64,000 nt of DNA from Glycomyces arizonensis DSM 44726 (GCF_000482705.1 NZ_KI519474.1:186001-250000), one strand, 5' to 3'; shown: positions 1 through 64,000, counted from the first letter of the stretch. The notes: generated from the letters alone by a model not told the origin. A program made the numbers and translations.

Positions 1-500
1 AGGGCCTCGCCTACGAGCACCGCCTCATCGACGACATGGTCGCCGCCGCCCTGAAGTGGGAGGGCGGCTACGTCTGGGCCTGCAAGAACTACGACGGCGA
101 CGTCCAGTCCGACACCGTCGCCCAGGGCTTCGGCTCGCTCGGCCTGATGACCTCGGTGCTCATGACCCCCGACGGGAAGACCGTCGAGGCCGAGGCCGCC
201 CACGGCACCGTCACCCGCCACTACCGCCAGCACCAGGCCGGCAAGCCGACCTCGACGAACCCGATCGCGTCGATCTTCGCCTGGACGCGGGGCCTGTCCC
301 ACCGCGGCAAGCTCGACGGCACCCCCGAGGTCGCCGCCTTCGCCGACAGCCTGGAGCGGGTCGTCATCGACACCGTCCAGGGCGGCAAGATGACCAAGGA
401 CCTGGCGCTGCTCGTCGGCGGCGACCAGGAGTGGCAGACCACCGACGAGTTCCTCGACACCCTCTCGGAGAACCTCGCCAAGAAGGTCGCCTCGGCCTGA
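1..500 (+). CDS. icd: NADP-dependent isocitrate dehydrogenase, C-terminal part
   Basis: The C-terminal ~166 residues of a dimeric isocitrate dehydrogenase (isocitrate + NADP to 2-oxoglutarate + CO2, TCA cycle); the 5' part lies outside the window and the first full codon is at base 3. The segment [20 protein letters not shown] followed by [12 protein letters not shown] is the metal/substrate and NADP-binding core of the eukaryote-like IDH subfamily, rather than of the monomeric bacterial enzyme. A strong hairpin follows about 95 bases after the stop, so it is probably the last gene of its transcript. Family assignment is firm; cofactor choice is inferred from the subfamily. Confidence 0.93.
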
Positions 501-596
501 CAAAGCCGTAACCGAGAGCCCCGAGGCTCGTTGAGCAGGGTGCGGTGCGCGAACGCCACCTTCGGGTGATGTCCGCGGGCCGTCCCTTCCCAGTTG

Positions 597-641
597 GAGG
601 CCCCAGCACAAGTGCGCTGACGCACACTTGGCCGGGGCCTC
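597..641 (+). terminator. Rho-independent terminator after icd
   Basis: A GC-rich inverted repeat (GAGGCCCC...GGGGCCTC outer stem, CAAGTGCG/CGCACACTTG inner stem with a small bulge, CTGA loop) followed by CCCCCTTT. It lies between icd and the next promoter region. Confidence 0.7.
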
Positions 642-710
642 CCCCCTTTCGCGGCTTGTAAACTCAGAGGCGCAACGAGACGGCACGAACGAGCGGAAGG
701 CACAAGACAC

Positions 711-1439
711 GTGAGAGGCGTCATTCTCGCCGCCGGCCAAGGGCAGCGCCTGCGCCCCGACACCGACGAACTGCCCAAAACCCTCCTCCCGATCGACGCC
801 GCCTGGACCATTCTCGACTCCATCGTGTTCGCGCTGTCCACCGTCGACGTCAATGAGATCGCCATCGTCGTCGGCCACGCGGCCGACAAGATCCGCCGGG
901 AGCGGGACCGTCTCGAAGACACCTACACCGTCAAGATCACCTTCGTCGAGAACGACCACCCCGAGTGGAACAACGCCTACTCGCTCTGGACCGCCCGCGA
1001 GCACTACAAGGACGGCGCGATCCTCGTCAACGGCGACACCGTCCACCCCTGGAGCGTCGAAGACCGCCTCCTCGAGGAACCGAACGACCCCCCGAGGCTC
1101 CTGCTGGCCATGGACGACCGCAAGACCCTGACCGAAGAGGCGATGAAGATCGGCGTCGGGCACTCGGTCATGCCGCTCATCAGCAAGCAGCAGCCGGTCG
1201 ACCGCGCCATGGGCGAGTACATCGGCGTCAGCCTGATCCCCGCCGAGCTCGCCGACGACCTGACCGACGCCCTGAAGACCGTCTACACCCGCGACCGCAC
1301 CCTCTACTACGAGGACGCCTTCCAACTGCTGGCCTTCCGCGCCAAGGTCGGGACCGTCTCGATCGGCGACGTGGCCTGGACCGAGGTCGACGACCACGCC
1401 GACTGGGCCCTGGCCAAGAAGATCGCGAAGGACCTGTAG
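711..1439 (+). CDS. Nucleotidyltransferase (sugar/alcohol-phosphate NTP transferase)
   Basis: 242 residues from a GTG start. The N-terminus MRGVILAAGQGQRL carries the G-x-G-x-R-L nucleotide-binding loop of the NTP_transferase family, followed by the usual LPKTLLPI. VNGDT around residue 105 is the metal-binding Asp region. The size and the NAYSL motif fit the phosphocholine/sugar-phosphate cytidylyltransferase group. The stop overlaps the start of the glycerol-1-phosphate dehydrogenase by one base, so the two are translationally coupled. The likely role is to make a CDP-activated alcohol or sugar for an envelope polymer; the substrate cannot be read from the sequence. Confidence 0.85.
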   Translation: MRGVILAAGQGQRLRPDTDELPKTLLPIDAAWTILDSIVFALSTVDVNEIAIVVGHAADKIRRERDRLEDTYTVKITFVENDHPEWNNAYSLWTAREHYKDGAILVNGDTVHPWSVEDRLLEEPNDPPRLLLAMDDRKTLTEEAMKIGVGHSVMPLISKQQPVDRAMGEYIGVSLIPAELADDLTDALKTVYTRDRTLYYEDAFQLLAFRAKVGTVSIGDVAWTEVDDHADWALAKKIAKDL

Positions 1440-2488
1440 TGCCGCTGCTCGCCCGCACTGTCCTGGCGCCCCTCGCCGTCGAAGTCGCGGCCGGGGCCCT
1501 CGCCCGGCTCCCCGAGCTGCTCGTCGACACCCGCATCTCCTCGGGCGGCCGCGTCGCCGTCGCGCTCGGGCCCGGCCTCGGCGCCCGGATCGCCCCCACG
1601 CTCGATCTGCCCGACGCCGTCGTCCACACGATCAAGCCCGGCACCCTCGCCAGCGCGCACGACCTCGCCTCCCGCCTGCGGGACGACCGCGTCGACGCCC
1701 TCGTCGGCATCGGCGGCGGGCGCCTGATCGACACCGCCAAGTACGCGGCCACCGAACTGGGCCTGCCGATGGTCGCCGTCGCCACCAGCCTCGCCCACGA
1801 CGGCCTCGCCTCCCCGGTCGCCTCGCTCGAACGCGAGAAGGCCACCATCTCCTACGGCGTCCACACGCCCCTCGCCGTCCTCGCCGACCTCGACTTCATC
1901 CGCCGCGCCCCCGCCGCCCAGCTGCGCTCGGGGGTGGGCGACGCGCTCACCAACCTCTCGGCCACGGCCGACTGGGAGCTGTCGCACCAGGTGAACGGCG
2001 AGGCCGTCGACGGCCTCGCGCTCGCGATCGCCCGCACCGGCGCCGAAGCAGTCCTGCGCCACCCCGGCACCATCGCCGACGACGACTTCCTCACCAGCCT
2101 CGCGGGCGCCCTCATCCAGGGCGGCCTGGCGATGGGCATGGCCGGGTCCTCGCGCCCGTGCTCGGGCGGGTGCCACGAGATCGCCCACGCCCTCCAGACG
2201 CTCCACCCGGGCTTGGCCGGACACGGCGAGCAAGGCGCCATCGGAGCCCTGTTCTGCACCTGGCTGCGGGGCGACGAAGCGCTGTTCGCCGAACTGGCCG
2301 CCGCCATGCGGCGCCACGGGCTTCCGCGCACGCCGGACGAACTCGGACTCACCGTGGCCGAACTCGCCACTGCGATCGAGTACGCTCCGAGGACTCGCCC
2401 GGGGCGTTATACGATTCTCGAACATCGTGAACTGGATTCGGTGGCGATCAGCCGTCACCTCACGGAGATGATGCATGAGCTCGATTAG
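1439..2488 (+). CDS. sn-glycerol-1-phosphate dehydrogenase-like (AraM/EgsA family)
   Basis: 349 residues. The GTG at 1439 overlaps the upstream TAG, and the longer open frame further upstream is only a shadow of the previous gene. Motifs of the iron/zinc alcohol dehydrogenase superfamily in its glycerol-1-phosphate branch are visible: the NAD-binding GIGGGRLIDTAKYAA (about residues 90-104), TSLAHDGLASP, and metal ligands in SGVGDALTN, CSGGCHEIAHAL and GHGEQGAIG. The family reduces dihydroxyacetone phosphate to glycerol-1-phosphate. With the nucleotidyltransferase upstream and the exporter downstream it probably supplies a glycerophosphate unit for an envelope polymer. A CDP-alcohol phosphatidyltransferase, often found in similar actinobacterial clusters, is not present here. 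Confidence 0.85.
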   Translation: MPLLARTVLAPLAVEVAAGALARLPELLVDTRISSGGRVAVALGPGLGARIAPTLDLPDAVVHTIKPGTLASAHDLASRLRDDRVDALVGIGGGRLIDTAKYAATELGLPMVAVATSLAHDGLASPVASLEREKATISYGVHTPLAVLADLDFIRRAPAAQLRSGVGDALTNLSATADWELSHQVNGEAVDGLALAIARTGAEAVLRHPGTIADDDFLTSLAGALIQGGLAMGMAGSSRPCSGGCHEIAHALQTLHPGLAGHGEQGAIGALFCTWLRGDEALFAELAAAMRRHGLPRTPDELGLTVAELATAIEYAPRTRPGRYTILEHRELDSVAISRHLTEMMHELD

Positions 2489-3830
2489 CCCGCACCCCGA
2501 CGGAGTCTCCGGAAACCACCCCGGCGGTGGCGACGGCGACCGCCCCGACGCGGCGGCCCCCCAGAGCGGCCACGGCGCGGGGCCCTCGGGCTCCCAGGGC
2601 GGTTACCTCCCGGGAGCGACGAGTTCCGGATCGGCGGCCTTCGCGAGCGGCGCCCCCGGCACGCCGCCCGGCTACCCGCCCCAGGGCTACGGCCAGCCGC
2701 AGCAGCAGGGCGGCTACGGCGCACCGCCGAACCCCTACGGGCAGCCGAACCCTTACGGACAACCGTACGGCCAGCCGCCGCAGGCGCCCCAGTACCCGCA
2801 GGCGCCGTCGCACCCTCCGCAGGCGCAGCCGCAGGCCCCCTACGCCCCCCGCACCGAGCCGCACCGCGACATGCCGATGGCCGGCGCCTCGCCGATCCGG
2901 CGCAACCTCGACGACACCGCCGAGCTGCCCGCGTTCCTCGACTCGGCCCGCAGCGACGAGAGCCCGCGCCCGAAGCCCGGGACGCCCGCGGTCAAGCCGC
3001 TGGTGCGCAAGTTCCCCCTGACCACCGGCTTCACCGCGCTCCTGCGCCACCGGCACGCCCTGTCGGTCCTGGTGCGGCGCGACCTGGCCGTCAAGTACCA
3101 GTCGACCGTCATGGGCTACGTATGGTCGCTCATCGAGCCGCTCGGCCTGGCCATGATCTACTGGTTCGTCTTCGGCGTCCTCTTCTCGAACTCCACCGGC
3201 CTGCCCGAGGGCGTCGGGTACCCCTTGTTCATCGTCTCGGGCATCTTCGCCTACCAGTGGTTCAGCTCCGCGATCGGCGAGGGCACCAAGGCCCTCGGCG
3301 GCCAGTCGAGCCTCATCACCGTCATGAAGGTGCCCAGAGAGGTCTTTCCGGTCTCGAAGGTCTTCGCGCGCTTCGCCGAATATGTCGTCGGCTTCCCGAT
3401 CCTGCTGGTCATGGCCGTTGTCTACGGTGGGACCTTCGGGATCAACCTGCTGTGGCTCATTCCGGCGATCCTCGTCGAGGCGATCCTGCTGACCGGCATG
3501 GTGTTCATCCTCTCGGCGATCAACGTGCTGTTCAAGGACGTGCAGCGGTTCATGTCACTGTTCATGCGCGTGCTGTTCTACGCCTCGTCGGTCATCTACC
3601 CGCTGACCAAGGTCCAGGAGGCCCTGCTGCCGAACCACGAGCTGATCTACAAGCTGTACTCGCTCAACCCGCTGGTCGGCATCTTCGAGATGCACCGGGC
3701 GGTGTGGATCCCCAGCTTCGCGCCGGACTGGTTCCAGCTCTGCAGTGCCGTGGGCATCTCGGTTTTCCTGCTGTTCTTCGGCCGCTGGATCTTCTACAAG
3801 CTCGAACCGCGCGTCCTCAAGGCGTTGTAA
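2475..3830 (+). CDS. ABC-2 type polysaccharide export permease with long Pro/Gly/Gln-rich N-terminus
   Basis: 451 residues, overlapping the upstream gene by 14 bases. Residues ~185-451 form a TagG/Wzm-like ABC-2 permease: RRDLAVKYQSTVMGYVWSLIEPL is the typical entry helix, followed by about six membrane segments. The first ~165 residues are low complexity with repeated PYGQPNPYGQPYGQP-type units and are expected to be disordered in the cytoplasm; most members of the family lack this. No ATP-binding partner lies next to it in the window. Exports a lipid-linked glycan or teichoic-acid-like polymer by family inference. Confidence 0.85.
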   Translation: MSSISPHPDGVSGNHPGGGDGDRPDAAAPQSGHGAGPSGSQGGYLPGATSSGSAAFASGAPGTPPGYPPQGYGQPQQQGGYGAPPNPYGQPNPYGQPYGQPPQAPQYPQAPSHPPQAQPQAPYAPRTEPHRDMPMAGASPIRRNLDDTAELPAFLDSARSDESPRPKPGTPAVKPLVRKFPLTTGFTALLRHRHALSVLVRRDLAVKYQSTVMGYVWSLIEPLGLAMIYWFVFGVLFSNSTGLPEGVGYPLFIVSGIFAYQWFSSAIGEGTKALGGQSSLITVMKVPREVFPVSKVFARFAEYVVGFPILLVMAVVYGGTFGINLLWLIPAILVEAILLTGMVFILSAINVLFKDVQRFMSLFMRVLFYASSVIYPLTKVQEALLPNHELIYKLYSLNPLVGIFEMHRAVWIPSFAPDWFQLCSAVGISVFLLFFGRWIFYKLEPRVLKAL

Positions 3831-4016
3831 GCGAGCAGCAGAGGGGCACGGCCTGTTCACTTCGCGTTTCCTTTGTACGATGGTGGAATACGACTCGACC
3901 TGCGGCACCGCCCGCGTCTCGGTCTCTTCGGGGCGCGGGCCGGAGTCGAACCGGGACGCCGTGCGCCGGCGCCCCGGTGCGTCGTGCGATGCCCCTGATA
4001 CGGAGATTGTTATTTT

Positions 4017-6266
4017 ATGACCTCGACCCAGCCCCCGCGGCGACCCAGCGGTCCCATGGCGGGGGCGGCCATCGACGAGGACACGATGCACCTCCCGCTG
4101 ACCACGCCGGGCGGCGCCTCGACAGCCCGGCCCACTGTGCCGAGCCCCTACCCCCAGCGCCAGCCGTTCCGCCCGGCGCCCGCGCCGGCCCCGCCGCGGC
4201 AGCGGCCGCGCACCGAGCGCTGGGAAGGCACCGGCTTCCGGCCCGACATCCAGGGACTGCGCGCCATCGCCGTCGTCCTGGTGCTCCTGTCGCACGCGGG
4301 CTTCGCGTTCGCCGACGGCGGTTACGTCGGCGTCGACGTCTTCTTCGTCCTCTCGGGCTTCCTGATCACCTCGCTGCTGATCAAAGAGGTCTTCGACACC
4401 GGCAAGATCTCCATCGCCGGCTTCTACGCCCGCCGCGCCCGCCGCATCCTGCCGGCCGCGAGCGCGGTGACGATCGCCACCGTCATCGGCACGTGGCTGT
4501 GGTTCCCGATCACCCGCTTCGAAGCGGTGATGCAGGACGCGTTCACCGTCATCGTCTACGTGATCAACTACCGCTTCGTCGCCGAGAGCACGGAGTACCT
4601 CAACGCCGACCAGATGCCCTCGCCGTTCCAGCAGTACTGGTCGCTGGCGGTCGAGGAGCAGTTCTACGTCGTCTGGCCGCTGCTCCTGCTCGGCCTGCTG
4701 CTGCTGATGAAGCGCGCGCCGCGCCGCATGCTCAACTTGGCGATCACCGTCTGCATCGGCATCTTCGTCCTCTCCCTGATCGCCTCGGTGCTCGTGACCG
4801 AGACCTCCCAGCCCACCGCGTACTACGCCGCCCACACCCGGGCGTGGGAGCTGGCTGGCGGCGCGCTCCTGGCGCTGACCCTCCAGACCTGGAAGCGGAT
4901 ACCGAAGGCCGTCGCGATCGTCCTCGGCGTCGTCGGGCTGGCCGCGATCGTGTTCTCCGGCGTGCGCTACACCGAGGCGACCCCGTTCCCCGGCTATACG
5001 GCGCTGCTGCCGGTCCTGGGCACCATGCTGGTCATCGTCGCGGGCACGGCCCGCGGCAAGAACCCGGTCTCCTCCCTGCTGAGCACCGGGCCGTTCCAGT
5101 TCGTCGGCAAGATCTCCTACAGCCTCTACCTGTGGCACTGGCCGATCCTCATCCTCGCGCCGCTCGCGCTCGACGTCGAGCCGTCGCTGCTGCTCAGTGC
5201 CGTCCTGCTGGCCGGCACGTTCACGGTCGCCCAGTTCTCCTACGAGTACATCGAGACGCCGATCCGCACCGCGAAGCTCCTCAAGGGCAACATCATGGGC
5301 CTGGCCACCGGCGTCCTGTGCTCCCTGCTGGGCATCGCCATGGTCCTCACCCTGACACTCGGCTTCTCGAAGATCCCCGAGGACGACGGCCCCGTCGACC
5401 TGGCCGAGATCGAGGAGACCCAGGACTTGACGGCGCTCCAGGAGATGCTCCGCGAGGGACTGGAGACCGAACGCGTCCCCGACGGTCTGACGCCGCCGCT
5501 GGCGGGCATCGAGGACGACCGCCCGGTCACCTACCACAACGACTGCCATCTGAGCTTCGAGGAAGTGGATCTGCCCGATGGCTGCGTTTACGGCGACGCG
5601 GGCTCGGACACTCAGGTGGTGCTCTTCGGGGACTCGCACGCGGCCCAGTGGTTCCCCGCGCTCGACGCCGTCGCCGACAAGCACGGCTGGAGCCTGCTGA
5701 GCCGCACCAAGAGCTCCTGCACACCCGTCGACGTCCCGATGGAGAGCACGCAGAACGACGGCGAGTACACCCAGTGCGGGGAGTGGCGGTCGAAGGTGTT
5801 CGACGAGATCGACGAGATCGAGCCCGAGCTCGTGGTGATCGGCAATTCGGACGCCGTGTCCATCATGGACGCCGAGGGCAGTGGTGCCCAAGAGTGGAAG
5901 GACGGCTGGACCGACACGCTCGACCGGGTCAGCGCCTCGGCCGGTGCGGTCGTCACCTTGACCGACACGCCGTGGGCCACGGGAGAGGCGGCTGCCGACT
6001 GTCTCTCGCTGCACGAGGACTCGGTGAAGGAATGTCTGCGCGACGATCCTTACACGATCGCCCACGAGGAACTCCGCCAAGCCGGACTCGAAGCGCAGGA
6101 GGAGGCCGGCGTCTCGATCATCGACACCGAGCCCTGGCTGTGCATCGACGGGCAGTGCCCGCTGATCGTGGACGGCATGGGCGTCTACCGAGACAAGCAC
6201 CACATCACCACGCCGTACTCGAAATCGCTTGCGGCGGTGCTGGCCGACCACCTTCCGGACATCTGA
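4017..6266 (+). CDS. Acyltransferase 3 with C-terminal SGNH domain (OafA/YrhL-like)
   Basis: 749 residues: a Pro-rich cytoplasmic N-terminus (~1-75), an acyltransferase-3 membrane domain of ~10 helices (RPDIQGLRAIAVVLVLLSHA is the diagnostic first helix; the conserved SLAVEEQFYVVWPL at ~220), and an extracytoplasmic SGNH hydrolase-like domain from ~residue 500 with block I FGDSHAAQWFP and the C-terminal D-x-x-H in RDKHHIT. Members O-acylate cell-surface glycans using acyl groups moved across the membrane. It follows the envelope polymer genes, so it may decorate that polymer. A 186-base gap separates it from the permease; TACGAT at 3876 could be a -10, weakly supported. Confidence 0.9.
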   Translation: MTSTQPPRRPSGPMAGAAIDEDTMHLPLTTPGGASTARPTVPSPYPQRQPFRPAPAPAPPRQRPRTERWEGTGFRPDIQGLRAIAVVLVLLSHAGFAFADGGYVGVDVFFVLSGFLITSLLIKEVFDTGKISIAGFYARRARRILPAASAVTIATVIGTWLWFPITRFEAVMQDAFTVIVYVINYRFVAESTEYLNADQMPSPFQQYWSLAVEEQFYVVWPLLLLGLLLLMKRAPRRMLNLAITVCIGIFVLSLIASVLVTETSQPTAYYAAHTRAWELAGGALLALTLQTWKRIPKAVAIVLGVVGLAAIVFSGVRYTEATPFPGYTALLPVLGTMLVIVAGTARGKNPVSSLLSTGPFQFVGKISYSLYLWHWPILILAPLALDVEPSLLLSAVLLAGTFTVAQFSYEYIETPIRTAKLLKGNIMGLATGVLCSLLGIAMVLTLTLGFSKIPEDDGPVDLAEIEETQDLTALQEMLREGLETERVPDGLTPPLAGIEDDRPVTYHNDCHLSFEEVDLPDGCVYGDAGSDTQVVLFGDSHAAQWFPALDAVADKHGWSLLSRTKSSCTPVDVPMESTQNDGEYTQCGEWRSKVFDEIDEIEPELVVIGNSDAVSIMDAEGSGAQEWKDGWTDTLDRVSASAGAVVTLTDTPWATGEAAADCLSLHEDSVKECLRDDPYTIAHEELRQAGLEAQEEAGVSIIDTEPWLCIDGQCPLIVDGMGVYRDKHHITTPYSKSLAAVLADHLPDI

Positions 6267-6415
6267 CTCGCTCGGGTGGGGCGACTCGGTCCCGTGCGGC
6301 TCCGAGCGCCCATCCGGCACTGCGTGGGAGGGCACCGGGACAGGTCGGCGGCCCTTCGGCCGTGTCGTCCCCTGCTAGTATCGGGGCAGTGCGAACCCTG
6401 GAGAGGACTAACCCC

Positions 6416-7045
6416 ATGCGACGGTTGACGGCCCTAGCCGCAGTCGTGCTCATCGCCGGTGCCGGATGTTCGGCCTCGGGCGGCGGCGACGGAACCGGTT
6501 CGGCAGATGAGACCGCGACGTCACCCGCGCCCGCCCCGAGCCCCACCGCTTACGAATCGGTGACCCAGCCGTTCGAGCTGAGCCTGCAGACGCCGTCGAA
6601 TTTCGAGGCCACCGAGAACGACCGCGGTGTGCTCATCGCCGATGAGCATGTCAGCTACGACTTCCACCTCATCGACGGCTCCGAGCACTCGCGGCTGACG
6701 GTCACCACCTATCTGCTCCCCGAAGGGACCGAGACGGGCGACTACGACTCCCGGCTGGCGATCATCCTGGCGTACGACGAGGAGCGGGGGAACCTGATCT
6801 CCTCCGAGAAGCACTCCAGGGAACTCGTGCACGGCTACGAGGGCATCTACCGCTTCGCGAGCCTCAATCCCAATGGCAAGGACATATCCCAGCAGAACCA
6901 CTATCTGTTCGCGGGCCGCCACCTCATCCAGATCACCTGCCAATGGGAATACGACTTCGATGAGGTCTACCAGGGCTGCCAGGAACTCACCGCGTCGTTC
7001 GCATACCCCGACGAATGGCCGCTGGCCTACCGCTCCGAGGCTTAG
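6416..7045 (+). CDS. Predicted lipoprotein of unknown function
   Basis: 209 residues from ATG 6416. MRRLTALAAVVLIAGAGCSA is a lipoprotein signal with the lipobox AGAGC; a short Gly/Ser/Thr/Pro linker follows, then a soluble domain of ~160 residues beginning YESVTQPFELSLQTPSNFEA. That opening resembles the small PsbP/LpqN-type lipoproteins of actinobacteria, but I cannot assign a family with certainty. Two Cys near the C-terminus (ITCQWEYDFDEVYQGCQ) could form a disulfide. Convergent with the glycosyltransferase operon. Confidence 0.8.
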   Translation: MRRLTALAAVVLIAGAGCSASGGGDGTGSADETATSPAPAPSPTAYESVTQPFELSLQTPSNFEATENDRGVLIADEHVSYDFHLIDGSEHSRLTVTTYLLPEGTETGDYDSRLAIILAYDEERGNLISSEKHSRELVHGYEGIYRFASLNPNGKDISQQNHYLFAGRHLIQITCQWEYDFDEVYQGCQELTASFAYPDEWPLAYRSEA

Positions 7046-7057
7046 ACCACGGAGGCG

Positions 7058-7088
7058 CTCCGGCCGCCGCGTCCTCGGACGGCCGGAG
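7058..7088. terminator. Bidirectional terminator hairpin between convergent genes
   Basis: Inverted repeat CTCCGGCCG / CGGCCGGAG with a 13-base loop in the 49-base gap between the lipoprotein gene and the end of the minus-strand glycosyltransferase operon. Confidence 0.6.
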
Positions 7089-7094
7089 ACCGGA

Positions 7095-8636
7095 TCACAG
7101 GTCCACGCCGGCCGACCGCAGACGCCCCAGGTGGGCTTCGAATCCGAAGCGCTCGTGGGCCGCTTCCATTCCCCGTTTCTGCTGTATCGCGAATTGCTGC
7201 GGGTCGCCCGCGAGCGCGGTGGCGACGCCCGCTACTTCGTCGGGAGTCGCATAGACCGCGCCGTCGCCGAACACCGACGCGAACACCGGCGGAAGTATCG
7301 TCGGCACGCCTGAGGCCATGGCCTCGACCGGTGCCCGCCCGAATGCCTCCAGCAATGTCGAACTCGGGTAGTAGACATAGAAGTCCAGTTCCGGAAGAAA
7401 GTCTCCGACCGGGATCGAATCGAATTGGTGGACGGTCCAGTTCGAGGGCAGTCGCCCCAAGACCTTTCTGGGGGAGCCGGCCCCGCCCAGCACCCGGATT
7501 TCGAAATCCGGACCTTCGGGGTAGCACGCCCGCAGATCCGACGCCAGCTCGGGCCACTTCGAGACGTGGTCGCGCGAGTGCCGACCCAGGCGCAGCGGCG
7601 TGCGAGGGGGGTCGCTCGGGCGTCGTTTGAGATTGCCCAGATCCAAGGTGGGGTACCAGAAGTCCTCTGAAAGCTCGACACCGGTGAGATCGTCCGTGTG
7701 GTGGTCGATCAGGGCCTGGCGGACGAGTGGGCCCGCTGCTGCCCACCGGTGCTCCCCGATCCAGCTCGAGAGGTTCTCATGGACCGTCGCGACGTCCCAG
7801 ATGCGCTTGCGACCGGCGATCGCGTCGTAGTACGTCATTGGAGCCTGGTTGATGACGAGGATCTTCTCGGGGGACTCGATCGTGGGGAGGTCCTCTCGGA
7901 GCCGTGTGGCGAACGGCGGGAACCGCATGATGAGCAGATCGCAGGAGACCTGCGCTTCGGGTTCGATGAGTTTCACCGCCTCCCCGTCCACCAGGTCGGC
8001 GATCTTGCGGTTGAGCGGCCGCGCGCTGTTCGCCGAGTACAGCGGGTGATGGAACAGCCCGACCCTCTTCCCGTTCTCCACCAGCAGGCGGATCTCGTTG
8101 GCATTGCTGGTGGTCGTTCCTCCGGGAAGATTGAAGTTGGAGACGACGACGACGTCGAACCGTTCGGTCGTCCGCGTCCCGCCGCCGGTGGACGGCTTGC
8201 GGGGATCCCCGAGTTTTCGCAGCTCCTCGGCGGCGAACGATCGCACAGAGGCCGACTGCGAGGTGTCGCGGGAAATCCGTTCGAGCACCTGCGAGGGCCC
8301 GTTGCGGAAGCCGTTGTGCGCGCGGTCCGACGCCGCCTGCACTTGGGCCATCGCGCGGTTGCGCTCTTCGAGGGGCCAGCGTCCTTCCACGGAGAGCCGC
8401 GGCGCGAGGACCCGCTTGAGACTGCGGATGTCGTAATCGGCGGCACGTCGTCGCAGCAGCACGGCCGCCGCGGCCGCTTCCGCGAGGAGCACCGCGGCCA
8501 TGGCGGGCAGATAGACGGCGGGAGCGGTGGTGAAGGCGAGCGCCGAGACGGCGGCCACTCCGAGGCCCAGCGCCGCCCCTGCCGCCAGAAGCTTGCGAAG
8601 CGTGCCGGTACGCCTGTCAGAGCGACGTCGTGTCAT
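7095..8636 (-). CDS. Membrane-anchored GT4-like glycosyltransferase (paralogue 1)
   Basis: 513 residues. Two hydrophobic helices near the N-terminus (~20-62) anchor the protein; a charged helical linker follows; then a GT-B fold glycosyltransferase from ~160. The nucleotide-sugar binding E-x7-E signature is visible as LLEAFGRAPVEAMASGVP, with GRHSRDH upstream as a family hallmark. Its ATG overlaps the stop of the GT2 gene by 4 bases (ATGA), so translation is coupled. It is one of three paralogues here, at 11965 and 13506 for the others. Acceptor and donor sugars are unknown. Confidence 0.82.
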   Translation of the reverse strand: MTRRRSDRRTGTLRKLLAAGAALGLGVAAVSALAFTTAPAVYLPAMAAVLLAEAAAAAVLLRRRAADYDIRSLKRVLAPRLSVEGRWPLEERNRAMAQVQAASDRAHNGFRNGPSQVLERISRDTSQSASVRSFAAEELRKLGDPRKPSTGGGTRTTERFDVVVVSNFNLPGGTTTSNANEIRLLVENGKRVGLFHHPLYSANSARPLNRKIADLVDGEAVKLIEPEAQVSCDLLIMRFPPFATRLREDLPTIESPEKILVINQAPMTYYDAIAGRKRIWDVATVHENLSSWIGEHRWAAAGPLVRQALIDHHTDDLTGVELSEDFWYPTLDLGNLKRRPSDPPRTPLRLGRHSRDHVSKWPELASDLRACYPEGPDFEIRVLGGAGSPRKVLGRLPSNWTVHQFDSIPVGDFLPELDFYVYYPSSTLLEAFGRAPVEAMASGVPTILPPVFASVFGDGAVYATPDEVAGVATALAGDPQQFAIQQKRGMEAAHERFGFEAHLGRLRSAGVDL

Positions 8637-10654
8637 CTGGAGGTCTTTCTTTCGATGGCGGTCATCAGGCGCGCATAGCCCGGGGCGGTGGCGAGCACGC
8701 CGAGCGCGAACAGGGTGGCGGCGGCCGCCGCGAAGGTCGCGACGGCGGCCACCGGCATGCCGAACACCGGCCAGGTCACGATGGCGACGAAGTAGGCGAG
8801 CACCAGACCGGCCGCCGCGACGCGGCGGTGGCGCCACAGGCCCGAGCGCCATCGCTTCACCGCCGACCGCGACGAACGGGCCCGGCTCGTTCGAGCGCTC
8901 GGCTCCTCGGCCGTCTCGGTCCACGGCGTCGGTTCGACGACGGCCGACCCTATGTCGGTCTGGCCGATGCGGCGCAGCCCGTACTCGGCCTTCCTGCCTT
9001 CCCACAGCGAAGGATCGGCGACGACCAGCCGGTCGGTCTCGACCTCGTCGGTGGGGCTGAGGAACGTGATGCCGTGGGCGCTCAGCGCGTCCAGCACCTC
9101 GTGATGGAGCGGCATGCCGTCCGGGACGGGCCGGTGCAGCGACTCCAGATGGAGGAAGGCGATGCTCTGCCCCTCCTCTGCCGCTCGGGCCATGCGGCTC
9201 AGGAGATCGCGTTGTGGTTCGTCCACGAAACGGCCGTCGGCGACGAACACGCAGTCGTAGGCGTTGCCGCTGAGGCGCTGCCCGCGACTGAACTCGGGCG
9301 CGTAGAAAGGCCGTTCGGGCGCGGCCGCGCACAGGAACGGATCCGCCCGCTTGGACTGGATCTCGCCGTGCCACAGCCGCTGAGCGGATTGGTAGGCCAT
9401 TCGCGCGGGGTGCATCCAGTTCATGCCGAACTCGGAGGACGTCAGCGTCTCGTCGCCGAGGCGCACCAGTGTCAGTGGAACGTCGGTCAGACGCTTGATG
9501 GCGCGATTGCCGAACACGGCGGTGAAGCGCATGCGGAACTCGGTGTCGGCGCCCTTCCTCACCGAGTCGAAATAGCCCATGCGCTCGCGGACCGGCGCGG
9601 CTCTGAACATGATCGACGTCGACCGCGGGCCGCGGATCGATCTGTTGGACCGGGTGACGGTGAGGTCGGTGTGGACGCGGACCGCGCTTGACACCGACAT
9701 GACGATGCGGTGGTCGTCGAGCAGGGGCTGAATCTGCGTCTCCAGCCAGCGGGGGTGGGCCCAGTCGTCGGAGTCGAGGCCGGTGACGATCTGGCCCGTG
9801 CACTCGATGAGGGCCCGGTTCCTGGCGTTGTAGGTGCCGGAATTGCGCGGGAGCATCAAGAGCTTGATCCGGGGGTCGAGCGCGCGGATTTCGGCGAGCG
9901 CCGGGTGGAACTCCTCCCCTGAGCAGTCGTCGACCAGCAGCAGCTCCCAGTTCTGCCATGTCTGGGCGAGGACCGACAGGACCGCGGTGCGCAGCTCGGG
10001 CCCGGGCCGAAAGCAGGTCATGACGATGGAGACCTTGGTGTCGGATTTCACCGGCGCTCCGGGGTTCGCGCCGAGCCGGTCGAAATACGGCAGCGAGGTG
10101 TCGTCGGACAGGGTGAGACCCCGCATGCCGGTGAGTCGGCCGAACGCCGCGAGCCATGCGTCGGTGTCGCCGCCGAGCGACGGGTGGATCGCGTCCGCCT
10201 CGATTCCCAGCCGGTCGATCTCCCCGACCGCGGTCAACCGGGGGAGCAGATCGCCGACGGAGCCGGTGGCGTGGAGGGCGCTGCGGGCGTACCAGTTCTG
10301 GTGCTCATCGGGGACGGGAGCGCCGCCGTAGCGGTCCGCCAGCGAGTACAGGGCCAGGCTGTCGTCGTAGAGGCCGTTGGCGTAGAGGACCCCGGCCAGT
10401 GCGCACACATAGTCGGCGTCGAGGTGCCGTTCGACGGCATCGCCGGAGCCGCGGGCGAGTTCGATGAGGTCGTCGAGGCCGAGTCCCGGTGCGGCCAGGC
10501 TCGTCAGCGCCCGTACCGCCAGAGGGGAGCGGGTCCGCAGAGCGGTGCGGAACGAAGCCTGGGGCCCGCTCTCACGGAAGGTCTCGACGACGACGTTGAA
10601 GCCGGACGGCTCGGTCTTCCTGCCCGCCTCTTCGAGGATGGGGGTGAGAGCCAT
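8633..10654 (-). CDS. GT2 family glycosyltransferase with C-terminal membrane helices (paralogue 1)
   Basis: 673 residues from ATG 10654, chosen over the in-frame ATG at 10717 because AAGGA stands upstream of it and the family-like sequence begins here. An N-terminal helical region (~1-195) precedes a GT-A domain: KVSIVMTCFRPGPELRTAV (~200), LLLVDDCSG, and the catalytic metal site TGLDSDDWAHPR (~290). Two hydrophobic segments occupy the last ~70 residues. Paralogous to the gene at 15166; both are directly followed by a GT4-like gene that starts with membrane helices, so the pair probably works as one membrane complex. Confidence 0.83.
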   Translation of the reverse strand: MALTPILEEAGRKTEPSGFNVVVETFRESGPQASFRTALRTRSPLAVRALTSLAAPGLGLDDLIELARGSGDAVERHLDADYVCALAGVLYANGLYDDSLALYSLADRYGGAPVPDEHQNWYARSALHATGSVGDLLPRLTAVGEIDRLGIEADAIHPSLGGDTDAWLAAFGRLTGMRGLTLSDDTSLPYFDRLGANPGAPVKSDTKVSIVMTCFRPGPELRTAVLSVLAQTWQNWELLLVDDCSGEEFHPALAEIRALDPRIKLLMLPRNSGTYNARNRALIECTGQIVTGLDSDDWAHPRWLETQIQPLLDDHRIVMSVSSAVRVHTDLTVTRSNRSIRGPRSTSIMFRAAPVRERMGYFDSVRKGADTEFRMRFTAVFGNRAIKRLTDVPLTLVRLGDETLTSSEFGMNWMHPARMAYQSAQRLWHGEIQSKRADPFLCAAAPERPFYAPEFSRGQRLSGNAYDCVFVADGRFVDEPQRDLLSRMARAAEEGQSIAFLHLESLHRPVPDGMPLHHEVLDALSAHGITFLSPTDEVETDRLVVADPSLWEGRKAEYGLRRIGQTDIGSAVVEPTPWTETAEEPSARTSRARSSRSAVKRWRSGLWRHRRVAAAGLVLAYFVAIVTWPVFGMPVAAVATFAAAAATLFALGVLATAPGYARLMTAIERKTSR

Positions 10655-10884
10655 TGATGCAGGGATCCTTCGTGGTCGTCGTGCTCGAGACGTCGATGAC
10701 GAGACGTGCTCGATCACAGAGGGTGAAACGCCGATCGGCGTTCGCGGCGGTGGTTTTCAGTGCCGGTACCGCGGGCCGCATGTCGCCCGGCACCGACCGC
10801 ACCGGCTCCGCGGCCGGAATGGACTGCCTGGCGCGCGATGCCGTTCCATTCTAACTTGCGTCCACTTATAGCCATAATGGACAT
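10655..10884 (-). promoter_or_regulatory. AT-rich leader/promoter region of the downstream GT2-GT4 pair
   Basis: The 230 bases between the rhamnosyltransferase-like gene and the second GT2 gene hold no gene. Bases 10850-10910 are strikingly AT-rich against the ~70% GC background, with several TATAA/TTATA words on the minus strand. A separate promoter for the last two genes of the glycan cluster is likely; the exact -10/-35 cannot be fixed. Confidence 0.4.
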
Positions 10885-11958
10885 TTATAACATATCAGTC
10901 TTATCACCCATTCGTCTGACGATGTGCCGGTGCATTTCCCTGCGGACCGCGTGGAGCTCCGCGATGCGTTCGCGGACGAGCGCGGCGGCTTCGCTGTCAC
11001 CGGAGCGCCGTTGCCTCCGCAGCTGTCCGCGGAGGACGTGGATCTCCTTCTCCACCTCGGCACCGCGCTTGGTCAGATAGTGAGTGGAGTCGACAGGTTC
11101 CGGTTCGGGAATGCGCTGCAGGAACTCCGCGCCGTCCGGCGAGATGCCGAACCGGCCCAGCGCTTCGTCGTCGAGGCGGAACGCGCGCGGATGGCTGTAC
11201 GCCCTCGTGCGGCGCCCGCTGCCTTCACGCTGCTGGTCGGACAAGTTGGTGTGCGCGTACAGCCACCACAGGACGTCGCTGTCGAGGCTGCCGAGGTAGG
11301 CGCCCTCCGGAGCGAGCTTCTCCTGCAACTTCATGTGGTTCCAGTCGTAGACCGATCGCGCCTCGCCGACCGGTTCGAACAGCGTCAGGCCCATCGACGG
11401 ACTCGGGTGGAACGCGCGGTGCCCGGCCCGTTCGGCGGGGACCCAGTTATACCCGGTCACTGGGGCGAAGACGGCCGACCGGCGCTCGTGCCGGAGCAGG
11501 AACGCCTCGGCCTCCGCATGGAGGCGGCTCACCAGGTCGCGGTGGATCGCGTCGTCGTCGTCCAATCGGGTCGACATGGCCCAGTCGAGGCCCCGGGCCT
11601 CGGACTCCTCCTTGATCCACTCCGCGACCGCGCGTTTGAAGTCCCGCTTGAGCTCGACTTCGAGCACCCTGGCGTAGGGCCTGCCCTCAAGCATCCGGTC
11701 CAGTGCCTTCCGGGCCCGTGGGGGCATGTCCCGGTCGACGCCGATCAGCCAGGTGAACCCCTTGGCGGTCTGGGCGTCGATGGAGGCGAGCGTCAAATGC
11801 TCCAGAAGGTGCTGGCGGTACTCGAACCAGTCCTCGTCGAACACACCGATGCCGTGGCGGGTCGCAATGACATGGAGGAACCCGGGCGCGTCATGACGCG
11901 ATCCCGAGCCGGTCGCCGGGGCGCGGTGGCCGGTGGAGGCGGAGCGTTTGCGGAACAT
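10885..11958 (-). CDS. Putative rhamnosyltransferase-family protein
   Basis: 357 residues. The sequence FTWLIGVDRDMPPRARKALDRM and the acidic metal-site-like TRLDDDDAIHRD (~130) match the putative rhamnosyl transferase family (GT-A-like, PF11316 type) found in surface glycan clusters. A basic, helical C-terminal tail of ~60 residues, rich in Arg/Glu, could be a coiled coil. No signal or membrane helix is seen. It starts 6 bases after the stop of the GT4-like gene upstream and is the last gene of the first half of the cluster. The sugar named in the family title is not evidence of substrate here. Confidence 0.7.
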   Translation of the reverse strand: MFRKRSASTGHRAPATGSGSRHDAPGFLHVIATRHGIGVFDEDWFEYRQHLLEHLTLASIDAQTAKGFTWLIGVDRDMPPRARKALDRMLEGRPYARVLEVELKRDFKRAVAEWIKEESEARGLDWAMSTRLDDDDAIHRDLVSRLHAEAEAFLLRHERRSAVFAPVTGYNWVPAERAGHRAFHPSPSMGLTLFEPVGEARSVYDWNHMKLQEKLAPEGAYLGSLDSDVLWWLYAHTNLSDQQREGSGRRTRAYSHPRAFRLDDEALGRFGISPDGAEFLQRIPEPEPVDSTHYLTKRGAEVEKEIHVLRGQLRRQRRSGDSEAAALVRERIAELHAVRREMHRHIVRRMGDKTDML

Positions 11959-11964
11959 CGGACC

Positions 11965-13509
11965 TCAGCCCCGCCCGCCTGCGGTGACACCGTGCAGGGA
12001 CAGCCGTTCGGCCAGTGCTTTCCCCGAGAAGCGCTCATCGATGAAGTCCCAGGCGAACGACTGCTGCGCGGCATATGCGCCGGAGTCCGACATGAGGCGT
12101 TCGGCGGTGGACGCGACTTCGGAGGGGTCGCAGTAGACGGCGGCCGGTCCGAACGTCGGCTCGAAGCGGCGGTCCATGATGACCGGTACGCCCGCGGCCA
12201 TGGCCTCGAGCGGCGCCCGCCCGAACGCCTCCATCCCGTCGGAGGAGATGAAGTAGACCATGATGTCGATCTGCTCGAGGAACTCCTTCGCGGAGAGGGA
12301 GTTGAAGGGGTGTGTCGTCCAGTTCGAATGGAGTCCGCCGAGGATCGCGGCGGGGGTGTCCGCGCCTCCTAGTGTGTGGATCTCGAACGGCTCCCGGTCG
12401 GGGTAGCACTGGAGCAGGGCCTTCGGGTCCTCGGGCCACTTCAATTTGTGGTCGCGCGAATGGCGGCCGATGCGTATGCGGCCGTCGGTTTCCCGGCGCC
12501 CCTCCAGGCGCCACTGGTCGATCTCGATGCACTCGTTCCAGGGCATGAACGCCAGGTCGAGGCCGGCCGTCTCCTCGGCGTGGTGTTCTGCGAGCACGCT
12601 GTGGACGGCCGGTCCGCCCGCATACCATGTGTGCGGCCCCAGCCACTCGCCGACGTGCGCCTCGACCGTGGCGATGTCCCACGCGACCTCGCGCGGGCCG
12701 TCGGACCCGTAGAACTTGAACGGCGTCTGGTTCGCGATGACCACGGTCCCTTTCGCCTCGATGCGGGGACGCTCCTCCAGCGGCTTGAGGAGCACCGTGG
12801 GGAGACGCACCACTGCCAGGTCGCAGGTGACGTCCTCGTGGCGTTCGATCCGGGTGACGGTCTCGCCGTCGCACAGGGCCTCGATCCGCTGCCCCATCGG
12901 CGCGTTGGGGCCCCACTGGAAAACGGGATGGTGCAGCAGTCCGACCGTGAGCCCGTGATCGCGATAGGCCCGGATGTCGGCGACGTTCGCCGAGGTGTTG
13001 CCGCCTTGGAGGCCGAAATGCGAGATGAGCACGATGTCGAAGTGCGACCGCCTGCCGCCGGACGACCAGCGCTCGTCCTCGGCGATGTGCCAGTCGAGCA
13101 CCGACTTCATCAGTGCGATGCGCTCCGAAGCGGGAACCTTGCCGCTCGCGGCGATCTTCTTCGCCTCGGCCAGCGCCGTGTCGGGGAAGCCGCCCGCCAG
13201 AGCGTTGCGGACCCGTTCGATTCGGTGGATGTAGGCCGCGGCCGGCACCGCCGAGTTCGAAGCGAGGCGTTCGAGCAGTTCCGAAGTGGATGCCTTCGCG
13301 TCGAGGTCGCGGAGCAGGGGACGAAGCGCCGCGGCGGAGCCGGCGGCGAGTATCGCGGCGGTGGCGACGATGAGCCCGACGCCGGCCAGGCCGACCCAGG
13401 TCGGCAGCAGGTAGGCGGCGACGGCCACCGCTCCAGCCGCCGCGATGGTCGCGACTGTCCGCGTCTCTTTCAAGGGACGGAGGGCTCTTCTCATTGCGGA
13501 TCGTGTCAT
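11965..13509 (-). CDS. Membrane-anchored GT4-like glycosyltransferase (paralogue 2)
   Basis: 514 residues with two N-terminal membrane helices (~18-65), a helical linker, and a GT-B domain carrying GRHSRDHKLKWP and the E-x7-E motif MEAFGRAPLEAMAAGVPV near residue 440. It shares domain order and motifs with the genes at 7095 and 13506 along its length. The start overlaps the stop of the 13506 gene by 4 bases. Function inferred: transfer of one sugar in assembly of a surface glycan on the cytoplasmic face. Confidence 0.82.
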   Translation of the reverse strand: MTRSAMRRALRPLKETRTVATIAAAGAVAVAAYLLPTWVGLAGVGLIVATAAILAAGSAAALRPLLRDLDAKASTSELLERLASNSAVPAAAYIHRIERVRNALAGGFPDTALAEAKKIAASGKVPASERIALMKSVLDWHIAEDERWSSGGRRSHFDIVLISHFGLQGGNTSANVADIRAYRDHGLTVGLLHHPVFQWGPNAPMGQRIEALCDGETVTRIERHEDVTCDLAVVRLPTVLLKPLEERPRIEAKGTVVIANQTPFKFYGSDGPREVAWDIATVEAHVGEWLGPHTWYAGGPAVHSVLAEHHAEETAGLDLAFMPWNECIEIDQWRLEGRRETDGRIRIGRHSRDHKLKWPEDPKALLQCYPDREPFEIHTLGGADTPAAILGGLHSNWTTHPFNSLSAKEFLEQIDIMVYFISSDGMEAFGRAPLEAMAAGVPVIMDRRFEPTFGPAAVYCDPSEVASTAERLMSDSGAYAAQQSFAWDFIDERFSGKALAERLSLHGVTAGGRG

Positions 13510-15143
13510 CGGGCGTCTTCCATGATCATCGCCGTCGCGGTCTCGGCCGGTCCGAGTCTCGCCGAGTCCACGACCACGCCGAGTTCGCCGACCCGGCGAA
13601 GCAGGGCTTCGGGTGAGAATCGTTCCCGGACGATCCTCAGTCCGGCTTCGACGCGCTCGGCGTAGTAATCGGCATCGGCCGCGAGGCGGCGGGCGTGGTC
13701 CTCAACCTCGTCGGGGGTGCAGTAGACGGCCCCGTCGCCGAACAGTTCGGCGAAGCTCCACGGCAGGATGCACGGGACGCCGGCGGCCATCGCCTCCAGC
13801 GGAGACCGTCCGAACGCCTCGATGAGGTTCTCGTCGATGAAGTAGGCATAGACGTCGATGGTGCCCAGGAACTCGACGGGAGACATGGTGCCGAACGGGT
13901 GCGACACCCACTTCGGTGGGATCGACCCGAGCAACTGCCTGATCGATTTCTCTCCGCCGAGCACATGGATCTCGATGTCCTCCGCATCGGGGTACGCGGT
14001 CCGGAGGCGTTTGGCCATGTTGGGGAACTTGGTGATGCTGTCGCGGCTGTGCCGGCCGATCCTGATCGGATCGCCTTCGGCGCGGATTCGCCGTGTCTCA
14101 GGGGTCCACGCGGCGATGTCGATGGTCTCGTACCAGAATTCGGCGGCCTGCTCGACGCCGCTGAGATCCGCCGAGTGGTGCTCACGCAGTACGTCGCGGA
14201 CGGCCGGTCCGATCGCGTACCAAGTGTGCGGGCCGATCCATTCGGTGAGGTTCCGGTGGACGTCCCTGACGCTCCACGGAGTGCCGTAGCCTCCCGCGAG
14301 CCCGTACTCCTCGTAGGGTGTCTGGTTGACCAGCAGCACGGTGCGCTTCGCTTCGATCTTGGGAAGGTCGTCCATGATGTCGGCCATCGCGGTGGGGAAC
14401 CGGACGATCAGGAGGTCGCAGCGGGCGGTGCTGGCGGGGTGGAGCTCGATGATCTGCTCATCGTCGATGAGCGCGCGAATCCGGGGGTGAATCGGCCTGT
14501 CGAGCGCCCGGTCCAGGACGGGGTGGTGCACCAGCCCCACCTTGAGGCCGCCCGCGCGATAGGCCAGGATCTCGGCTTCGTTGGCTGAGGTGGTGCCTCC
14601 CAGGAGATTCATCGTGGACACGATGACGATGTCGAGGTCCAGGGTCTCGGCCTGCCGTCGCTCGTTCCGCCGCCGGGCGTAGTGGTCGTTCAGCGCCTCG
14701 AGGACCTTCACCCTGTACTCGGGGTGTTCCTTCTTGGTGTTCGCGGTCTGCAGCAGGACCGATGCGGCGGTCTTCGACCATCCGTGGTTCAGCCGCGCCT
14801 CCCACCGGCTGAACGCCCGCAGTTTCCGTTCGGGTATGGGGCCGGCGGCCGTGACGGCGCCTGAGTGCTCCGCGGCGGAATTGCGAGTGGGCGCGGCCAC
14901 CAGCGATCGAGTGCGGACCACCGCGCTGCGAAGGCTGAAGACGGTGAGCGCCGCCAGAAGCGTCACCGATCCGGCGAGCAGGCCGAGGAACGCCGCCGGA
15001 GACCCGTCCGATACCAGGATCGCGAGTATCGGGGCGAGTGGGAGTACGGCGGTCGCCAGCCAGGCCCGCCGTCTGACGACGGTCTTGACGACTTGCTTGA
15101 GGCTCATGCTGGGAGAGTCCGTGTTTCTGCGTTGATCGGGCAT
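13506..15143 (-). CDS. Membrane-anchored GT4-like glycosyltransferase (paralogue 3)
   Basis: 545 residues: two membrane helices (~28-70), a linker, then a GT-B domain with GRHSRDSITKFPN and IEAFGRSPLEAMAAGVPC. It begins 22 bases after the stop of the GT2 gene. Three consecutive conserved stretches (NLLGGTTSANEAEIL, VGLVHHPV and IGPHTWYAIGPAV) are shared with paralogues 1 and 2 and define this family more sharply than generic GT4 motifs do. ATG 15143 is kept; an in-frame Met at residue 13 is an alternative. Confidence 0.82.
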   Translation of the reverse strand: MPDQRRNTDSPSMSLKQVVKTVVRRRAWLATAVLPLAPILAILVSDGSPAAFLGLLAGSVTLLAALTVFSLRSAVVRTRSLVAAPTRNSAAEHSGAVTAAGPIPERKLRAFSRWEARLNHGWSKTAASVLLQTANTKKEHPEYRVKVLEALNDHYARRRNERRQAETLDLDIVIVSTMNLLGGTTSANEAEILAYRAGGLKVGLVHHPVLDRALDRPIHPRIRALIDDEQIIELHPASTARCDLLIVRFPTAMADIMDDLPKIEAKRTVLLVNQTPYEEYGLAGGYGTPWSVRDVHRNLTEWIGPHTWYAIGPAVRDVLREHHSADLSGVEQAAEFWYETIDIAAWTPETRRIRAEGDPIRIGRHSRDSITKFPNMAKRLRTAYPDAEDIEIHVLGGEKSIRQLLGSIPPKWVSHPFGTMSPVEFLGTIDVYAYFIDENLIEAFGRSPLEAMAAGVPCILPWSFAELFGDGAVYCTPDEVEDHARRLAADADYYAERVEAGLRIVRERFSPEALLRRVGELGVVVDSARLGPAETATAMIMEDAR

Positions 15144-15165
15144 GGTGTGAATCCGCTGATGTCGG

Positions 15166-17139
15166 TCATCGGAGGATCCGGGAGGAGATTCGGCGGCTGA
15201 TGGCGAGGCCGCCGGCGCCGAGCCAGATCGCCAGGCTCCCCGCCGTGGCCCAAGGCAGGGCGTCCGGTTGCCATACGGCTGATGCCGCCGCGACGGCTCC
15301 CGCTGAGAGCAGCCCGGTTCCGGCGAGTGCGAGGTCCCCCCACCGGATCAGTCGGCGTGGCGTCGGGGGAAGGTGGTGCACCTCGGTGGTGGACGGCATC
15401 GTTTCATGCCGCCGTTCGGACGTCTCGGAGTGAACGCGGATGCGATCGGCTTCGAGTTCGGGGTGCTCGAATCGGAGCAGTTCCGCGTACTGCTCCGTCG
15501 GTGTGATCACCGGTGCGGCCTCCCCGGGCTCGAGATCCACGAATTCGAGCCCGTGATCAGCGGCGGTTTCCAAGACGGACCAGTTGATGAGTGGGCGCTT
15601 GCCGTTGACATTCACCCATTCAGGGCAATGGGCGAGCCCGATGGCCTGGCCTCTCGACGCCTGTTCAGCCGCTTCCGCGAGCATCGTGCGACGCGCCTTG
15701 TCGAGTGTGCTCCAATCCGCCGTGTATATCCGGGCGTAGGTGATCTGCCTGCTCGCCGCCTTGGTACGGGTGATGTCCTGCGTGATGGGGAACGGCCGCG
15801 GCCTGGCGAGGGCCTCGAGGAACGCCTCGGCACGTCCTCTGCGTATCCGCTGGTGCCAATGGGTGAATCCCGAGTGGTAGGCCAGACGGCTCGTCGTCAT
15901 CCAGTACCGGGAGACCTCACCGGCCGACAGCGTCGTGTCCGTGTGGCGCACGAGCGTCAGGGGACCGCCTTTCATTCGAGTCCAGGCACGCCTTCCGAAG
16001 TGCTCCTTGATGCGCATGCGGAACTCGGAGTCCGCGGTCTTCCTGACCTCGTCGTAGAAGCCGATCCGCCTTCTGATGGGCTTCGCTCGGACCATGATCA
16101 AGGTCGATCGCGAGGCGATCACCGCGACCTGGGGATCGACCACCGGTGACAGATCCTCGTGCACTGCGAGGCTGCGTGATTCCACCATGACCAGTTTCGG
16201 GTCGTCGAGCAGTGGTTTGACCTGGTTTTCCAGTCGACGAGGGTGGGCCCAGTCATCGGAGTCGAGTCCGGTGATGAACTCTCCCCTGGCGGCCGCCATC
16301 GCCCGGTTTCGGGCTTGATAGGTGCCGCCGTTCTCGGGCTGGATCAGCAATCGCACGCGAGAGTCCAGATTCAGGGCGTCGCGCAGGACGCCGGAGTACT
16401 CGGGGCCCGATCCGTCGTCGACGACGATGAGCTCCCAGTTCTGCCAGGTCTGCGCCGCGATCGAGCGCACCGCCGCCAGAAGTGCCTCGTCCGGGCGGAA
16501 ACAGGTCATGATGACCGTGATCAGAGGCCCGTTCTCGACGGCGTTACCGGGTTCGGTCCGCAGTCCGTTGATGGACGGGGACGTCCGCTCGTCCGGCTCG
16601 CAGAGGTCGGTCCAGCCGGTGAGTTCCCGCAATCGCTGCATGAACACGGCGGCGGACCCCCCGTTCCGCGGGTGGGCGGCCCGGCAGCGAATGGCTTTCC
16701 GCACGGGAGCCGCCTCGTCTCCATAGGACTTGACCAGCGTTTCGACCCGGTCCTGCCGTCCGCTCAGATGCGCCGAAATGACGTGCAAGGCTTGGTATTC
16801 GGCGGGGATGTGGCCCCTCGTCCGCTGGAATGCCAGGTCGAACAGCCCCAATGCCCGCCGGGATTCCTCCTCGGTGTCCGCTTGCAACCCGAATGACGCC
16901 GCCAATGCGCAGAGTGCCTCCAGGTTCAGTGGGGCACGGGCGAGTCGCGCCTCGTTCTTCTGCGCATCCCACAAGGACTGGGGGTCATCGGGGTACGCGA
17001 GATAGGCGAGCACGTGCAATGACATACGCGACTTATGGTACTGTCCCCATTGGTGCATTTGCCCCATTGCGACGGCATTGGCCGCGCTCAGAGATCGCTC
17101 GAGCAGTCGTCGCTCTGGTTGTGGCTCGAAAGTGATCAT
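15166..17139 (-). CDS. GT2 family glycosyltransferase with C-terminal membrane helices (paralogue 2)
   Basis: 657 residues and the first gene of the glycan operon. An N-terminal helical, TPR-like region (~1-190) precedes the GT-A domain: ITVIMTCFRPDEALLAAVRS (~205), LIVVDDGSG and the D-x-D site TGLDSDDWAHPRR (~292). The tail ends in two hydrophobic helices. Closely related in layout to the GT2 gene at 8633. A good promoter candidate lies ~40 bases upstream of the ATG. Confidence 0.83.
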   Translation of the reverse strand: MITFEPQPERRLLERSLSAANAVAMGQMHQWGQYHKSRMSLHVLAYLAYPDDPQSLWDAQKNEARLARAPLNLEALCALAASFGLQADTEEESRRALGLFDLAFQRTRGHIPAEYQALHVISAHLSGRQDRVETLVKSYGDEAAPVRKAIRCRAAHPRNGGSAAVFMQRLRELTGWTDLCEPDERTSPSINGLRTEPGNAVENGPLITVIMTCFRPDEALLAAVRSIAAQTWQNWELIVVDDGSGPEYSGVLRDALNLDSRVRLLIQPENGGTYQARNRAMAAARGEFITGLDSDDWAHPRRLENQVKPLLDDPKLVMVESRSLAVHEDLSPVVDPQVAVIASRSTLIMVRAKPIRRRIGFYDEVRKTADSEFRMRIKEHFGRRAWTRMKGGPLTLVRHTDTTLSAGEVSRYWMTTSRLAYHSGFTHWHQRIRRGRAEAFLEALARPRPFPITQDITRTKAASRQITYARIYTADWSTLDKARRTMLAEAAEQASRGQAIGLAHCPEWVNVNGKRPLINWSVLETAADHGLEFVDLEPGEAAPVITPTEQYAELLRFEHPELEADRIRVHSETSERRHETMPSTTEVHHLPPTPRRLIRWGDLALAGTGLLSAGAVAAASAVWQPDALPWATAGSLAIWLGAGGLAISRRISSRILR

Positions 17140-17177
17140 GGGACCGTTCTGAGTGTGCGGGGATGCTGGGCGCAGGA

Positions 17178-17205
17178 ATTATATATGACCGCGCAGACCG
17201 GTTCC
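17178..17205 (-). promoter_or_regulatory. Candidate promoter of the glycan operon
   Basis: On the minus strand GGAACC, a 16-base spacer and TATAAT are found, with the -10 ending about 39 bases before the start codon of the GT2 gene at 17139. The -35 is closer to an ECF-type GGAAC element than to TTGACA, while the -10 is a perfect housekeeping hexamer, so the sigma factor is uncertain. Confidence 0.4.
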
Positions 17206-17299
17206 TGGCTCGTACACCCCATCGGTCGAGGGCTTCGACCCGTAGCGGCTCCTTTTGCGGAGCATTGAGGGTCGCCATTGATTTCGGTCGTACGGCGTT

Positions 17300-17887
17300 T
17301 CAGCGATGCGACGCCGCGGCGGTCTCATGGAAATTCGTGCGGGAATTATGTTTTACATCCCATTCGGCGAGTGCCGCCTCGGTGCCCCCGGTCGCTTTTA
17401 TGGCGTCGAGAAACACGGGGAAATCGGTTTTCGCCTCTTCGAGCCGGACTGTGACGGACCTGCGGTAGCGCAGAAACTCCTCGATGTTGGCGGTCACGGT
17501 CGCCACGTGATCGCGGCAGACATCGATCCGCTGCTCCAAGGGCCAGTCCCGCGTCTTCATGACGATTCCGTGGCCGTAGGCGCGGATCATCGAGGCGCGG
17601 AACTTGGCGTCCCACCGCGCGAGATGGCTCTGCGCCACTGCCTCGGGGTCGCGCCTGAGATGGACGTACAGCGTCGACTCATTGCTGTACGTGGCACCGA
17701 GCCGCCCCAAGTGCCAGGCGAGCCGGTTGTCCACTTCGATATGCCGCTCGGGGTAGGCCAGGCGCGCGTCACCGACGAGGTTCGCATTCGTTTCGTGCCC
17801 AGCGGTGTAGTTGTCCAGGTGCTTGCACGCCTCGGCGAAGGTCACTGAACCGCAGCGGCCCGTGCAGAGGACGAAGACGTTCTTCAT
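17300..17887 (-). CDS. Small sulfotransferase-family protein
   Basis: 195 residues. MKNVFVLCTGRCGSVTFAEA contains the PAPS 5'-phosphosulfate loop type TGRCGS; YVHLRRDPEAVAQSHLARWD resembles the 3'-phosphate binding R-x7-S region of sulfotransferases. Such enzymes move sulfate from PAPS to a hydroxyl or amine on sugars or small molecules. It is shorter than most (250-300 residues), so the substrate part is compact. It lies 160 bases upstream of the glycan operon on the same strand with its own promoter likely, suggesting sulfation of that glycan; this link is inference. Confidence 0.7.
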   Translation of the reverse strand: MKNVFVLCTGRCGSVTFAEACKHLDNYTAGHETNANLVGDARLAYPERHIEVDNRLAWHLGRLGATYSNESTLYVHLRRDPEAVAQSHLARWDAKFRASMIRAYGHGIVMKTRDWPLEQRIDVCRDHVATVTANIEEFLRYRRSVTVRLEEAKTDFPVFLDAIKATGGTEAALAEWDVKHNSRTNFHETAAASHR

Positions 17888-18043
17888 GGTCGCTATAGTG
17901 TCACGCCGGCGAACGGCGGGACCAGTCTCATGCGCCCGCCGGTCCGCAGCGCGTGCGCGTAAGCGACTTGGAGCTGTCCCGTAGGCTGTCCGAGCCTGGA
18001 GCCCCGACGGGACGGCGGCGTCCGGACACCGAGCAACATCATC

Positions 18044-18072
18044 AGGGGCGCCGCGTCCGACGCGGCGCCCCT
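18044..18072 (-). terminator. Terminator downstream of glnII
   Basis: A perfect 13-bp stem (AGGGGCGCCGCGT / ACGCGGCGCCCCT) with a 3-base loop, 19 bases beyond the glnII stop codon in the direction of transcription. The T-run is weak, as usual in high-GC actinobacteria. Confidence 0.75.
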
Positions 18073-18090
18073 GACGTTCTCGGCTCGCCG

Positions 18091-19104
18091 CTAGACGAGG
18101 CCCTTGCGGTCCAAGGCGGTGCAGACCGTTTCGACCATGAGGCGGGTGACGGTGTAGGGGTCGCAGTTGGCGTTCGGGCGGCGGTCTTCGAGGTAGCCGC
18201 GCTTGTCCTTCTCGACCTGCCACGGGATGCGGATCGAGGCGCCGCGGTCGGAGACGCCGTAGGAGAACTCGCTCCAGTGGGCCGTCTCGTGCTGGCCGGT
18301 CAGGCGCTGGTCGATGCCGTCGCCGTAACCGGTGATGTGCTCCTCGGCCTTCTCGCCCAAGGCCTCGCAGGCGGCGATGATCGGCTCGTAGCCCTCGCGC
18401 ATCGCCTTGGTGGAGAAGTTGGTGTGGCACCCCGCGCCGTTCCAGTCGCCCTTGGCCGGCTTCGGGTCGATCGTCGCCGACACCCCGAAGTCCTCGGCGG
18501 TCCGGTACAGCAGCCAGCGCGCCAGCCACAGCGAGTCGGCGGTCTCCAGCGCCGAGGCCGGCCCCACCTGGAACTCCCACTGGCCGGGCATGACCTCGGC
18601 GTTGATGCCCGAGATCGGCAATCCCGCGGCCAGGCAGTTGTCGAGGTGGCGCTCGACGATCTCGCGCCCGAAGATCTCGTCGGCGCCCACGCCGCAGTAG
18701 TAGCCGCCCTGCGGGGCCGGGTAGCCGCCCTCGGGGAAGCCCAGCGGCCGGGAGCCGACCATGAAGGTGTACTCCTGCTCGATGCCGAACCAGGACTCCT
18801 GCGCCGCGAAGCGCTCGGCGAGCTCGGCCGCCGCCGCGCGCGTGTTGGTCGGATGGGGCGTGAAGTCGGTGTCGAGGACCTCGCACAGGACCAGCAGGTG
18901 CTCGCCGCCCCTGATCGGGTCCGGCACGGTCTTGACCGGCCTGAGGACGCAGTCGGAGGAGGCGCCCTCGGCCTGGTTCGTCGAGGAGCCGTCGAAGCCC
19001 CAGACCGGCGGCGCTTCGCCCTCGGCGAGGATCTTGGTCTTGGAACGCAGTTTGGCGGTCGGCTCGGTGCCGTCGAGCCAGATGTATTCGGCCTTGATAG
19101 CCAT
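18091..19104 (-). CDS. glnII: Glutamine synthetase type II
   Basis: 337 residues, the usual length of the eukaryote-like type II enzyme found beside GlnA in many actinomycetes. Visible: KILAEGEAPPVWGFDGSST (beta-grasp and substrate edge), FGIEQEYTFM (metal-binding Glu residues), GINAEVMPGQWEFQVGP, GAGCHTNFSTKAMR and the adenylate-site NANCDPYTVTRL. It forms glutamine from glutamate, ammonia and ATP in the cytoplasm. Type II enzymes lack the adenylylation control of GlnA, so regulation is probably transcriptional. Monocistronic: long intergenic stretch upstream and a terminator downstream. Confidence 0.95.
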   Translation of the reverse strand: MAIKAEYIWLDGTEPTAKLRSKTKILAEGEAPPVWGFDGSSTNQAEGASSDCVLRPVKTVPDPIRGGEHLLVLCEVLDTDFTPHPTNTRAAAAELAERFAAQESWFGIEQEYTFMVGSRPLGFPEGGYPAPQGGYYCGVGADEIFGREIVERHLDNCLAAGLPISGINAEVMPGQWEFQVGPASALETADSLWLARWLLYRTAEDFGVSATIDPKPAKGDWNGAGCHTNFSTKAMREGYEPIIAACEALGEKAEEHITGYGDGIDQRLTGQHETAHWSEFSYGVSDRGASIRIPWQVEKDKRGYLEDRRPNANCDPYTVTRLMVETVCTALDRKGLV

Positions 19105-19368
19105 CGGGTGGAGCCCTCCTCATGATCGCACGGCCGCTCGCCGAGCCGCACCGCCACGCTCCCAAGGCGCAATTTCCCGTGCGTTGAGGGCGTGTGAACA
19201 CTCTGTTAAGCACGACGCGGTGTGGCGAGAGCGCATTTGTGAGTCCTATTCGGCCAAATTGGGGCCAGAAAATCTCGATATCCCCGTATCCCCGATTCGG
19301 TCGGATTCGTTCTCCTAAGTGCGGGCGGCAAAGCCGCTCGCGCTCAGGTTCAGGACGACGGGGGAGAC

Positions 19369-20379
19369 ATGGGAAGCATCATGTGCGGCCGCGAGAACGC
19401 TCGCCGCATCGATGTGTCCCGGCTCCTCCTCCGTGCCGCGCTCGCAGCATTCGGCTCCCTGCTTATCGGGGCCTTGGGCATGGCAGCCACCGCTTGGGCA
19501 TCGGACGAAACCGCCGAGGCGACAGGCCTTGCCGCGGTGATCGATCCGCTCACCGCAGAGGTCTCCGACATGTCGCGCCTGGCCGCGCGACTGGTCCCGC
19601 AAAGCCAGCAGGGCCATCGGACGCCGGCGGAGGAGAGGACGTCACCGGGGCTGGTGTCGGGTCTGATCGAACCGGTGGGTGCGCTGGTGGACGAGCAGGT
19701 GGGGGCCGTGAACACGGTGCTCCGCACAGCGGAGGGATCCGATCGGTCGAACGGCGAGTCCGCAGGGGACAGTTCTGCTGAAGTGGTGACACCGCTGCTG
19801 GGAACCCTGTTGCAGGGGACGACCTCTGTCGTGCAGATTCCCGCCCCCGCGGTGTCCGGTGTCTATGAGACTGTCGCGCCCGCGACCGACGAGGTCGACG
19901 CGCTGGCGCGGCTGGTGACCGATGGCCTGGAGCCGCCGAGCGACGCGACGCCACCCGGGGGCGTCCTCGCCGCCGGTCCAGGACAGCCGAGCCTCACCGC
20001 GCTTCAGCGGGCAGCAGACTCCATCGAGGCGGCGGCGGCGTCCCAAGGGGCGCCGGACGACCGGTCGGCCGCCGCCTCCGAATGCACTGTCGTCCCCGCG
20101 GACGAGCCGACGGCGGATCCGGGCGACACCTGGGGGCGTGTGCCGAGCGCGGACGCCGCGCAGTCGTGGACCGATCCCGGTCCCGCGCTGCCCGACCTGA
20201 AGATCATCCCCGGTGGAGCCGTCGGCTCGACCACCGGTATCAGTGTGGACAGCGGCCATGCCGCTGTCGACGTCTCCTCGTTCACCGGCGACGGACAGGT
20301 GTCGTTCGTCCGTTCGGTGGTCAGGGGATTGGGGCGACCAATGGACCGCGCCGCCGAGCTGTCCGTCGCCCCAGACTAA
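19369..20379 (+). CDS. Secreted protein of unknown function
   Basis: 336 residues from ATG 19369 (ATG 19381 is also possible). An Arg-rich n-region followed by LLLRAALAAFGSLLIGALGMAATAWA is a signal peptide. The mature part is Ser/Thr/Ala/Pro-rich, with amphipathic stretches such as LVSGLIEPVGALVDEQVGAVNTVL and TPLLGTLLQGTTSVVQIP, and no known domain that I recognise. It has a single Cys in the mature region. It precedes the three Cys-pair secreted proteins and may be a surface protein of the aerial/wall layer; this is guesswork from context. Confidence 0.7.
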   Translation: MGSIMCGRENARRIDVSRLLLRAALAAFGSLLIGALGMAATAWASDETAEATGLAAVIDPLTAEVSDMSRLAARLVPQSQQGHRTPAEERTSPGLVSGLIEPVGALVDEQVGAVNTVLRTAEGSDRSNGESAGDSSAEVVTPLLGTLLQGTTSVVQIPAPAVSGVYETVAPATDEVDALARLVTDGLEPPSDATPPGGVLAAGPGQPSLTALQRAADSIEAAAASQGAPDDRSAAASECTVVPADEPTADPGDTWGRVPSADAAQSWTDPGPALPDLKIIPGGAVGSTTGISVDSGHAAVDVSSFTGDGQVSFVRSVVRGLGRPMDRAAELSVAPD

Positions 20380-20593
20380 GAGCCTCCGCGCGTCGGCGCG
20401 GGGACTCCGGGCGCACTCGCCGTGCGCCTCGATCCCACCCGGTTGCAGCGTCCGAGGTCTCGACCTCGGCGGTGTCCGGCGCGCCGACGCGCGGTCAGGC
20501 CCGCACCGGCCGCCTTCGAGCGAAGTCCGGCCGCATCCAAACGAAGACGCCCGAACTCTCGGGCGCACAACCGAGAAGGAAACGAACAGCATC

Positions 20594-20974
20594 ATGCGCA
20601 AGGTTCTTACCGTCGCAGCCGCGGCCGCCGGTGTCGCCGCGATCGCCGCCGCCGCTCCGGCCATGGCCGCGGGCAACAACTCCGGCGTCACCGCGGGCGA
20701 CGTCTCGCTGGTCAACCTCGACGCCTCGAGCGCCGGGCACTGGCAGATCTGCGGTCAGAACATCCTGGCGACGTCGTTCGAGCAGAACTGCGACAACCGC
20801 GACCACATCGGCGAGGGCCCCCAGTCGGGCGTCACCGCCGGTGACAAGTCCCTGGTCAACGGCGACCTTTCGAGCCTGCTCCACTGGCAGATCTGCGGTC
20901 AGAACGTGGGCGTGGCGCCCTCGCTCTACCAGCAGTGCCTGAACTACGACCACGTGGACGCCGACGCCCAGTAA
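20594..20974 (+). CDS. Small secreted two-repeat Cys-pair protein (chaplin-like family, member 1)
   Basis: 126 residues; ATG 20594 is preceded by GAAGGAAACGAAC. The first ~27 residues are a signal peptide ending APAMA. The mature protein is two ~48-residue repeats, each SGVTAGD-x-SLVN-x-D-x-S...HWQICGQN...C-x-N-x-DH, with one Cys pair per repeat (12-13 residues between the Cys). The repeat ends CGQN...C-x-N recall the CGN...C-x-N of chaplins, but the spacing is shorter and the hydrophobic VNV pattern is missing. Role unknown; a surface-assembling or wall-associated protein is plausible. Confidence 0.8.
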   Translation: MRKVLTVAAAAAGVAAIAAAAPAMAAGNNSGVTAGDVSLVNLDASSAGHWQICGQNILATSFEQNCDNRDHIGEGPQSGVTAGDKSLVNGDLSSLLHWQICGQNVGVAPSLYQQCLNYDHVDADAQ

Positions 20975-20982
20975 GACCGTTC

Positions 20983-21003
20983 GGGCGGGCCCCGCGCCCG
21001 CCC
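20983..21003 (+). terminator. Hairpin between the first two repeat-protein genes
   Basis: Stem GGGCGGG / CCCGCCC with a 7-base loop right after the stop codon at 20974. It may attenuate or stabilise transcripts between tandem genes rather than stop all transcription. Confidence 0.4.
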
Positions 21004-21032
21004 CTTCATCGTTCGAGAAAGGAACCACAACC

Positions 21033-21452
21033 ATGCGTACTTCCACCATCGCCGCCGCCGCGGCCGCCGGTCTCGCCGTCCTCGGTGCCGCCGCTCCGGC
21101 CATGGCCCAGAACTCCGGCGTCTGGGCGGGCGACCAGTCGCTGCTCAACCTGGACGCCTCCGACATCGCGCACTGGCAGGTCTGCGGCCAGAACATCCTG
21201 GCCACGTCCTACGGCCAGGACTGCGACAACCGCGACCACATCGGCGAGGGCCCCCAGTCGGGCGTCATCGCCGGCGACAAGTCGCTGCTCAACGGCGACC
21301 TGTCCGACGCGCTGCACTGGCAGATCTGCGGCCAGAACATCCTGGCCACGTCCTACGGCCAGGACTGCGACAACCGCGACCACATCGGCGACGACGGCTG
21401 GGACGAGGGCGACGAGACCCCGGCCAAGGGCGTCGACCAGGGCGACTACTAA
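21033..21452 (+). CDS. Small secreted two-repeat Cys-pair protein (member 2)
   Basis: 139 residues; GAGAAAGGAACC precedes the ATG at 21033. A signal peptide (~1-25, ending APAMA) leads into two ~48-residue repeats almost identical to each other and close to those of member 1 (HWQVCGQNILATSYGQDCDN). Each repeat has one Cys pair, 12 residues apart. An acidic tail (DDGWDEGDETP...) of ~22 residues is unique to this copy. The two repeats share a 67-base stretch of identical DNA, a sign of recent duplication or gene conversion. Confidence 0.8.
   Translation: MRTSTIAAAAAAGLAVLGAAAPAMAQNSGVWAGDQSLLNLDASDIAHWQVCGQNILATSYGQDCDNRDHIGEGPQSGVIAGDKSLLNGDLSDALHWQICGQNILATSYGQDCDNRDHIGDDGWDEGDETPAKGVDQGDY
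21181..21391 (+). repeat. Pair of identical 67-bp direct repeats inside a gene
   Basis: Bases 21181-21247 and 21325-21391 are identical over 67 bases, 144 bases apart, and encode the CGQN...CDNRDHIG part of both protein repeats of the gene at 21033. Confidence 0.85.
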
Positions 21453-21514
21453 ACCGAACCGGCAGCACCAGCGTCCGGTCCGGACTCGCAACCGACGGGA
21501 GGTCGAAAGAGGAC

Positions 21515-22030
21515 ATGCGATACAAGACCATCGTCGCGGCGTCAGCCGCGGCCGCCGCTGCCGCCATACCGTGCGGCGCGGCTGCGGCCTCGACGCCGGA
21601 CTGGCTGGCCCTGGCGTCTCTGGAGACCGGAAACCCGTCGCCGCTCCCCGTCGTATGCGGCGAGGAGCCCACTGGGACGGTCCTCGACCCCGCTTGCGCG
21701 GGCATCTTCGGCACGGGGCAGTACGACGACGAAGCCTTCGGCGTCCCACTGCCCCAACCGCCGCCGGTGCCTCAGTCACCGCAGACCTACGACGGATTGC
21801 CGGCACTGGCGAACGTCGACCTGCGGGACTCCGCGAAGTGGGAGGTCTGCGGCGTCTCCGCGGGCTCGACCACCGCCGATGTGGACTGCGACAACTCGAC
21901 CACCGCCGCGCGCGAGCCGGTGGGGTCCGAGAACGGGCTCTCGCTGCTGAACGTCGACGCGAGCGGCGCTCTGAACTGGAGCGTCTGCGGCGTCGCGGTG
22001 CTGGCGGAGGTGTACGAGTTCAACTGCTGA
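21515..22030 (+). CDS. Secreted Cys-pair protein (divergent member 3)
   Basis: 171 residues with a signal peptide ending GAAAA around residue 25 and GGAGGTCGAAAGAG upstream of the ATG. It keeps two degenerate copies of the repeat: NVDLRDSAKWEVCGVSAGSTTADVDC and LLNVDASGALNWSVCGVAVLAEVYEFNC, the latter at the very C-terminus. An extra Cys pair (VVCGEE...PACAG) and a Pro-rich spacer lie between the signal and the repeats. Clearly related to members 1 and 2 but drifting, so it may have a different partner. Confidence 0.75.
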   Translation: MRYKTIVAASAAAAAAAIPCGAAAASTPDWLALASLETGNPSPLPVVCGEEPTGTVLDPACAGIFGTGQYDDEAFGVPLPQPPPVPQSPQTYDGLPALANVDLRDSAKWEVCGVSAGSTTADVDCDNSTTAAREPVGSENGLSLLNVDASGALNWSVCGVAVLAEVYEFNC

Positions 22031-22065
22031 ACGGCAGGCACATCTTCATACTGTTCATACCCAAT

Positions 22066-22094
22066 GGCCGGGATCCTGCACAGGACTCCCGGCC
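22066..22094. terminator. Terminator between secreted-protein cluster and GH95 gene
   Basis: GGCCGGGA-TCCT / AGGA-c-TCCCGGCC: a 12-bp stem with one bulged base and a 4-base loop, 35 bases after the stop of member 3, between convergent genes. Confidence 0.65.
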
Positions 22095-22100
22095 ACCCCT

Positions 22101-22144
22101 ATATCCTATAAGATCGTTACCTTATAAGATATAAGATATAAGAT
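22101..22144. repeat. AT-rich repeat island with tandem ATAAGAT heptamers
   Basis: Four copies of ATAAGAT (22108, 22124, 22131, 22138), the last three in perfect tandem, in a 44-base stretch that is about 75% AT. Bases 22101-22112 and 22121-22132 also form a 12-bp inverted repeat with one mismatch (ATATCCTATAAG / CTTATAAGATAT). It abuts the stop codon of the GH95 gene (minus strand) and follows the terminator above. Confidence 0.7.
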
Positions 22145-22147
22145 ATA

Positions 22148-24400
22148 CTACGGGCGCCAGCGCACTCCGGCTTCCAAGTGCACTTCCCGCGGCTCCTCGC
22201 CCGGCAGCGCCACCCATACCCGCGTCTGCGCCGTGGCCTCCAGCTCCAGCTCGGTCACTTCTCCGGCGGCCCACCGCAGGCGGCGCAGCGTCACCGCGCC
22301 TCTGGCGCGCAGTCCCGAGACCTCGCCGTCGGGCCAGGCGCTCGGCAGCGCCGGGAGCAGTTCGATCACCGGCGCACCGTCGATCGTCCGGTGCGACTGC
22401 ACCAGCATCTCGGCGATCGCCGCCGTGGTGCCGAAGTTCCCGTCGATCTGGAACGGCGGGTGCGCGCACAAGAGCGACGAGTACACGCCGCCGTCGGAGT
22501 ATTCCACTTCGGACTTTCGGAAGCCGACCGGCGTGAGGAACTCGCCGAGCAGCCGGTGCGCCCTGTCGCCGTCGCGCAGCCTCGCCCACAGTGCGGTCTT
22601 CCACGCCAGCGACCAGCCGGTCCCGGCGTCGCCGCGCACCTCCAGGCTCCGCTTCGCCGCCGCCATCAGCTCGGGGGAGTCGGCGAACGACGCACCGGGG
22701 AAGGCCCCGTACAGGTGCGAGACGTGCCGGTGGTGGACCTCGGCCTCCTCGCGCTCGGCGGCCCACTCCACGATCCGCCCGTCCGAGCCGACATTGACCC
22801 CCGCCAGGCGCGGCAGCGCCTCCCGCACTTCGGTGATCACGGCCAGGCGCTCACCGTGGACGGTCTCGGCGACCACGTCGGCGGCTTCGAGCACGAACGC
22901 GAACAGCTCGCGCACCAGCGTCGCGTCCATCGCCGTCGTCTCGTCGACGGCCGCGTTCCCTTCGGGCGTGACGAACTCGTTCTCCGGGCTCGTGGCGGGA
23001 TTCGTGACGAGCTCGCCGTTCTTGTTCTCACTGAGTCTGTCGAGCGCGAACCGGGCGGCCCCCAGCACCACCGGGAGCCGGTCGGCGAGGAACTCCTCGT
23101 CGCGCGTGAACCGCCAGTGCTCGGCGATGTGCATGCATAGCCACAGGCCCGCCATCGGCCACGCCTGCCAGCAGGCGCGCCCGTCGCACGGCGTCGTCAG
23201 CCGCCAGTAGTCGGTGTTGTGGTGGCAGCACCAGCCGCCCGCGCCGTAGAGCGTGCGCGCGGTCTCGGCGCCGGTGCGCGCCAGGCCCTCGACGAGGTCG
23301 AACATCGGCTCGTGGAACTCGCTCAGCGCGCACGTCTCGGCGGGCCAGTAGTTCATCTCGACGTTGATGTTCGTGGTGTAGTCGCAGTTCCACGGCGGGG
23401 TGACCTCGTCGTTCCAGATGCCCTGGAGGTTCGCCGCCTGCGTGCCGGGCCGCGACGAGGCCGCCAGAAGGTAGCGGCCGAACTGGAAGGCCAGCACCGG
23501 CAGCCGCTCGTCCGCCTCGCCCGCCGCGCGCCGTTCGAGCCGCCGGTCGACCGGCCCGTCCGGACCGTCGCCCAGGTCCAGCCGCACCCGGTCCATGACC
23601 AGCCGGTGCTCGGCCACGTGGTCCTCTAGGACCGCCTCCCAGCCGCTCGCCGCCGCGTGCCGCGCCTCGCACTGGACGGACCCGAGCTCGGCGGCGGGGT
23701 CCTCGCCGCTGCGCATCGCGAGGAACACGACCGCCTCGCGGCAGCCGGTGAACCGGTGCCCGCGCGAGGTCGGCGCCAGCGCGCCGTCGCAGCGCAGCTG
23801 CGCGTTGAGCGCCAGGGCCCGCACGCCGTCGGTGCTCGAGTAGTCCGGCTCGCCGCCGTGGACGCCGACCGGCGCGAAGCCGGTGAACGACAGCTCGTCG
23901 AAGTCGGCCGCGCTCGAACCGCCCCGGTGCGGCCACTCGAAGTCGAGCGCGAGGTCGAAGGGCTCCTCGGCGCTCCAGCGCAGCGCGAGCACCCCGAAGC
24001 GGGCCGAGACGAGCGATTCCTGGCGCACCCGCCCGCGCACGGTCCGCGCGACGCCGTCGCGCAGGTCCAGTTCGCGCGATTCGGGTTCGGCATCATCCGA
24101 ATGGGACACGAGCAGTGCGCCCGCCGGCTGGTAGGCCTGCGTGCTCTCGCCCTGGAGCCGCGTCACGAGGCGGTCGGCCCCGACGAGGTCGCCGCGTCGC
24201 ACCGCCTCGGCGGCCTCGGCCGCGACGCCCTCGACGCCTTCGGGCACCCGCCAGTCGCCGCGACCGGCCCAGAACCCGTCCTCGTTGAGGGCGATCCGCC
24301 CGCCGACGATCATCGCGCCGATGCGGCCGTTGCCGATCGGCAGGCCCTCGTGCCAGGCTCGGGGCGCGCCGTCATAGGCCAGTTTCAACTCGTCCGACAT
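22148..24400 (-). CDS. Glycoside hydrolase family 95 (alpha-L-fucosidase type)
   Basis: 750 residues, full length for GH95. The N-terminal beta-sandwich opens with APRAWHEGLPIGNGRIGAMI, the family hallmark. In the (alpha/alpha)6 barrel TNINVEMNYWPAET (~345), SPENEF (~473) and the QIDGNFGTTAAIAEML motif (~653) hold the residues known as catalytic in GH95 alpha-1,2-fucosidases (Asn pair, Glu, Asp). There is no signal peptide, so it is probably cytoplasmic, acting on imported fucosylated or galactosylated oligosaccharides. Some GH95 members are alpha-galactosidases, so the sugar is not certain. Divergent from the LPXTG gene. Confidence 0.9.
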   Translation of the reverse strand: MSDELKLAYDGAPRAWHEGLPIGNGRIGAMIVGGRIALNEDGFWAGRGDWRVPEGVEGVAAEAAEAVRRGDLVGADRLVTRLQGESTQAYQPAGALLVSHSDDAEPESRELDLRDGVARTVRGRVRQESLVSARFGVLALRWSAEEPFDLALDFEWPHRGGSSAADFDELSFTGFAPVGVHGGEPDYSSTDGVRALALNAQLRCDGALAPTSRGHRFTGCREAVVFLAMRSGEDPAAELGSVQCEARHAAASGWEAVLEDHVAEHRLVMDRVRLDLGDGPDGPVDRRLERRAAGEADERLPVLAFQFGRYLLAASSRPGTQAANLQGIWNDEVTPPWNCDYTTNINVEMNYWPAETCALSEFHEPMFDLVEGLARTGAETARTLYGAGGWCCHHNTDYWRLTTPCDGRACWQAWPMAGLWLCMHIAEHWRFTRDEEFLADRLPVVLGAARFALDRLSENKNGELVTNPATSPENEFVTPEGNAAVDETTAMDATLVRELFAFVLEAADVVAETVHGERLAVITEVREALPRLAGVNVGSDGRIVEWAAEREEAEVHHRHVSHLYGAFPGASFADSPELMAAAKRSLEVRGDAGTGWSLAWKTALWARLRDGDRAHRLLGEFLTPVGFRKSEVEYSDGGVYSSLLCAHPPFQIDGNFGTTAAIAEMLVQSHRTIDGAPVIELLPALPSAWPDGEVSGLRARGAVTLRRLRWAAGEVTELELEATAQTRVWVALPGEEPREVHLEAGVRWRP

Positions 24401-24578
24401 GGCTCAAGGATTTCATTCCTGCGCCTGGCGGCCGCGGCGGGCGGCCTCCCGAGTGCGACGCGGAGAGTGTTACCGGATCGCAATGCAACCCCATGCGCCT
24501 CGCCCGCGTTATGTTATTGCCCATCTCGAATCCGGCACGTTCGATCCCATGGCAGTACGACAAACGGAGAACTGAGAC

Positions 24579-25307
24579 GTGACTTTCAAGCAGCAGACTT
24601 CCAGGGCCTTCGGCACCCTGGGCGTGGCAGGCGCCGCCGGGCTCCTCGGCGCCCTGGCCTTCGCCGCTCCGGCGAGCGCCGAGGTCGTGAATATCCCGAT
24701 CAACCAGGGCAACGTGCCCACCACGGCCGCTGCCTTCGAGCAGTCCTGCGACCAGGTGCCCGACGACATCGCCGCCGACCAGGACGGCTGGGTGTTCGTC
24801 CTTCCAGCCTCGGCGGGGGCCGAGGGCAACTTCGAGGCGGTCTACGCCACCTACGAAGACGCGTCCGGCGCGCTGCACGAGTTCAACACCGACGACAACG
24901 GCGGCATCGTCGACGGCCAAGGGGACAACAAGGCCTACATCATCACCCCGGCCGGCTGGACGCTCGTTGACGCCACCGCGGACGTCAACGACCCCGACGA
25001 CGGCGCGAAGTTCAACCTGACCCACGCCTGTGCGGGCACCCCCGCCAATGGCGGCGATGACGAGCCCACCCCGGGCGACGAGGAGCCGACCCCCGGTGCG
25101 GAGAGCCCCACGCCCGGCGACGAGAGCCCGACCGCGGACACGACCGTTCCGGGCGACGAGGTGTCCACCACGCCTGCCGCCGGCAGCACCCTGCCGACCA
25201 CCGGCACGCCGCTGACCGTCGCGCTCGTCTCGGCCGCCGCGCTGGCCGCCGCCGGTGCCGCCCTGTTCTTCGTGATGCGGCGCCGCCGCGCCGCCGAGAA
25301 CTGGTAG
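24579..25307 (+). CDS. LPXTG-anchored cell-wall protein
   Basis: 242 residues from GTG 24579 with GGAGA upstream. A signal peptide (~1-35, ending APASA) precedes a ~110-residue domain with one Cys pair (EQSCDQVP...LTHACAG), then a Pro/Thr/Glu/Asp-rich wall-spanning repeat (GDEEPTPGAESPTPGDESPT) and a sortase signal: LPTTG (~205), hydrophobic segment, RRRR tail. Class E/F-type sortases would attach it to peptidoglycan. No sortase gene lies in the window. The ligand of the extracellular domain is unknown. Confidence 0.88.
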   Translation: MTFKQQTSRAFGTLGVAGAAGLLGALAFAAPASAEVVNIPINQGNVPTTAAAFEQSCDQVPDDIAADQDGWVFVLPASAGAEGNFEAVYATYEDASGALHEFNTDDNGGIVDGQGDNKAYIITPAGWTLVDATADVNDPDDGAKFNLTHACAGTPANGGDDEPTPGDEEPTPGAESPTPGDESPTADTTVPGDEVSTTPAAGSTLPTTGTPLTVALVSAAALAAAGAALFFVMRRRRAAENW

Positions 25308-25394
25308 GCCGACGCTCTTAGGGCCGTTACCCAACCGTTATGCAACCCGGTGAAGCGCTCCCGCGTTTAGCTACTGTCTCAGGGAAGCGTTCCC

Positions 25395-25502
25395 AGGACT
25401 ACCGCCCGCTGCTTGACGGTGCGGTCCTTGTCGAGCCCCCGGAATCCTGCCACCGGGGGCTCGACCTCCGCGCCCCGGAACCGCCCCCCTGGTTCCGGGG
25501 CG
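25395..25502 (+). other. Cluster of consecutive hairpins in the gap before the purine permease
   Basis: The 350-base gap 25308-25657 has no gene. It contains an imperfect hairpin at ~25395-25430 (AGGACTACCGC / GCGGTCCT), a perfect 12-bp stem at 25431-25464 (TCGAGCCCCCGG / CCGGGGGCTCGA, 10-base loop) and another perfect 12-bp stem at 25471-25502 (CGCCCCGGAACC / GGTTCCGGGGCG, 8-base loop). One may terminate the LPXTG gene; three in a row also suggest a structured leader. It does not match the purine riboswitch core that I know. Confidence 0.55.
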
Positions 25503-25576
25503 TCATCTTCATCTCACCTTCGGTCCCACGGGCATCCACCCGCTCGCCATTTCGCGCCCGGCACGGTACATTACCA

Positions 25577-25598
25577 GCGGGTTCAGCGCTGAACCCGC
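25577..25598. promoter_or_regulatory. Perfect 22-bp palindrome upstream of the purine permease
   Basis: GCGGGTTCAGC followed directly by its reverse complement GCTGAACCCGC, 60 bases before the start codon at 25658. A dimeric repressor operator is the simplest reading. Confidence 0.45.
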
Positions 25599-25657
25599 CG
25601 TCCGTCCGAGGTGCCAGCTGCCCGGCATCGCACCGTCCCCCTGGAGACGCCCAGCCC

Positions 25658-27025
25658 ATGGCAACCGAAGAGCAGACCAAAGAGCCGACCCCGCCCGCAT
25701 CGGGGCCGATCGACCGCTTCTTCCACCTCAGCGAGCACCGCACCACCTGGAAGCGCGAGCTCCTCGCAGGCACCACCACCTTCCTGGCGATGGCCTACAT
25801 CCTCGCCGTCAACCCCGGCGTCCTCAGCTTCGGCATCGCCGAGGCGGGCGTCGACGCCCCCAGCCCCGGCGCGATCTTCACCGCCACCGCGCTCGCCTCA
25901 GCGCTCGGCTGCCTGATCATGGGCCTGTGGGCCCGCTATCCGATCGCCACCGCCCCCGGCATGGGCCTGAACGCGTTCTTCGCGTTCACCGTGGTGCTCA
26001 CCCTCGGCATCCCGTGGCAGACCGCGCTCACCGGCACGCTCGTCTCCGGCGTGCTGTTCTTCGCCCTCGCCGTGACCGGCGTGCGCGAGTGGATCATCAA
26101 CGCGATTCCCGCCCAGCTCAAGCTCGCCGTGGGCGCCGGGATCGGCCTGTTCATCGCCTTCATCGGCCTCAAGGGGGGCGGCGTCGTCGCCCCGTCCGAG
26201 GCGACGCTCGTGACCATCGGCGACTTCTCCGACGGCACCGTCCTGCTCACGATGTTCGGCCTCATCGCCACCGCCGTGTTCATGCTCCTCGGCTGGAAGG
26301 GCGGCGTCTTCTACGGCATGCTGGCGACCCTCGCCGTGGGCCTGCTCACCGGCGTCGTCGACCTCGAACTCGCCGAGGGCACCACGCCGAACCTGGACGC
26401 GTTCGGCGCAGCGTTCACCGGTTTCGAGGACGCCTTCACCGTCCACATGATCGCGGTCATCCTGACCATGCTGTTCGTGGACTTCTTCGACACCGCCGGG
26501 ACGCTGTTCGCCGTCGCCGGGCAGGCCGGGCTCGTCAAGGACGGCAAGCTTCCGCGCGCCGGGCGCGCCCTCGCCACCGACTCGATCGCGACCACGGCCG
26601 GTGCGGTGCTCGGCACCTCGACGACCACGGCCTACATCGAGTCCACCGCGGGCGTCTCGGTCGGCGGCCGCACCGGTCTGACCGCCGTCACCACCGGCTT
26701 CTGGTTCCTCGTCTCGCTCGTGGCCTTCCCGGTGTTCGGCCTGGTCGCCGACAACCCGGCGGTCACCGCGCCCGCGCTGGTCATGGTCGGCGTGCTCATG
26801 GCGAAGGCCCTGGGAGGGATCGAGTGGGAGAAGTTGGAGTACGCGATCCCGGCGTTCCTCATCGTGGTGGCGATGCCGCTGACCTACTCGATCTCGAACG
26901 GCATCGCGCTGGGCCTGGTGGTCTTCCCGATCGCGATGGCCGCCAAGGGCCGCTGGAGGGAAGTGCACCCGATCGGCTGGGCCCTCGCGGCCGCCTCGGT
27001 CGGCTACTTCCTGTTCCTGGTGTAG
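25658..27025 (+). CDS. NCS2/AzgA-type purine permease
   Basis: 455 residues from ATG 25658 (CTGGAGACGCCCAGCCC precedes it; upstream in-frame sequence is not coding-like). Twelve to fourteen membrane helices. AzgA hallmarks are present: TFLAMAYILAVNPG, the substrate helix region TAPGMGLNAFFAF, VDFFDTAGTLFAVAGQAGL and TSTTTAYIESTAGVSVGGRTGL. Members import adenine, guanine or hypoxanthine with protons. It is probably monocistronic, ending in a strong hairpin, and the palindrome upstream may be its operator. Confidence 0.92.
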   Translation: MATEEQTKEPTPPASGPIDRFFHLSEHRTTWKRELLAGTTTFLAMAYILAVNPGVLSFGIAEAGVDAPSPGAIFTATALASALGCLIMGLWARYPIATAPGMGLNAFFAFTVVLTLGIPWQTALTGTLVSGVLFFALAVTGVREWIINAIPAQLKLAVGAGIGLFIAFIGLKGGGVVAPSEATLVTIGDFSDGTVLLTMFGLIATAVFMLLGWKGGVFYGMLATLAVGLLTGVVDLELAEGTTPNLDAFGAAFTGFEDAFTVHMIAVILTMLFVDFFDTAGTLFAVAGQAGLVKDGKLPRAGRALATDSIATTAGAVLGTSTTTAYIESTAGVSVGGRTGLTAVTTGFWFLVSLVAFPVFGLVADNPAVTAPALVMVGVLMAKALGGIEWEKLEYAIPAFLIVVAMPLTYSISNGIALGLVVFPIAMAAKGRWREVHPIGWALAAASVGYFLFLV

Positions 27026-27058
27026 TAGAGCGGCACAGCCGAATAACGTTGAACACCG

Positions 27059-27084
27059 CCCGGTCGGCGCAAGCGCCGACCGGG
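27059..27084 (+). terminator. Terminator of the purine permease gene
   Basis: Perfect 12-bp stem CCCGGTCGGCGC / GCGCCGACCGGG with a tight loop, 33 bases after the stop codon. Confidence 0.75.
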
Positions 27085-27399
27085 TTCGACGTGTCCGAGA
27101 ACACGGCCAATAGGCCGTATCTTTTCTGATTCGCCTTGCCCTATAAGAAAAACAGGAATCAGCGCGCTCTCGATCTAGACGCCGTGGTTGACAATGGCGG
27201 AATCTTCGTTCATCATGCAATCACCGCGAGTGTGTTTCCTCCACGGCGGCAAGCATTTACGAACATCTCTGAAAGGGCTACGTCAAGACCCCAGCAACTT
27301 GAATCAATTTCATAAGGCAGAATCTCAAACTGCTGCCCGGCGGTATCCAATCGCCAAACCGGTCTCCGCCGGGCAGCTCAACACAGAGAGCAGGCTCTC
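27085..27399 (+). other. Gene-free region, likely promoter area
   Basis: No gene is supported here. The stretch 27110-27330 is clearly less GC-rich than its surroundings. CTGATTC...GAATCAG at 27126-27162 is an inverted repeat with a 23-base loop. TTGACA at 27188 with CATCAT or ATCATG 17-18 bases downstream is a weak promoter candidate for the operon starting at 27400. Confidence 0.3.
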
Positions 27400-28104
27400 G
27401 TGTCGTCAACGACGATACGCCATTCCGGCGTACTTGAAAACACCCAATCGGCAGCCCACCTCGCCACCGGGCATTCCACGCGGCAGTGGGACTCGGTCTC
27501 GCAGTACCCGCCCGGCTTCGCCCCCGGCGAGCCGTGGTACGAACCCGCCCACCTGCGCCACAAGCCCGGCGACGACTGGAAGATCGGCGGCAAGCCGCAC
27601 GACCCGGACGACCCGGGCCCGTACGGCTCGCCGGGCTGGTACCAGGACCGGCGCACCGGCCGCCACCGCAGAAACGAACTGCCCGACCCGCTCCCCGAAG
27701 AGACGACGGCGTTCTCGCCGATGCGCGAGGCGGCTTACCTCGCGTTCATCCGCGACTCCGAAGAACTCCACCAGGCGCACTACGAGACCGACGAGCCCGG
27801 CCGCGCCCTGCTGCGCCTGAAGTGGCTGCTGCAAGTCCTGCTGGCGATCCTGTATTGGCGGGTGGTGCCCTTCCCCGAACGCCCGGAAGAACAAACGGCC
27901 GTGCACGCCACCGTGCACGAGACCACGCACGCCACTCCATCCGAGGCGGTGCGCGAAACCTCGCGAGTGGCCGCACACGTGACGGCGCGTCCGGCCGCAC
28001 GCCGAAGTGCCCTCCGCGGCATCGACTACGCCCCGCAGGTGTTCTTCGACGCGGTGCGCACCGCGCGCCTCGAATGCCGCATGGCCGGAGGTGAAGTCCG
28101 ATGA
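27400..28104 (+). CDS. Hypothetical protein, first gene of an unknown operon
   Basis: 234 residues from GTG 27400. The N-terminal ~110 residues are rich in Trp, Tyr, Pro, Gly, Asp and His (PPGFAPGEPWYEPAHL, DDWKIGGKPHDPDDPGPYGS). A possible membrane-associated segment LRLKWLLQVLLAILYWRVVPF lies near 145-165, followed by a Thr/His/Glu-rich stretch (VHATVHETTHATPSEAV). I recognise no family. It shares 4 bases (ATGA) with the next gene. The start is uncertain. Confidence 0.6.
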   Translation: MSSTTIRHSGVLENTQSAAHLATGHSTRQWDSVSQYPPGFAPGEPWYEPAHLRHKPGDDWKIGGKPHDPDDPGPYGSPGWYQDRRTGRHRRNELPDPLPEETTAFSPMREAAYLAFIRDSEELHQAHYETDEPGRALLRLKWLLQVLLAILYWRVVPFPERPEEQTAVHATVHETTHATPSEAVRETSRVAAHVTARPAARRSALRGIDYAPQVFFDAVRTARLECRMAGGEVR

Positions 28105-28472
28105 CCGCCGTGCGTTCCGCGCCGGAGGAGATCCGGCGCTCCTACCACCGCGCCCTGGCGGCCCTGCCGCTGCGGGCGACCCCGCCGGAGGTGCCCGACC
28201 CGGCCGCGCTGACCGTGCTCGGCGGGGCCGTGATCGACGGCTGGACGGTCGCCTTCGCCACGCGGGCCAGCAGGCCCCGGCTGTGGGTGTGCACCGGCGG
28301 GGAGGCCCCGCGCACCATCGGCTACCTGACCGGCCTGGTCCTCGGCGAGCCCGATCTATGGGTCTGCGACACCGACGCCTGGGCGTGGGTGAACGAGGGC
28401 GAAGTCAGCGCCCAACTCAAAGCCGCCGCTACCCGCCTCTGGCATGACTGCGAGAGGACCTGCGATGGTTGA
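28101..28472 (+). CDS. Hypothetical protein (paralogous pair, short member)
   Basis: 123 residues, ATG overlapping the upstream stop. Contains the segment LWVCTGGEAPRTIGYLTGLVLGE and a C-terminal helix SAQLKAAATRLWHDCER. The next gene holds a similar WLTRTAPGPLRTIGYVL...DLWAEAER arrangement, so the two look like distant duplicates. No known domain recognised. It overlaps the following gene by 8 bases. Confidence 0.65.
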   Translation: MTAVRSAPEEIRRSYHRALAALPLRATPPEVPDPAALTVLGGAVIDGWTVAFATRASRPRLWVCTGGEAPRTIGYLTGLVLGEPDLWVCDTDAWAWVNEGEVSAQLKAAATRLWHDCERTCDG

Positions 28473-29142
28473 GACGCGCCTGAACGGTCACCGGGCCGAG
28501 CGTGAAGCCGAACGCATCGCGCACTTGGTCGGCGGACGCCTCGCCGAAGGCGTCGCAGTCGCTTCCGCCCTGCCCGAACGAATCGAGATCGGTCGCTACC
28601 GCCTGCGCGGCCTGCCGCGCATGCTCGGCGGCCCCGGCCCGATCGAGATCGAGGCGACCGCCCGGCCCCGATCCGATGCCGCGACCGTGTGGCTGACCCG
28701 CACCGCGCCCGGCCCGCTCCGGACCATCGGCTACGTGTTGCGGGCCGACGCCAGAGGCGCACGCTATCACTCCTATGTGCCCGACCTGCCCGAGGAGGCC
28801 GCCGCCGTCCTGTGCGACCACGCGTGCGATCTGTGGGCCGAAGCCGAGCGCCGAGGTGAGGTGAGCGCCGAGCGCGCCACCGGACCGGTGCGCTTGGAGC
28901 TGACCGTGATCGACGGCCTGAGAGTCGATCTGACCTGGGAGCCCGGCGGCGACGCCGTCGCGCTCGCATTCCGTGACCTCGAACCCGAACATCTCGGCAC
29001 CGTGACTGGACTCGACGGCACCGCACCGCGCCTGTACCCGACGCCCACCCATGTGGACTGGGCCACCGAACCCGGCAGACTCGAACGCCTCACCGCAGCC
29101 GCTGCCGACGCCTACCACCGAAGACCGGGATCATCCCAATAG
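28465..29142 (+). CDS. Hypothetical protein (paralogous pair, long member)
   Basis: 225 residues. ATG 28465 is chosen over the in-frame ATG at 28444 because GAGAGGA lies 6 bases upstream of it. The middle (~65-130) resembles the 28101 protein (RTIGY, then a C-terminal Trp-containing helix). A second beta-rich part follows (VRLELTVIDGLRVDLTWEPGGDAVALAFRDL). No signal or membrane segment. Function unknown; end of the operon, followed by the 61-bp palindrome. Confidence 0.65.
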   Translation: MVETRLNGHRAEREAERIAHLVGGRLAEGVAVASALPERIEIGRYRLRGLPRMLGGPGPIEIEATARPRSDAATVWLTRTAPGPLRTIGYVLRADARGARYHSYVPDLPEEAAAVLCDHACDLWAEAERRGEVSAERATGPVRLELTVIDGLRVDLTWEPGGDAVALAFRDLEPEHLGTVTGLDGTAPRLYPTPTHVDWATEPGRLERLTAAAADAYHRRPGSSQ

Positions 29143-29180
29143 CGGGCGCGTCCCGGAGGTCTAGACCAGGGCACGGTTCT

Positions 29181-29241
29181 TATAGCCTATAACCGGACTA
29201 TAGGATATAAGTTATATCCTATAGTCCGGTTATAGGCTATA
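29181..29241. repeat. 61-bp AT-rich perfect palindrome (30-bp arms, 1-base centre)
   Basis: Left arm 29181-29210 and right arm 29212-29241 are exact reverse complements around a single G at 29211. The arms begin TATAGCCTATAACCGG and end ACTATAGGATATAA. It lies 38 bases after the stop of the unknown operon and 27 bases before a GTG start. A transcript would fold into a very long stem, and DNA cruciform extrusion is possible. The AT content is far from that of the genome. Confidence 0.85.
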
Positions 29242-29268
29242 GGGAAAAGGTGTCGCGAGGGCGAAAAG

Positions 29269-29553
29269 GTGCCCGGTCGGGGAAACCCTTCAAACCCCGA
29301 CCGGGCGGTGGTGGCTCAGCGCGGCGTTGACAGGGTGAGCCGTGTCGAGAGACGCGGCGGACCCTGGCGGCTTCTCAACCGGGCCCGTCGCGCGCTCTCG
29401 GCGTCTATTCACTTGAGCGGCGGGGCGTTCCTCTTTACGCTCCCCGCAGCCGGGCTCTTGTTCGGGATGGGAGTGGTGATCAATCTGCTGGGAATGCACC
29501 TGATGGAAGCATGGCGGCAGGGCCGCCGGTCCGAGGCCGCGAACGGCCGCTGA
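29269..29553 (+). CDS. Small single-helix membrane protein
   Basis: 94 residues from GTG 29269 with GAGGG 7 bases upstream; GTG 29335 is an alternative. A basic N-terminal half is followed by one or two hydrophobic segments (ASIHLSGGAFLFTLPAAGLL and FGMGVVINLLGMHLM) and a short charged tail. No family recognised. Its reading frame is modestly supported by codon pattern. Confidence 0.45.
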   Translation: MPGRGNPSNPDRAVVAQRGVDRVSRVERRGGPWRLLNRARRALSASIHLSGGAFLFTLPAAGLLFGMGVVINLLGMHLMEAWRQGRRSEAANGR

Positions 29554-29590
29554 GGACCCCTCCCGCAGGATTCGACGTAAGCTCCCGGAC

Positions 29591-30310
29591 ATGATCACCC
29601 CGCGATGTGACAACTGCGATCGACCCCGGCACGGTAGCCTCTATGCGTTTCGTTACGGCGCACCGATCTCGATCGAACACGAGTCGGGTGTCGCCGTCAT
29701 CAAGTACCGCATCCTCGGCCGAGAGCGTTCCTTCATATGCCACTCGTGCACCGCGCGGCGAGTGTTCTGGTACAGCCTTCCGCTGCTGCTGAGCATCGTG
29801 TCCGTGATCTTGTTGATCATCGGTACGCCGTTCGCGGCTCTCGGGTGGGCGACCGGGGGCCTGATCGTTTTCGCCTTGCTCGCCTGGGTGGCGGCAACGG
29901 TGTCCGCGATCCTCTCTTGGAATGCTCTGGCCTTCTCGCGGAGCAGACATGGAGGAATCGCCGGTCTGGGTTGGCTGTTCAAGGCTGTGGTCTGGGTCGT
30001 TGCCTCCTGCTTGGGCCCGGTGTTCCTGATTCACGCGGTCCTCAATCACAGCGGCCTGTACACGGCGACCAGCGTGCTTGATGTGGACAGTTGGCCGGCC
30101 GCGGTCCTCGTATGGATTGTCGCCGCCTGCCTGGGTGCCCAACTGATCATGCTGCTGGTCATCGTCACGTCTTGGCCCATATACATGGAGACCGTCGCGG
30201 GCCGCCGCGCCATCGAACGGCTGATCAGCGAGTTGGATGAACCGAAGCTGTCGGTCTTCAACAGCGGGGAGTACCGGCGCCTCCGCAAGACGGTCGACAT
30301 CGTACCCTGA
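29591..30310 (+). CDS. Membrane protein with N-terminal zinc-ribbon-like motif
   Basis: 239 residues. The N-terminus has CDNCDRPRHG and, after a beta-like stretch, ICHSC: two C-x2-C pairs ~43 residues apart, suggesting a zinc ribbon. Four hydrophobic segments follow (~59-80, 85-108, 125-150, 165-195), with a charged C-terminal tail. Function unknown. Convergent with the immunity-gene end of the toxin operon, 255 bases away; that gap shows no gene. Confidence 0.7.
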   Translation: MITPRCDNCDRPRHGSLYAFRYGAPISIEHESGVAVIKYRILGRERSFICHSCTARRVFWYSLPLLLSIVSVILLIIGTPFAALGWATGGLIVFALLAWVAATVSAILSWNALAFSRSRHGGIAGLGWLFKAVVWVVASCLGPVFLIHAVLNHSGLYTATSVLDVDSWPAAVLVWIVAACLGAQLIMLLVIVTSWPIYMETVAGRRAIERLISELDEPKLSVFNSGEYRRLRKTVDIVP

Positions 30311-30565
30311 ACGTCGCCACACGCTCGGCACCGATGGTCCGCCGCGCCGCCGACAGGGTGGATTGTTCCGAGTCCGCGGATCCCGAATGAAACTTTGGCT
30401 TCACAGATCACTTCGGCATCGATTTTCGCAGTACTGCGGTATCGGCTGCGAACCGGTCGGCGATCGACGATTCAACATCGGCTGTCAACCTGGCGACACG
30501 TGAATCATGCCTTCAAGACATCGGTGAAATCCCGTCTGCGCGATGGGTCTTCGGACACCGTGGTC

Positions 30566-30868
30566 TCATTGAGTCGGAATTTCACGGCACTTGGCTTCCC
30601 ATTGGTCGAATGCCGCAGCCATCGCGTGCTCGGAATGTACATAGGGTCCTTCGCTGCCATGGCGAACGACTGTCCGATCGGCATCGACGTAGACCATGCC
30701 GAAACCGTGAAGTCTCAGCAACGCTGACCGGACCATTGCATCAGTGATTTCATCATCACGCTCCTCGACCCACGGCTTCGCCCAGTCGTGGACTTCTTCG
30801 CGGGTCAGGTCGTGATTGAGCAATCCGGTCCATCGCTCGGACACGTCAGCACGGCTTGGAGTGCCCAC
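30566..30868 (-). CDS. Small protein at the end of the toxin/immunity operon
   Basis: 100 residues from GTG 30868 (or 92 from GTG 30844). Soluble, acidic and helical: LTREEVHDWAKPWVEERDDEITDAMVRSALLRLHGFGM. Small acidic soluble proteins in the 3' tail of polymorphic toxin operons are usually immunity proteins; I offer that role from position and composition only. The start is uncertain as no clear ribosome site is seen. Confidence 0.6.
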   Translation of the reverse strand: MGTPSRADVSERWTGLLNHDLTREEVHDWAKPWVEERDDEITDAMVRSALLRLHGFGMVYVDADRTVVRHGSEGPYVHSEHAMAAAFDQWEAKCREIPTQ

Positions 30869-30938
30869 GTCTATCGACAGCTTGCCCGAAAAGACTCATT
30901 GAGTCTCGGCGTGATATCCGGACCAATCGCGCTTCGAC

Positions 30939-31217
30939 TCATTGTCGATCCTGCCACTTCTGCAAGTACCGAGCGACTTCCGCTCGAAGCGCGTCCTCGT
31001 CCAAATCGCCTTCCTCCCACAGCTCAGGGTCTCCGCAGAAAGCGTCGACATCGGTGAAGAGCTTGTCGACTTTCGTGGATGTGGACACGTGGTTGTCTCT
31101 GTAAAGCTTCCAGAATCTGATGAACTGCTCTTCGAAATCGGTTCCGCTCATCCTGCCTTGCACGAAGGCGGTTCCCAAGGGTCGAAAAACCTCGTCTTCG
31201 CGCGGGCTCTGATTCAT
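30939..31217 (-). CDS. Colicin-D-type immunity domain protein
   Basis: 92 residues. The layout FRPLGTAFVQGRMSGTDFEEQFIRFW...KVDKLFTDVDAFCGDPELWEEGDLDEDALRAEVARYL matches the colicin-D immunity domain family, in which the F-x-x-x-x-L...D-x-D-A-F/Y...D-E-x-x-L-R pattern is constant. Such proteins bind and block tRNase toxins. The ATG at 31217 overlaps the stop of a small upstream frame (ATGA), so it is translationally coupled. Likely protects against the toxin encoded at 31724 or a relative. Confidence 0.75.
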   Translation of the reverse strand: MNQSPREDEVFRPLGTAFVQGRMSGTDFEEQFIRFWKLYRDNHVSTSTKVDKLFTDVDAFCGDPELWEEGDLDEDALRAEVARYLQKWQDRQ

Positions 31218-31378
31218 TCGCCCACCGATATCTGCACCGCTGCGAGGTCTGTCAGGTTTCGCGGCATGTTGTCGGTGATCCACGCGTACTCCAGAGCGGC
31301 CGGGTCCTGGAGGTCCAGCGGTGGCCCCGTCGGCCCGAACGGGAGTATCAGTGCCTGCGCCAGTAGTCGGGGCGCCAC
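31214..31378 (-). CDS. Possible small protein between CPCC and immunity genes
   Basis: 54 residues from GTG 31378, ending in a TGA that overlaps the ATG of the colicin-immunity gene. The stretch PLDLQDPAALEYAWITDNMPRN and the coupled stop argue for coding. It overlaps the CPCC gene by 31 bases in another frame. It may be a real small protein, or the tail of an older immunity gene whose front is lost. Confidence 0.4.
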   Translation of the reverse strand: MAPRLLAQALILPFGPTGPPLDLQDPAALEYAWITDNMPRNLTDLAAVQISVGE

Positions 31379-31722
31379 CAGTACAGCACCGAGCGGTCAG
31401 TCGGCCAATTGCCCGGTTCGTCGTCCAGGGATTCGAAATCGTCGACGGCAGGATCCGCGATCCTGAAGCCCGCATCGAGAGGTTCATCCTCCCGAGGCGG
31501 CCTCGCCCGCGAGGCGGCGTCACGGTCAGACGCTCCGAAGCGCTGGAAGTTCCTTTGGGCTTCAAGGAGGTTCGTCCTGTTGGCTCCGCCTTGGTAGTCG
31601 GGCCAGCGGAGCTGGGTCACGTCGTCTTCCCAGCGGCAGATCGGGCAGATCATGGACGACCCCGCCGACTCATGCACCAGATGTCCGCAGCAAGGGCAAG
31701 GGAACCGCTGTTCGGTCACCAT
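31348..31722 (-). CDS. CPCC-family cysteine-rich protein (immunity-associated)
   Basis: 124 residues from ATG 31722, which has an ideal GGAGG 6 bases upstream; the longer in-frame extension lies inside the toxin gene and is rejected. FPCPCCGHLVHESAGSSMICPICRWEDD is the Cys_rich_CPCC domain (two C-x2-C pairs, probably zinc), followed by the family's NLLEAQRNFQRFGASDR. Family members are often found as neighbours of polymorphic toxins and are thought to act as immunity or accessory factors. One base separates it from the toxin stop. Confidence 0.85.
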   Translation of the reverse strand: MVTEQRFPCPCCGHLVHESAGSSMICPICRWEDDVTQLRWPDYQGGANRTNLLEAQRNFQRFGASDRDAASRARPPREDEPLDAGFRIADPAVDDFESLDDEPGNWPTDRSVLYWWRPDYWRRH

Positions 31723-31723
31723 G

Positions 31724-32338
31724 CTAAACCTCCGTTCCCGGTTGACGGTTGAAATGAGCTTCCGGATCGGGGATGGGAATGTAGTACGTGATAATCCCCC
31801 TTGGGCCGGATCTTCCGAACTCCCCAGTGGCGGGGTCGTAGAAGTACGAGGTGTCTCCGTCGGTCTTGATCCTGACGCCTTCGCGCCTTCCACCGTCAGT
31901 ACTCATGAGATCGATCGCCGCTTCCCGGTATTCGGCCTCTGATTCCCACTCGGCATTATCGTCGTTGCGATGGTCCTGGTAGTGGCTTGTCAAGTTCTCG
32001 GGGCTGGCCCATTGGTCAGGGTACTGCGGTTCGAGCGCCGGACTGCCTGCATTCGTCGAGTCGTCGGTCGTCGATGGTACGTCGGGCTGGCCGTCGCCGT
32101 CGCTGTCGTTTGCTCGGCCTTCCTCGGCCTTCTTCTTGGTGGCGTCTTTGGCCGCGCCCCAGTCCTCGCTGGCGTTGATGCCGTCGGGGGTGGTGGTCTT
32201 CTTGCTGTCGTTGCCATCGCCGTCAGCGTCGTTGTGGGTGGTGTCGTCGGGGCCATCGGGTCCGTCGCCGCCGCCGTGCGGTCTCTGGAGCACGAAGGCC
32301 AGGCCCATGACCAGCAGGAGTTTCAGCGTTCTGCGCAT
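31724..32338 (-). CDS. Putative exported toxin with C-terminal RNase-type domain
   Basis: 204 residues: a short basic-hydrophobic N-terminus (MRRTLKLLLVMGLAFVL), a low-complexity Asp/Gly/Asn/Thr linker (~20-105), and a C-terminal ~90-residue domain: NLTSHYQDHRNDD, EAEYREAAIDLM, SYFYDPATGEFGRSGPRGIITYY. This order (H-x-x-x-H, E-Y-x-x-A, Y-x-P-x-T-x-x-F-G, G-x-I-x-T-Y) is what I know from C-terminal RNase tips of actinobacterial polymorphic toxins of the colicin E5/D-like fold. It lies directly after the WXG100-like gene and directly before immunity-type genes. Toxicity is inferred. Confidence 0.65.
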   Translation of the reverse strand: MRRTLKLLLVMGLAFVLQRPHGGGDGPDGPDDTTHNDADGDGNDSKKTTTPDGINASEDWGAAKDATKKKAEEGRANDSDGDGQPDVPSTTDDSTNAGSPALEPQYPDQWASPENLTSHYQDHRNDDNAEWESEAEYREAAIDLMSTDGGRREGVRIKTDGDTSYFYDPATGEFGRSGPRGIITYYIPIPDPEAHFNRQPGTEV

Positions 32339-32345
32339 CGCCGGC

Positions 32346-33047
32346 CTACAGCCCGAGAAGTTTCTTGAGGTTCTGCAAGCTTTGGATCAAGGCCATTCCA
32401 TAACCCATGATGATCCCGGCCCACTTGACCACGGCCGCCACGATCTGTGCCGCGATCACCGGGATCGTGACCACGAAGATCGCCTCCACCGCCCACACCA
32501 CCACATGCGCCACCAACTCCGCGATCAGGTCGCGCACCAGCTCCCGCGTGATCTGCACCAGCGCACCGGCACCCTCGGTCGCCGCCGACAACGCCGCCGC
32601 CAACGCCCCCATCCCACCGATCGCGTCCACGTTGTTGGCCATCAGCCGCTGGTAGGCGTCCGCGGCATCACCGGTCCACTCGGGCGTGTCGGATTCGAGG
32701 TGGGCCTGCAAGTCTTCCGAGATCGACTGGAGTTCACCGGCGATGTTGGTCCACGTCGTCGCGTGCGACATCACCACGTCGGACTTGGCGGTCAGCTCGT
32801 CGAGCATGCTCCGCAGCGGCTCGAAGTACTCCATCGCCCAACCCAGCCCGTTGGACAGCAGCGCACTGAAGGGGTCCATCACGGTCCCCACCACTTCCAG
32901 CGCGAGTCCACCCCCCGCGAGCAGGTCGTCCACCCAACCATCGCTCTTGATTGACTCGACGAGGTCCTGGATGCTGTCGGCCAGTCCCGCGCCGGTCCAG
33001 GCTTTGCGCGTCGACTCGACGGGCGCGATCAGCGAGTTGTCAGACAT
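32346..33047 (-). CDS. WXG100-like type VII secretion carrier with membrane-active tail
   Basis: 233 residues. An N-terminal ~75-residue part precedes a WXG100-type four-helix region: FEPLRSMLDELTAKSDVV...HLESDTPEWTGDAADAYQRLM, with WTG as the W-x-G turn. The last ~75 residues are strongly hydrophobic (LVAHVVVWAVEAIFVVTIPVIAAQIVAAV), probably two membrane helices. Probably the carrier that takes the separate toxin gene product to the type VII machinery. No ESX core gene (eccC) is in the window. Confidence 0.75.
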   Translation of the reverse strand: MSDNSLIAPVESTRKAWTGAGLADSIQDLVESIKSDGWVDDLLAGGGLALEVVGTVMDPFSALLSNGLGWAMEYFEPLRSMLDELTAKSDVVMSHATTWTNIAGELQSISEDLQAHLESDTPEWTGDAADAYQRLMANNVDAIGGMGALAAALSAATEGAGALVQITRELVRDLIAELVAHVVVWAVEAIFVVTIPVIAAQIVAAVVKWAGIIMGYGMALIQSLQNLKKLLGL

Positions 33048-33062
33048 GTCATGTCTTCCTTC

Positions 33063-33380
33063 CTACCCGAGCCGACCGTCGAGCTCGTCGAACGAGCCCT
33101 TCGAGTCCTCGTCGCCCGCCTCGTAGTCATCGGCGCACGAGCGCACCGCCCTCGCGGCGATGTCGAGGTTCTCGGCCAGATAATCCACCAGCTCTTCGTG
33201 GTCCTGATGGCGCTCTTCCAGACACCCGGCGATCCAGCCGCACAGCGTGCCGTACGCCTCGTCGTCCTGAGTGATGTACGCACTGGCCGACTTGATCGCG
33301 TCGAACCGGTTCCGCAGCGCCTCAAGATTGCCCGCGTGCGTGCGCAACTCGGCGGGATCGACGGTGTAGCCGTTGCCCAT
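33063..33380 (-). CDS. EspC-like type VII secretion-associated protein
   Basis: 105 residues. YTVDPAELRTHAGNLEALRNRFDAIKSA, then AYGTLCGWIAG and the final helix, match the T7SS_ESX_EspC family: a helix, an AYG-LC motif and a second helix. These heterodimerise with WXG100-like partners for export. It lies 15 bases before the WXG100-like gene and 5 bases after the YbaB-like gene, in the standard order of actinobacterial toxin operons. Confidence 0.8.
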   Translation of the reverse strand: MGNGYTVDPAELRTHAGNLEALRNRFDAIKSASAYITQDDEAYGTLCGWIAGCLEERHQDHEELVDYLAENLDIAARAVRSCADDYEAGDEDSKGSFDELDGRLG

Positions 33381-33385
33381 CGCGC

Positions 33386-33778
33386 TCAGCCCTCCGCGCC
33401 GGTCTCGGGCATCAGCCGCCGGCGCACCCGCTCGGCGATCGCCCGGCCCGCGGGCGAGTCCTCCCCGAGCGTCTCGGCGACGATCTCCGCGGACCGCTCG
33501 GCGATCTGCGCCTTGGCCGCTTGCACGGTCTCCAGGATCGTGCGCGAGACGAACTCGGTCTCGACCCGCCTGCTCCGCTCGCTCAGACGCAGATCGACCA
33601 GGCTCCCCGAGGAATCGACGGTCACCTCGACCATGTGGTTCGGGTCCGAGACGGTCACCTTCAGGTCCTCGAACCGGTCGCTCATCGCCTGCGTGTCGGT
33701 CGCGAGCTGGTCGATCCGGCCCTTCCACGCCTGCAACCGATCCCGCGACGCCTCCGGACCAGGAATCCCGTCGACCAT
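33386..33778 (-). CDS. YbaB/EbfC-family protein of a toxin operon
   Basis: 130 residues from ATG 33778 (GTG 33781 is adjacent; GAGGGAG precedes both). The helix ASRDRLQAWKGRIDQLATDTQAMSDRFEDLK and strand VEVTVDSSGSLVDLRLS are the YbaB fold, which binds DNA without sequence preference in E. coli. As first gene in type VII toxin operons its role is unknown; chaperone or regulator are possible. GTGCCGACCCGGCAC at 33797-33811 upstream is a possible operator. Confidence 0.75.
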   Translation of the reverse strand: MVDGIPGPEASRDRLQAWKGRIDQLATDTQAMSDRFEDLKVTVSDPNHMVEVTVDSSGSLVDLRLSERSRRVETEFVSRTILETVQAAKAQIAERSAEIVAETLGEDSPAGRAIAERVRRRLMPETGAEG

Positions 33779-33924
33779 CACCGCTCCCTCAACTCGTGCC
33801 GGGTCGGCACTCGGAGTCAAGCACCGCACACGATCCGAGAGTCTATCGGGTTCGCGCAAATCGGTGGTGCTCGCGATCGGTGCCGGAGAGCGCGGGTCCT
33901 TTCGCAACAGACCCGCGAACGGCG

Positions 33925-33956
33925 AGCGGCCCGGCACCGTTCGGTGCCGGGCCGCT
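33925..33956 (-). terminator. Terminator of the NatAB-like operon
   Basis: Perfect 14-bp stem AGCGGCCCGGCACC / GGTGCCGGGCCGCT with a GTTC loop, 10 bases after the permease stop codon. Confidence 0.8.
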
Positions 33957-33966
33957 GTCGTCCTTG

Positions 33967-35148
33967 TTACGCGGCGCGCTTGAGGGCTTCGGTGAGCTTC
34001 AGGCGGGAGCCGGTGTAGAGGACGCTGCGCTTGTAGAGCGTCGCTCCCAGTGCCAGGGCTCCGACCGCGGCGGCGGCCAGGAGGCCGAGGGCCAGCGCTA
34101 TCTCCCACGCGGGGACGTCGGTGATCGCCATGCGCGTCGGCATCGTAATCCCCGAGAACGGCGGCACGATCGACAGGATCTGCGCGAACGTGCTGGTCGG
34201 CGCGTTCAGCAGGAAGATCGCCCCGAGGTAGCTGAGCGTCAGCGACATGATCAGCGGCGTCAGCACCGAACCGGCGTCCTCCTGGCGGGAGACCAGCGAG
34301 CCGACCCCTCCGGCGAGGGTGCCGAAGAGCGCGAAGGCCACCAGCCACCAGCCGATCGAGGAGAGCGCGGCCGAGGCCATGCCGTCGGGCAGGCTGTCGA
34401 GCCTGCCGGTGCCCGCGGCCACGCCGAGGCCCACGGCGACCATCGCCACGAGGTTGATCAGCGAGATGACGCCGAGGCCGATGACTTTGCCGCCCAAGAG
34501 CTGCCACGGCTTGAGGCTGGTCAGGAGGATCTCGACGATGCGGCTCGACTTCTCCTCGACCACGCCCATGGCGATGTACTGCACTGGCGTCATGAGCATC
34601 ATGAACATGACGATGGAGATGATCAAACCCGCGAAGTAGTCGAGGGTGCTGTTGACGCCGCCCTCAGAGAGCGTCACGCTCTCCAGCGACTCGGTCGCCA
34701 GCGCCTGCTGGGACTCCTCGGGTGTCAGCCCGGCCGCGGCCAGGTTGGCCTCGACCGAGGCGGCCTGCCAGGCGGAGTCGAGCACCGCCTGGAGCTCGGC
34801 GTCGACGCCGTCCTCGCTGTAGAGCTTGCCGTCCGCGACGGCGGCCTCCACCTCGCCGTCGGCCACGGCCTGCTCGGCCCCATCGGCGTCGTCGTAGACG
34901 GTGGTCTCGTAGTCGCCGACGGCCTCCAGCTGGGCCTCCATGGCGGGCGCGTTCGCCCCGGCGAGGCCGACCTCGGTGGGGCCGTCGTCGCCGATGATCG
35001 CGGGCAGCGCGGCGAGGATGCCGACGATGACGACGGTGACGATGAGGCTGATGACGTTGGCCCGGGACAGACCGCGGACGCGGATCTCCCGGCCCGCGAC
35101 GAGCATGAGGCCCCGCATGCGGGACATCTCGGCGTTCTGGTCGCTCAT
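33967..35148 (-). CDS. ABC-2 permease, NatB/YhfP-like
   Basis: 393 residues. One N-terminal helix (~25-50), a large extracytoplasmic segment (~50-180, acidic and helical), then five helices, with the ABC-2 signature VEEKSSRIVEILLTSLKPWQLLGGK around 225. This is the layout of NatB-type sodium/toxic-compound exporters. The ATG overlaps the stop of the ATPase gene by 4 bases. The substrate is not determined. Confidence 0.88.
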   Translation of the reverse strand: MSDQNAEMSRMRGLMLVAGREIRVRGLSRANVISLIVTVVIVGILAALPAIIGDDGPTEVGLAGANAPAMEAQLEAVGDYETTVYDDADGAEQAVADGEVEAAVADGKLYSEDGVDAELQAVLDSAWQAASVEANLAAAGLTPEESQQALATESLESVTLSEGGVNSTLDYFAGLIISIVMFMMLMTPVQYIAMGVVEEKSSRIVEILLTSLKPWQLLGGKVIGLGVISLINLVAMVAVGLGVAAGTGRLDSLPDGMASAALSSIGWWLVAFALFGTLAGGVGSLVSRQEDAGSVLTPLIMSLTLSYLGAIFLLNAPTSTFAQILSIVPPFSGITMPTRMAITDVPAWEIALALGLLAAAAVGALALGATLYKRSVLYTGSRLKLTEALKRAA

Positions 35149-36014
35149 TTCGTCACGGCCTCTCGGAAGATCTCGGCGATGGTGGGCTGGTCGTAGGCGA
35201 AGTGCGTGACGCGGCCCGCCGCGGCGGCGATGCGCAGCACCTCCTGGTCGTCGGCGCCTTCGACGAGGTAGTCCTCGCCGTCGCGCTCGACCTTGCCCGG
35301 CAGCTGCGCGGTCAGGTCCTCGGCGGTGTCGACGCGGACGCGCAGCTGCTTGACCTCGCGCGCCTTCAGTTCTTCGACCGAACCGGAGGCGATGATCTTC
35401 CCTGCGCCGATGATGACGACCGAGTCGCACAGCCGCTCGACGAGGTCGAGCTGGTGGCTGGAGAAGATGACCGGCGCCCCGGCGGCGGCGCGCTCCTTGA
35501 GCGCGGTGCCCATGACGTCGACGGCGATCGGGTCGAGCCCGGAGAACGGCTCGTCGAGGATGAGCACCTCGGGGTCGTGCACGAGCGAGACGGCCAGCTG
35601 GACGCGCTGCTGGTTGCCCAGCGAGAGGTCCTGCACGTTGTCGCCGATGCGGCCGGTGAGGTTCAGCTGCTCGAGCAGCTCGGCGGTCGACCGCTTGGCC
35701 TCGGCGCGGCTCATGCCGTGGAGTTCGCCGAAGTAGGCGATCTGGTCGCCGGTCTTCATCTTGGGGTACAGGCCGCGTTCGGAGGGCATGTAGCCGAAGC
35801 GGCGGCGCTGCTCGGTGCCGAGCGGGGCGCCGTTGTAGACGATCTCGCCGGAGTCGGCGGCGAGCACGCCCATGGCGATGCGCATGGCGGTGGTCTTGCC
35901 GGCGCCGTTGGCGCCGACGAAGCCGACCACCTCGCCGGGTTCGGCCGACAGCGACACCCCATCGAGGGCAACGGTATCGCCGAACCTCTTCTTGAGGTCC
36001 TTGATTTCGAGCAT
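35145..36014 (-). CDS. ABC transporter ATP-binding protein, NatA-like
   Basis: 289 residues with Walker A GANGAGKTTAM (~37-47), Q-loop region GYMPSERGLYPKM, signature LSLGNQQRVQLA, Walker B VLILDEPFSGLDP and switch His FSSHQ. A C-terminal ~70-residue domain follows, typical of drug/antibiotic export ATPases. It powers the permease encoded directly downstream. Transcribed away from the LacI gene, 80 bases apart on the same strand. Confidence 0.92.
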   Translation of the reverse strand: MLEIKDLKKRFGDTVALDGVSLSAEPGEVVGFVGANGAGKTTAMRIAMGVLAADSGEIVYNGAPLGTEQRRRFGYMPSERGLYPKMKTGDQIAYFGELHGMSRAEAKRSTAELLEQLNLTGRIGDNVQDLSLGNQQRVQLAVSLVHDPEVLILDEPFSGLDPIAVDVMGTALKERAAAGAPVIFSSHQLDLVERLCDSVVIIGAGKIIASGSVEELKAREVKQLRVRVDTAEDLTAQLPGKVERDGEDYLVEGADDQEVLRIAAAAGRVTHFAYDQPTIAEIFREAVTK

Positions 36015-36094
36015 GCGTTCACCCTAAAACGGCCCGCTGCCCCGGGCGTCCGCCGCGGGAAGGATTCCCTTCGGGACCGGATCCTTCGCAAGGA

Positions 36095-37120
36095 CTACTC
36101 CAGTTTCGGCCCCGCCGTGGTGCCGCGCTCGATCAAATTGGCGCCCAAGGTTATCGCCGCGTCGGGGTGTTCCTCGCGGGTGATCTGGCCGAGGAGCAGC
36201 CGCACCGCCACGGCCGCTTTGGCCGGTATGTCCTGCGCGACGGTCGTCAGCTTCGGTGTGACGAACGTCGCGATGTCGAGGTCGTCGTAGCCGACGACGG
36301 ACACGTCGCCGGGCACCGCGAGGCCCGCCTCCACCAGGCCCTCCATGACGCCGATGGCGAGGATGTCGGCGGTGGTGAAGACGGCGGTGACCTCGGGGTG
36401 CTCCGCGGCCAGCAGGTGCCCGAACGCGCGCCCGGCGGCGTGGGTGGTCTCCACCGCGGCCACCACCGCGCCCTCCCACGGCGCCCCGGCTTCGACGAAG
36501 GCGCGTCGGAAGCCCTCGTAGCGCTGCCGGACCACGCCGGTGTCGAAGAAGGCGGGCCCGGCGAAGGCGATGCGCCGGTGCCCCAGTTCCAAGAGGTGCC
36601 GCGCGGCGAGTCTGGCGCCGGTGAAGTCGTCCGAGCGCACGCCGAGCGCGAGCGGGTTCTCCGAGTAGCTGTCCATCGCCACCAGCGCGACGCGGCCGAC
36701 GGTGTCGGGGCCGAGCCGGTCGATCTCGACGTCCTGGAACCCCAGGAGGACGGCGCCGTCGAGGTTCCACGAGCGCAGCGCCTCGGCGATCTCGTCGATG
36801 CGTTCGATGCCGCGCAGCATCAGGTGGTAGTCGTGCTTGCGCAGCTCGCGTTCGAGCACGCCGATGATCTCGACGGTGTGCGGGCTGATGGTGAGGCTGT
36901 CCTCGCCCGCGGCGGGGACGAGGAGGCCGATGATCCGCGAGGAGCGGGCGGCCAGGCTGCGGGCGGAGGCGCTGGGCACGTAGCCGCGCTGCTCGACGAT
37001 CCGCAGGATCCGGTCGATGGTGGCCTGCGAGACCCGCGCCCGCTTGCCGTTGATCACATTGGACACGGTCATGGGGCTGACGCCCGCCTCGGCGGCGATG
37101 TCCTTCAGCGTCACGCGCAC
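36095..37120 (-). CDS. LacI-family repressor of the alpha-glucan locus
   Basis: 341 residues from GTG 37120, preceded by GAGAGGA at 7 bases; a TTG start at 37162 is rejected. The N-terminal HTH TLKDIAAEAGVSPMTVSNVINGKR is canonical, followed by the hinge helix (PSASARSLAARSS) and a periplasmic-binding-like sugar domain. Divergent from the GH13 gene, with operator-like repeats in between, so it most likely represses the glucosidase-transporter operon until an alpha-glucoside binds. Confidence 0.92.
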   Translation of the reverse strand: MRVTLKDIAAEAGVSPMTVSNVINGKRARVSQATIDRILRIVEQRGYVPSASARSLAARSSRIIGLLVPAAGEDSLTISPHTVEIIGVLERELRKHDYHLMLRGIERIDEIAEALRSWNLDGAVLLGFQDVEIDRLGPDTVGRVALVAMDSYSENPLALGVRSDDFTGARLAARHLLELGHRRIAFAGPAFFDTGVVRQRYEGFRRAFVEAGAPWEGAVVAAVETTHAAGRAFGHLLAAEHPEVTAVFTTADILAIGVMEGLVEAGLAVPGDVSVVGYDDLDIATFVTPKLTTVAQDIPAKAAVAVRLLLGQITREEHPDAAITLGANLIERGTTAGPKLE

Positions 37121-37155
37121 GCGTCGCTCCTCTCGGGGTGGTCCGGGGGCCGGTG

Positions 37156-37184
37156 TTGACAAGTCTGACAGGTCACTCTATGCT
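37156..37184 (+). promoter_or_regulatory. Promoter of the alpha-glucan utilisation operon
   Basis: TTGACA, a 17-base spacer and TATGCT: a near-consensus housekeeping promoter. The operator-like repeats begin immediately downstream, as for a LacI-type roadblock. Confidence 0.75.
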
Positions 37185-37188
37185 TTCC

Positions 37189-37208
37189 GCTAAAGGTATA
37201 GCGCTAAA
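37189..37208. promoter_or_regulatory. LacI-type operator region
   Basis: GCTAAA occurs twice (37189 and 37203) and TATAGCGCTAAA at 37197-37208 is an imperfect palindrome with the central CG typical of LacI-family operators. It overlaps the expected transcription start of the GH13 operon. Confidence 0.6.
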
Positions 37209-37284
37209 CCTAGCATGGCCAGCGACTTCGCTGCGTCCTACCCCTCTTGCGAGGCGAAGCGCACGAACACGGAATGGAGCGACG

Positions 37285-38949
37285 GTGCATTCGGGCCCCA
37301 GCAACGAAGCAGACGAGCAGCCCACCCCCTGGTGGCGCGGCGCGGTGATCTACCAGGTCTACCCGCGCAGCTTCGCCGACGCGAACGGCGACGGCACCGG
37401 CGACCTCGAAGGCGTCCGCTCGCGCCTGCCCTACCTCGCCGAGCTCGGCGTCGACGCCCTGTGGTTCACCCCCTGGTACCGCTCGCCGCAGGCCGACGGC
37501 GGCTACGACGTGGCCGACTACCGGGACATCGACCCGGCCTTCGGCACCCTCGCCGACGCCGAGCGCCTCATCGCCGACGCCGCTTCCCTCGGCATCCGCA
37601 CCGTCGTCGACATCGTCCCCAACCACGTCTCCGCCGACCACCCCTGGTTCGCCGAGGCCCTCGCCGCCGAGCCCGGCAGCCCGGCCCGCGAGCGCTTCTG
37701 GTTCCGCGACGGCCTCGGCGAGGACGGCGAGGTCGCCCCCACCGCCTGGACCTCCAGCTTCTCCGGCCCCACCTGGACGAGGACCGCCAACCCCGACGGC
37801 ACGCCCGGCCAGTGGTACCTCCACCTGTTCGACGCCGCCCAGCCCGACCTCAACTGGAACCACCCCGAGGTCGTCGCCGAGCACGAGGCCGTCCTGCGGT
37901 TCTGGTACGACCGCGGCGCCGCCGGAGTGCGGATCGACTCGGCCTCCATGCTCGCCAAGGACCCCGAGCTCCCCGAGGTCGAGGCCCACCACGAGCCCGG
38001 CACTCACCCGCATCTCGACCGCGACGAGGTCCACGACGTCTACCGGCGCTGGCGCAAGATCGCCGACTCCTATGAGGACCCGCGCGTCCTCATCGGCGAG
38101 GTCTGGCTGCCGCAGATCGAGCGCTTCGTCCGCTACCTGCGGGACGACGAGATGCACATGGCGTTCAACTTCGACTTCATGACCGCCCCCTGGACCCGCG
38201 AGGCGATCCGCTCCTCCATCGCCGCGACCTTCGCGGCCCACGAGAGCGTCGACGCCCCGCCCACCTGGGTCCTGTCCAACCACGACATCACCAGACCGGT
38301 TACTCGTTATGGCCGAGCGGAGACCTCCTTCGACTTCGCCGCCAAGCGCTTCGGCGTCCCCACCGACCTCGCACTCGGCACCAGGAGGGCCCGCGCCGCC
38401 GCCCTGCTCACCGCCGCCCTGCCCGGCGTCCTCTACGTCTACCAGGGCGACGAGCTCGGCCTGCCCGAAGTCGAGGACCTGCCGGACGCGGCCCGCCAGG
38501 ACCCCATGCACCGCCGCTCCGGCGGCACCGACCCCGGCCGCGACGGCTGCCGCGTCCCCCTCCCGTGGACCGAGGACGGACCGAGCCACGGCTTCAGTGC
38601 TCACAACGACAGCGGGGCCGACCCCTGGCTCCCGCAGCCGCCCGACTGGGGCGCCTACGCCGTCGAGGCCCAGCAGGGCGACCCCGACTCGATGCTGTCC
38701 CTCTACCGCGAGGCCCTGCGCCTGCGCCGCACCGAACCGGCCCTCCAAGGCACCGGCTTCGCCTGGCGCGAGAGTGGACCCGAACTCCTCGCCTTCCGCC
38801 GAGGCGAGGACCTGACCTGCGTCGTCAACTTCGGCGACGCCCCCGCGGCGCTGCCCGAGCACGCCGCGGTGCTCATCAGCAGTGCCGCAATCCAAGGCGG
38901 CCGCCTGCCCGGCGAGGCGGCCGCGTGGCTGCGGACCGATCCCTTCTGA
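37285..38949 (+). CDS. GH13 alpha-glucosidase
   Basis: 554 residues from GTG 37285, with GGAG 6 bases upstream. The (beta/alpha)8 barrel opens WWRGAVIYQVYPRSFADANGDGTGDL. The catalytic nucleophile Asp ~218 (GVRIDSAS), acid/base Glu ~272 (LIGEVWL) and transition-state Asp ~334 (SNHDITRP) are all present. No signal peptide, so it acts in the cytoplasm on imported oligosaccharides, releasing glucose. Sequence is of the oligo-1,6-/alpha-glucosidase subfamily; exact linkage preference is not readable. First gene of the operon. Confidence 0.92.
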   Translation: MHSGPSNEADEQPTPWWRGAVIYQVYPRSFADANGDGTGDLEGVRSRLPYLAELGVDALWFTPWYRSPQADGGYDVADYRDIDPAFGTLADAERLIADAASLGIRTVVDIVPNHVSADHPWFAEALAAEPGSPARERFWFRDGLGEDGEVAPTAWTSSFSGPTWTRTANPDGTPGQWYLHLFDAAQPDLNWNHPEVVAEHEAVLRFWYDRGAAGVRIDSASMLAKDPELPEVEAHHEPGTHPHLDRDEVHDVYRRWRKIADSYEDPRVLIGEVWLPQIERFVRYLRDDEMHMAFNFDFMTAPWTREAIRSSIAATFAAHESVDAPPTWVLSNHDITRPVTRYGRAETSFDFAAKRFGVPTDLALGTRRARAAALLTAALPGVLYVYQGDELGLPEVEDLPDAARQDPMHRRSGGTDPGRDGCRVPLPWTEDGPSHGFSAHNDSGADPWLPQPPDWGAYAVEAQQGDPDSMLSLYREALRLRRTEPALQGTGFAWRESGPELLAFRRGEDLTCVVNFGDAPAALPEHAAVLISSAAIQGGRLPGEAAAWLRTDPF

Positions 38950-38972
38950 ATAACGAACAAGGAGCAACAGCA

Positions 38973-40331
38973 ATGAAACCCTCTCGCATCATCGCCACGA
39001 CGGCGGCCGCCGCGCTCGCCGCGGCAGGCCTCGCCGCCTGCTCGGAATCCGAGGACGACGACGGCATCACCGACATCACCGTCGCCATCGACGCCGGGCT
39101 CGAACAGGGCGCCATCGACGCCTTCAACGACCGCATCGCCCAGTTCGAGGAGGCCCACCCCGACATCAATGTCGAGACCCAGGAGTACACCTGGACGGCC
39201 ACCACCTTCACCGCCCAGCTCGCCGGCGGCACACTGCCGACCGTGTTCACCATCCCCTTCACCGACGGGCGCGGCCTCATCGAGCGCGGCCAGATCGCCG
39301 ACATCTCCGGCCTCACCGCCGAACTGCCCTACATCGGGGACTTCAACCCGAACGTCGCCGCCGCCGGATCCGACGCCGACGGGAACCTCTGGGCCCTCCC
39401 GATCGCCGCCTACGGCCAAGGCCTGCACTACAACCGGACCCTGTTCGAGGCCGCCGGGCTCGACCCCGACGCCCCGCCGACCACCTGGGACGAGGTCCGC
39501 GCCGCGGCCGACCAGATCGCCGAGGCCACCGGCGAGGCCGGCTACGCCACGATGACCAACGCCAACACCGGCGGCTGGATCCTCACCACCATGGCCTACG
39601 CCCTCGGCGGCCGCACCGAGGTCATCGACGGCGACACCGCCACCGCCACCATCGACACGCCCCAGATGCGCGAGGCCATCGACCTCATCCGCCAGATGCG
39701 CTGGGACGACGACTCCATGGGCGACGAGTTCCTGTACGACTGGGGCACCATCAACCAGGACTTCGCCGCCGGACGCATCGGCATGTACATCTCCGGCGGC
39801 GGCAACTACGGCAGCCTGTTCACCCAGAACGCCCTCAACCCCGACGACTACGGCCTGACCGTCCTGCCGCTCGAAGGCGCCGACGCCGGCGTCCTCGGCG
39901 GCGGGACCCTCGCCGCCGTCAGCCCGAACGCCGAGAGCGCCGAGCAGGCCGCCGCGGTCGACTGGATCGACTTCTACTACATGGAGAAGCTCACCGTCGA
40001 GGAAGCGGCCGTCGCCGACGCCAAGACCCTGGCCGACTCCGGCCAGCCCGTCGGCGCCCCGCAGCTGCCCGTGTTCGACAAGGCCACCTACGACGAGTCC
40101 CTCACCTGGGTCGCCGACTACGTCAACGTCCCGCTCGACCAGATGACCCCCTACACCGACCAGATCTTCGACCAGCCGCTGCTGACCGAACCGGTCCGCG
40201 GCACCCAGGAGGTCTACGCCGTGCTCGACACCGTCGTCCAGACCGTCCTGACCGACGAGGGCGCCGACGTCGACGCGCTCCTCGCCCAGGCCGAGACCGA
40301 CGCCCAGGCCGCCATGGACGCGGCCGCCTGA
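38973..40331 (+). CDS. ABC sugar importer, substrate-binding lipoprotein
   Basis: 452 residues; AAGGAG precedes the ATG. Lipobox LAAC after a Lys/Arg-Ala signal gives a lipoprotein at Cys ~25. The mature protein is a MalE-type cluster-B binding protein (HPDINVETQEYTW, LPTVFTIPFTDGRGLIERGQIADIS, WALPIAAYGQGLHYNRTLFEAAGLD). It delivers alpha-glucosides to the two permeases downstream. No ATPase gene is in the operon; a shared MsiK-type ATPase encoded elsewhere is usual in actinomycetes. Confidence 0.92.
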   Translation: MKPSRIIATTAAAALAAAGLAACSESEDDDGITDITVAIDAGLEQGAIDAFNDRIAQFEEAHPDINVETQEYTWTATTFTAQLAGGTLPTVFTIPFTDGRGLIERGQIADISGLTAELPYIGDFNPNVAAAGSDADGNLWALPIAAYGQGLHYNRTLFEAAGLDPDAPPTTWDEVRAAADQIAEATGEAGYATMTNANTGGWILTTMAYALGGRTEVIDGDTATATIDTPQMREAIDLIRQMRWDDDSMGDEFLYDWGTINQDFAAGRIGMYISGGGNYGSLFTQNALNPDDYGLTVLPLEGADAGVLGGGTLAAVSPNAESAEQAAAVDWIDFYYMEKLTVEEAAVADAKTLADSGQPVGAPQLPVFDKATYDESLTWVADYVNVPLDQMTPYTDQIFDQPLLTEPVRGTQEVYAVLDTVVQTVLTDEGADVDALLAQAETDAQAAMDAAA

Positions 40332-40349
40332 CCGCAAGGCGAGACGATC

Positions 40350-41321
40350 ATGGCGACCACTCGAACCGACCACGGCCGGATCGCCGCCCCGGCCCGGGCC
40401 GTGCCGCGCCAAGCGGCCCGGCCCGGGCGCCGAGGCCCGCGCCGGTCCCGCCGCAGCGGGCTCCACACGCTGGTGTTCCTGCTGCCGATGCTCCTCATCT
40501 TCGGAGTGTTCTCCTGGTTCCCCATCGGCCGGGCGATCCTGATGAGCTTCCAGCAGACCAACCTCGTCACCGACCCGACGTTCGTCGGCCTGGAGAACTT
40601 CCAGACCGTCCTGGCCGACCCGCTCTTGTGGACAGCGGTGAAGAACACCCTCTACTTCGCGTTCCTCGCGCTCCTCTTCGGCTACCCGATCCCACTCGTC
40701 GCGGCCCTGCTCATGAGCGAGGTCCGGCGCGCCAAGGGCCTGTTCAGCGCCCTCGCCTACCTCCCGGTGGTCGTCCCGCCGGTGGTGGCGGTTCTGCTGT
40801 GGAAGGTCTTCTACGACCCCGGGCCCGAAGGGGTGTTCAACACCCTCCTCGGCCACGTCGGCCTCGGCCCCTACGCCTGGCTCCAGGACGCCGACATCGC
40901 CATGCCCTCGCTGGTCCTCGAAGCGACGTGGGCCGCGGCGGGCGGCACGATCATCATCTACCTGGCCGCGCTCACCGGCGTCGACCCGACCCTGTACGAG
41001 GCGGCCGAGATCGACGGCGCGGGCATCTGGCACAAGATCTGGCACATCACGCTGCCGCAGCTGCGCGGGATCCTGCTCATCACGTTCATCCTCCAGATCA
41101 TCGGCACCGCCCAGGTCTTCCTGGAACCGTTCCTGTTCACCGACGGCGGACCCGCGAACTCGACGGTGACCGTGCTGCTCCTGATCTACCGCTACGCGTT
41201 CACCAGCTCGCTCGGCGGCGACTACGGCGCCGCCACCGCCCTGAGCCTCATGCTGGCGATCGTGCTGGCCTTGTTCTCGGCGCTGTACTTCCGACTCACC
41301 CGCTCCTGGAGCAGCTCATGA
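40350..41321 (+). CDS. ABC sugar importer permease 1 (MalF-like)
   Basis: 323 residues with a basic, Pro/Arg-rich N-terminus of ~35 residues and six membrane helices. The coupling loop YEAAEIDGAGIWHKIWHITLPQLRG is the EAA motif that contacts the ATPase. It is 18 bases after the binding protein and overlaps the next permease by 4 bases. Confidence 0.93.
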   Translation: MATTRTDHGRIAAPARAVPRQAARPGRRGPRRSRRSGLHTLVFLLPMLLIFGVFSWFPIGRAILMSFQQTNLVTDPTFVGLENFQTVLADPLLWTAVKNTLYFAFLALLFGYPIPLVAALLMSEVRRAKGLFSALAYLPVVVPPVVAVLLWKVFYDPGPEGVFNTLLGHVGLGPYAWLQDADIAMPSLVLEATWAAAGGTIIIYLAALTGVDPTLYEAAEIDGAGIWHKIWHITLPQLRGILLITFILQIIGTAQVFLEPFLFTDGGPANSTVTVLLLIYRYAFTSSLGGDYGAATALSLMLAIVLALFSALYFRLTRSWSSS

Positions 41322-42211
41322 GCACCCGACTGCGAGGCGACCGCGGCGTCATCGCCCCCACCGACTGGAAGCGGACCCGCGTCCGCTGGACCGCGCGCAC
41401 CGCGCACGCCGTGCTCTTGGCGGCCCTCGTCGCGATCGGCCTCGGGCCGATGCTGTGGCTCGCCAAGTCCGCCGTCACGCCCACGCAGGACACGCTGCGC
41501 GAGCCGCTCGCGCTGTGGCCGAACGGGATCGACCTGGCGAACCTGTCCGAGGCGTGGACCAGGGTCGAGATCGACCAGTACTTCTTCAACACCGTCGCCC
41601 TCGCCGCCGGGGCCTGGGCCGTGCAGCTCCTGGTCGCCGCCACCGGCGGCTACGCGCTGGCGGTGCTGCGCCCGCGCTACGGCAAGGTGCTCAGCGGAGT
41701 CGTGCTCGCGACGCTGTTCGTCCCGGCCGTGGTGCTGCTCGTGCCGCTCTACCTGACCGTGCTCGACCCGCCGCTGCTGGGCACCTCGCTGCTCAACACC
41801 TTCTGGGCGGTGTGGCTCCCTGCCGGGGCGAACGCGTTCAACGTCCTGCTGATGCAGCGGTTCTTCTCGAGCCTGCCGAAGGAGGTCTTCGAGGCCGCCC
41901 GCGTCGACGGCGCCGGGCCCTACCGGCTGTTCTGGTCGATCGTGCTGCCGATGTCGAAGCCGATCATCGGCGTCGTCTCGGTGTTCGCCGTCATCGCCTC
42001 GTGGAAGGACTTCCTGTGGCCGATGCTGGTGCTGCCCGATCCGGACCTCCAGCCGCTGTCGGTGCGGCTGCCCGCGCTCCAGCGGTTCGTCGAGCTCGAC
42101 GTGTTCCTCGCCGCGCTCGCGATCTCCACGCTCATCCCCGTCGTGCTGTTCCTGGCCTTCCAGCGCATGTTCCTCTCCAGCGCCGGACTCGGCGGCGCGA
42201 TCAAGGGCTGA
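41318..42211 (+). CDS. ABC sugar importer permease 2 (MalG-like)
   Basis: 297 residues, start ATGA-overlapping. Six helices and the EAA loop FEAARVDGAGPYRLFWSIVLPMSKP. Partner of permease 1. The gene for the secreted glucanase begins 31 bases downstream, so it is likely co-transcribed. Confidence 0.93.
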   Translation: MSTRLRGDRGVIAPTDWKRTRVRWTARTAHAVLLAALVAIGLGPMLWLAKSAVTPTQDTLREPLALWPNGIDLANLSEAWTRVEIDQYFFNTVALAAGAWAVQLLVAATGGYALAVLRPRYGKVLSGVVLATLFVPAVVLLVPLYLTVLDPPLLGTSLLNTFWAVWLPAGANAFNVLLMQRFFSSLPKEVFEAARVDGAGPYRLFWSIVLPMSKPIIGVVSVFAVIASWKDFLWPMLVLPDPDLQPLSVRLPALQRFVELDVFLAALAISTLIPVVLFLAFQRMFLSSAGLGGAIKG

Positions 42212-42242
42212 CCACCGCCCGAAGACTCGAGAAAGGACGACG

Positions 42243-44819
42243 ATGCTGTCGCACCGATCCAGACCCCTGCCCCGAACACGCCTCTCCAAACCCCGCATGC
42301 GAACCCTCCTGGCGGCCGCCGCGCTCGCCCTCGGGGCCGCCTGCACGCCCGCGCACGCCGCGGGCAGCGCCTACGAAGCCGAGGACGCCGCTCTGAGCGG
42401 CGGCGCAGTCGTCGAGACCGAGCACGCCGGGTACACCGGCTCCGGTTACGTCGGCGGCTTCACCGACGCGAACAAGGGCAGTGCCGCCGTGGCCTTCGAC
42501 GTCGCGGTCTCGGCCTCCGGCACGCACGACCTCGAAGTGCGCTACGCCAACGGCACCGGCGTCGACATGACCCTCTCGCTCTATGTGGACGGATCGCGGA
42601 CCCGGCTCGTGCTTCCCTCGCCGGGCGGCTGGGACGCCTGGGGCACCGTCACCGCGCCGGTCGACCTCGACGCCGGGTCCAACGACGTCGCGCTCCGCTT
42701 CGACGCAGCCGACTCCGGCAACGTCAACCTCGACAGCCTCACCGTCACTGCCGTCGCCGACGACGACCCGCCGGCGGCGGTCCAGATCCCCGGCGGCACC
42801 GAAGCCGAGGACGCCGCTCTGAGCGGCGGTGCGCGCGTCGAGACCGAGCACGCGGGATACTCCGGCACCGGCTACGTCGGCGGCTTCACCGACGCCAACA
42901 AGGGCAGCGCCGCCGTCGCGTTCGCGCTCGACGCTCCCGCGGCGGGGGAGTACGCCGCCGAACTGCGCTACGCCAACGGGACCGGCGCGAACATGACGCT
43001 CTCGCTCTACGTCGGCGGCGCCAGGACCGGGCAGCTCACGCTGCCGCCCACCGGCGGCTGGGCGTCCTGGGGCACCGTGGACACCACCGCGGACCTCACT
43101 GCCGGAGTGAACGATGTCGCCTTCCGCTTCGACACCGCGGATTCAGGCAACGTCAACCTCGACAACCTCACCGTCGAAGCCACCGACGACGACCCCGGCA
43201 CCGACCCCGGCGAGCCCGGCGGCGACGGCGCCGACCTGCCGTACACCGAGTACGAAGCCGAGGACGCCGCCACCAACGCCACCGTGCTCGGCCCCGACCG
43301 CACCTACCGCACCGTCGCCTCCGAGGCCTCCGGCCGCCAGGCCGTCCGCCTCGACCGGACCGGCGAGTACGTCGAGTTCACGCTCACCGAACCGGCGAAC
43401 GCCCTGGTGCTGCGCTACTCCATCCCCGACTCGGCCGACGGGACCGGCCTGAACGCGCCGATCGACGTGTACGCCGACGGCGCCAAGCTCACCGACCTCG
43501 AACTGACCAGCGCCTACAGCTGGGTCTACGGCCAGTACCCGTTCCCCAACGACCCGGCCCAGGGCCTGGCGCACCGGTTCTTCGACGAGACACGAGCCCG
43601 GTTCGACACGCTCCCGGCCGGGACGGTCCTGCGCTTCGAGAAGGACGCCGCCTCCACCGGCGCCCACTACGACATCGACCTGATCGACACCGAGCAGGTC
43701 GGATCGCCGCTACCGAAACCGGCGGGCCTGGTGGACATCACCGACCACGGCGCCGTCCCCGGCGACGGGGCCGACGACACCGCCGCGATCCGCTCGGCCG
43801 TCGCGGCCGCCCAGTCGGCCGGGACCGGCGTCTGGATCGGCAAGGGCCGCTTCACGATCACCGAGCGCATCCAGGTGAACGGCATCGACGTCCGCGGCGC
43901 CGGGCCCTGGTACTCGGTCCTCGAAGGGACGGACGGGCGCGGCGGCATCGAGCCGACCGGCGGCGCCGTCACCATCGCCGACCTCATGATCGACGGCGAC
44001 GTCACCTATCGCGACCCGGACGGCCAGATCACCACCGACACCGCCATCGAAGGGGTCTTCGGCCCCGGCTCGACCGTGGCGAACGTGTGGATCGAGCACG
44101 CCAAGGTCGGCATGTGGATCCACAACGGCACCGACGGCCTGACCGTCACCGGCGTGCGCGTCCGCGACACCTTCGCCGACGGCATCCACCTCAACGGCGG
44201 CACCCGCGACACCGTCGTCGAGCAGAGCCACGTGCGCGGCACCGGCGACGACGCCCTCGCCATGTGGTCCAACGGCACCGCCGTCGCGAACTCCTCGTTC
44301 CGGGACAACACCGTGCAGACGCCGAACCTCGCCAACGGCATCGCGATCTACGGCGGCGAGAACAACAGCGCCGTCGGGAACCTGATCGCCGACACCGTGA
44401 CCGCCTCGGCGGGCATCGCCGTCAGCACGCGGTTCAACCCGGTGCCGTTCAGCGGCGAGACCCTCATCGAAGGGAACACCCTCGTGCGCACCGGCGGCCT
44501 GGAGCCGAACTGGAACAGTCAATTCGGCGCTTTGTGGATCTACGCTGACACCTCGGACATCACCGCGCCGGTCACCGTGCGGGACATGGTCATCCGCGAC
44601 TCCACATACGCGGGTGTGTTGATGAGCTGGCAGCGCCAGATCACGAACGTGACGTTCGAGGACGTCGTCATCGACGGCACCGGCACCTGGGGCATCGAGA
44701 TCCAGGCGAGCGGTTCGGCCTCGTTCACGAACGTGGACGTCACCGGGGCCGCCTCGGGCGGCCTGAGCGCCGCCGCCGGTTTCAACGTCGTCCGCGGTGA
44801 GGGCAACTCCGGATTCTGA
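42243..44819 (+). CDS. Secreted GH87-type alpha-1,3-glucanase with carbohydrate-binding modules
   Basis: 858 residues: a signal peptide (~1-40, ending TPAHA), two tandem CBM35/6-like modules that are near copies of each other (~42-175 and ~186-315; YEAEDAALSGGAVVETEHAGY and again), a third sandwich domain (~335-480), and a right-handed beta-helix (~490-858). DGIHLNGGTRDTVVEQSHVRGTGDDALAMWS (~650-680) is the GH87 core, with the paired Asp of the catalytic site. GH87 enzymes cut alpha-1,3-glucan or nigeran outside the cell; the products would enter by the adjacent importer and be split by the GH13 enzyme. Confidence 0.85.
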   Translation: MLSHRSRPLPRTRLSKPRMRTLLAAAALALGAACTPAHAAGSAYEAEDAALSGGAVVETEHAGYTGSGYVGGFTDANKGSAAVAFDVAVSASGTHDLEVRYANGTGVDMTLSLYVDGSRTRLVLPSPGGWDAWGTVTAPVDLDAGSNDVALRFDAADSGNVNLDSLTVTAVADDDPPAAVQIPGGTEAEDAALSGGARVETEHAGYSGTGYVGGFTDANKGSAAVAFALDAPAAGEYAAELRYANGTGANMTLSLYVGGARTGQLTLPPTGGWASWGTVDTTADLTAGVNDVAFRFDTADSGNVNLDNLTVEATDDDPGTDPGEPGGDGADLPYTEYEAEDAATNATVLGPDRTYRTVASEASGRQAVRLDRTGEYVEFTLTEPANALVLRYSIPDSADGTGLNAPIDVYADGAKLTDLELTSAYSWVYGQYPFPNDPAQGLAHRFFDETRARFDTLPAGTVLRFEKDAASTGAHYDIDLIDTEQVGSPLPKPAGLVDITDHGAVPGDGADDTAAIRSAVAAAQSAGTGVWIGKGRFTITERIQVNGIDVRGAGPWYSVLEGTDGRGGIEPTGGAVTIADLMIDGDVTYRDPDGQITTDTAIEGVFGPGSTVANVWIEHAKVGMWIHNGTDGLTVTGVRVRDTFADGIHLNGGTRDTVVEQSHVRGTGDDALAMWSNGTAVANSSFRDNTVQTPNLANGIAIYGGENNSAVGNLIADTVTASAGIAVSTRFNPVPFSGETLIEGNTLVRTGGLEPNWNSQFGALWIYADTSDITAPVTVRDMVIRDSTYAGVLMSWQRQITNVTFEDVVIDGTGTWGIEIQASGSASFTNVDVTGAASGGLSAAAGFNVVRGEGNSGF

Positions 44820-44831
44820 CGCGAATCCCCC

Positions 44832-44861
44832 GGCGGGGACGGCCTCGGGGCCGTTCCCGCC
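44832..44861. terminator. Bidirectional terminator between GH87 gene and regX3
   Basis: 13-bp stem GGCGGGGACGGCC / GGCCGTTCCCGCC (one G-T pair) with a TCGG loop, filling most of the gap between two convergent genes. Confidence 0.75.
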
Positions 44862-45548
44862 TTACGCGTGCGGGTCGAACTTGTAGCCCAGTCCCCGGAC
44901 CGTCACCAGGTGCCGCGGCTTGCCCGGCTCCGGCTCGATCTTGGAGCGCAGGCGCTTGACGTGCACGTCGAGCGTCTTGGTGTCGCCGACGTAGTTCGCG
45001 CCCCACACCCGGTCGATGAGCTGGCCGCGGGTGAGCACGCGCCCGGCGTTGCGCAGCAGCATCTCCAAGAGCTCGAACTCCTTGAGCGGCAGCTGGACGT
45101 CCGAGCCGCCGACCGAGACGGTGTGGCGGTCGACGTCCATGCGCACCGGCCCGGCCTCCAGGACCGTGACGATCGGGTCGTCGGGCTCGGCCGAGCGGCG
45201 CAGCACCGCCCTGATCCTGGCCACCAGTTCCCTCGACGAGTACGGCTTGGTGATGTAGTCGTCGGCGCCCAGCTCCAGGCCCACCACCTTGTCGACCTCG
45301 GAGTCGCGGGCGGTGACCATGATGATCGGGACGTTCGAGTTCGCCCGCAGCTCGCGGCACACCTCGGTGCCGGACTTCTCGGGCAGCATGAGGTCGAGGA
45401 GGACCACGTCGGCGCCGGTGCGCTCGTACTCCTTGATGGCGGCGTCGCCGTCCCCGGCCACGGACACCTCGAAGCCCTCCTTGCGGAGCATGTACGACAG
45501 GGCGTCGGAGAACGATTCCTCGTCTTCGACTACGAGCACTCGCGTCAC
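44862..45548 (-). CDS. regX3: Response regulator RegX3
   Basis: 228 residues. Receiver domain with acidic pocket VVEDEES, phospho-acceptor Asp in LLDLMLPE (~52), TARDS and the Lys in ITKPYSS; C-terminal OmpR-type winged helix ending VRGLGYKFDPHA. In mycobacteria and streptomycetes (PhoP) this regulator controls phosphate starvation genes. It lies 16 bases downstream of senX3. Confidence 0.93.
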   Translation of the reverse strand: MTRVLVVEDEESFSDALSYMLRKEGFEVSVAGDGDAAIKEYERTGADVVLLDLMLPEKSGTEVCRELRANSNVPIIMVTARDSEVDKVVGLELGADDYITKPYSSRELVARIRAVLRRSAEPDDPIVTVLEAGPVRMDVDRHTVSVGGSDVQLPLKEFELLEMLLRNAGRVLTRGQLIDRVWGANYVGDTKTLDVHVKRLRSKIEPEPGKPRHLVTVRGLGYKFDPHA

Positions 45549-45564
45549 GGGTCAACCTTCCCTA

Positions 45565-46800
45565 TCAAGCATCGGCGGCTCTGTCGATTGCAGCCGAGTT
45601 CGGTGCCCCTGCGTCGGCCGGAAGGGAACGCGCAGGCAACATCAAGGTAAACATTGAACCAGATTCGGGCATACTGGACACTTCGACACGTCCACCATGA
45701 TTCACCGCGACGTGCTTCACAATGGCCAATCCCAGACCGGTGCCCCCCGTGGCCCGCGACCGCGCCGCGTCCACCCGGTAGAACCGCTCGAAGATCCGGT
45801 CCAGTTCCTCTGGGGGGATGCCGATCCCCTCGTCGCGGACCCCGACGCGGACGGTCCGCGATTCGGCCGCCGGACCGGCCGGGCCGTCCAGCGACGTGGT
45901 CACCGCGACCGTGGTGCGCTCAGGTGAATACGCGATGGCGTTGTCGACGAGGTTCTTCACCGCCGTCACCAACTGCGACTCGTTCCCGAGCACCTCCAGC
46001 CCCGAGACGCCGTCCACCTTGAGGGTGACGTCCTTCTTCTCGGCGCCGATCCTCGTCTGGTCGAGCGCCTCGGCCACGATCCGGTCGACCGACACCGGCT
46101 CGGGGTCGGGCAGCTTCTCGGCGCCCTGGAGGCGCGAGAGTTCGAGCAGGTCGGTGACGAGATGGTTCATGCGCGCCGACTCGGCCTGGATGCGGTCGGC
46201 GAAACGGGCCGCGGCGTCGGGGTCCTCGGCGGCGTCCTTGAGCGCCTCGGCGAGGATCTGCATCGCCCCGACCGGGGTCTTGAGCTCGTGGCTGATGTTC
46301 GCCACGAAGTCGCGCCGCACCCGCTCGACGCGGTGCAGCTCGGAGATGTCCTGGAGCTCGATGACGGCCACGCCCTCGGCCAGCGGGGTGATGCGCGCGC
46401 GCACCGCCGACGGCTCGCCCACGGCCGGCGAGGGCACGTCCAGCTCGGCGTCGCGGAACCGGCCCGAGCGCCTGGCCTGCGCCAGGAGCGCCCGCAGCGT
46501 CAGCGAGACGATCTCGACGTCGTCGACGAGCCCGAGCGCGCGGGCGGCGGTGTTGGCGTACAGGACCCGGTTCGCCTCGTCGACCAGGCACACGCCGGTG
46601 CGCATGAGGTCGATCGCGGCCGCCCACGGGCGGCGGTCCTCGGGGACGGCGGCGCGCGGGGGCGGCGCCTTGCGGACCCTGGCCAGCGCCAGAGCGGCCG
46701 AGGCGGCCCCGAAGGCGGCCCCGGCCACCAGCCCCGCGAGCGCGCGCCCGGTGCTCCGGCGCAGTTTCGAGCGAGAGGGGTTCGAATCGTTATGCGGCAC
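45565..46800 (-). CDS. senX3: Sensor histidine kinase SenX3
   Basis: 411 residues: one N-terminal membrane helix (~18-42), a PAS-like domain (~60-160), HisKA with SHELKTPVGAMQ (His ~170), and HATPase with NLVDNAIAYS, DEGIGIPPEEL and GTGLGLAIVKHV. Together with RegX3 it senses phosphate limitation, usually through PhoU and the Pst transporter; neither is in the window. It has its own promoter, since a terminator lies between it and gpm. Confidence 0.93.
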   Translation of the reverse strand: MPHNDSNPSRSKLRRSTGRALAGLVAGAAFGAASAALALARVRKAPPPRAAVPEDRRPWAAAIDLMRTGVCLVDEANRVLYANTAARALGLVDDVEIVSLTLRALLAQARRSGRFRDAELDVPSPAVGEPSAVRARITPLAEGVAVIELQDISELHRVERVRRDFVANISHELKTPVGAMQILAEALKDAAEDPDAAARFADRIQAESARMNHLVTDLLELSRLQGAEKLPDPEPVSVDRIVAEALDQTRIGAEKKDVTLKVDGVSGLEVLGNESQLVTAVKNLVDNAIAYSPERTTVAVTTSLDGPAGPAAESRTVRVGVRDEGIGIPPEELDRIFERFYRVDAARSRATGGTGLGLAIVKHVAVNHGGRVEVSSMPESGSMFTLMLPARSLPADAGAPNSAAIDRAADA

Positions 46801-46819
46801 GATTCCAGCCTAAGCGGCG

Positions 46820-46848
46820 AACGGCCCGGCGTCGAGCGCCGGGCCGTT
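46820..46848 (-). terminator. Terminator after gpm
   Basis: 12-bp perfect stem AACGGCCCGGCG / CGCCGGGCCGTT with a TCGAG loop, 44 bases past the gpm stop codon. Confidence 0.75.
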
Positions 46849-46892
46849 ATGCGGTCACCCTCCGTTAACCACGCACGGAGGCCACGTGACCG

Positions 46893-47645
46893 TTACTTCT
46901 TCCCCTGCGCCGCGACGGCCGCGGCGGCCTCGACGGCGGACTCGGGGTCGAGGTACTGACCGCCCGCGACGGTCGGCTTGAAGGTCTGCTCGTCGAGGTC
47001 GTAGCGCAGCGGCATCCCGGTGGGGATGTTCAGGCCCACGATGTCCTCGTCGGAGACCCCGTCGAGGTGCTTCACGAGCGCCCGCAGCGAGTTGCCGTGC
47101 GCGGCCACGAGCACGGTCTTCCCGGCGTTGAGGTCCGGCACGATCCCGTCGTACCAGTAGGGGAGCATCCGCTCCAGGACGTCCTTGAGGCACTCGGTCT
47201 CGGGGCGCAGCTCCGGCGGGAGCTCGGCATAGCGCGGGTCGGCGGCCTGCGAGAACTCGGAGTCGACGTCGATGCGCGGCGGCGGGGTGTCGTAGGAGCG
47301 GCGCCAGGTCATGAACTGCTCCTCGCCGAACTCGTCGCGGACCTGGGCCTTGTTCTTGCCCTGGAGCGCGCCGTAGTGGCGCTCGTTGAGCCGCCAGGAC
47401 CGCTTGACCGGGATCCAGGAGCGGGCGGCCTCGTTCAGCGCCAGCTCGGCGGTGTTGATGGCGCGGCGCAGCAGCGAGGTGTGGACGACGTCGGGCAGCA
47501 GGTCGGCCTCGGCCAGCAGCCGCCCGCCGCGGCGGGCCTCGTCCTCGCCGGTGGCCGAGAGCTTGGCGTCGACCCAGCCGGTGAACAGGTTCTTGGCGTT
47601 CCATTCGCTTTCGCCGTGGCGAAGCAGCACGAGAGTAGCGGTCAT
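46893..47645 (-). CDS. gpmA: 2,3-bisphosphoglycerate-dependent phosphoglycerate mutase
   Basis: 250 residues from ATG 47645; the 17-residue upstream extension is rejected. [20 protein letters not shown] carries the phospho-histidine RHG motif, with [25 protein letters not shown] and the second His in [10 protein letters not shown]. It interconverts 3- and 2-phosphoglycerate in glycolysis. Its place just upstream of senX3-regX3 is conserved in mycobacteria. Confidence 0.95.
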
Positions 47646-47730
47646 GCCCCCTATCCTGCCGCCCGGCCGCAGGCAGCGCCGTAGCCTCGCCCACACGATG
47701 TGGCCGACGTCGCTGTGTTCGGCGGGACGT

Positions 47731-48081
47731 TCAGGTGAACCCGTCGAAGGGCAGCACCTTGCCGGGATCGATCCAGCCGTTGACCGATGCCAGGACGATC
47801 AGCTGCTGGTTGGTCTCGACCTCGTACTCCTCGCGCAGGACCTGGAGGCGGTGGCGCAGGTGCTTGGCCGAGAAGCCGAGCCATTCGGCGGCGGTCTCCC
47901 GATCGGGCGCGGCGATCACACAGCTCAGGAGTTCGGTGTCCTCGGGTGAAGGGGTGTTCAGGTCAGATGAGGGCGGGGGTTTCTCTCTCTCTCTTCGCGG
48001 GGGCGTTGTCCTGGGGCTCCTCCAACCTGCATCGTAACAGTGCATGTGCAGACAGTGTGTCCACGAAGTGGAGTCGTGCAT
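47731..48081 (-). CDS. Small LuxR-type helix-turn-helix protein
   Basis: 116 residues from ATG 48081 (ATG 48045 possible). The C-terminal ~65 residues, [35 protein letters not shown]...[14 protein letters not shown], have the spacing of a GerE/LuxR HTH. The first ~45 residues are Pro/Arg-rich and may be outside the true gene. No sensor domain, so it may be a stand-alone DNA-binding protein. Divergent from the secreted peptide gene at 48248. Confidence 0.6.
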
Positions 48082-48247
48082 GGCATCCGTGAGAGGGGGG
48101 TGCAGTGGGTGCTCCGGTTCGATTCCGCACCAAGGGTCTTGTGGCGCACGGTGACCGACGTTAGGTTGTGGAAGTCGGGACGTGCGGTCGGAGGCTCCAA
48201 CCTCGCCGACCGCACGCCATAACAGACCGCATCAGGAAGGAGATCCT

Positions 48248-48613
48248 ATGATCAGCGGTCTCAAACGAATTCTAGCCCGCGTCTCGGTGGCTGCGGCAGC
48301 CTTCGTGCTCGCGGTGGGCGGAACGCTCGCCGTGGCCGCGCCGGCCCAAGCCGACTCGACCTCTTATACCATGGAGTGCGGTCTGACGTGGACTGCCCAA
48401 CTGGACGAATGGGAGTACGCCTGGACCGACAAGGACCTTTCGGATATGGGGTCCTGCAACAGCGACTGGGCATGGCTCAAGCCGTATAACGCCGGTTTCG
48501 GCTACCTCTTGACGGTCGGGAATTACAACAAGGTGTATTACGAGAACGACCTCATCATAGAGTCCAAGCACTCGGGATGCCAATCCGGTTGCCACTGGGA
48601 GACTCTCGGATAG
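48248..48613 (+). CDS. Small secreted Cys-containing protein
   Basis: 121 residues; AGGAAGGAGATCCT gives a strong ribosome site for ATG 48248. A signal peptide (~1-36, AAPAQA) releases an ~85-residue mature protein with four Cys (TMECGL, MGSCNS, SGCQSGCHW) and many Trp/Tyr (DEWEYAWTDKDL, YNKVYYENDL). The type recalls secreted bacteriocin-like or signalling peptides, but it lacks the lactococcin-972 pattern. Two lipoproteins and an ABC/membrane-fusion system follow on the same strand, so it may be their cargo or target. Confidence 0.75.
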   Translation: MISGLKRILARVSVAAAAFVLAVGGTLAVAAPAQADSTSYTMECGLTWTAQLDEWEYAWTDKDLSDMGSCNSDWAWLKPYNAGFGYLLTVGNYNKVYYENDLIIESKHSGCQSGCHWETLG

Positions 48614-48628
48614 AAGAAGGACAGCGAT

Positions 48629-49201
48629 TTGAGTCCAGCACGTCTGGCGACACTGTTGGGCTTGGTCTTGGTGGGAGGTTGTTCAGCGCAACCTTCCACC
48701 TTCCAAGTGCTCAGCGAAGCCGAGCAGCAGGAAGCTGAAACGATGCGTGTGAACGCAGAAGAAGGCGGTCTCACCGCCGGGGAAATGGAGTCACTCACAG
48801 ATGCGGCCGTGGACTGCATGAAAGACAGCGGGCTCCAAGCCTGGAATTACGGCATCGATCCGGTGAACCACACCAGAGCCGTCTACTCGTTCGATTTGCC
48901 CGTCGATGGGTCGGTGACCGAAGAGGAGATGTTCCAGATCGAAGAGGTATGCGTCGCTGCATACCTGGCCGACCTGCCTGAACGTTTCGTGAACGAGACC
49001 GAGCCGTACATGGCCGAGGACCTGCTAGGGTTCTCGGTTGACTGCCTTGAATCCCAGGGTTATCAGATCGATGAGGGCACCATCGCGATGTTCCAGTTGG
49101 TCCAGGCCGCGCCGAAAGGCGAGGAGGACGTTGTCGTAGATTGCGTGTCTGATGGGCTTTTGGAGCTCTACCCGGACCGACCGCCGAATGTCAGGTGGTG
49201 A
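48629..49201 (+). CDS. Predicted lipoprotein 1 of the MacAB-like operon
   Basis: 190 residues from TTG 48629 (AGAAGGAC upstream), 15 bases after the secreted-protein gene. Lipobox VGGC at Cys ~18. The mature part has four further Cys in pairs (AAVDCMKDSG, EEVCVAAYL, SVDCLESQG, VVDCVSDG). No family recognised; similar Cys placement in the next gene suggests a distant relation. Its end overlaps the next start. Confidence 0.75.
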   Translation: MSPARLATLLGLVLVGGCSAQPSTFQVLSEAEQQEAETMRVNAEEGGLTAGEMESLTDAAVDCMKDSGLQAWNYGIDPVNHTRAVYSFDLPVDGSVTEEEMFQIEEVCVAAYLADLPERFVNETEPYMAEDLLGFSVDCLESQGYQIDEGTIAMFQLVQAAPKGEEDVVVDCVSDGLLELYPDRPPNVRW

Positions 49202-50178
49202 CCATGTGGCGAAGAGGCATTGGTCTGGCGATTGTTGCGGTGTTGGCGACCGCGGGATGCTTTTCGGAAGGCTCCGACCTGACTGAGGCCGACATCGAGC
49301 GTTATATGCAGGCTTCGGCTGAGAATTCGGCTCTGCGATGGCAGGTCGACTACAGTGTGAAGCGAATCGCTCTGCTGTGCATGGAGCAAGCAGGCTTCGA
49401 TGCAGTCGGTGAGGGTTACGAAGAGACGTTCGTTCCATCCGAGCCGATGTTCCAGGACAAGCGGTCGCGAAGAGCCAGCCGCGGGCTCTCGATCACCCCC
49501 GATCCTGAAGCGGGCTATATGGTCGAATTCAGGTCCTGGGAGCTTGAATCGAACGGACGCGACATATCGGGTTTCGACAGGCTTCCCGAGTCGGAACGGA
49601 ACCGATGGTACGAGGCATGGTTCGGGCCGTACATGGACGGACCTGAGAGCTCGACGGTCGTCACCCTCGACAACGGGCAGACGGCGACCTGGCCGAAATA
49701 CGGATGCCAGGGAGAGGCGTACACGGCACTGTTCGGTGAGGACGGGTACGCCTCCTACATCCAGGAGGCCATCCACGCGCAGGGCGGACTGACCGAGGGC
49801 TGGGAGTCTGAGGAAGAAGTGGTCCAGGCCCGATACGACTGGACCGTATGCATGGCCGAAGCCGGTTACGAGGGAGACTTCGAGTCTCCCGACGAGCTTC
49901 GCCGAACAATGGACGCGGTGGTGTCCGAAGCGGTCGAGTCTGCGATCGACTCACCGCAGGTCAGCGACTACGAGGCAGCCGAGCTGGCGATGGCGGAGAC
50001 GGACATCGCCTGCCAGGATCAGACCGACGTCGTCGACATCGAATTCGATGTCTACTCTCGCCAACTCGTGGAAATCCTGTACGAACACGAGGAGCAGGTG
50101 TTCGCCTTTGCTGAAACCGCCGAGGAGCTGCTTGTGAGAGCCCAGGAGATCCTGGAGTCGGGGCAGATTCCCTCGTGA
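49195..50178 (+). CDS. Predicted lipoprotein 2 of the MacAB-like operon
   Basis: 327 residues from GTG 49195 (ATG 49204 is equally possible). Signal with lipobox TAGC at Cys ~22, then a soluble, acidic, helical domain with Cys at LCMEQAG, YGCQGEA, VCMAEAGY and IACQDQ. Motifs such as C-M-E-Q-A-G-F/Y and C-M-A-E-A-G-Y repeat, as in a family of actinobacterial lipoproteins found beside ABC exporters. Overlaps the fusion-protein gene by 4 bases, so clearly in one operon. Confidence 0.75.
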   Translation: MVTMWRRGIGLAIVAVLATAGCFSEGSDLTEADIERYMQASAENSALRWQVDYSVKRIALLCMEQAGFDAVGEGYEETFVPSEPMFQDKRSRRASRGLSITPDPEAGYMVEFRSWELESNGRDISGFDRLPESERNRWYEAWFGPYMDGPESSTVVTLDNGQTATWPKYGCQGEAYTALFGEDGYASYIQEAIHAQGGLTEGWESEEEVVQARYDWTVCMAEAGYEGDFESPDELRRTMDAVVSEAVESAIDSPQVSDYEAAELAMAETDIACQDQTDVVDIEFDVYSRQLVEILYEHEEQVFAFAETAEELLVRAQEILESGQIPS

Positions 50179-51458
50179 CGGAATCCGGATCCGCTGACAA
50201 CGCCGCACAGAAGAAGCGCCTCACCGCAAGCCACGTTATCAACGGGATACTCGCCATCGCGCTTCTCGGCGCGACGGCGACGGCGTGGTATTTCGCGGCG
50301 CAGGCGCGAACTCCTGCTCAGCGTGCGGAGGAGACCGCCGAACCCGCGGACTCGGTGATCACGGTGCAGGTCGAGCAGGGGCAGCTGTCGGACCTGATGG
50401 AGTTCGAAGCGGTCTTGGATCGCGTCGGCGGCTACGAGGTTCCCGCGCCGGCCTCGATCGAGGGGGCCGACATCGCGTTGACCTCTGATATTCCGCTCGA
50501 AACCGGTGACGAGGTGAAGACCGCCACGGTGCTGCTGGAGGTCTCGGGTCGGCCGATGATCGCCCTGCCCGGCGAGGTGCCGGCCTATCGAAACCTGGTC
50601 GAGGGCGACACCGGCCCGGACGTGGAGCAACTCCAACAGGCGCTGCAAGGCCTGTACGGCACCCCTGTGACCGGTGAGTTCGACTCGCGCACTGCGGACG
50701 ACATCGAGAAGCTCTATGCGAACCTCGGCTATGAGGCGCCGACGACGTCGGAGACGACCGTGGAACCGACCGGTGAGGACGAGAGTGCCGAAGGCGCCGA
50801 TGACGGCACCGAAGCGGTCGGCGGTGCGCAGGTCCAGACGGTCGACAGAGTCATGTTCCCCGCCTCGGAGGCGGTGTTCCTGCCGCAGCTGCCGATGCAG
50901 GTCGGAAAGATTGACGCGACGCAGGGCGCCCCGGTCGAGGGCATGGTGATGACGCTGGTGTCGGGGGACTGGAAGCTTGAGGCCGAACTGTCCGAGGAGG
51001 AGGCCGCGGCGCTGTCGCAAGCCGGTGATGAGGCCGAGCTCGAGTACGGTCCAGGCCCGCTCGAAGGTATGGAGGCGTCGGTTCCCGACCTGGAGACCCG
51101 CGAGGTCGAGGCCCAAGGAGAAGAGGGGACGCTCACGGTCGAGAAGACCTTCGCGGTGTTCGCGTTCGATGCCGCCGACCTGGACGATGGTGAGGAGCTG
51201 GTGCCGGGCATCGGGCAGGAGCTCGTGCTCGTCCGCGCCCGCAGCGCAGAGGATGCGCTGATCGTGCCGCTGTCGGCGGTGTGGACGGATTCGCAGGGAC
51301 GAACCATGGTCACCGTCCTTGAAGGCGAGACCGAACGGCGGGTGGAAGTGGAGATCGCGATCCGGCATGACGGTCGCGGCGTGGTCGAGCCGGTGGGCGG
51401 CGAGCTGGCCGCCGGTGAGGAAGTCGTGGTGGCCTGGCATGACCAAACGGGCGCCTGA
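50175..51458 (+). CDS. Membrane-fusion protein with peptidoglycan-binding domain
   Basis: 427 residues from GTG 50175, overlapping the previous stop. One N-terminal membrane helix (INGILAIALLGATATAWYFAA), a barrel/lipoyl-like region, and an embedded PG_binding_1 domain (~137-172, LVEGDTGPDVEQLQQALQGLY). The C-terminal part (DALIVPLSAVWTDSQGRTMVTVL) is that of MacA/HlyD adaptors. In this one-membrane cell the peptidoglycan-binding domain would hold the complex to the wall. Partner of the permease and ATPase that follow. Confidence 0.85.
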   Translation: MTESGSADNAAQKKRLTASHVINGILAIALLGATATAWYFAAQARTPAQRAEETAEPADSVITVQVEQGQLSDLMEFEAVLDRVGGYEVPAPASIEGADIALTSDIPLETGDEVKTATVLLEVSGRPMIALPGEVPAYRNLVEGDTGPDVEQLQQALQGLYGTPVTGEFDSRTADDIEKLYANLGYEAPTTSETTVEPTGEDESAEGADDGTEAVGGAQVQTVDRVMFPASEAVFLPQLPMQVGKIDATQGAPVEGMVMTLVSGDWKLEAELSEEEAAALSQAGDEAELEYGPGPLEGMEASVPDLETREVEAQGEEGTLTVEKTFAVFAFDAADLDDGEELVPGIGQELVLVRARSAEDALIVPLSAVWTDSQGRTMVTVLEGETERRVEVEIAIRHDGRGVVEPVGGELAAGEEVVVAWHDQTGA

Positions 51459-52720
51459 TGGTCCGCCGGAAGCGTGGGGCTCACGAGAAGGGGATTGCGG
51501 TGCCCCGCATAGAGGAAGTCCCCGGACGGCAGCGGTCCCGTTTCGGTGCCGGAACCCTGGGGATCGCCACGGAGGCCCTCGCTTCTCTGCGGGGCCGGTC
51601 GCTACGGTCGTGGATGACCGCGATCGGGATCGCGCTGGGGATCGCGGCCACGGTCGCGACGGTGGGATTGTCGGCGACCTCGGCGGCGGCTATAGCCGAA
51701 CGATTCGATGCCACCGAGGCCACCCGGGTCACCGTCTCGTTCAGCAATGCCATGCGCGATGACGGCGATGCGCCGGGTTTCGAGGACACCGAACGCGTGC
51801 GGGGCCTCAACGGGGTGGTCGATGCGGGCATGGAATGCAGCTCCGATGAAGAGGCAGTCCTGTCCCGAACCGCGGAACAGTACTACACGCGGACGGCCCC
51901 GCTGTACGGTGCCGAACCCGGCACGCTGGACGCCTACGGTTTCACCTTCGTCGAAGGCGGGCCGTTCGACGAAGGCCACGTGCATCGCGGCGACGCAGTG
52001 GCATTGATCGACGCCGTGATTGCCCGTGAACTCGGATACGCCTCGCTCGACGGCGGACCGATGATCTACATCAATGGCGAATCGTACGCCGTCATGGGGA
52101 TCTTCGAGGCTCCTACAGGGGAAGCGCAGTACACGGGAAGCGTGATCATCGGCCCGCGGCCCTGCATCGAAGCCGATCCCGCCTATTCCCCTGTGCAAGT
52201 GTTCATCCGCACCGATCTCGGCGCGGCCGACAAGGTGGCCGAAGAGGCTCCGCTCGCGGTCTTCCCCGAACTTCCCGGCGAGCTCTCGGTTGCCAAGCCT
52301 TCCGACCTGCGGGATTTCCGCAAGGGCGTGGAGAGCGAGATGCAGGCCCTGCTGCTGGGTTTGGCCGCGGTCAGTCTCGTCATCGGGGCAGTCTCCGTTT
52401 CCAACACCGCGCTGGTCTCGGTCATGGAGCGCCGCAGTGAGATCGGACTGCGACGGGCGGTCGGGGCCGCCCGCCGGTCGGTGGCGATGCAGTTCGTATG
52501 GGAGTCGACCCTGATCGGGCTGGGCGGCGGCCTGGTCGGCACCGTCCTGGGTGTGGACGTGGTCGCCCTGGTGTCGCTGCTGCAGGACTGGCAGATCGTG
52601 TTCGATCCGGTCCTGCTGGCCGCCGGTCCGGCTGTCGGCGCGGTCGTCGGCGTCGTCGCCGGGGCCTATCCGGCCTGGCGGGCCTCCCGCATCCCGCCTG
52701 CGGTAACGCTGCGCACATGA
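51458..52720 (+). CDS. MacB/FtsX-type ABC permease
   Basis: 420 residues, ATG overlapping the previous stop (TGATG). An N-terminal helix (SWMTAIGIALGIAATVATVGL), a large extracytoplasmic MacB_PCD domain (~70-270), and three C-terminal helices with VSVMERRSEIGLRRAVGAARR, the conserved FtsX-family coupling motif. A mechanotransmitter-type exporter acting on substrates outside the membrane. Confidence 0.9.
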   Translation: MVRRKRGAHEKGIAVPRIEEVPGRQRSRFGAGTLGIATEALASLRGRSLRSWMTAIGIALGIAATVATVGLSATSAAAIAERFDATEATRVTVSFSNAMRDDGDAPGFEDTERVRGLNGVVDAGMECSSDEEAVLSRTAEQYYTRTAPLYGAEPGTLDAYGFTFVEGGPFDEGHVHRGDAVALIDAVIARELGYASLDGGPMIYINGESYAVMGIFEAPTGEAQYTGSVIIGPRPCIEADPAYSPVQVFIRTDLGAADKVAEEAPLAVFPELPGELSVAKPSDLRDFRKGVESEMQALLLGLAAVSLVIGAVSVSNTALVSVMERRSEIGLRRAVGAARRSVAMQFVWESTLIGLGGGLVGTVLGVDVVALVSLLQDWQIVFDPVLLAAGPAVGAVVGVVAGAYPAWRASRIPPAVTLRT

Positions 52721-52752
52721 ACCTGACCCGACAGGACTGACTGGAGGTACGC

Positions 52753-53496
52753 ATGGTGGACGACTCGACGCTGATCCTGCCGAGTCTCGGCGCCGATCGC
52801 GATATATCGGCCGCGGCGCTGATCGAGCTGCGGGGGGTGGGCATGACCTATCCCGGGCCGCCTCCGGTCCAGGCGCTGAGGCCGGTCGATCTGCGCGTGG
52901 AGGCCGCCGAGTATGTCGCGATCGTCGGTCCCTCGGGTTCGGGCAAGTCGACGCTGCTGCACCTGCTGGGTCTGCTCGACATCCCCACGGCCGGAACCTA
53001 TCTCCTGGACGGGCACGACACCTCCGAGCTCAAGGAGTCGGCCCGCACCCGGCTGCGGGCGGAGAAGATCGGGTTCATCTTCCAGGCCTTCCACCTCATG
53101 GCGCACCGCACCGCCACCGAGAACGTCGCCATGTCCCTGGTCTACCAAGGTGTCTCGCGTCGCAGGCGCAAGGCCGTCGCCCGTTCCAAACTCGAACTGG
53201 TCGGTCTCGCCCACCGCCTCGATGCGCTGCCGACCACCTTGTCCGGAGGGGAACGCCAGCGCGTGGCCATCGCCCGCGCGCTGGCCGCCGAACCGTCGCT
53301 GCTGCTGTGCGACGAGCCGACCGGCAATCTCGACTCCGCCACCGCCGAGCAGGTGCTGACCCTGATCGATTCGCTGCACGACCAAGGGTTGACGGTCATG
53401 ATGATCACCCATGACGAGAATGTCGCAGCCCGGGCTGAACGCATCGTCACCATCCGGGACGGCAGTCTCGCCGAAGACGGTTTGACCAGCAAATGA
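52753..53496 (+). CDS. MacB-type ABC ATPase (LolD-like)
   Basis: 247 residues; CTGGAGG lies 7 bases before ATG 52753. Walker A GPSGSGKSTLL, Q-loop FIFQAFHLM, signature LSGGERQRVAIARAL, Walker B LLLCDEPTGNLD and H-loop ITHDENV. Powers the FtsX-type permease upstream. Last gene of the operon; no clear terminator hairpin in the following 158 bases. Confidence 0.92.
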   Translation: MVDDSTLILPSLGADRDISAAALIELRGVGMTYPGPPPVQALRPVDLRVEAAEYVAIVGPSGSGKSTLLHLLGLLDIPTAGTYLLDGHDTSELKESARTRLRAEKIGFIFQAFHLMAHRTATENVAMSLVYQGVSRRRRKAVARSKLELVGLAHRLDALPTTLSGGERQRVAIARALAAEPSLLLCDEPTGNLDSATAEQVLTLIDSLHDQGLTVMMITHDENVAARAERIVTIRDGSLAEDGLTSK

Positions 53497-53654
53497 GCAT
53501 GGACGATGTCGGGCAGCGCACTGGAGACGTTTTCGTTTGGTCGGTGGACCGGCTTTCGGTTGGTCGCGAGTTTTGTCGGATTTCGGCCGTGGTATTTCCA
53601 GCATGAAACAGGGTGCGTTCCCTGATGGAGGCGCACCCTTGCAGTTCGGTGCGG

Positions 53655-53876
53655 TTACCTGATAGCCCGGACCAGTCCGGCCCAGTCCACGCGGTCCACC
53701 ACCAGGTGCTGGAAGCTGCCGTCGGAGGTCGGGAGCTTGGTGTCGCCGACCGCGACTGCCGATCCGTCAACCGCCGCCGCGACGCAATTCCCGTTCGCGG
53801 TGCTGTCGCTCCTGCTGCTCTTGCGGAACTTCGCACGACCCCACCCGGTCGGCTGCTGATCGGTCATCCGAGTCAT
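53655..53876 (-). CDS. DUF397 protein
   Basis: 73 residues. AKFRKSSRSDSTANGNCVAAAV...VAVGDTKLPTSDGSFQHLVV is the complete DUF397 pattern. These small proteins usually sit directly beside a Scr1/BldD-like HTH regulator with a DUF5753 tail and act with it as a regulatory pair in actinomycetes; here that partner is damaged. Its ATG overlaps the end of the partner. Confidence 0.9.
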   Translation of the reverse strand: MTRMTDQQPTGWGRAKFRKSSRSDSTANGNCVAAAVDGSAVAVGDTKLPTSDGSFQHLVVDRVDWAGLVRAIR

Positions 53877-54415
53877 TACTCCACTTCCTTCAACACCGCC
53901 TTCAAGCGGTCGATCGTGTCCTCATCGCCGAGGCTGCGCTCGCGCCAGAGGGCATCGTAGGCATCTGTGAAAGACTTTACATCCTCCCCTTCGCCGACCA
54001 CCCCGCCGATCGGGGTGTCTACCTGCATCAACGTCGGCCAGGCTTCGCGCATCTCCAGGATCCGGAAGCTGGTGCCGATCCCTGCAAGGATGTGCGCCCA
54101 AGAGTTGACCGGGAGGATCCTGACCGACACGTTGGGACGTTCGGCAAGATCAAGCACGTAGCGCAGCTGGGCTGCGATGACTTCCGGCCCAGCCTCCTGC
54201 TGAGCGATGATGGATTGGTGGACTAGGAACTTCGCCTCCGGCGCGTCGAACTTGCGGAGCACCTCGCCACGCATGGCCCCACTGCGGTCGTCTTCGATGC
54301 CGTGCGCGCTGTGTGCACCGCGCTGTTCGGCAGGGCCGAGGAGATCGGACGATCGAGTGCCGCCTGCAAGGTGACCGCTGCTCCGATCTCGTAGCTTCCG
54401 CCGTGGCAGGGTCAT
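53876..54415 (-). pseudogene. 5'-truncated Scr1-family regulator (DUF5753 remnant)
   Basis: The recognisable part (~54360 down to 53876) is the C-terminal DUF5753 domain: RKFDAPEAKFLVHQSIIAQQ, AERPNVSVRILPVNSWAH, SFTDAYDALWRERSL. A typical gene of this family has ~280 residues with an N-terminal HTH; here only ~145 fit, and the upstream sequence in all three minus frames shows no HTH. A start at 54274 could still make a 132-residue domain protein, so a surviving short product is possible. Confidence 0.65.
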
Positions 54416-54613
54416 GCATCTGGCGTCTCGCCGGGCTGTGCGGCCGACGTCGCTCCGTTCCGGTCGGCACCGAAACAGGCACAGAGCTCCCCGGAGCGAC
54501 AGACGCGGTGATTATCGCCGTTCGGATGGGGTATGCCGTTGTCAGACGATTGCGGACAATCGGTCGCCTCCCGGCCGATCCACCCCCCGCGGTCACGAGT
54601 CTGAGGAGCCGAT

Positions 54614-54913
54614 ATGGCCTGGCATCGCACCCGCTACTATCCGCTCGCCGTCCGCATCGTGACGGGCGTCCTCACCGCCATCGCGGTGATCATCCTGCTG
54701 TACCTGGTCCTGATCCTCCTGGAGGCCAACCAGGCGAACCCGCTGGTGGACTTCATCGGAGCGATCGCCGACTGGTTCGCGTGGCTGTTCCACGACATGT
54801 TCACCGCGGACGAGCCGAAGGTCCAGGCGCTGATCAACTACGGCCTCGCCGCGGTGGTGTACCTGCTGCTGGCGGCACTCGTGCACGCGGTGGGCCGCCG
54901 CACGCTCGACTGA
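54614..54913 (+). CDS. Small two-helix membrane protein
   Basis: 99 residues; GAGGAGCC precedes the ATG. Helices at ~12-36 (VRIVTGVLTAIAVIILLYLVLILL) and ~73-92 (LINYGLAAVVYLLLAALV) are joined by an amphipathic loop with WFAWLFHDMF. Similar small proteins are common in actinobacteria without known role. It ends in a terminator, so it is monocistronic. Confidence 0.75.
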   Translation: MAWHRTRYYPLAVRIVTGVLTAIAVIILLYLVLILLEANQANPLVDFIGAIADWFAWLFHDMFTADEPKVQALINYGLAAVVYLLLAALVHAVGRRTLD

Positions 54914-54919
54914 AAGACC

Positions 54920-54957
54920 CCGAGGCGCCGGGCTCGGGATCGGGCACGGCGCCTCGG
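54920..54957. terminator. Terminator after the small membrane protein
   Basis: Perfect 10-bp stem CCGAGGCGCC / GGCGCCTCGG with an 18-base loop, 6 bases after the stop codon. Confidence 0.6.
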
Positions 54958-54967
54958 CCTCCGCTCC

Positions 54968-55011
54968 GAATTCGGTAGATGCGATCCACCTAGATTCCAT
55001 CTACACAATCG
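54968..55011. repeat. Degenerate three-copy 15-bp-period palindrome array (left unit)
   Basis: Three 14-bp elements at 54968, 54983 and 54998 with an exact 15-base step: GAATTCGGTAGATG, GATCCACCTAGATT and CATCTACACAATCG. The second matches a unit of the array at 56765 at 12 of 14 positions. It lies 33 bases from the 3' end of the first AAA+ gene. Confidence 0.6.
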
Positions 55012-55044
55012 CCGGAGGCGGGCACCGTCGACTGCCGCGGCAGG

Positions 55045-56493
55045 TCAAGCGGCCCAAGCCTGGAGAAGGTCATCCGGACCCCAGACCAGATCCGCTTCGA
55101 CGCCGTCCGCCACGCCCGCGAGGCTGACGACGGCCAGATCGGTCTCACCCGGCACGGCCCCGGGAACGCGAGAAGATCCGGCCACGAGCTTCTCGTAGTC
55201 TCGGCGGTCGAACGGCCTGCCCAGCCATTTGATGGAACCGGTGTAGAAGAGGTGCTTGGCGACCGGCCTCCGGTCCGCTCCCACCAGATCGATCTCGGGA
55301 TCGAAGCTCCGGGGCCACCAGCCCCCCACTTCAGTCGCCTCCGGCCAGGGGAACGCTTCGTGTATGCCCGCCACCACCAATGCCTCTCGCACCAGCGGCT
55401 CGATCGCCCGCCCGCGCCAACTCGTCCACTGGCGTTCGAATCGCGCGTACGCCAGATCGGGTCTGCCCCGCCGGGAGTCGGCGTGCGCGTCGACGAGCAC
55501 GGAATGGTAGAGGCGGAGGTAGCTGTCGGCGATGCGAAAGAGCTTGCCGCCGTTGCCGGGGCGGGTGGAGAGCGGCTCGTCGGCCGCTACGGCGCCCTTC
55601 TCGATCAGGCGATGCAGGATCGGAGTCAGGGAACCGGAGCTCAGCGGCTCGGTCGGACTCGCTCCCGCGACTTTGGCGATATTGCTGAAGGTGCGTGAGC
55701 CGTGGCCGATGGCGGCCAGCACTTGGCGAGTCCGGTCGGGTGCGGGGAACTCGGAGGACACCATCTGGGCCCCGACCGTGAACAGAGGACTTTCCGGGAG
55801 CTCGCATTGCTCGGCGACGTACTCCTCGGCGGTCGACCCCTGCTTCCAGGTCCTGCACAGGCCCGGGAAGCCGCCGGTGATGAGGTGGGCATCGATGGCG
55901 TCGGGCCCGGCGAGTCCGGTGAGCGCCGCCGTCTCCGTGGGGTTCAGGGGCCGCACCTGCATCTCTGCCGCGCGGCCGTAGAAGGGCCTGTCATAGCCGA
56001 GAAAGGCCCGCATCATGTGGATGTCGCTGCCGACGAGGATCAAGAACAGCGGTTTCTTCTTGAGGCGGCGATCCCACTCGGTCTGGAGCATTCCCTCCAG
56101 GCGCTGATCCCGCTGAAAGAGCCAGGGGAGCTCGTCGATGACGAGAATGGAAGGCGAGTCGTCCGGGATGGCGGTGGCGAGGAGGCGGAAAGTCTCGTGC
56201 CAGTCGTCCGGCACCGCCCTGGCGATATTTTGCGCGCCGGGCAGATCCGAGTTCCGGACCGACTCCAGCAGGCGGGTCATCGACTGTGTCGGGCTGACCC
56301 CCTGGTCTGCTTGGAACACGGCATAGGGAAGTCCGGACTCTTGGCAGAAGCGCTCCACGAGGTGGGACTTCCCGACCTGGCGGCGCCCTCGGATCGCGAC
56401 CGCGACTCCCTCTCCCCAGCGCTCGATGCGTTCCAGGTGGGATCTGAGGGCCTTGAACTCGCGCCTTCGGCCTACGAAGTGAGCATCTGACAT
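55045..56493 (-). CDS. AAA+ ATPase with DUF234/PD-(D/E)XK-like tail (copy 1)
   Basis: 482 residues. ATPase_2-type P-loop module: FVGRRREFKAL entry, Walker A GRRQVGKS (36-43), Walker B LVIDELPWL (D120/E121), sensor GSDIHMM (~155-161), DRPFYGRAAEMQVRPLNP. A winged-helix region (~250-320) follows, then a C-terminal DUF234-like domain with FDPEIDLVG (D398, E400, D402) and TGSIKWL (K422), a PD-(D/E)XK-like arrangement in which the E-x-K Glu is Ser. AGGGG stands 5 bases before the ATG, and the 38-bp palindrome begins 9 bases upstream. Clear homologue of the gene at 56858. Cellular role unknown. Confidence 0.82.
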   Translation of the reverse strand: MSDAHFVGRRREFKALRSHLERIERWGEGVAVAIRGRRQVGKSHLVERFCQESGLPYAVFQADQGVSPTQSMTRLLESVRNSDLPGAQNIARAVPDDWHETFRLLATAIPDDSPSILVIDELPWLFQRDQRLEGMLQTEWDRRLKKKPLFLILVGSDIHMMRAFLGYDRPFYGRAAEMQVRPLNPTETAALTGLAGPDAIDAHLITGGFPGLCRTWKQGSTAEEYVAEQCELPESPLFTVGAQMVSSEFPAPDRTRQVLAAIGHGSRTFSNIAKVAGASPTEPLSSGSLTPILHRLIEKGAVAADEPLSTRPGNGGKLFRIADSYLRLYHSVLVDAHADSRRGRPDLAYARFERQWTSWRGRAIEPLVREALVVAGIHEAFPWPEATEVGGWWPRSFDPEIDLVGADRRPVAKHLFYTGSIKWLGRPFDRRDYEKLVAGSSRVPGAVPGETDLAVVSLAGVADGVEADLVWGPDDLLQAWAA

Positions 56494-56502
56494 AGAAACC
56501 CC

Positions 56503-56540
56503 TGACGTAAAATCGTCTTACGTAAAACGATTTTACGTCA
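56503..56540. repeat. 38-bp near-perfect AT-rich palindrome (copy 1)
   Basis: Arms TGACGTAAAATCGT (56503-56516) and ACGATTTTACGTCA (56527-56540) are exact reverse complements; the centre CTTACGTAAA is palindromic except for its outermost pair. It sits directly upstream of the ribosome site of the AAA+ gene copy 1, where it could act as an operator or, as RNA, as a hairpin. A related 38-bp site follows copy 2. Confidence 0.85.
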
Positions 56541-56720
56541 GAAAGGTCGACGTGACCACGACAGCTGTGTCACCGGTCGCCAGTCGTCGGGCCTGAGGTG
56601 CTCGAACGTCTCCACGCGCAGCGCGTGGTCCTCCACGACCAAGGAGCACGGCGTCGCCAGCTTGCGCCGCCCCGGCAGCCAGCGCGGCCCGTCGCTGCAC
56701 GAGTGAGCCCCCGGGTCCAA
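56538..56720 (-). pseudogene. Internally deleted fragment of the ybjN-like gene
   Basis: The minus-strand translation [20 protein letters not shown], then RVETFEHLRPDD, repeats the start and the end of the intact gene at 58370 with the ~100 residues between them missing. Sequence identity with the intact copy is high on both sides of the join at ~56605-56625. The frame runs out in the 38-bp palindrome. It is a partial duplication, not a functional gene. Confidence 0.8.
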
Positions 56721-56764
56721 GCTCGGGGACCGGCCCCGGCCACCCCAGCCGAGCTGGTAGTACG

Positions 56765-56838
56765 CATCTTTCTAGATGGCATCTACCTAGATTTGATCTT
56801 GCTAGGATCCATCTACATAGATATCATCTACAAAGATG
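56765..56838. repeat. Five-copy 15-bp-period palindrome array
   Basis: Five 14-bp elements start at 56765, 56780, 56795, 56810 and 56825, exactly 15 bases apart: CATCTTTCTAGATG, CATCTACCTAGATT, GATCTTGCTAGGAT, CATCTACATAGATA, CATCTACAAAGATG. The first and last are perfect CATCT-N4-AGATG palindromes. The array ends 19 bases before the start codon of AAA+ copy 2, so it covers its promoter; a cooperative repressor or a protein filament site is likely. Confidence 0.88.
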
Positions 56839-56857
56839 ACGGAAGGCCGGTGACGCC

Positions 56858-58294
56858 GTGAAAGACGTATTCGTAGGGCGCTCGCGCGAGCTCGCCCAGC
56901 TGACCGACCGCCTTGACGCCGTTCGCGAGCGCGGCAAAGGCATAGCCGTGACGCTCCGGGGTCGCAGGCAGGTCGGCAAGTCGCGGCTCGTGCAGGAGCT
57001 CTGCGACCGCTCGGGCCTGCCCTACGTCTATCTGACCGCCTTCAAGGGCGCCTCATCGGCCGAATCGATCCGGCGTTTCCTCGCCGACATCCGAGAATCC
57101 AGCCTCCAAGAGGCCGGCGGCGTCGAGGCGATGGCGGCGGAGAACTGGATCGGGCTCTTCCGAACGCTCGACGACCTGGTCGCCGAGACGCCGGTCGTCA
57201 TCGTCCTCGACGAGGTGCCGTGGCTCGCCGAACAGGACGAGACCTTCGACGGCGCGCTCCAAGTGGCGTGGGACCGGTATCTGTCGCGCAAACCGGTGCT
57301 GCTGTGCCTGCTCGGCAGCGACCTCCACATGATGGAACGCCTCACCGCCTACGACCGGCCTTTCTACGGACGGGCCGACAACATGGAGCTCCGGCCGCTG
57401 AACCCGGCCGACACCGCCGACGCCACGGGGCTCGAAGGCGCCGACGCGGTGGAGGCACATCTCCTCTCGGGCGGCCTGCCGGGCATCCTGTCCCGTTGGC
57501 CCACAGGGATGCCGCCGCTGGAGCACCTGCGCGGCCAGGCGGCCGATCCGAGTGCGCCGCTCGTCAACGTTCCCGAGTCCGTACTGCTGGCGGAGTTCCC
57601 CTCGCCGGATACCAGACGCCGTGCGCTGGAGGCGATCGGGGCGGGCGAGCGAACGCAGTCGGGCATCAGCGCCGCGGCCGAGGGCATGGCCAGCGGCACC
57701 CTCGTGCCGGTCCTCGAACAGCTCAGGGCGGTGAAACGGGTGATCGACAGGGACGATCCGCTGTCCACCCGGCGGGGCAAGCCCGCGCTGTTCCGTGTCG
57801 CCGACGCAAACCTGCGGTGGTACTTGGCCATGGGCCGCGAGGCGCAGAGCCACGCCAGGCGCGGCCGCGGGGGACAGGCATTCGGCGTGATCGAGCGCCG
57901 TTGGTCGTCTTGGCTCGGCAAGGCCGTAGAACCGCTCGTGCGGGAATCACTGGAGATGGCGGCGCTCGCGGGCCGATTGCCATGGGAGGACGTCGAAGCC
58001 GTCGGCGGTTGGTGGAACCGGAGGTTCGACCCCGAGATCGACCTGGTCGGCGCGGACCGGGCCCGGATCGCCAAGGCGATCCGCTTCGCGGGCTCGGTCA
58101 AATGGCTGGAAGGCCCGTTCGACGGCCGCGACCTGGCGGCACTGGAGCGTTCGTCGCCGATGATCCCGGGATTCGAATCCGGCGAAGCCGGGCTCGTGGT
58201 GGTATCGCGCTCGGGCCTGAGCGACCGCGTCGACCGCGACCGGATCAGCACGGCGTGGGGACCGCAAGACCTGCTCGACGCCTGGCGCGAATGA
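56858..58294 (+). CDS. AAA+ ATPase with DUF234/PD-(D/E)XK-like tail (copy 2)
   Basis: 478 residues from GTG 56858, with GGAAGG 11 bases upstream. Same domain order as copy 1: FVGRSRELAQL, Walker A GRRQVGKS (35-42), Walker B IVLDEVPWL, GSDLHMM, YDRPFYGRADNMELRPLNPA, winged helix, and the C-terminal FDPEIDLVGADRARIAK...GSVKWLEGPFDGRD. By eye about 40% identical to copy 1, so these are old paralogues, not a recent copy. The family (ATPase_2 plus DUF234) is widespread in archaea and actinobacteria; its function is not established to my knowledge. Confidence 0.82.
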   Translation: MKDVFVGRSRELAQLTDRLDAVRERGKGIAVTLRGRRQVGKSRLVQELCDRSGLPYVYLTAFKGASSAESIRRFLADIRESSLQEAGGVEAMAAENWIGLFRTLDDLVAETPVVIVLDEVPWLAEQDETFDGALQVAWDRYLSRKPVLLCLLGSDLHMMERLTAYDRPFYGRADNMELRPLNPADTADATGLEGADAVEAHLLSGGLPGILSRWPTGMPPLEHLRGQAADPSAPLVNVPESVLLAEFPSPDTRRRALEAIGAGERTQSGISAAAEGMASGTLVPVLEQLRAVKRVIDRDDPLSTRRGKPALFRVADANLRWYLAMGREAQSHARRGRGGQAFGVIERRWSSWLGKAVEPLVRESLEMAALAGRLPWEDVEAVGGWWNRRFDPEIDLVGADRARIAKAIRFAGSVKWLEGPFDGRDLAALERSSPMIPGFESGEAGLVVVSRSGLSDRVDRDRISTAWGPQDLLDAWRE

Positions 58295-58310
58295 ACCTCA
58301 ACGGACTCCC

Positions 58311-58348
58311 TGAGGTAAATCGTTTTTACGTCAAAATGATTTACCTCA
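58311..58348. repeat. 38-bp AT-rich palindrome (copy 2)
   Basis: Arms TGAGGTAAATC (58311-58321) and GATTTACCTCA (58338-58348) are exact reverse complements around a 16-base centre containing TTTTTACGTCAAAA. Length and word content match the site at 56503. It begins 16 bases after the stop codon of AAA+ copy 2 and lies before the 3' end of ybjN. Confidence 0.8.
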
Positions 58349-58369
58349 GAAACACCTGGTCCCCGGCAC

Positions 58370-58846
58370 TCAATCCCGCGGCCTGAGGTGCTCGAAGGCC
58401 TCCAGGTTCCTCGTCGACTCGCCTCTGGCCAGGCGCCAGCGCCACTCCTCCCTGATCGAGCTCGCGAAGCCCAGTTCGAGGATCACGTTGAACGTCTCGT
58501 CGGCGGCCTCCAGCACCGCGCCCAGGACCCGGTCCAGCTCCTCGGGGTTCACCGACGCGAGCGGGAGCCGCCCTACCAAATGGACGTCGCCCGACTCGTC
58601 GATCGCGAACGCGACGGCGTACAGCCGCCCGTTGCGCCGCAGCAGCTCCGCCCACACCGCCTCGGCGTTCTCTTCCGGGCACCTGGCGACGAACGCCTCC
58701 ACGCGCAGCGCGTGGTCCTCCATCACCAGCGAGCACGGCGTCGCCAGCTTGCGCCGCCCCGGCAGCGCGAGCGCCACCGAGCGCGGCCCGTCGGCCCGGT
58801 ACTCCAGGCCCATCTCGTCCAATGCGGCGGTGAGGTTCCCTATCAC
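58370..58846 (-). CDS. YbjN domain protein
   Basis: 158 residues from GTG 58846, whose start shares 4 bases (GTGA) with the mshA stop. [37 protein letters not shown] and AYAVAFAID-type strands followed by [25 protein letters not shown] fit the YbjN fold, a two-domain chaperone-like family. The same gene follows mshA in mycobacteria (Rv0487-type), where its role is not known. Confidence 0.88.
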
Positions 58847-60144
58847 CGTCTCAGCGTAAGCGCCGCGCGATGCGCCTCGGCGGCGCGGAAGTACGCCGCG
58901 CGGATCCCCGCCGCCGTCGCGCTCCACGAGAACGCCGCCGCGTGCTCCCGCGCGCCCGACGCCAGGCGCGAGCGCAACTCGTCGTCGCCCAGGATCCGCC
59001 CGAGCGACGCGGCCCAGTCGTCGGCCGCATGCGAGTCGACCAGCAGCCCCGACCGCCCCTCGGCCACGGCCGTCGGCAGCCCGCCGACGCGCGCGGCCAG
59101 CACCGGCGTGCCACTCGCCTGCGCCTCCAGCGCCACCAGCCCGAACGACTCGTTGTAGCTCGGCACGGCCACCACGTCGGCGGCCCGGTACACCTGCGCC
59201 AGCGCCTCGCCCGAGCGCGGCGTCCGCCACTGCACCTGGTCGCCCAGGCCCAGCTCCCACGCCAGCTTCGGCAGCCAGTACAGGTCCGTGTTCGACGGCC
59301 CGCCCACGAACACCGGCACGACGCGATCGGCCAGCGCCGGATCGGTCTCGCGCAGCCGCGCCAGCCCGCGCAGCAGCACGTCCGGCGCCTTGGCCGGCTG
59401 GATCCGGCCCACGAACGCCACCACCAGCGCCTCCGGCGGCAGGCTCAGCGCCTCCCTGGCGGCCTGGCGGTCGCCGGGGGAGAAGACGTCCAGGTCCACC
59501 CCCGGATGCACCACGTCGACGCGCCTGGCGTCCGCGCGGTAGTGGTCCCGCAGCTCGGCGGCCTCGGCGGCCGTGTTGGCGATCAACAGGTCGGCCTCGG
59601 CGGCCACCTGCTCCTCGCCGATCACCCTCGTGTGCGGCTCGGGGTTGTCGCCCTCGGCCAGCTGCGCGTTCTTGACCTTCGCGAGCGTGTGGAACGTCTG
59701 CACCAGCGGCACGCCCCACCGCTCGGCCGCCACCCACCCGGCCTGGCCCGACAGCCAGTAGTGGGCGTGGATGAGGTCGTAGTGCCCGGCCGGGCGGTGC
59801 GCCTCGGCGCGCAGCAGCCCGCCGGTGAAGGCGCACAGCTGCGTCGGCAGATCGTTCTTGGACAGGCCCTCGAACGGCCCGGCCGGGAGGTGGTGGACGA
59901 GCACGCCGGGCGCGGCCTCGGCCGTCGGCGGCTCGTCTGAGCTGGTGGCGCGCGTGAAGATCTCGACTTCGACCCCGGCGCGGGCGAGTTCGGTGGCGGT
60001 GTTGAGGACGTAGACGTTCATGCCTCCGGCGTCGCCGGTGCCCGGCTGCGCCAGTGGAGAGGTGTGGACCGAGACCATCGCGACGCGTCGGATGCCCTGC
60101 TGCCGACATCGGGCCCGGAACACCGGGTTTCGCCTCTGCTGCAC
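58843..60144 (-). CDS. mshA: D-inositol-3-phosphate glycosyltransferase (mycothiol synthesis)
   Basis: 433 residues from GTG 60144, with GGAGAGGA 9 bases upstream; the further upstream frame runs through 33-bp tandem repeats and is rejected. GT4 enzyme: [23 protein letters not shown] is the MshA N-terminal signature, [12 protein letters not shown] binds the acceptor, [18 protein letters not shown] and the E-x7-E motif [15 protein letters not shown] bind UDP-GlcNAc. It joins GlcNAc to inositol-3-phosphate, the first step of mycothiol. Confidence 0.95.
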
Positions 60145-60247
60145 TTGTATCCGTCCTCTCCTGTGCTTGCGCGTCACGGCCGCCGGTAGGGGCGGGCCGT
60201 CATCGGCACAACGCGCGAAACCCCCGTAAACCTTCCGCTTTCGGCAG

Positions 60248-60346
60248 TGCTCATTTACCGCTCGCAAGCTTCGCGGTGGGTGCTCATTTACCGCTCGCAA
60301 GCTTCGCGGTGGGCGCTCATTCACCGCTCGCAGGTATCACGGTGGT
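60248..60346. repeat. Three tandem 33-bp repeats upstream of mshA
   Basis: Units start at 60248, 60281 and 60314. The first two are identical and the third is degenerate. Each holds ACCGC...GCGGT as a small inverted repeat around AAGCTT (in the first two). The 400-base gap 60145-60544 otherwise shows no gene; the divergent mshA and TetR-type promoters must lie in it. Confidence 0.85.
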
Positions 60347-60544
60347 CCCGCGAGGCGAAAGCTAGTTCCGGATGCCCGGCGGTGCAAGCGCCCGCCCCCT
60401 CGCAGTGACGAAATCCGCAGCCGCGCCGCGTTCGCCCGACCGGGCGATAAGGAAATTTGTTCGCGACACGGCATGGAATGAGGCGCAAAACCGGGCAAGT
60501 CGTCCATGATGGGGAGACTTGTCATCACGAGGGGGAGACAACAC

Positions 60545-61216
60545 ATGAGCACTGCCACTGTGCCAGCCGCCAGGCAGCCCACGATGTCGCCGACGCCGAA
60601 GTTCGGCGCCGCGCACTCGCTGCGCCGCCTGCCCGTCCAGGAGCGCAGCGCCGCCCGCGTCCGCCGGATGCTCGACGCCGCCGCCGACCTGATCGAGGAG
60701 GTCGGCTACGACCGCCTGTCGACCACGGCCATCGCCCAACGCGCCGACGTCGCCATCGGATCGGTCTACCAGTTCTTCGGCGACAAGCGCTCACTCGCCG
60801 AGGCGCTCAGCCAGCGCTACATCGACCTGTACTTCGAGCGCCTCACGGCCTGCTTCGACGCCGAACCGCCCGCAGACTGGCGATCGGGCGTCGAGGCCGC
60901 CGTCGCCGAGTACGTCCACCTGTACCGCACCGCGCCCGGCTTCCGGGTCCTGCACCTGGCCGACGCGATCGACCCGGGCCGCGCCGACGCCATCACCACC
61001 GGCGGCGACGTCATCGCCCAGCAGATCCTCACCGGCCTGGAGCAGCGCTTCGGCCTCGGCGGGGACCAGCCGCTCTCCGAGACCGTCACCGTGGCCGTCG
61101 AGACCGCCCAGGCCCTGGTCCGCCTGGCGTTCCGCCGCGACGCCGAGGGCGACCCGGCCGCCATCGCCGAGGCGAAGCGGGTCGTCTGCGACTACCTGGC
61201 CCGCCGCCTGTCGTAG
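60545..61216 (+). CDS. TetR-family transcriptional regulator
   Basis: 223 residues from ATG 60545, with GAGGGGGAG upstream. HTH at ~55-85: DLIEEVGYDRLSTTAIAQRADVAIGSVYQFFGDK, a textbook TetR motif. An unusual ~30-residue N-terminal extension precedes it. The C-terminal ligand domain is all-helical. Divergent from mshA and upstream of the MFS-tmk gene, either of which could be its target; the ligand is unknown. Confidence 0.9.
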   Translation: MSTATVPAARQPTMSPTPKFGAAHSLRRLPVQERSAARVRRMLDAAADLIEEVGYDRLSTTAIAQRADVAIGSVYQFFGDKRSLAEALSQRYIDLYFERLTACFDAEPPADWRSGVEAAVAEYVHLYRTAPGFRVLHLADAIDPGRADAITTGGDVIAQQILTGLEQRFGLGGDQPLSETVTVAVETAQALVRLAFRRDAEGDPAAIAEAKRVVCDYLARRLS

Positions 61217-61401
61217 AGCACTCAATCCGACCGCGCCGAGACGCGCGACCGCGCCGGGCCGACTAGTCTCGTAGTCGACCGGCGCGGTCACGTAGGTTCG
61301 AACGACGGCGACCCCCCGGCGCGGCCCCGACCGACCCCGGACGCGCGGCCGCCGATCCCGCAAACGACCCCGCGCGGCCCGGCCGAACGTTGAGGAGTGG
61401 C

Positions 61402-63534
61402 ATGGCGAACACAACCGCCGATCTGAAGACGGTGCTGAAGATCCGGCCGTTCAGGCGCCTGTGGATCGTGCTCGGCCTGGCCTCCTTCGGCGACTGGCTC
61501 GCCCTGTTCGCCACCGCGGGCTTCGCCCAGTCCCTGTTCGACGACCCCGCCGCCAAGGGCGCGGCCTTCTCCGGCGCCATCGTCCTGCGACTGCTCCCCT
61601 CCCTCGTCCTCGGCCCCGTCGCGGGCGTCTTCGCCGACCGCTTCGACCGGCGCAAGACCATGGCCGCCTGCGACACCGCCCGCTTCGTCCTCATCGCCTC
61701 GGTGCCCACCGTCTACCTCGTCACCGACTCCACGGCCATCACCGTCGCCTGGCTCGCCGTCTCCCAGCTCCTCATCGAGGGCGCCGTCCTGATCTGGTCG
61801 CCCGCCAAGGAGGCGGCCGTCCCGAACCTCCTGCCGCCCCAGCAGTACGAGGCCGCCAACCAGCTCAGCCTCGCCACCACCTACGGGCTCGCCCCGCCCC
61901 TGGCCTTCGGCGTCCTCGCCGCGCTCGAACGCGGCACCGCCGTCTGGTCCAACCTCGGCTCCTGGGCCGAGCCGATGGTGCTGGCCCTCTACATCGACGC
62001 GGCCATGTTCGCCACGCTCGCCATCACCGTCTACTTCTTCATCCCCCAGATCTCCGGCCGCTACGGCGCCGCCAAGGCCAAGGCCGGGTCCATGTGGGCC
62101 GACTTCGTCGAAGGCTGGACCTACCTGCGGGGCCGCGAACGCGTCCGCGGCCTCATCCTCGGCATGCTCGGCGCCTTCAGCGGCGCGGGCATCCTCATCG
62201 GCGTCGGCACCTTCTACGCCGCCAACATCGGCGCGGGCGACGCGGCCTTCTACCTCCTGGCCGTCTTCCTCTTCCTCGGCCTCGGACTCGGCATCGCCTT
62301 CGGGCCCAAGATGATCCGCGAACTCTCGCGCCTGCGCTGGTTCGGCATGAGCATCGTCCTGGCCGGAGTCGGGCTCGCCGTCGACGCCCTCGCGCCCTGG
62401 CTCGGGTTCGCCCTGCTCGGCTCGGTCGTCATCGGCCTCGGCGCGGGCATGGCCTTCCTCGCCGGGATCACCCTCCTCCAGCGCGAAGTCGAGGACGACA
62501 TCCGCGGGCGCATGTTCGCCTTCATCGCCGTCTCGGCCCGCGTCATCCTCATGGTCTCCATGACCGCCGCCGCGCCCCTCGCGGGCTGGCAGGCCGTCAG
62601 CCGGCTCGACCTCGGCTTCACCGCCGTCCAGGTCTCCATGGCCCGCGTGCTCCTGTTCGCCGCCGCCGTCCTCGTCGCCTGGCTCGGCGTCGTCGCGTTC
62701 CGCCGCATGGACGACAAGCCCGGCGTGCCCGTCCTCGCCGACCTGTGGGCCTCCCTGCGCGGGCGCCCCCTCACCGCCGCCGTCCCCACCGACAGCAAGG
62801 GCTTCTTCGTCGTCTTCGAAGGCGGCGAGGGCTCGGGCAAGTCCACCCAGTCGCTCAAGCTCACCGCCTGGCTCAAACTGCGCGGCTACGAGGCCGTCCT
62901 CACCCGCGAACCGGGCGCCACCGACATCGGCATGCGCATCCGCACCCTGCTCCTCGACAGCACCCCGAAACCCGATGGCGGCGAGAGTGCCCCGGCCCCG
63001 CGCGCCGAGGCCCTCCTGTACGCCGCCGACCGCGCCCAGCACGTCGACAAGGTCATCAGGCCCGCTCTCGAACGCGGCGCCGTCGTCGTCTCCGACCGCT
63101 ACATCGACTCCTCCATCGCCTACCAGGGCTCGGGACGCAGCCTCGGCAAGGACGACATCGCGTGGGTCTCGAAGTGGGCCACCGGCGGGCTCAAGCCCGA
63201 CCTGACCGTCGTGCTCGATGTCGAACCCGAGGCGGGCCTGGCCCGCGCCAAGGCGGGCGGCGAGGGCGACCGCCTCGAACAGGAGGACCTGCGCTTCCAC
63301 GAGCGCGTCCGCCAGACCTTCCTCGACCTCGCCGGCAAGGACCCGAAGCGCTACCTCGTCATCCCCGCCGGAGGCACTCCCGACGAGATCGCCGCGGCCG
63401 TCCGCGACGTCGTCGCCGAGCGCCTCGACATCCGCACCGAGGCCTCCCGCACCGAGACCCGCTGGCCCGGCCTCGACAGCGACAACGACGCCCCTTGGAC
63501 CAGCAGCGTCGCCGAGGAGGCCGGAAGGCCATGA
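61402..63534 (+). CDS. tmk: MFS transporter fused to thymidylate kinase
   Basis: 710 residues from ATG 61402 (GAGGAG 5 bases upstream). Residues ~15-440 are a 10-12-helix MFS permease (FADRFDRRKTMAACDTARF is its MFS loop motif). Residues ~467-690 are a complete dTMP kinase: P-loop FEGGEGSGKST, TREPG, the DRY-type SDRYIDSSIAYQGSGR, and LVLD/EPE Walker B-like region. The kinase phosphorylates dTMP to dTDP. Such fusions occur in several actinobacterial families; the transporter substrate is unknown. Overlaps holB by 4 bases. Confidence 0.92.
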   Translation: MANTTADLKTVLKIRPFRRLWIVLGLASFGDWLALFATAGFAQSLFDDPAAKGAAFSGAIVLRLLPSLVLGPVAGVFADRFDRRKTMAACDTARFVLIASVPTVYLVTDSTAITVAWLAVSQLLIEGAVLIWSPAKEAAVPNLLPPQQYEAANQLSLATTYGLAPPLAFGVLAALERGTAVWSNLGSWAEPMVLALYIDAAMFATLAITVYFFIPQISGRYGAAKAKAGSMWADFVEGWTYLRGRERVRGLILGMLGAFSGAGILIGVGTFYAANIGAGDAAFYLLAVFLFLGLGLGIAFGPKMIRELSRLRWFGMSIVLAGVGLAVDALAPWLGFALLGSVVIGLGAGMAFLAGITLLQREVEDDIRGRMFAFIAVSARVILMVSMTAAAPLAGWQAVSRLDLGFTAVQVSMARVLLFAAAVLVAWLGVVAFRRMDDKPGVPVLADLWASLRGRPLTAAVPTDSKGFFVVFEGGEGSGKSTQSLKLTAWLKLRGYEAVLTREPGATDIGMRIRTLLLDSTPKPDGGESAPAPRAEALLYAADRAQHVDKVIRPALERGAVVVSDRYIDSSIAYQGSGRSLGKDDIAWVSKWATGGLKPDLTVVLDVEPEAGLARAKAGGEGDRLEQEDLRFHERVRQTFLDLAGKDPKRYLVIPAGGTPDEIAAAVRDVVAERLDIRTEASRTETRWPGLDSDNDAPWTSSVAEEAGRP

Positions 63535-64000
63535 CCGCAGCGGCAGGAGGCGTCTTCGACGAACTCGTCGGCCAGGCCCGGGCCCAGCGCGTCCTCTCAG
63601 ACGCCGCGGCCGGGCGCGGCATGACCCACGCGTGGCTGTTCACCGGCCCGCCCGGATCGGGCAGGTCCACCGCCGCCGTCGCCTTCGCCGCCGCCCTCCA
63701 ATGCGCGAGCGGCGGCTGCGGCGAATGCCACACGTGCCGCACCGTCCTGGGCGGCACGCACCCCGACGTCACCCGCGTCATCCCCGAAGGCCTGTCCCTC
63801 GGCGTCGACCAGGTGCGGTCCCTGATCCTGGAGGCCGGGCGCACGCCCACCTCCGGCAACTGGCAGATCCTCATCGTCGAAGACGCCGACCGGCTCACCG
63901 AGGCCGCCGCGAACGCACTGCTCAAAGCCGTCGAAGAGCCCCCGGCGCGGACCGCGTTCCTGCTGTGCGCGCCCTCGACCAACCCCGCCGAGATCTCGGT
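63531..64000 (+). CDS. holB: DNA polymerase III delta' subunit, N-terminal part
   Basis: The first ~156 residues; the gene runs beyond the window. FDELVGQARAQRVLSDA, P-loop GPPGSGRSTAA, the zinc-binding Cys cluster (CASGGCGECHTC), and LIVEDADRLTEAAANALLKAVEEPP identify the clamp-loader family. Being next to tmk, as in most bacteria, supports delta' rather than DnaX. Loads the sliding clamp during replication. Confidence 0.93.
   Translation, partial: MTAAAGGVFDELVGQARAQRVLSDAAAGRGMTHAWLFTGPPGSGRSTAAVAFAAALQCASGGCGECHTCRTVLGGTHPDVTRVIPEGLSLGVDQVRSLILEAGRTPTSGNWQILIVEDADRLTEAAANALLKAVEEPPARTAFLLCAPSTNPAEIS

Follow-up and report, generated by a model that had tools for sequence, protein, structure and literature searches.

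Organization of the locus

The window, i.e. the complete stretch of 64,000 nucleotides from Glycomyces arizonensis DSM 44726 that was analysed, harbors two related ATPase genes on opposite strands, gene1 and gene2, between orf99 and a ybjN-like gene (see Table 1). As stated in the original prediction for this DNA, each of the two genes is accompanied by a repeat array on its left and a palindrome on its right side; these features were re-found in the sequence, whereas the likeness of the genes, put there at about 40%, amounted to 46% identity over 479 columns. Two properties of the region had been missed: the palindrome, too, is an array, made up of ACGTA-type sites with a period of 15 bp, and a partial duplicate of ybjN is located between the two genes.

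Table 1. Genes, arrays and palindromes between orf99 and ybjN (positions counted from the first nucleotide of the window).
Feature	Position	Strand	Description
orf99	54614-54913	plus	left host boundary of the hotspot; conserved by ybjN in genome G005, beyond gene1 in G018 and G019
array A	54975-55005	none	two TAGATnnnATCTA units, 15-bp spacing, 3' of gene1
gene1	55045-56493	minus	482 aa; ATPase, winged helix, putative DUF234-like nuclease fold
palindrome P	56502-56541	none	ACGTA-type sites, 15-bp spacing, 5' of gene1; 19/20 paired
damaged partial ybjN duplicate	~56545-56701 (outer limits approximate)	minus	internally deleted, between gene1 and gene2
array A'	56757-56838	none	4-5 TAGATnnnATCTA units, 15-bp spacing, 5' of gene2
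gene2	56858-58294	plus	478 aa; ATPase, winged helix, DUF234
palindrome P'	58310-58349	none	second copy of the ybjN-side palindrome, 3' of gene2; 18/20 paired
ybjN-like gene	58370-58843	minus	right host boundary; Pfam YbjN 67.6 bits

The spacing of the TAGATnnnATCTA units in A and A' is exactly 15 bp; beyond these two arrays, no tandem pair of such units was found in the 64 kb window and no tandem array genome-wide with up to three mismatches allowed. P and P' are the sole gapless palindromes with 20-bp arms of such quality within the window. Since the palindromes are 15-bp periodic as well, array and palindrome share one architecture and differ in sequence type; both are 15-bp-period arrays of palindromic sites. 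Read in the orientation of the genes, the palindrome precedes gene1 and the array precedes gene2, with the other type at the respective 3' side. The P class is also present in relatives from genomes G003, G018 and G019, and the motif sequence of the array differs between paralogues of one genome.

Domain structure of the encoded proteins

The DUF234 profile of Pfam (cut-off 22.5 bits) was matched by the gene2 protein with 28.5 bits and by the gene1 protein with 22.1 bits, slightly under the threshold; the ATPase_2 cut-off of 33.2 bits was reached by neither of them (31.5 and 30.4 bits), but by their relatives L219-L225 and L235, and AAA_16 scored above its cut-off in both proteins. The Walker A and B motifs (GRRxxGKS and DE) are invariant or almost so among 18 aligned homologues. 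The middle segment of the protein is conserved in the alignment of the Glycomyces homologues, and the corresponding segment of distant relatives matched helices of the MarR/ArsR/IclR type (winged helix). The AlphaFold model of the gene2 protein (mean pLDDT 90) had its top PDB matches in 2qen and 2fna (SSO1545), followed by plant NLRs, Orc1/Cdc6 with DNA, ORC and Apaf-1. Searched alone, the modeled C-terminal domain (pLDDT 90) gave MspJI as the top, though weak match (E 1.2e-3, prob 1.0), with NucS/EndoMS matching still more weakly, as would be expected of a restriction endonuclease-like fold, which is putative here. The acidic residue of the (D/E)XK motif is absent: all 18 aligned members of the window clade contain G-S-x-K, in contrast to the G-E-x-K that is retained in distant relatives. 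As the catalytic glutamate is replaced by serine, DNA cleavage by the proteins of the window clade appears doubtful.

Position and period of the arrays in homologues

In the Glycomyces homologues, an AT-rich repeat array, whose motifs vary by subgroup, is located directly before the start codon, and pooled lag analysis yielded 22.9 matches at lag 15 versus 15.1 in shuffles. For 80 actinobacterial homologues, most of them from genera other than Glycomyces, a strict arm-pair scan for tandem palindromes recovered 39/80 even at a permissive threshold and was replaced by a scan of 145 bp upstream and 300 bp downstream with the consensus unit GTAGATnnnATCTAC (the lag analysis is free of any consensus). 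At least one unit of this consensus, picked after inspection of the sequences, was present upstream in 61/80, 71/80 and 77/80 homologues at up to two, three and four mismatches, respectively, the latter being a loose criterion; the corresponding counts downstream were 1/80, 3/80 and 18/80. For the 300 bp downstream, the background expectation per locus amounts to 0.003, 0.04 and 0.34 units, respectively; for the 145 bp upstream, it amounts to 0.16 units at up to four mismatches. An array comparable to the upstream one was found downstream in 0/80 homologues. The units are spaced by 15 bp (75 pairs) or 16 bp (21 pairs), and the best upstream lag among 96 homologues was 15 in about 61 and 16 in 22 cases. 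The original prediction had proposed to check whether both elements are located close to the ends of homologous actinobacterial genes: the survey recovered the 5' array, and not the two-ended unit.

The period is also present in a distant set of 21 plasmid-borne homologues from haloarchaea, Rhizobiales, Vibrio, Fusobacteria, Selenomonas, Rhodothermus, Bacteroidales (Bacteroides) and Arcobacter: in this set, which includes close pairs and comprises by our estimate roughly a dozen independent cases, lag 15 ranked on top upstream in 19/21 homologues (one tie; shuffle P 0.005-0.01 each) and downstream in 1/21 only. Despite the common period, the array sequences are unrelated from group to group. 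Both homologues without period 15 are among the most divergent of the set; this period is also missing in several deep relatives: some Glycomyces subgroups have a period of 16 or 25, others none that is clear. In the control family DUF4143, period 15 occurred in 1/26 cases, but a 23-bp period was present upstream. The arrays are promoter-side elements: nearly all family members sampled, bacterial as well as archaeal, are preceded by one, as a rule with a site every 15 bases.

Specificity of the arrays and covariation with the winged helix

A stringent tandem array pattern was detected in 5 of 297 Actinomycetia genomes (reversed control: 0). Besides the window, three of these arrays lie directly by the gene and the fifth by its decayed remnant, an internally deleted gene recognizable in two stretches (E about 1e-8). 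At the Nocardia loci L137 and L144, arrays are located 0.7 and 3.2 kb downstream of an intact gene and may mark lost gene copies; no convincing coding remnant was detected at these two arrays. Among viral contigs a single relative was found, and among phage records seven weak ones.

For each of 96 homologues, the 5' region was described by a strand-symmetric word profile, and these profiles were related to the protein distances. The Mantel correlation with the array sequence was 0.66 for the winged-helix segment, 0.56 for the AAA and 0.52 for the C-terminal part; as partial correlations, these values became 0.41, 0.03 and -0.05, respectively. A sliding-window scan peaked at residues 241-320 (partial correlation 0.34), with 0.19 for the best non-overlapping window. 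The covariation observed for the winged helix was reached in 0/500 permutations, a test that is made lenient by the kinship among the sequences. Inside single clades the partial covariation was small (0.11 and 0.07), so that the signal, uncorrected for phylogeny, derives mainly from differences between clades. According to this comparison, the array sequence covaries with the winged-helix segment and not with the rest of the protein, which supports the earlier conjecture that these DNA elements are what the protein acts on.

Proposed function of the arrays

The position, periodicity and conservation of the arrays, their covariation, the locus states and the duplication are best explained as a whole, with a probability of roughly 0.73, if each array acts as cognate operator for the ATPase gene downstream of it, bound by the product of this gene and serving its autoregulation, and if the doubling in the window arose by recombination. 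The conserved palindromic sites lie 5' of the gene and are specific to it, as is to be expected of its own operator, and each protein most likely binds and autoregulates its own array. The ORC/STAND-like ATPase would assemble on the array as a cooperative multimer in which each 15-bp palindrome is contacted by the winged helices of one subunit pair, and the array-bound protein would control its own promoter. The 15-bp step corresponds to about 1.4 helical turns, placing neighbouring sites roughly on opposite faces of the DNA; the sequence of the sites would drift along with that of the winged helix, whereas their 15-bp geometry would be maintained. A cooperative multimer is favored since a regular protein assembly would impose a fixed step and leave the sequence free.

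A more far-reaching reading, possible but unlikely in our judgment, regards the array as more than an operator, namely as a cognate licensing platform: the ATPase would nucleate a regular multimer on its own array of 15-bp-spaced sites, in a cross-domain, single-gene system whose geometry is fixed per family and whose sequence code is free to drift. The periods by family would then be 15 bp for the present one, 16 and 25 for sister groups and 23 bp upstream of DUF4143 genes. If this were true, the drifting code would let several insulated paralogues coexist in one genome.

It is improbable that the array is instead the site of a different, host-encoded regulator that has the ATPase gene among its targets. 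Its position is indeed the usual one of an operator, and binding of the array by the ATPase is deduced from sequence data; however, the divergent sites of paralogues within one genome, their covariation with the gene's own winged helix and the near absence of the tandem array elsewhere all argue against a host factor. Even less probable is an iteron-type loading site for replication, DNA unwinding or partition, with the protein as an ORC/Cdc6-like initiator and autoregulation as a secondary function: the arrays are AT-rich tandem repeats, many relatives are plasmid-borne (147 records), and Cdc6/Orc1 and ORC complexes, several of them DNA-bound, are among the structural matches that follow 2qen and 2fna, but the NLR and Apaf-1 STAND proteins match about equally well, the genes of the window are chromosomal in context (they adjoin mshA and ybjN) and often occur several per genome, and neither replicon nor partner genes are found alongside them in the window.

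History of the ybjN-orf99 locus

The gene ybjN is present in one intact copy in 22/22 Glycomyces genomes, and comparison of orthologous loci with and without the ATPase genes, as suggested in the original prediction, revealed several states of the adjacent site. In G005, ybjN is directly followed by orf99 without an ATPase gene between them (empty site); G018 has the order ybjN-P-gene1-orf99 without array A; G019 has ybjN-P-gene1 (frameshifted)-A-orf99 without gene2, its array A containing three good units at the same place as in the window; and G021 has ybjN-gene2 (reversed)-array without a palindrome. The order in the window is ybjN-P'-gene2 (reversed)-A'-ybjN fragment-P-gene1-A-orf99. The segment from ybjN through P' is 90% identical over 571 columns to that from ybjN through P of G019, the segment ybjN-gene2-A' aligns with G021, and from the end of the ybjN fragment onward the window aligns with G019 again. 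The ybjN fragment shares 85% over 101 bp with 58690-58790 and 70% over 98 bp with 58310-58404, and fragment and P together resemble the ybjN end and P'. In consequence, the window consists of two locus states that have been joined, with the piece of ybjN end and palindrome present twice. The doubling of the unit is a hotspot effect, with two ATPase genes, presumably of different specificity, beside the same neighbour, in agreement with the prediction's second suggestion, namely the entry of two related genes at one target in differing orientations.

The order of array and palindrome appears to be kept while the gene flips because the palindrome sits by ybjN and the array marks the gene2-type lineage. 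Into an ancestral ybjN-P-gene1-A-orf99 locus, a block with gene2, the array of gene2 and another ybjN/P piece would have been introduced, homologous recombination being the probable route; P' would accordingly be the palindrome that belongs by ybjN, of the operator type of gene1. The elements 3' of both genes are accordingly best described as operators that were probably left from other gene copies, A after gene1 probably from a gene2-type copy. A search by array A for coding remnants of a lost gene yielded nothing convincing; since this array persists in G019, it may have a function instead of being a scar.

The prediction's first suggestion, in which array and palindrome form the ends of an element with an invertible interior, here taken to include a mobile element moved by the ATPase-nuclease, is highly improbable and was discarded on the basis of synteny and 5'-only conservation: the order A-gene-P is kept twice despite the opposite genes, the genus has a patchy distribution of gene copies, from none to several per genome, the closest relative of gene1 (G003, 75%) is located on a different contig from its ybjN, and host DNA forms direct repeats of 69-114 bp around some copies, but homologues have one array at the 5' side, elements at both borders of independent copies were not found (gene2 of G021 and gene1 of G018 being single-sided), P and P' travel with ybjN sequence, and the nuclease motif of the window clade contains serine for the catalytic glutamate. 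Under the refuting condition named in the prediction, i.e. homologues without the elements or elements that are widespread without the gene, the two-ended unit is refuted, and the pairing of gene and array stands. The direct repeats flank loci L002, L005 and L016; that of L005 is present as a single copy in G019, where the gene is missing, and that of L002/L016 is part of a region for which other genomes contain several scattered matches, for which reason a long target-site duplication was rejected as a general insertion signature and no mechanism is claimed.

Significance and comparison with known systems

No report of a conserved array upstream of ATPase_2/DUF234 genes was found in the open-access literature, in which DUF234 is nearly unmentioned by name (as a whole word in a single paper out of 5.39 million); as the search covered open-access papers, the novelty is provisional. 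ATPases of the DUF234 type occur widely among both archaea and bacteria; they figure in lists of defence candidates and have been poorly studied. The fixed-period array before nearly every sampled gene offers a ready candidate DNA target for each protein and makes binding and regulation directly testable; the many naturally diverged protein-site pairs are material for learning how a winged helix reads DNA, and since the array tags decayed copies, gene turnover becomes traceable.

The window proteins have the same order of ATPase and winged helix as the ATPase_2 (PF01637)/DUF234 (PF03008) family, whose solved archaeal relatives SSO1545 (2fna) and PAB2304 (2qen) are the best structural matches of the gene2 model. 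The distant relatives carry ATPase_2 and DUF234 well above the cut-offs, whereas the window clade scores near or below them and has lost the nuclease glutamate. All 18 aligned Glycomyces members and 10/10 further proteins matched the PADLOC models for PDC-S27, a candidate defence family by name whose model contains no cis array; on this profile match, a role in anti-phage defence is a candidate function. The system may otherwise serve DNA maintenance or its own selfish persistence. STAND regulators of the IniR/MalT type likewise couple a STAND/AAA+ ATPase to a DNA-binding domain. IniR is a transcriptional regulator with an ATPase domain resembling SSO1545 (PMC5760070); it controls iniBAC, its sensor domain is MalT-like and its DNA-binding domain lies at the C-terminus, in contrast to the central winged helix, the nuclease-fold tail and the single gene with its own array in the present system. 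Orc1/Cdc6 at origin boxes combines AAA+ and winged helix as the window proteins do; in the window system, however, no origin context was seen, and the palindromes upstream of the gene, with which they covary, directly adjoin one another at 15 bp.

Possible turnover of the ATPase genes and persistence of their arrays

Rapid turnover of the ATPase genes is suggested by broken copies in two genomes: the gene1 relative of G019, which shares the ybjN-orf99 hotspot, is frameshifted, and the copy on contig C151 of G012 (L037) is interrupted by an internal TGA. In L259, an array adjoins a decayed, internally deleted ATPase gene; the arrays can therefore outlive their own genes. In two Nocardia loci, arrays with which no gene was detected were located 0.7 kb (L137) and 3.2 kb (L144) downstream of an intact ATPase gene copy. 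Direct repeats of host DNA (69-114 bp, 90-95% identical) were present on both sides of the ATPase genes in L005, L002 and L016; the L005 repeat occurs once in G019, without ATPase gene.

Within the window, tandem repeats with units of 33, 144 and 426 bp were recorded. The ORF adjoining the hotspot, in which the DUF5753 match begins at profile position 55 of 178, may encode a truncated regulator.

Coordinates of the features discussed (bp, within the named locus, contig or window)
Location	Position	Feature
G019, C8 (L090)	89378-90810	frameshifted gene1 relative
L259	~5580-5780	array adjoining decayed ATPase gene
L137	~6107-6136	array
L144	~8642-8686	array
L005	1175-1288 + 3013-3126	direct repeats flanking ATPase gene
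L002	1351-1422 + 3012-3083	direct repeats flanking ATPase gene
L016	1348-1416 + 3111-3179	direct repeats flanking ATPase gene
window	21129-21391	long tandem repeat, 144 bp unit
window	42374-43195	long tandem repeat, 426 bp unit
window	53876-54415	ORF with DUF5753 match
window	60247-60332	tandem repeat, 33-bp unit, 2.6 copies, 96% matches, inside N-terminal reading frame of mshA-like gene

Upstream arrays of other periods

Sister ATPase groups within Glycomyces carry upstream arrays with periods of 25 bp (TCGTGTAGT/ACTACACGA; L005, L079, L255, L256, L257) and 16 bp (L027, L241, L242, L244). The DUF4143 ATPase genes of Glycomyces (L260-L289, n=26 in the lag count), which served as control for upstream periodicity, are preceded by direct-repeat arrays with a 23-bp period: the best lag was 23, not 15, in about 18 of them. 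These arrays look like the same principle as the 15-bp arrays in another geometry.
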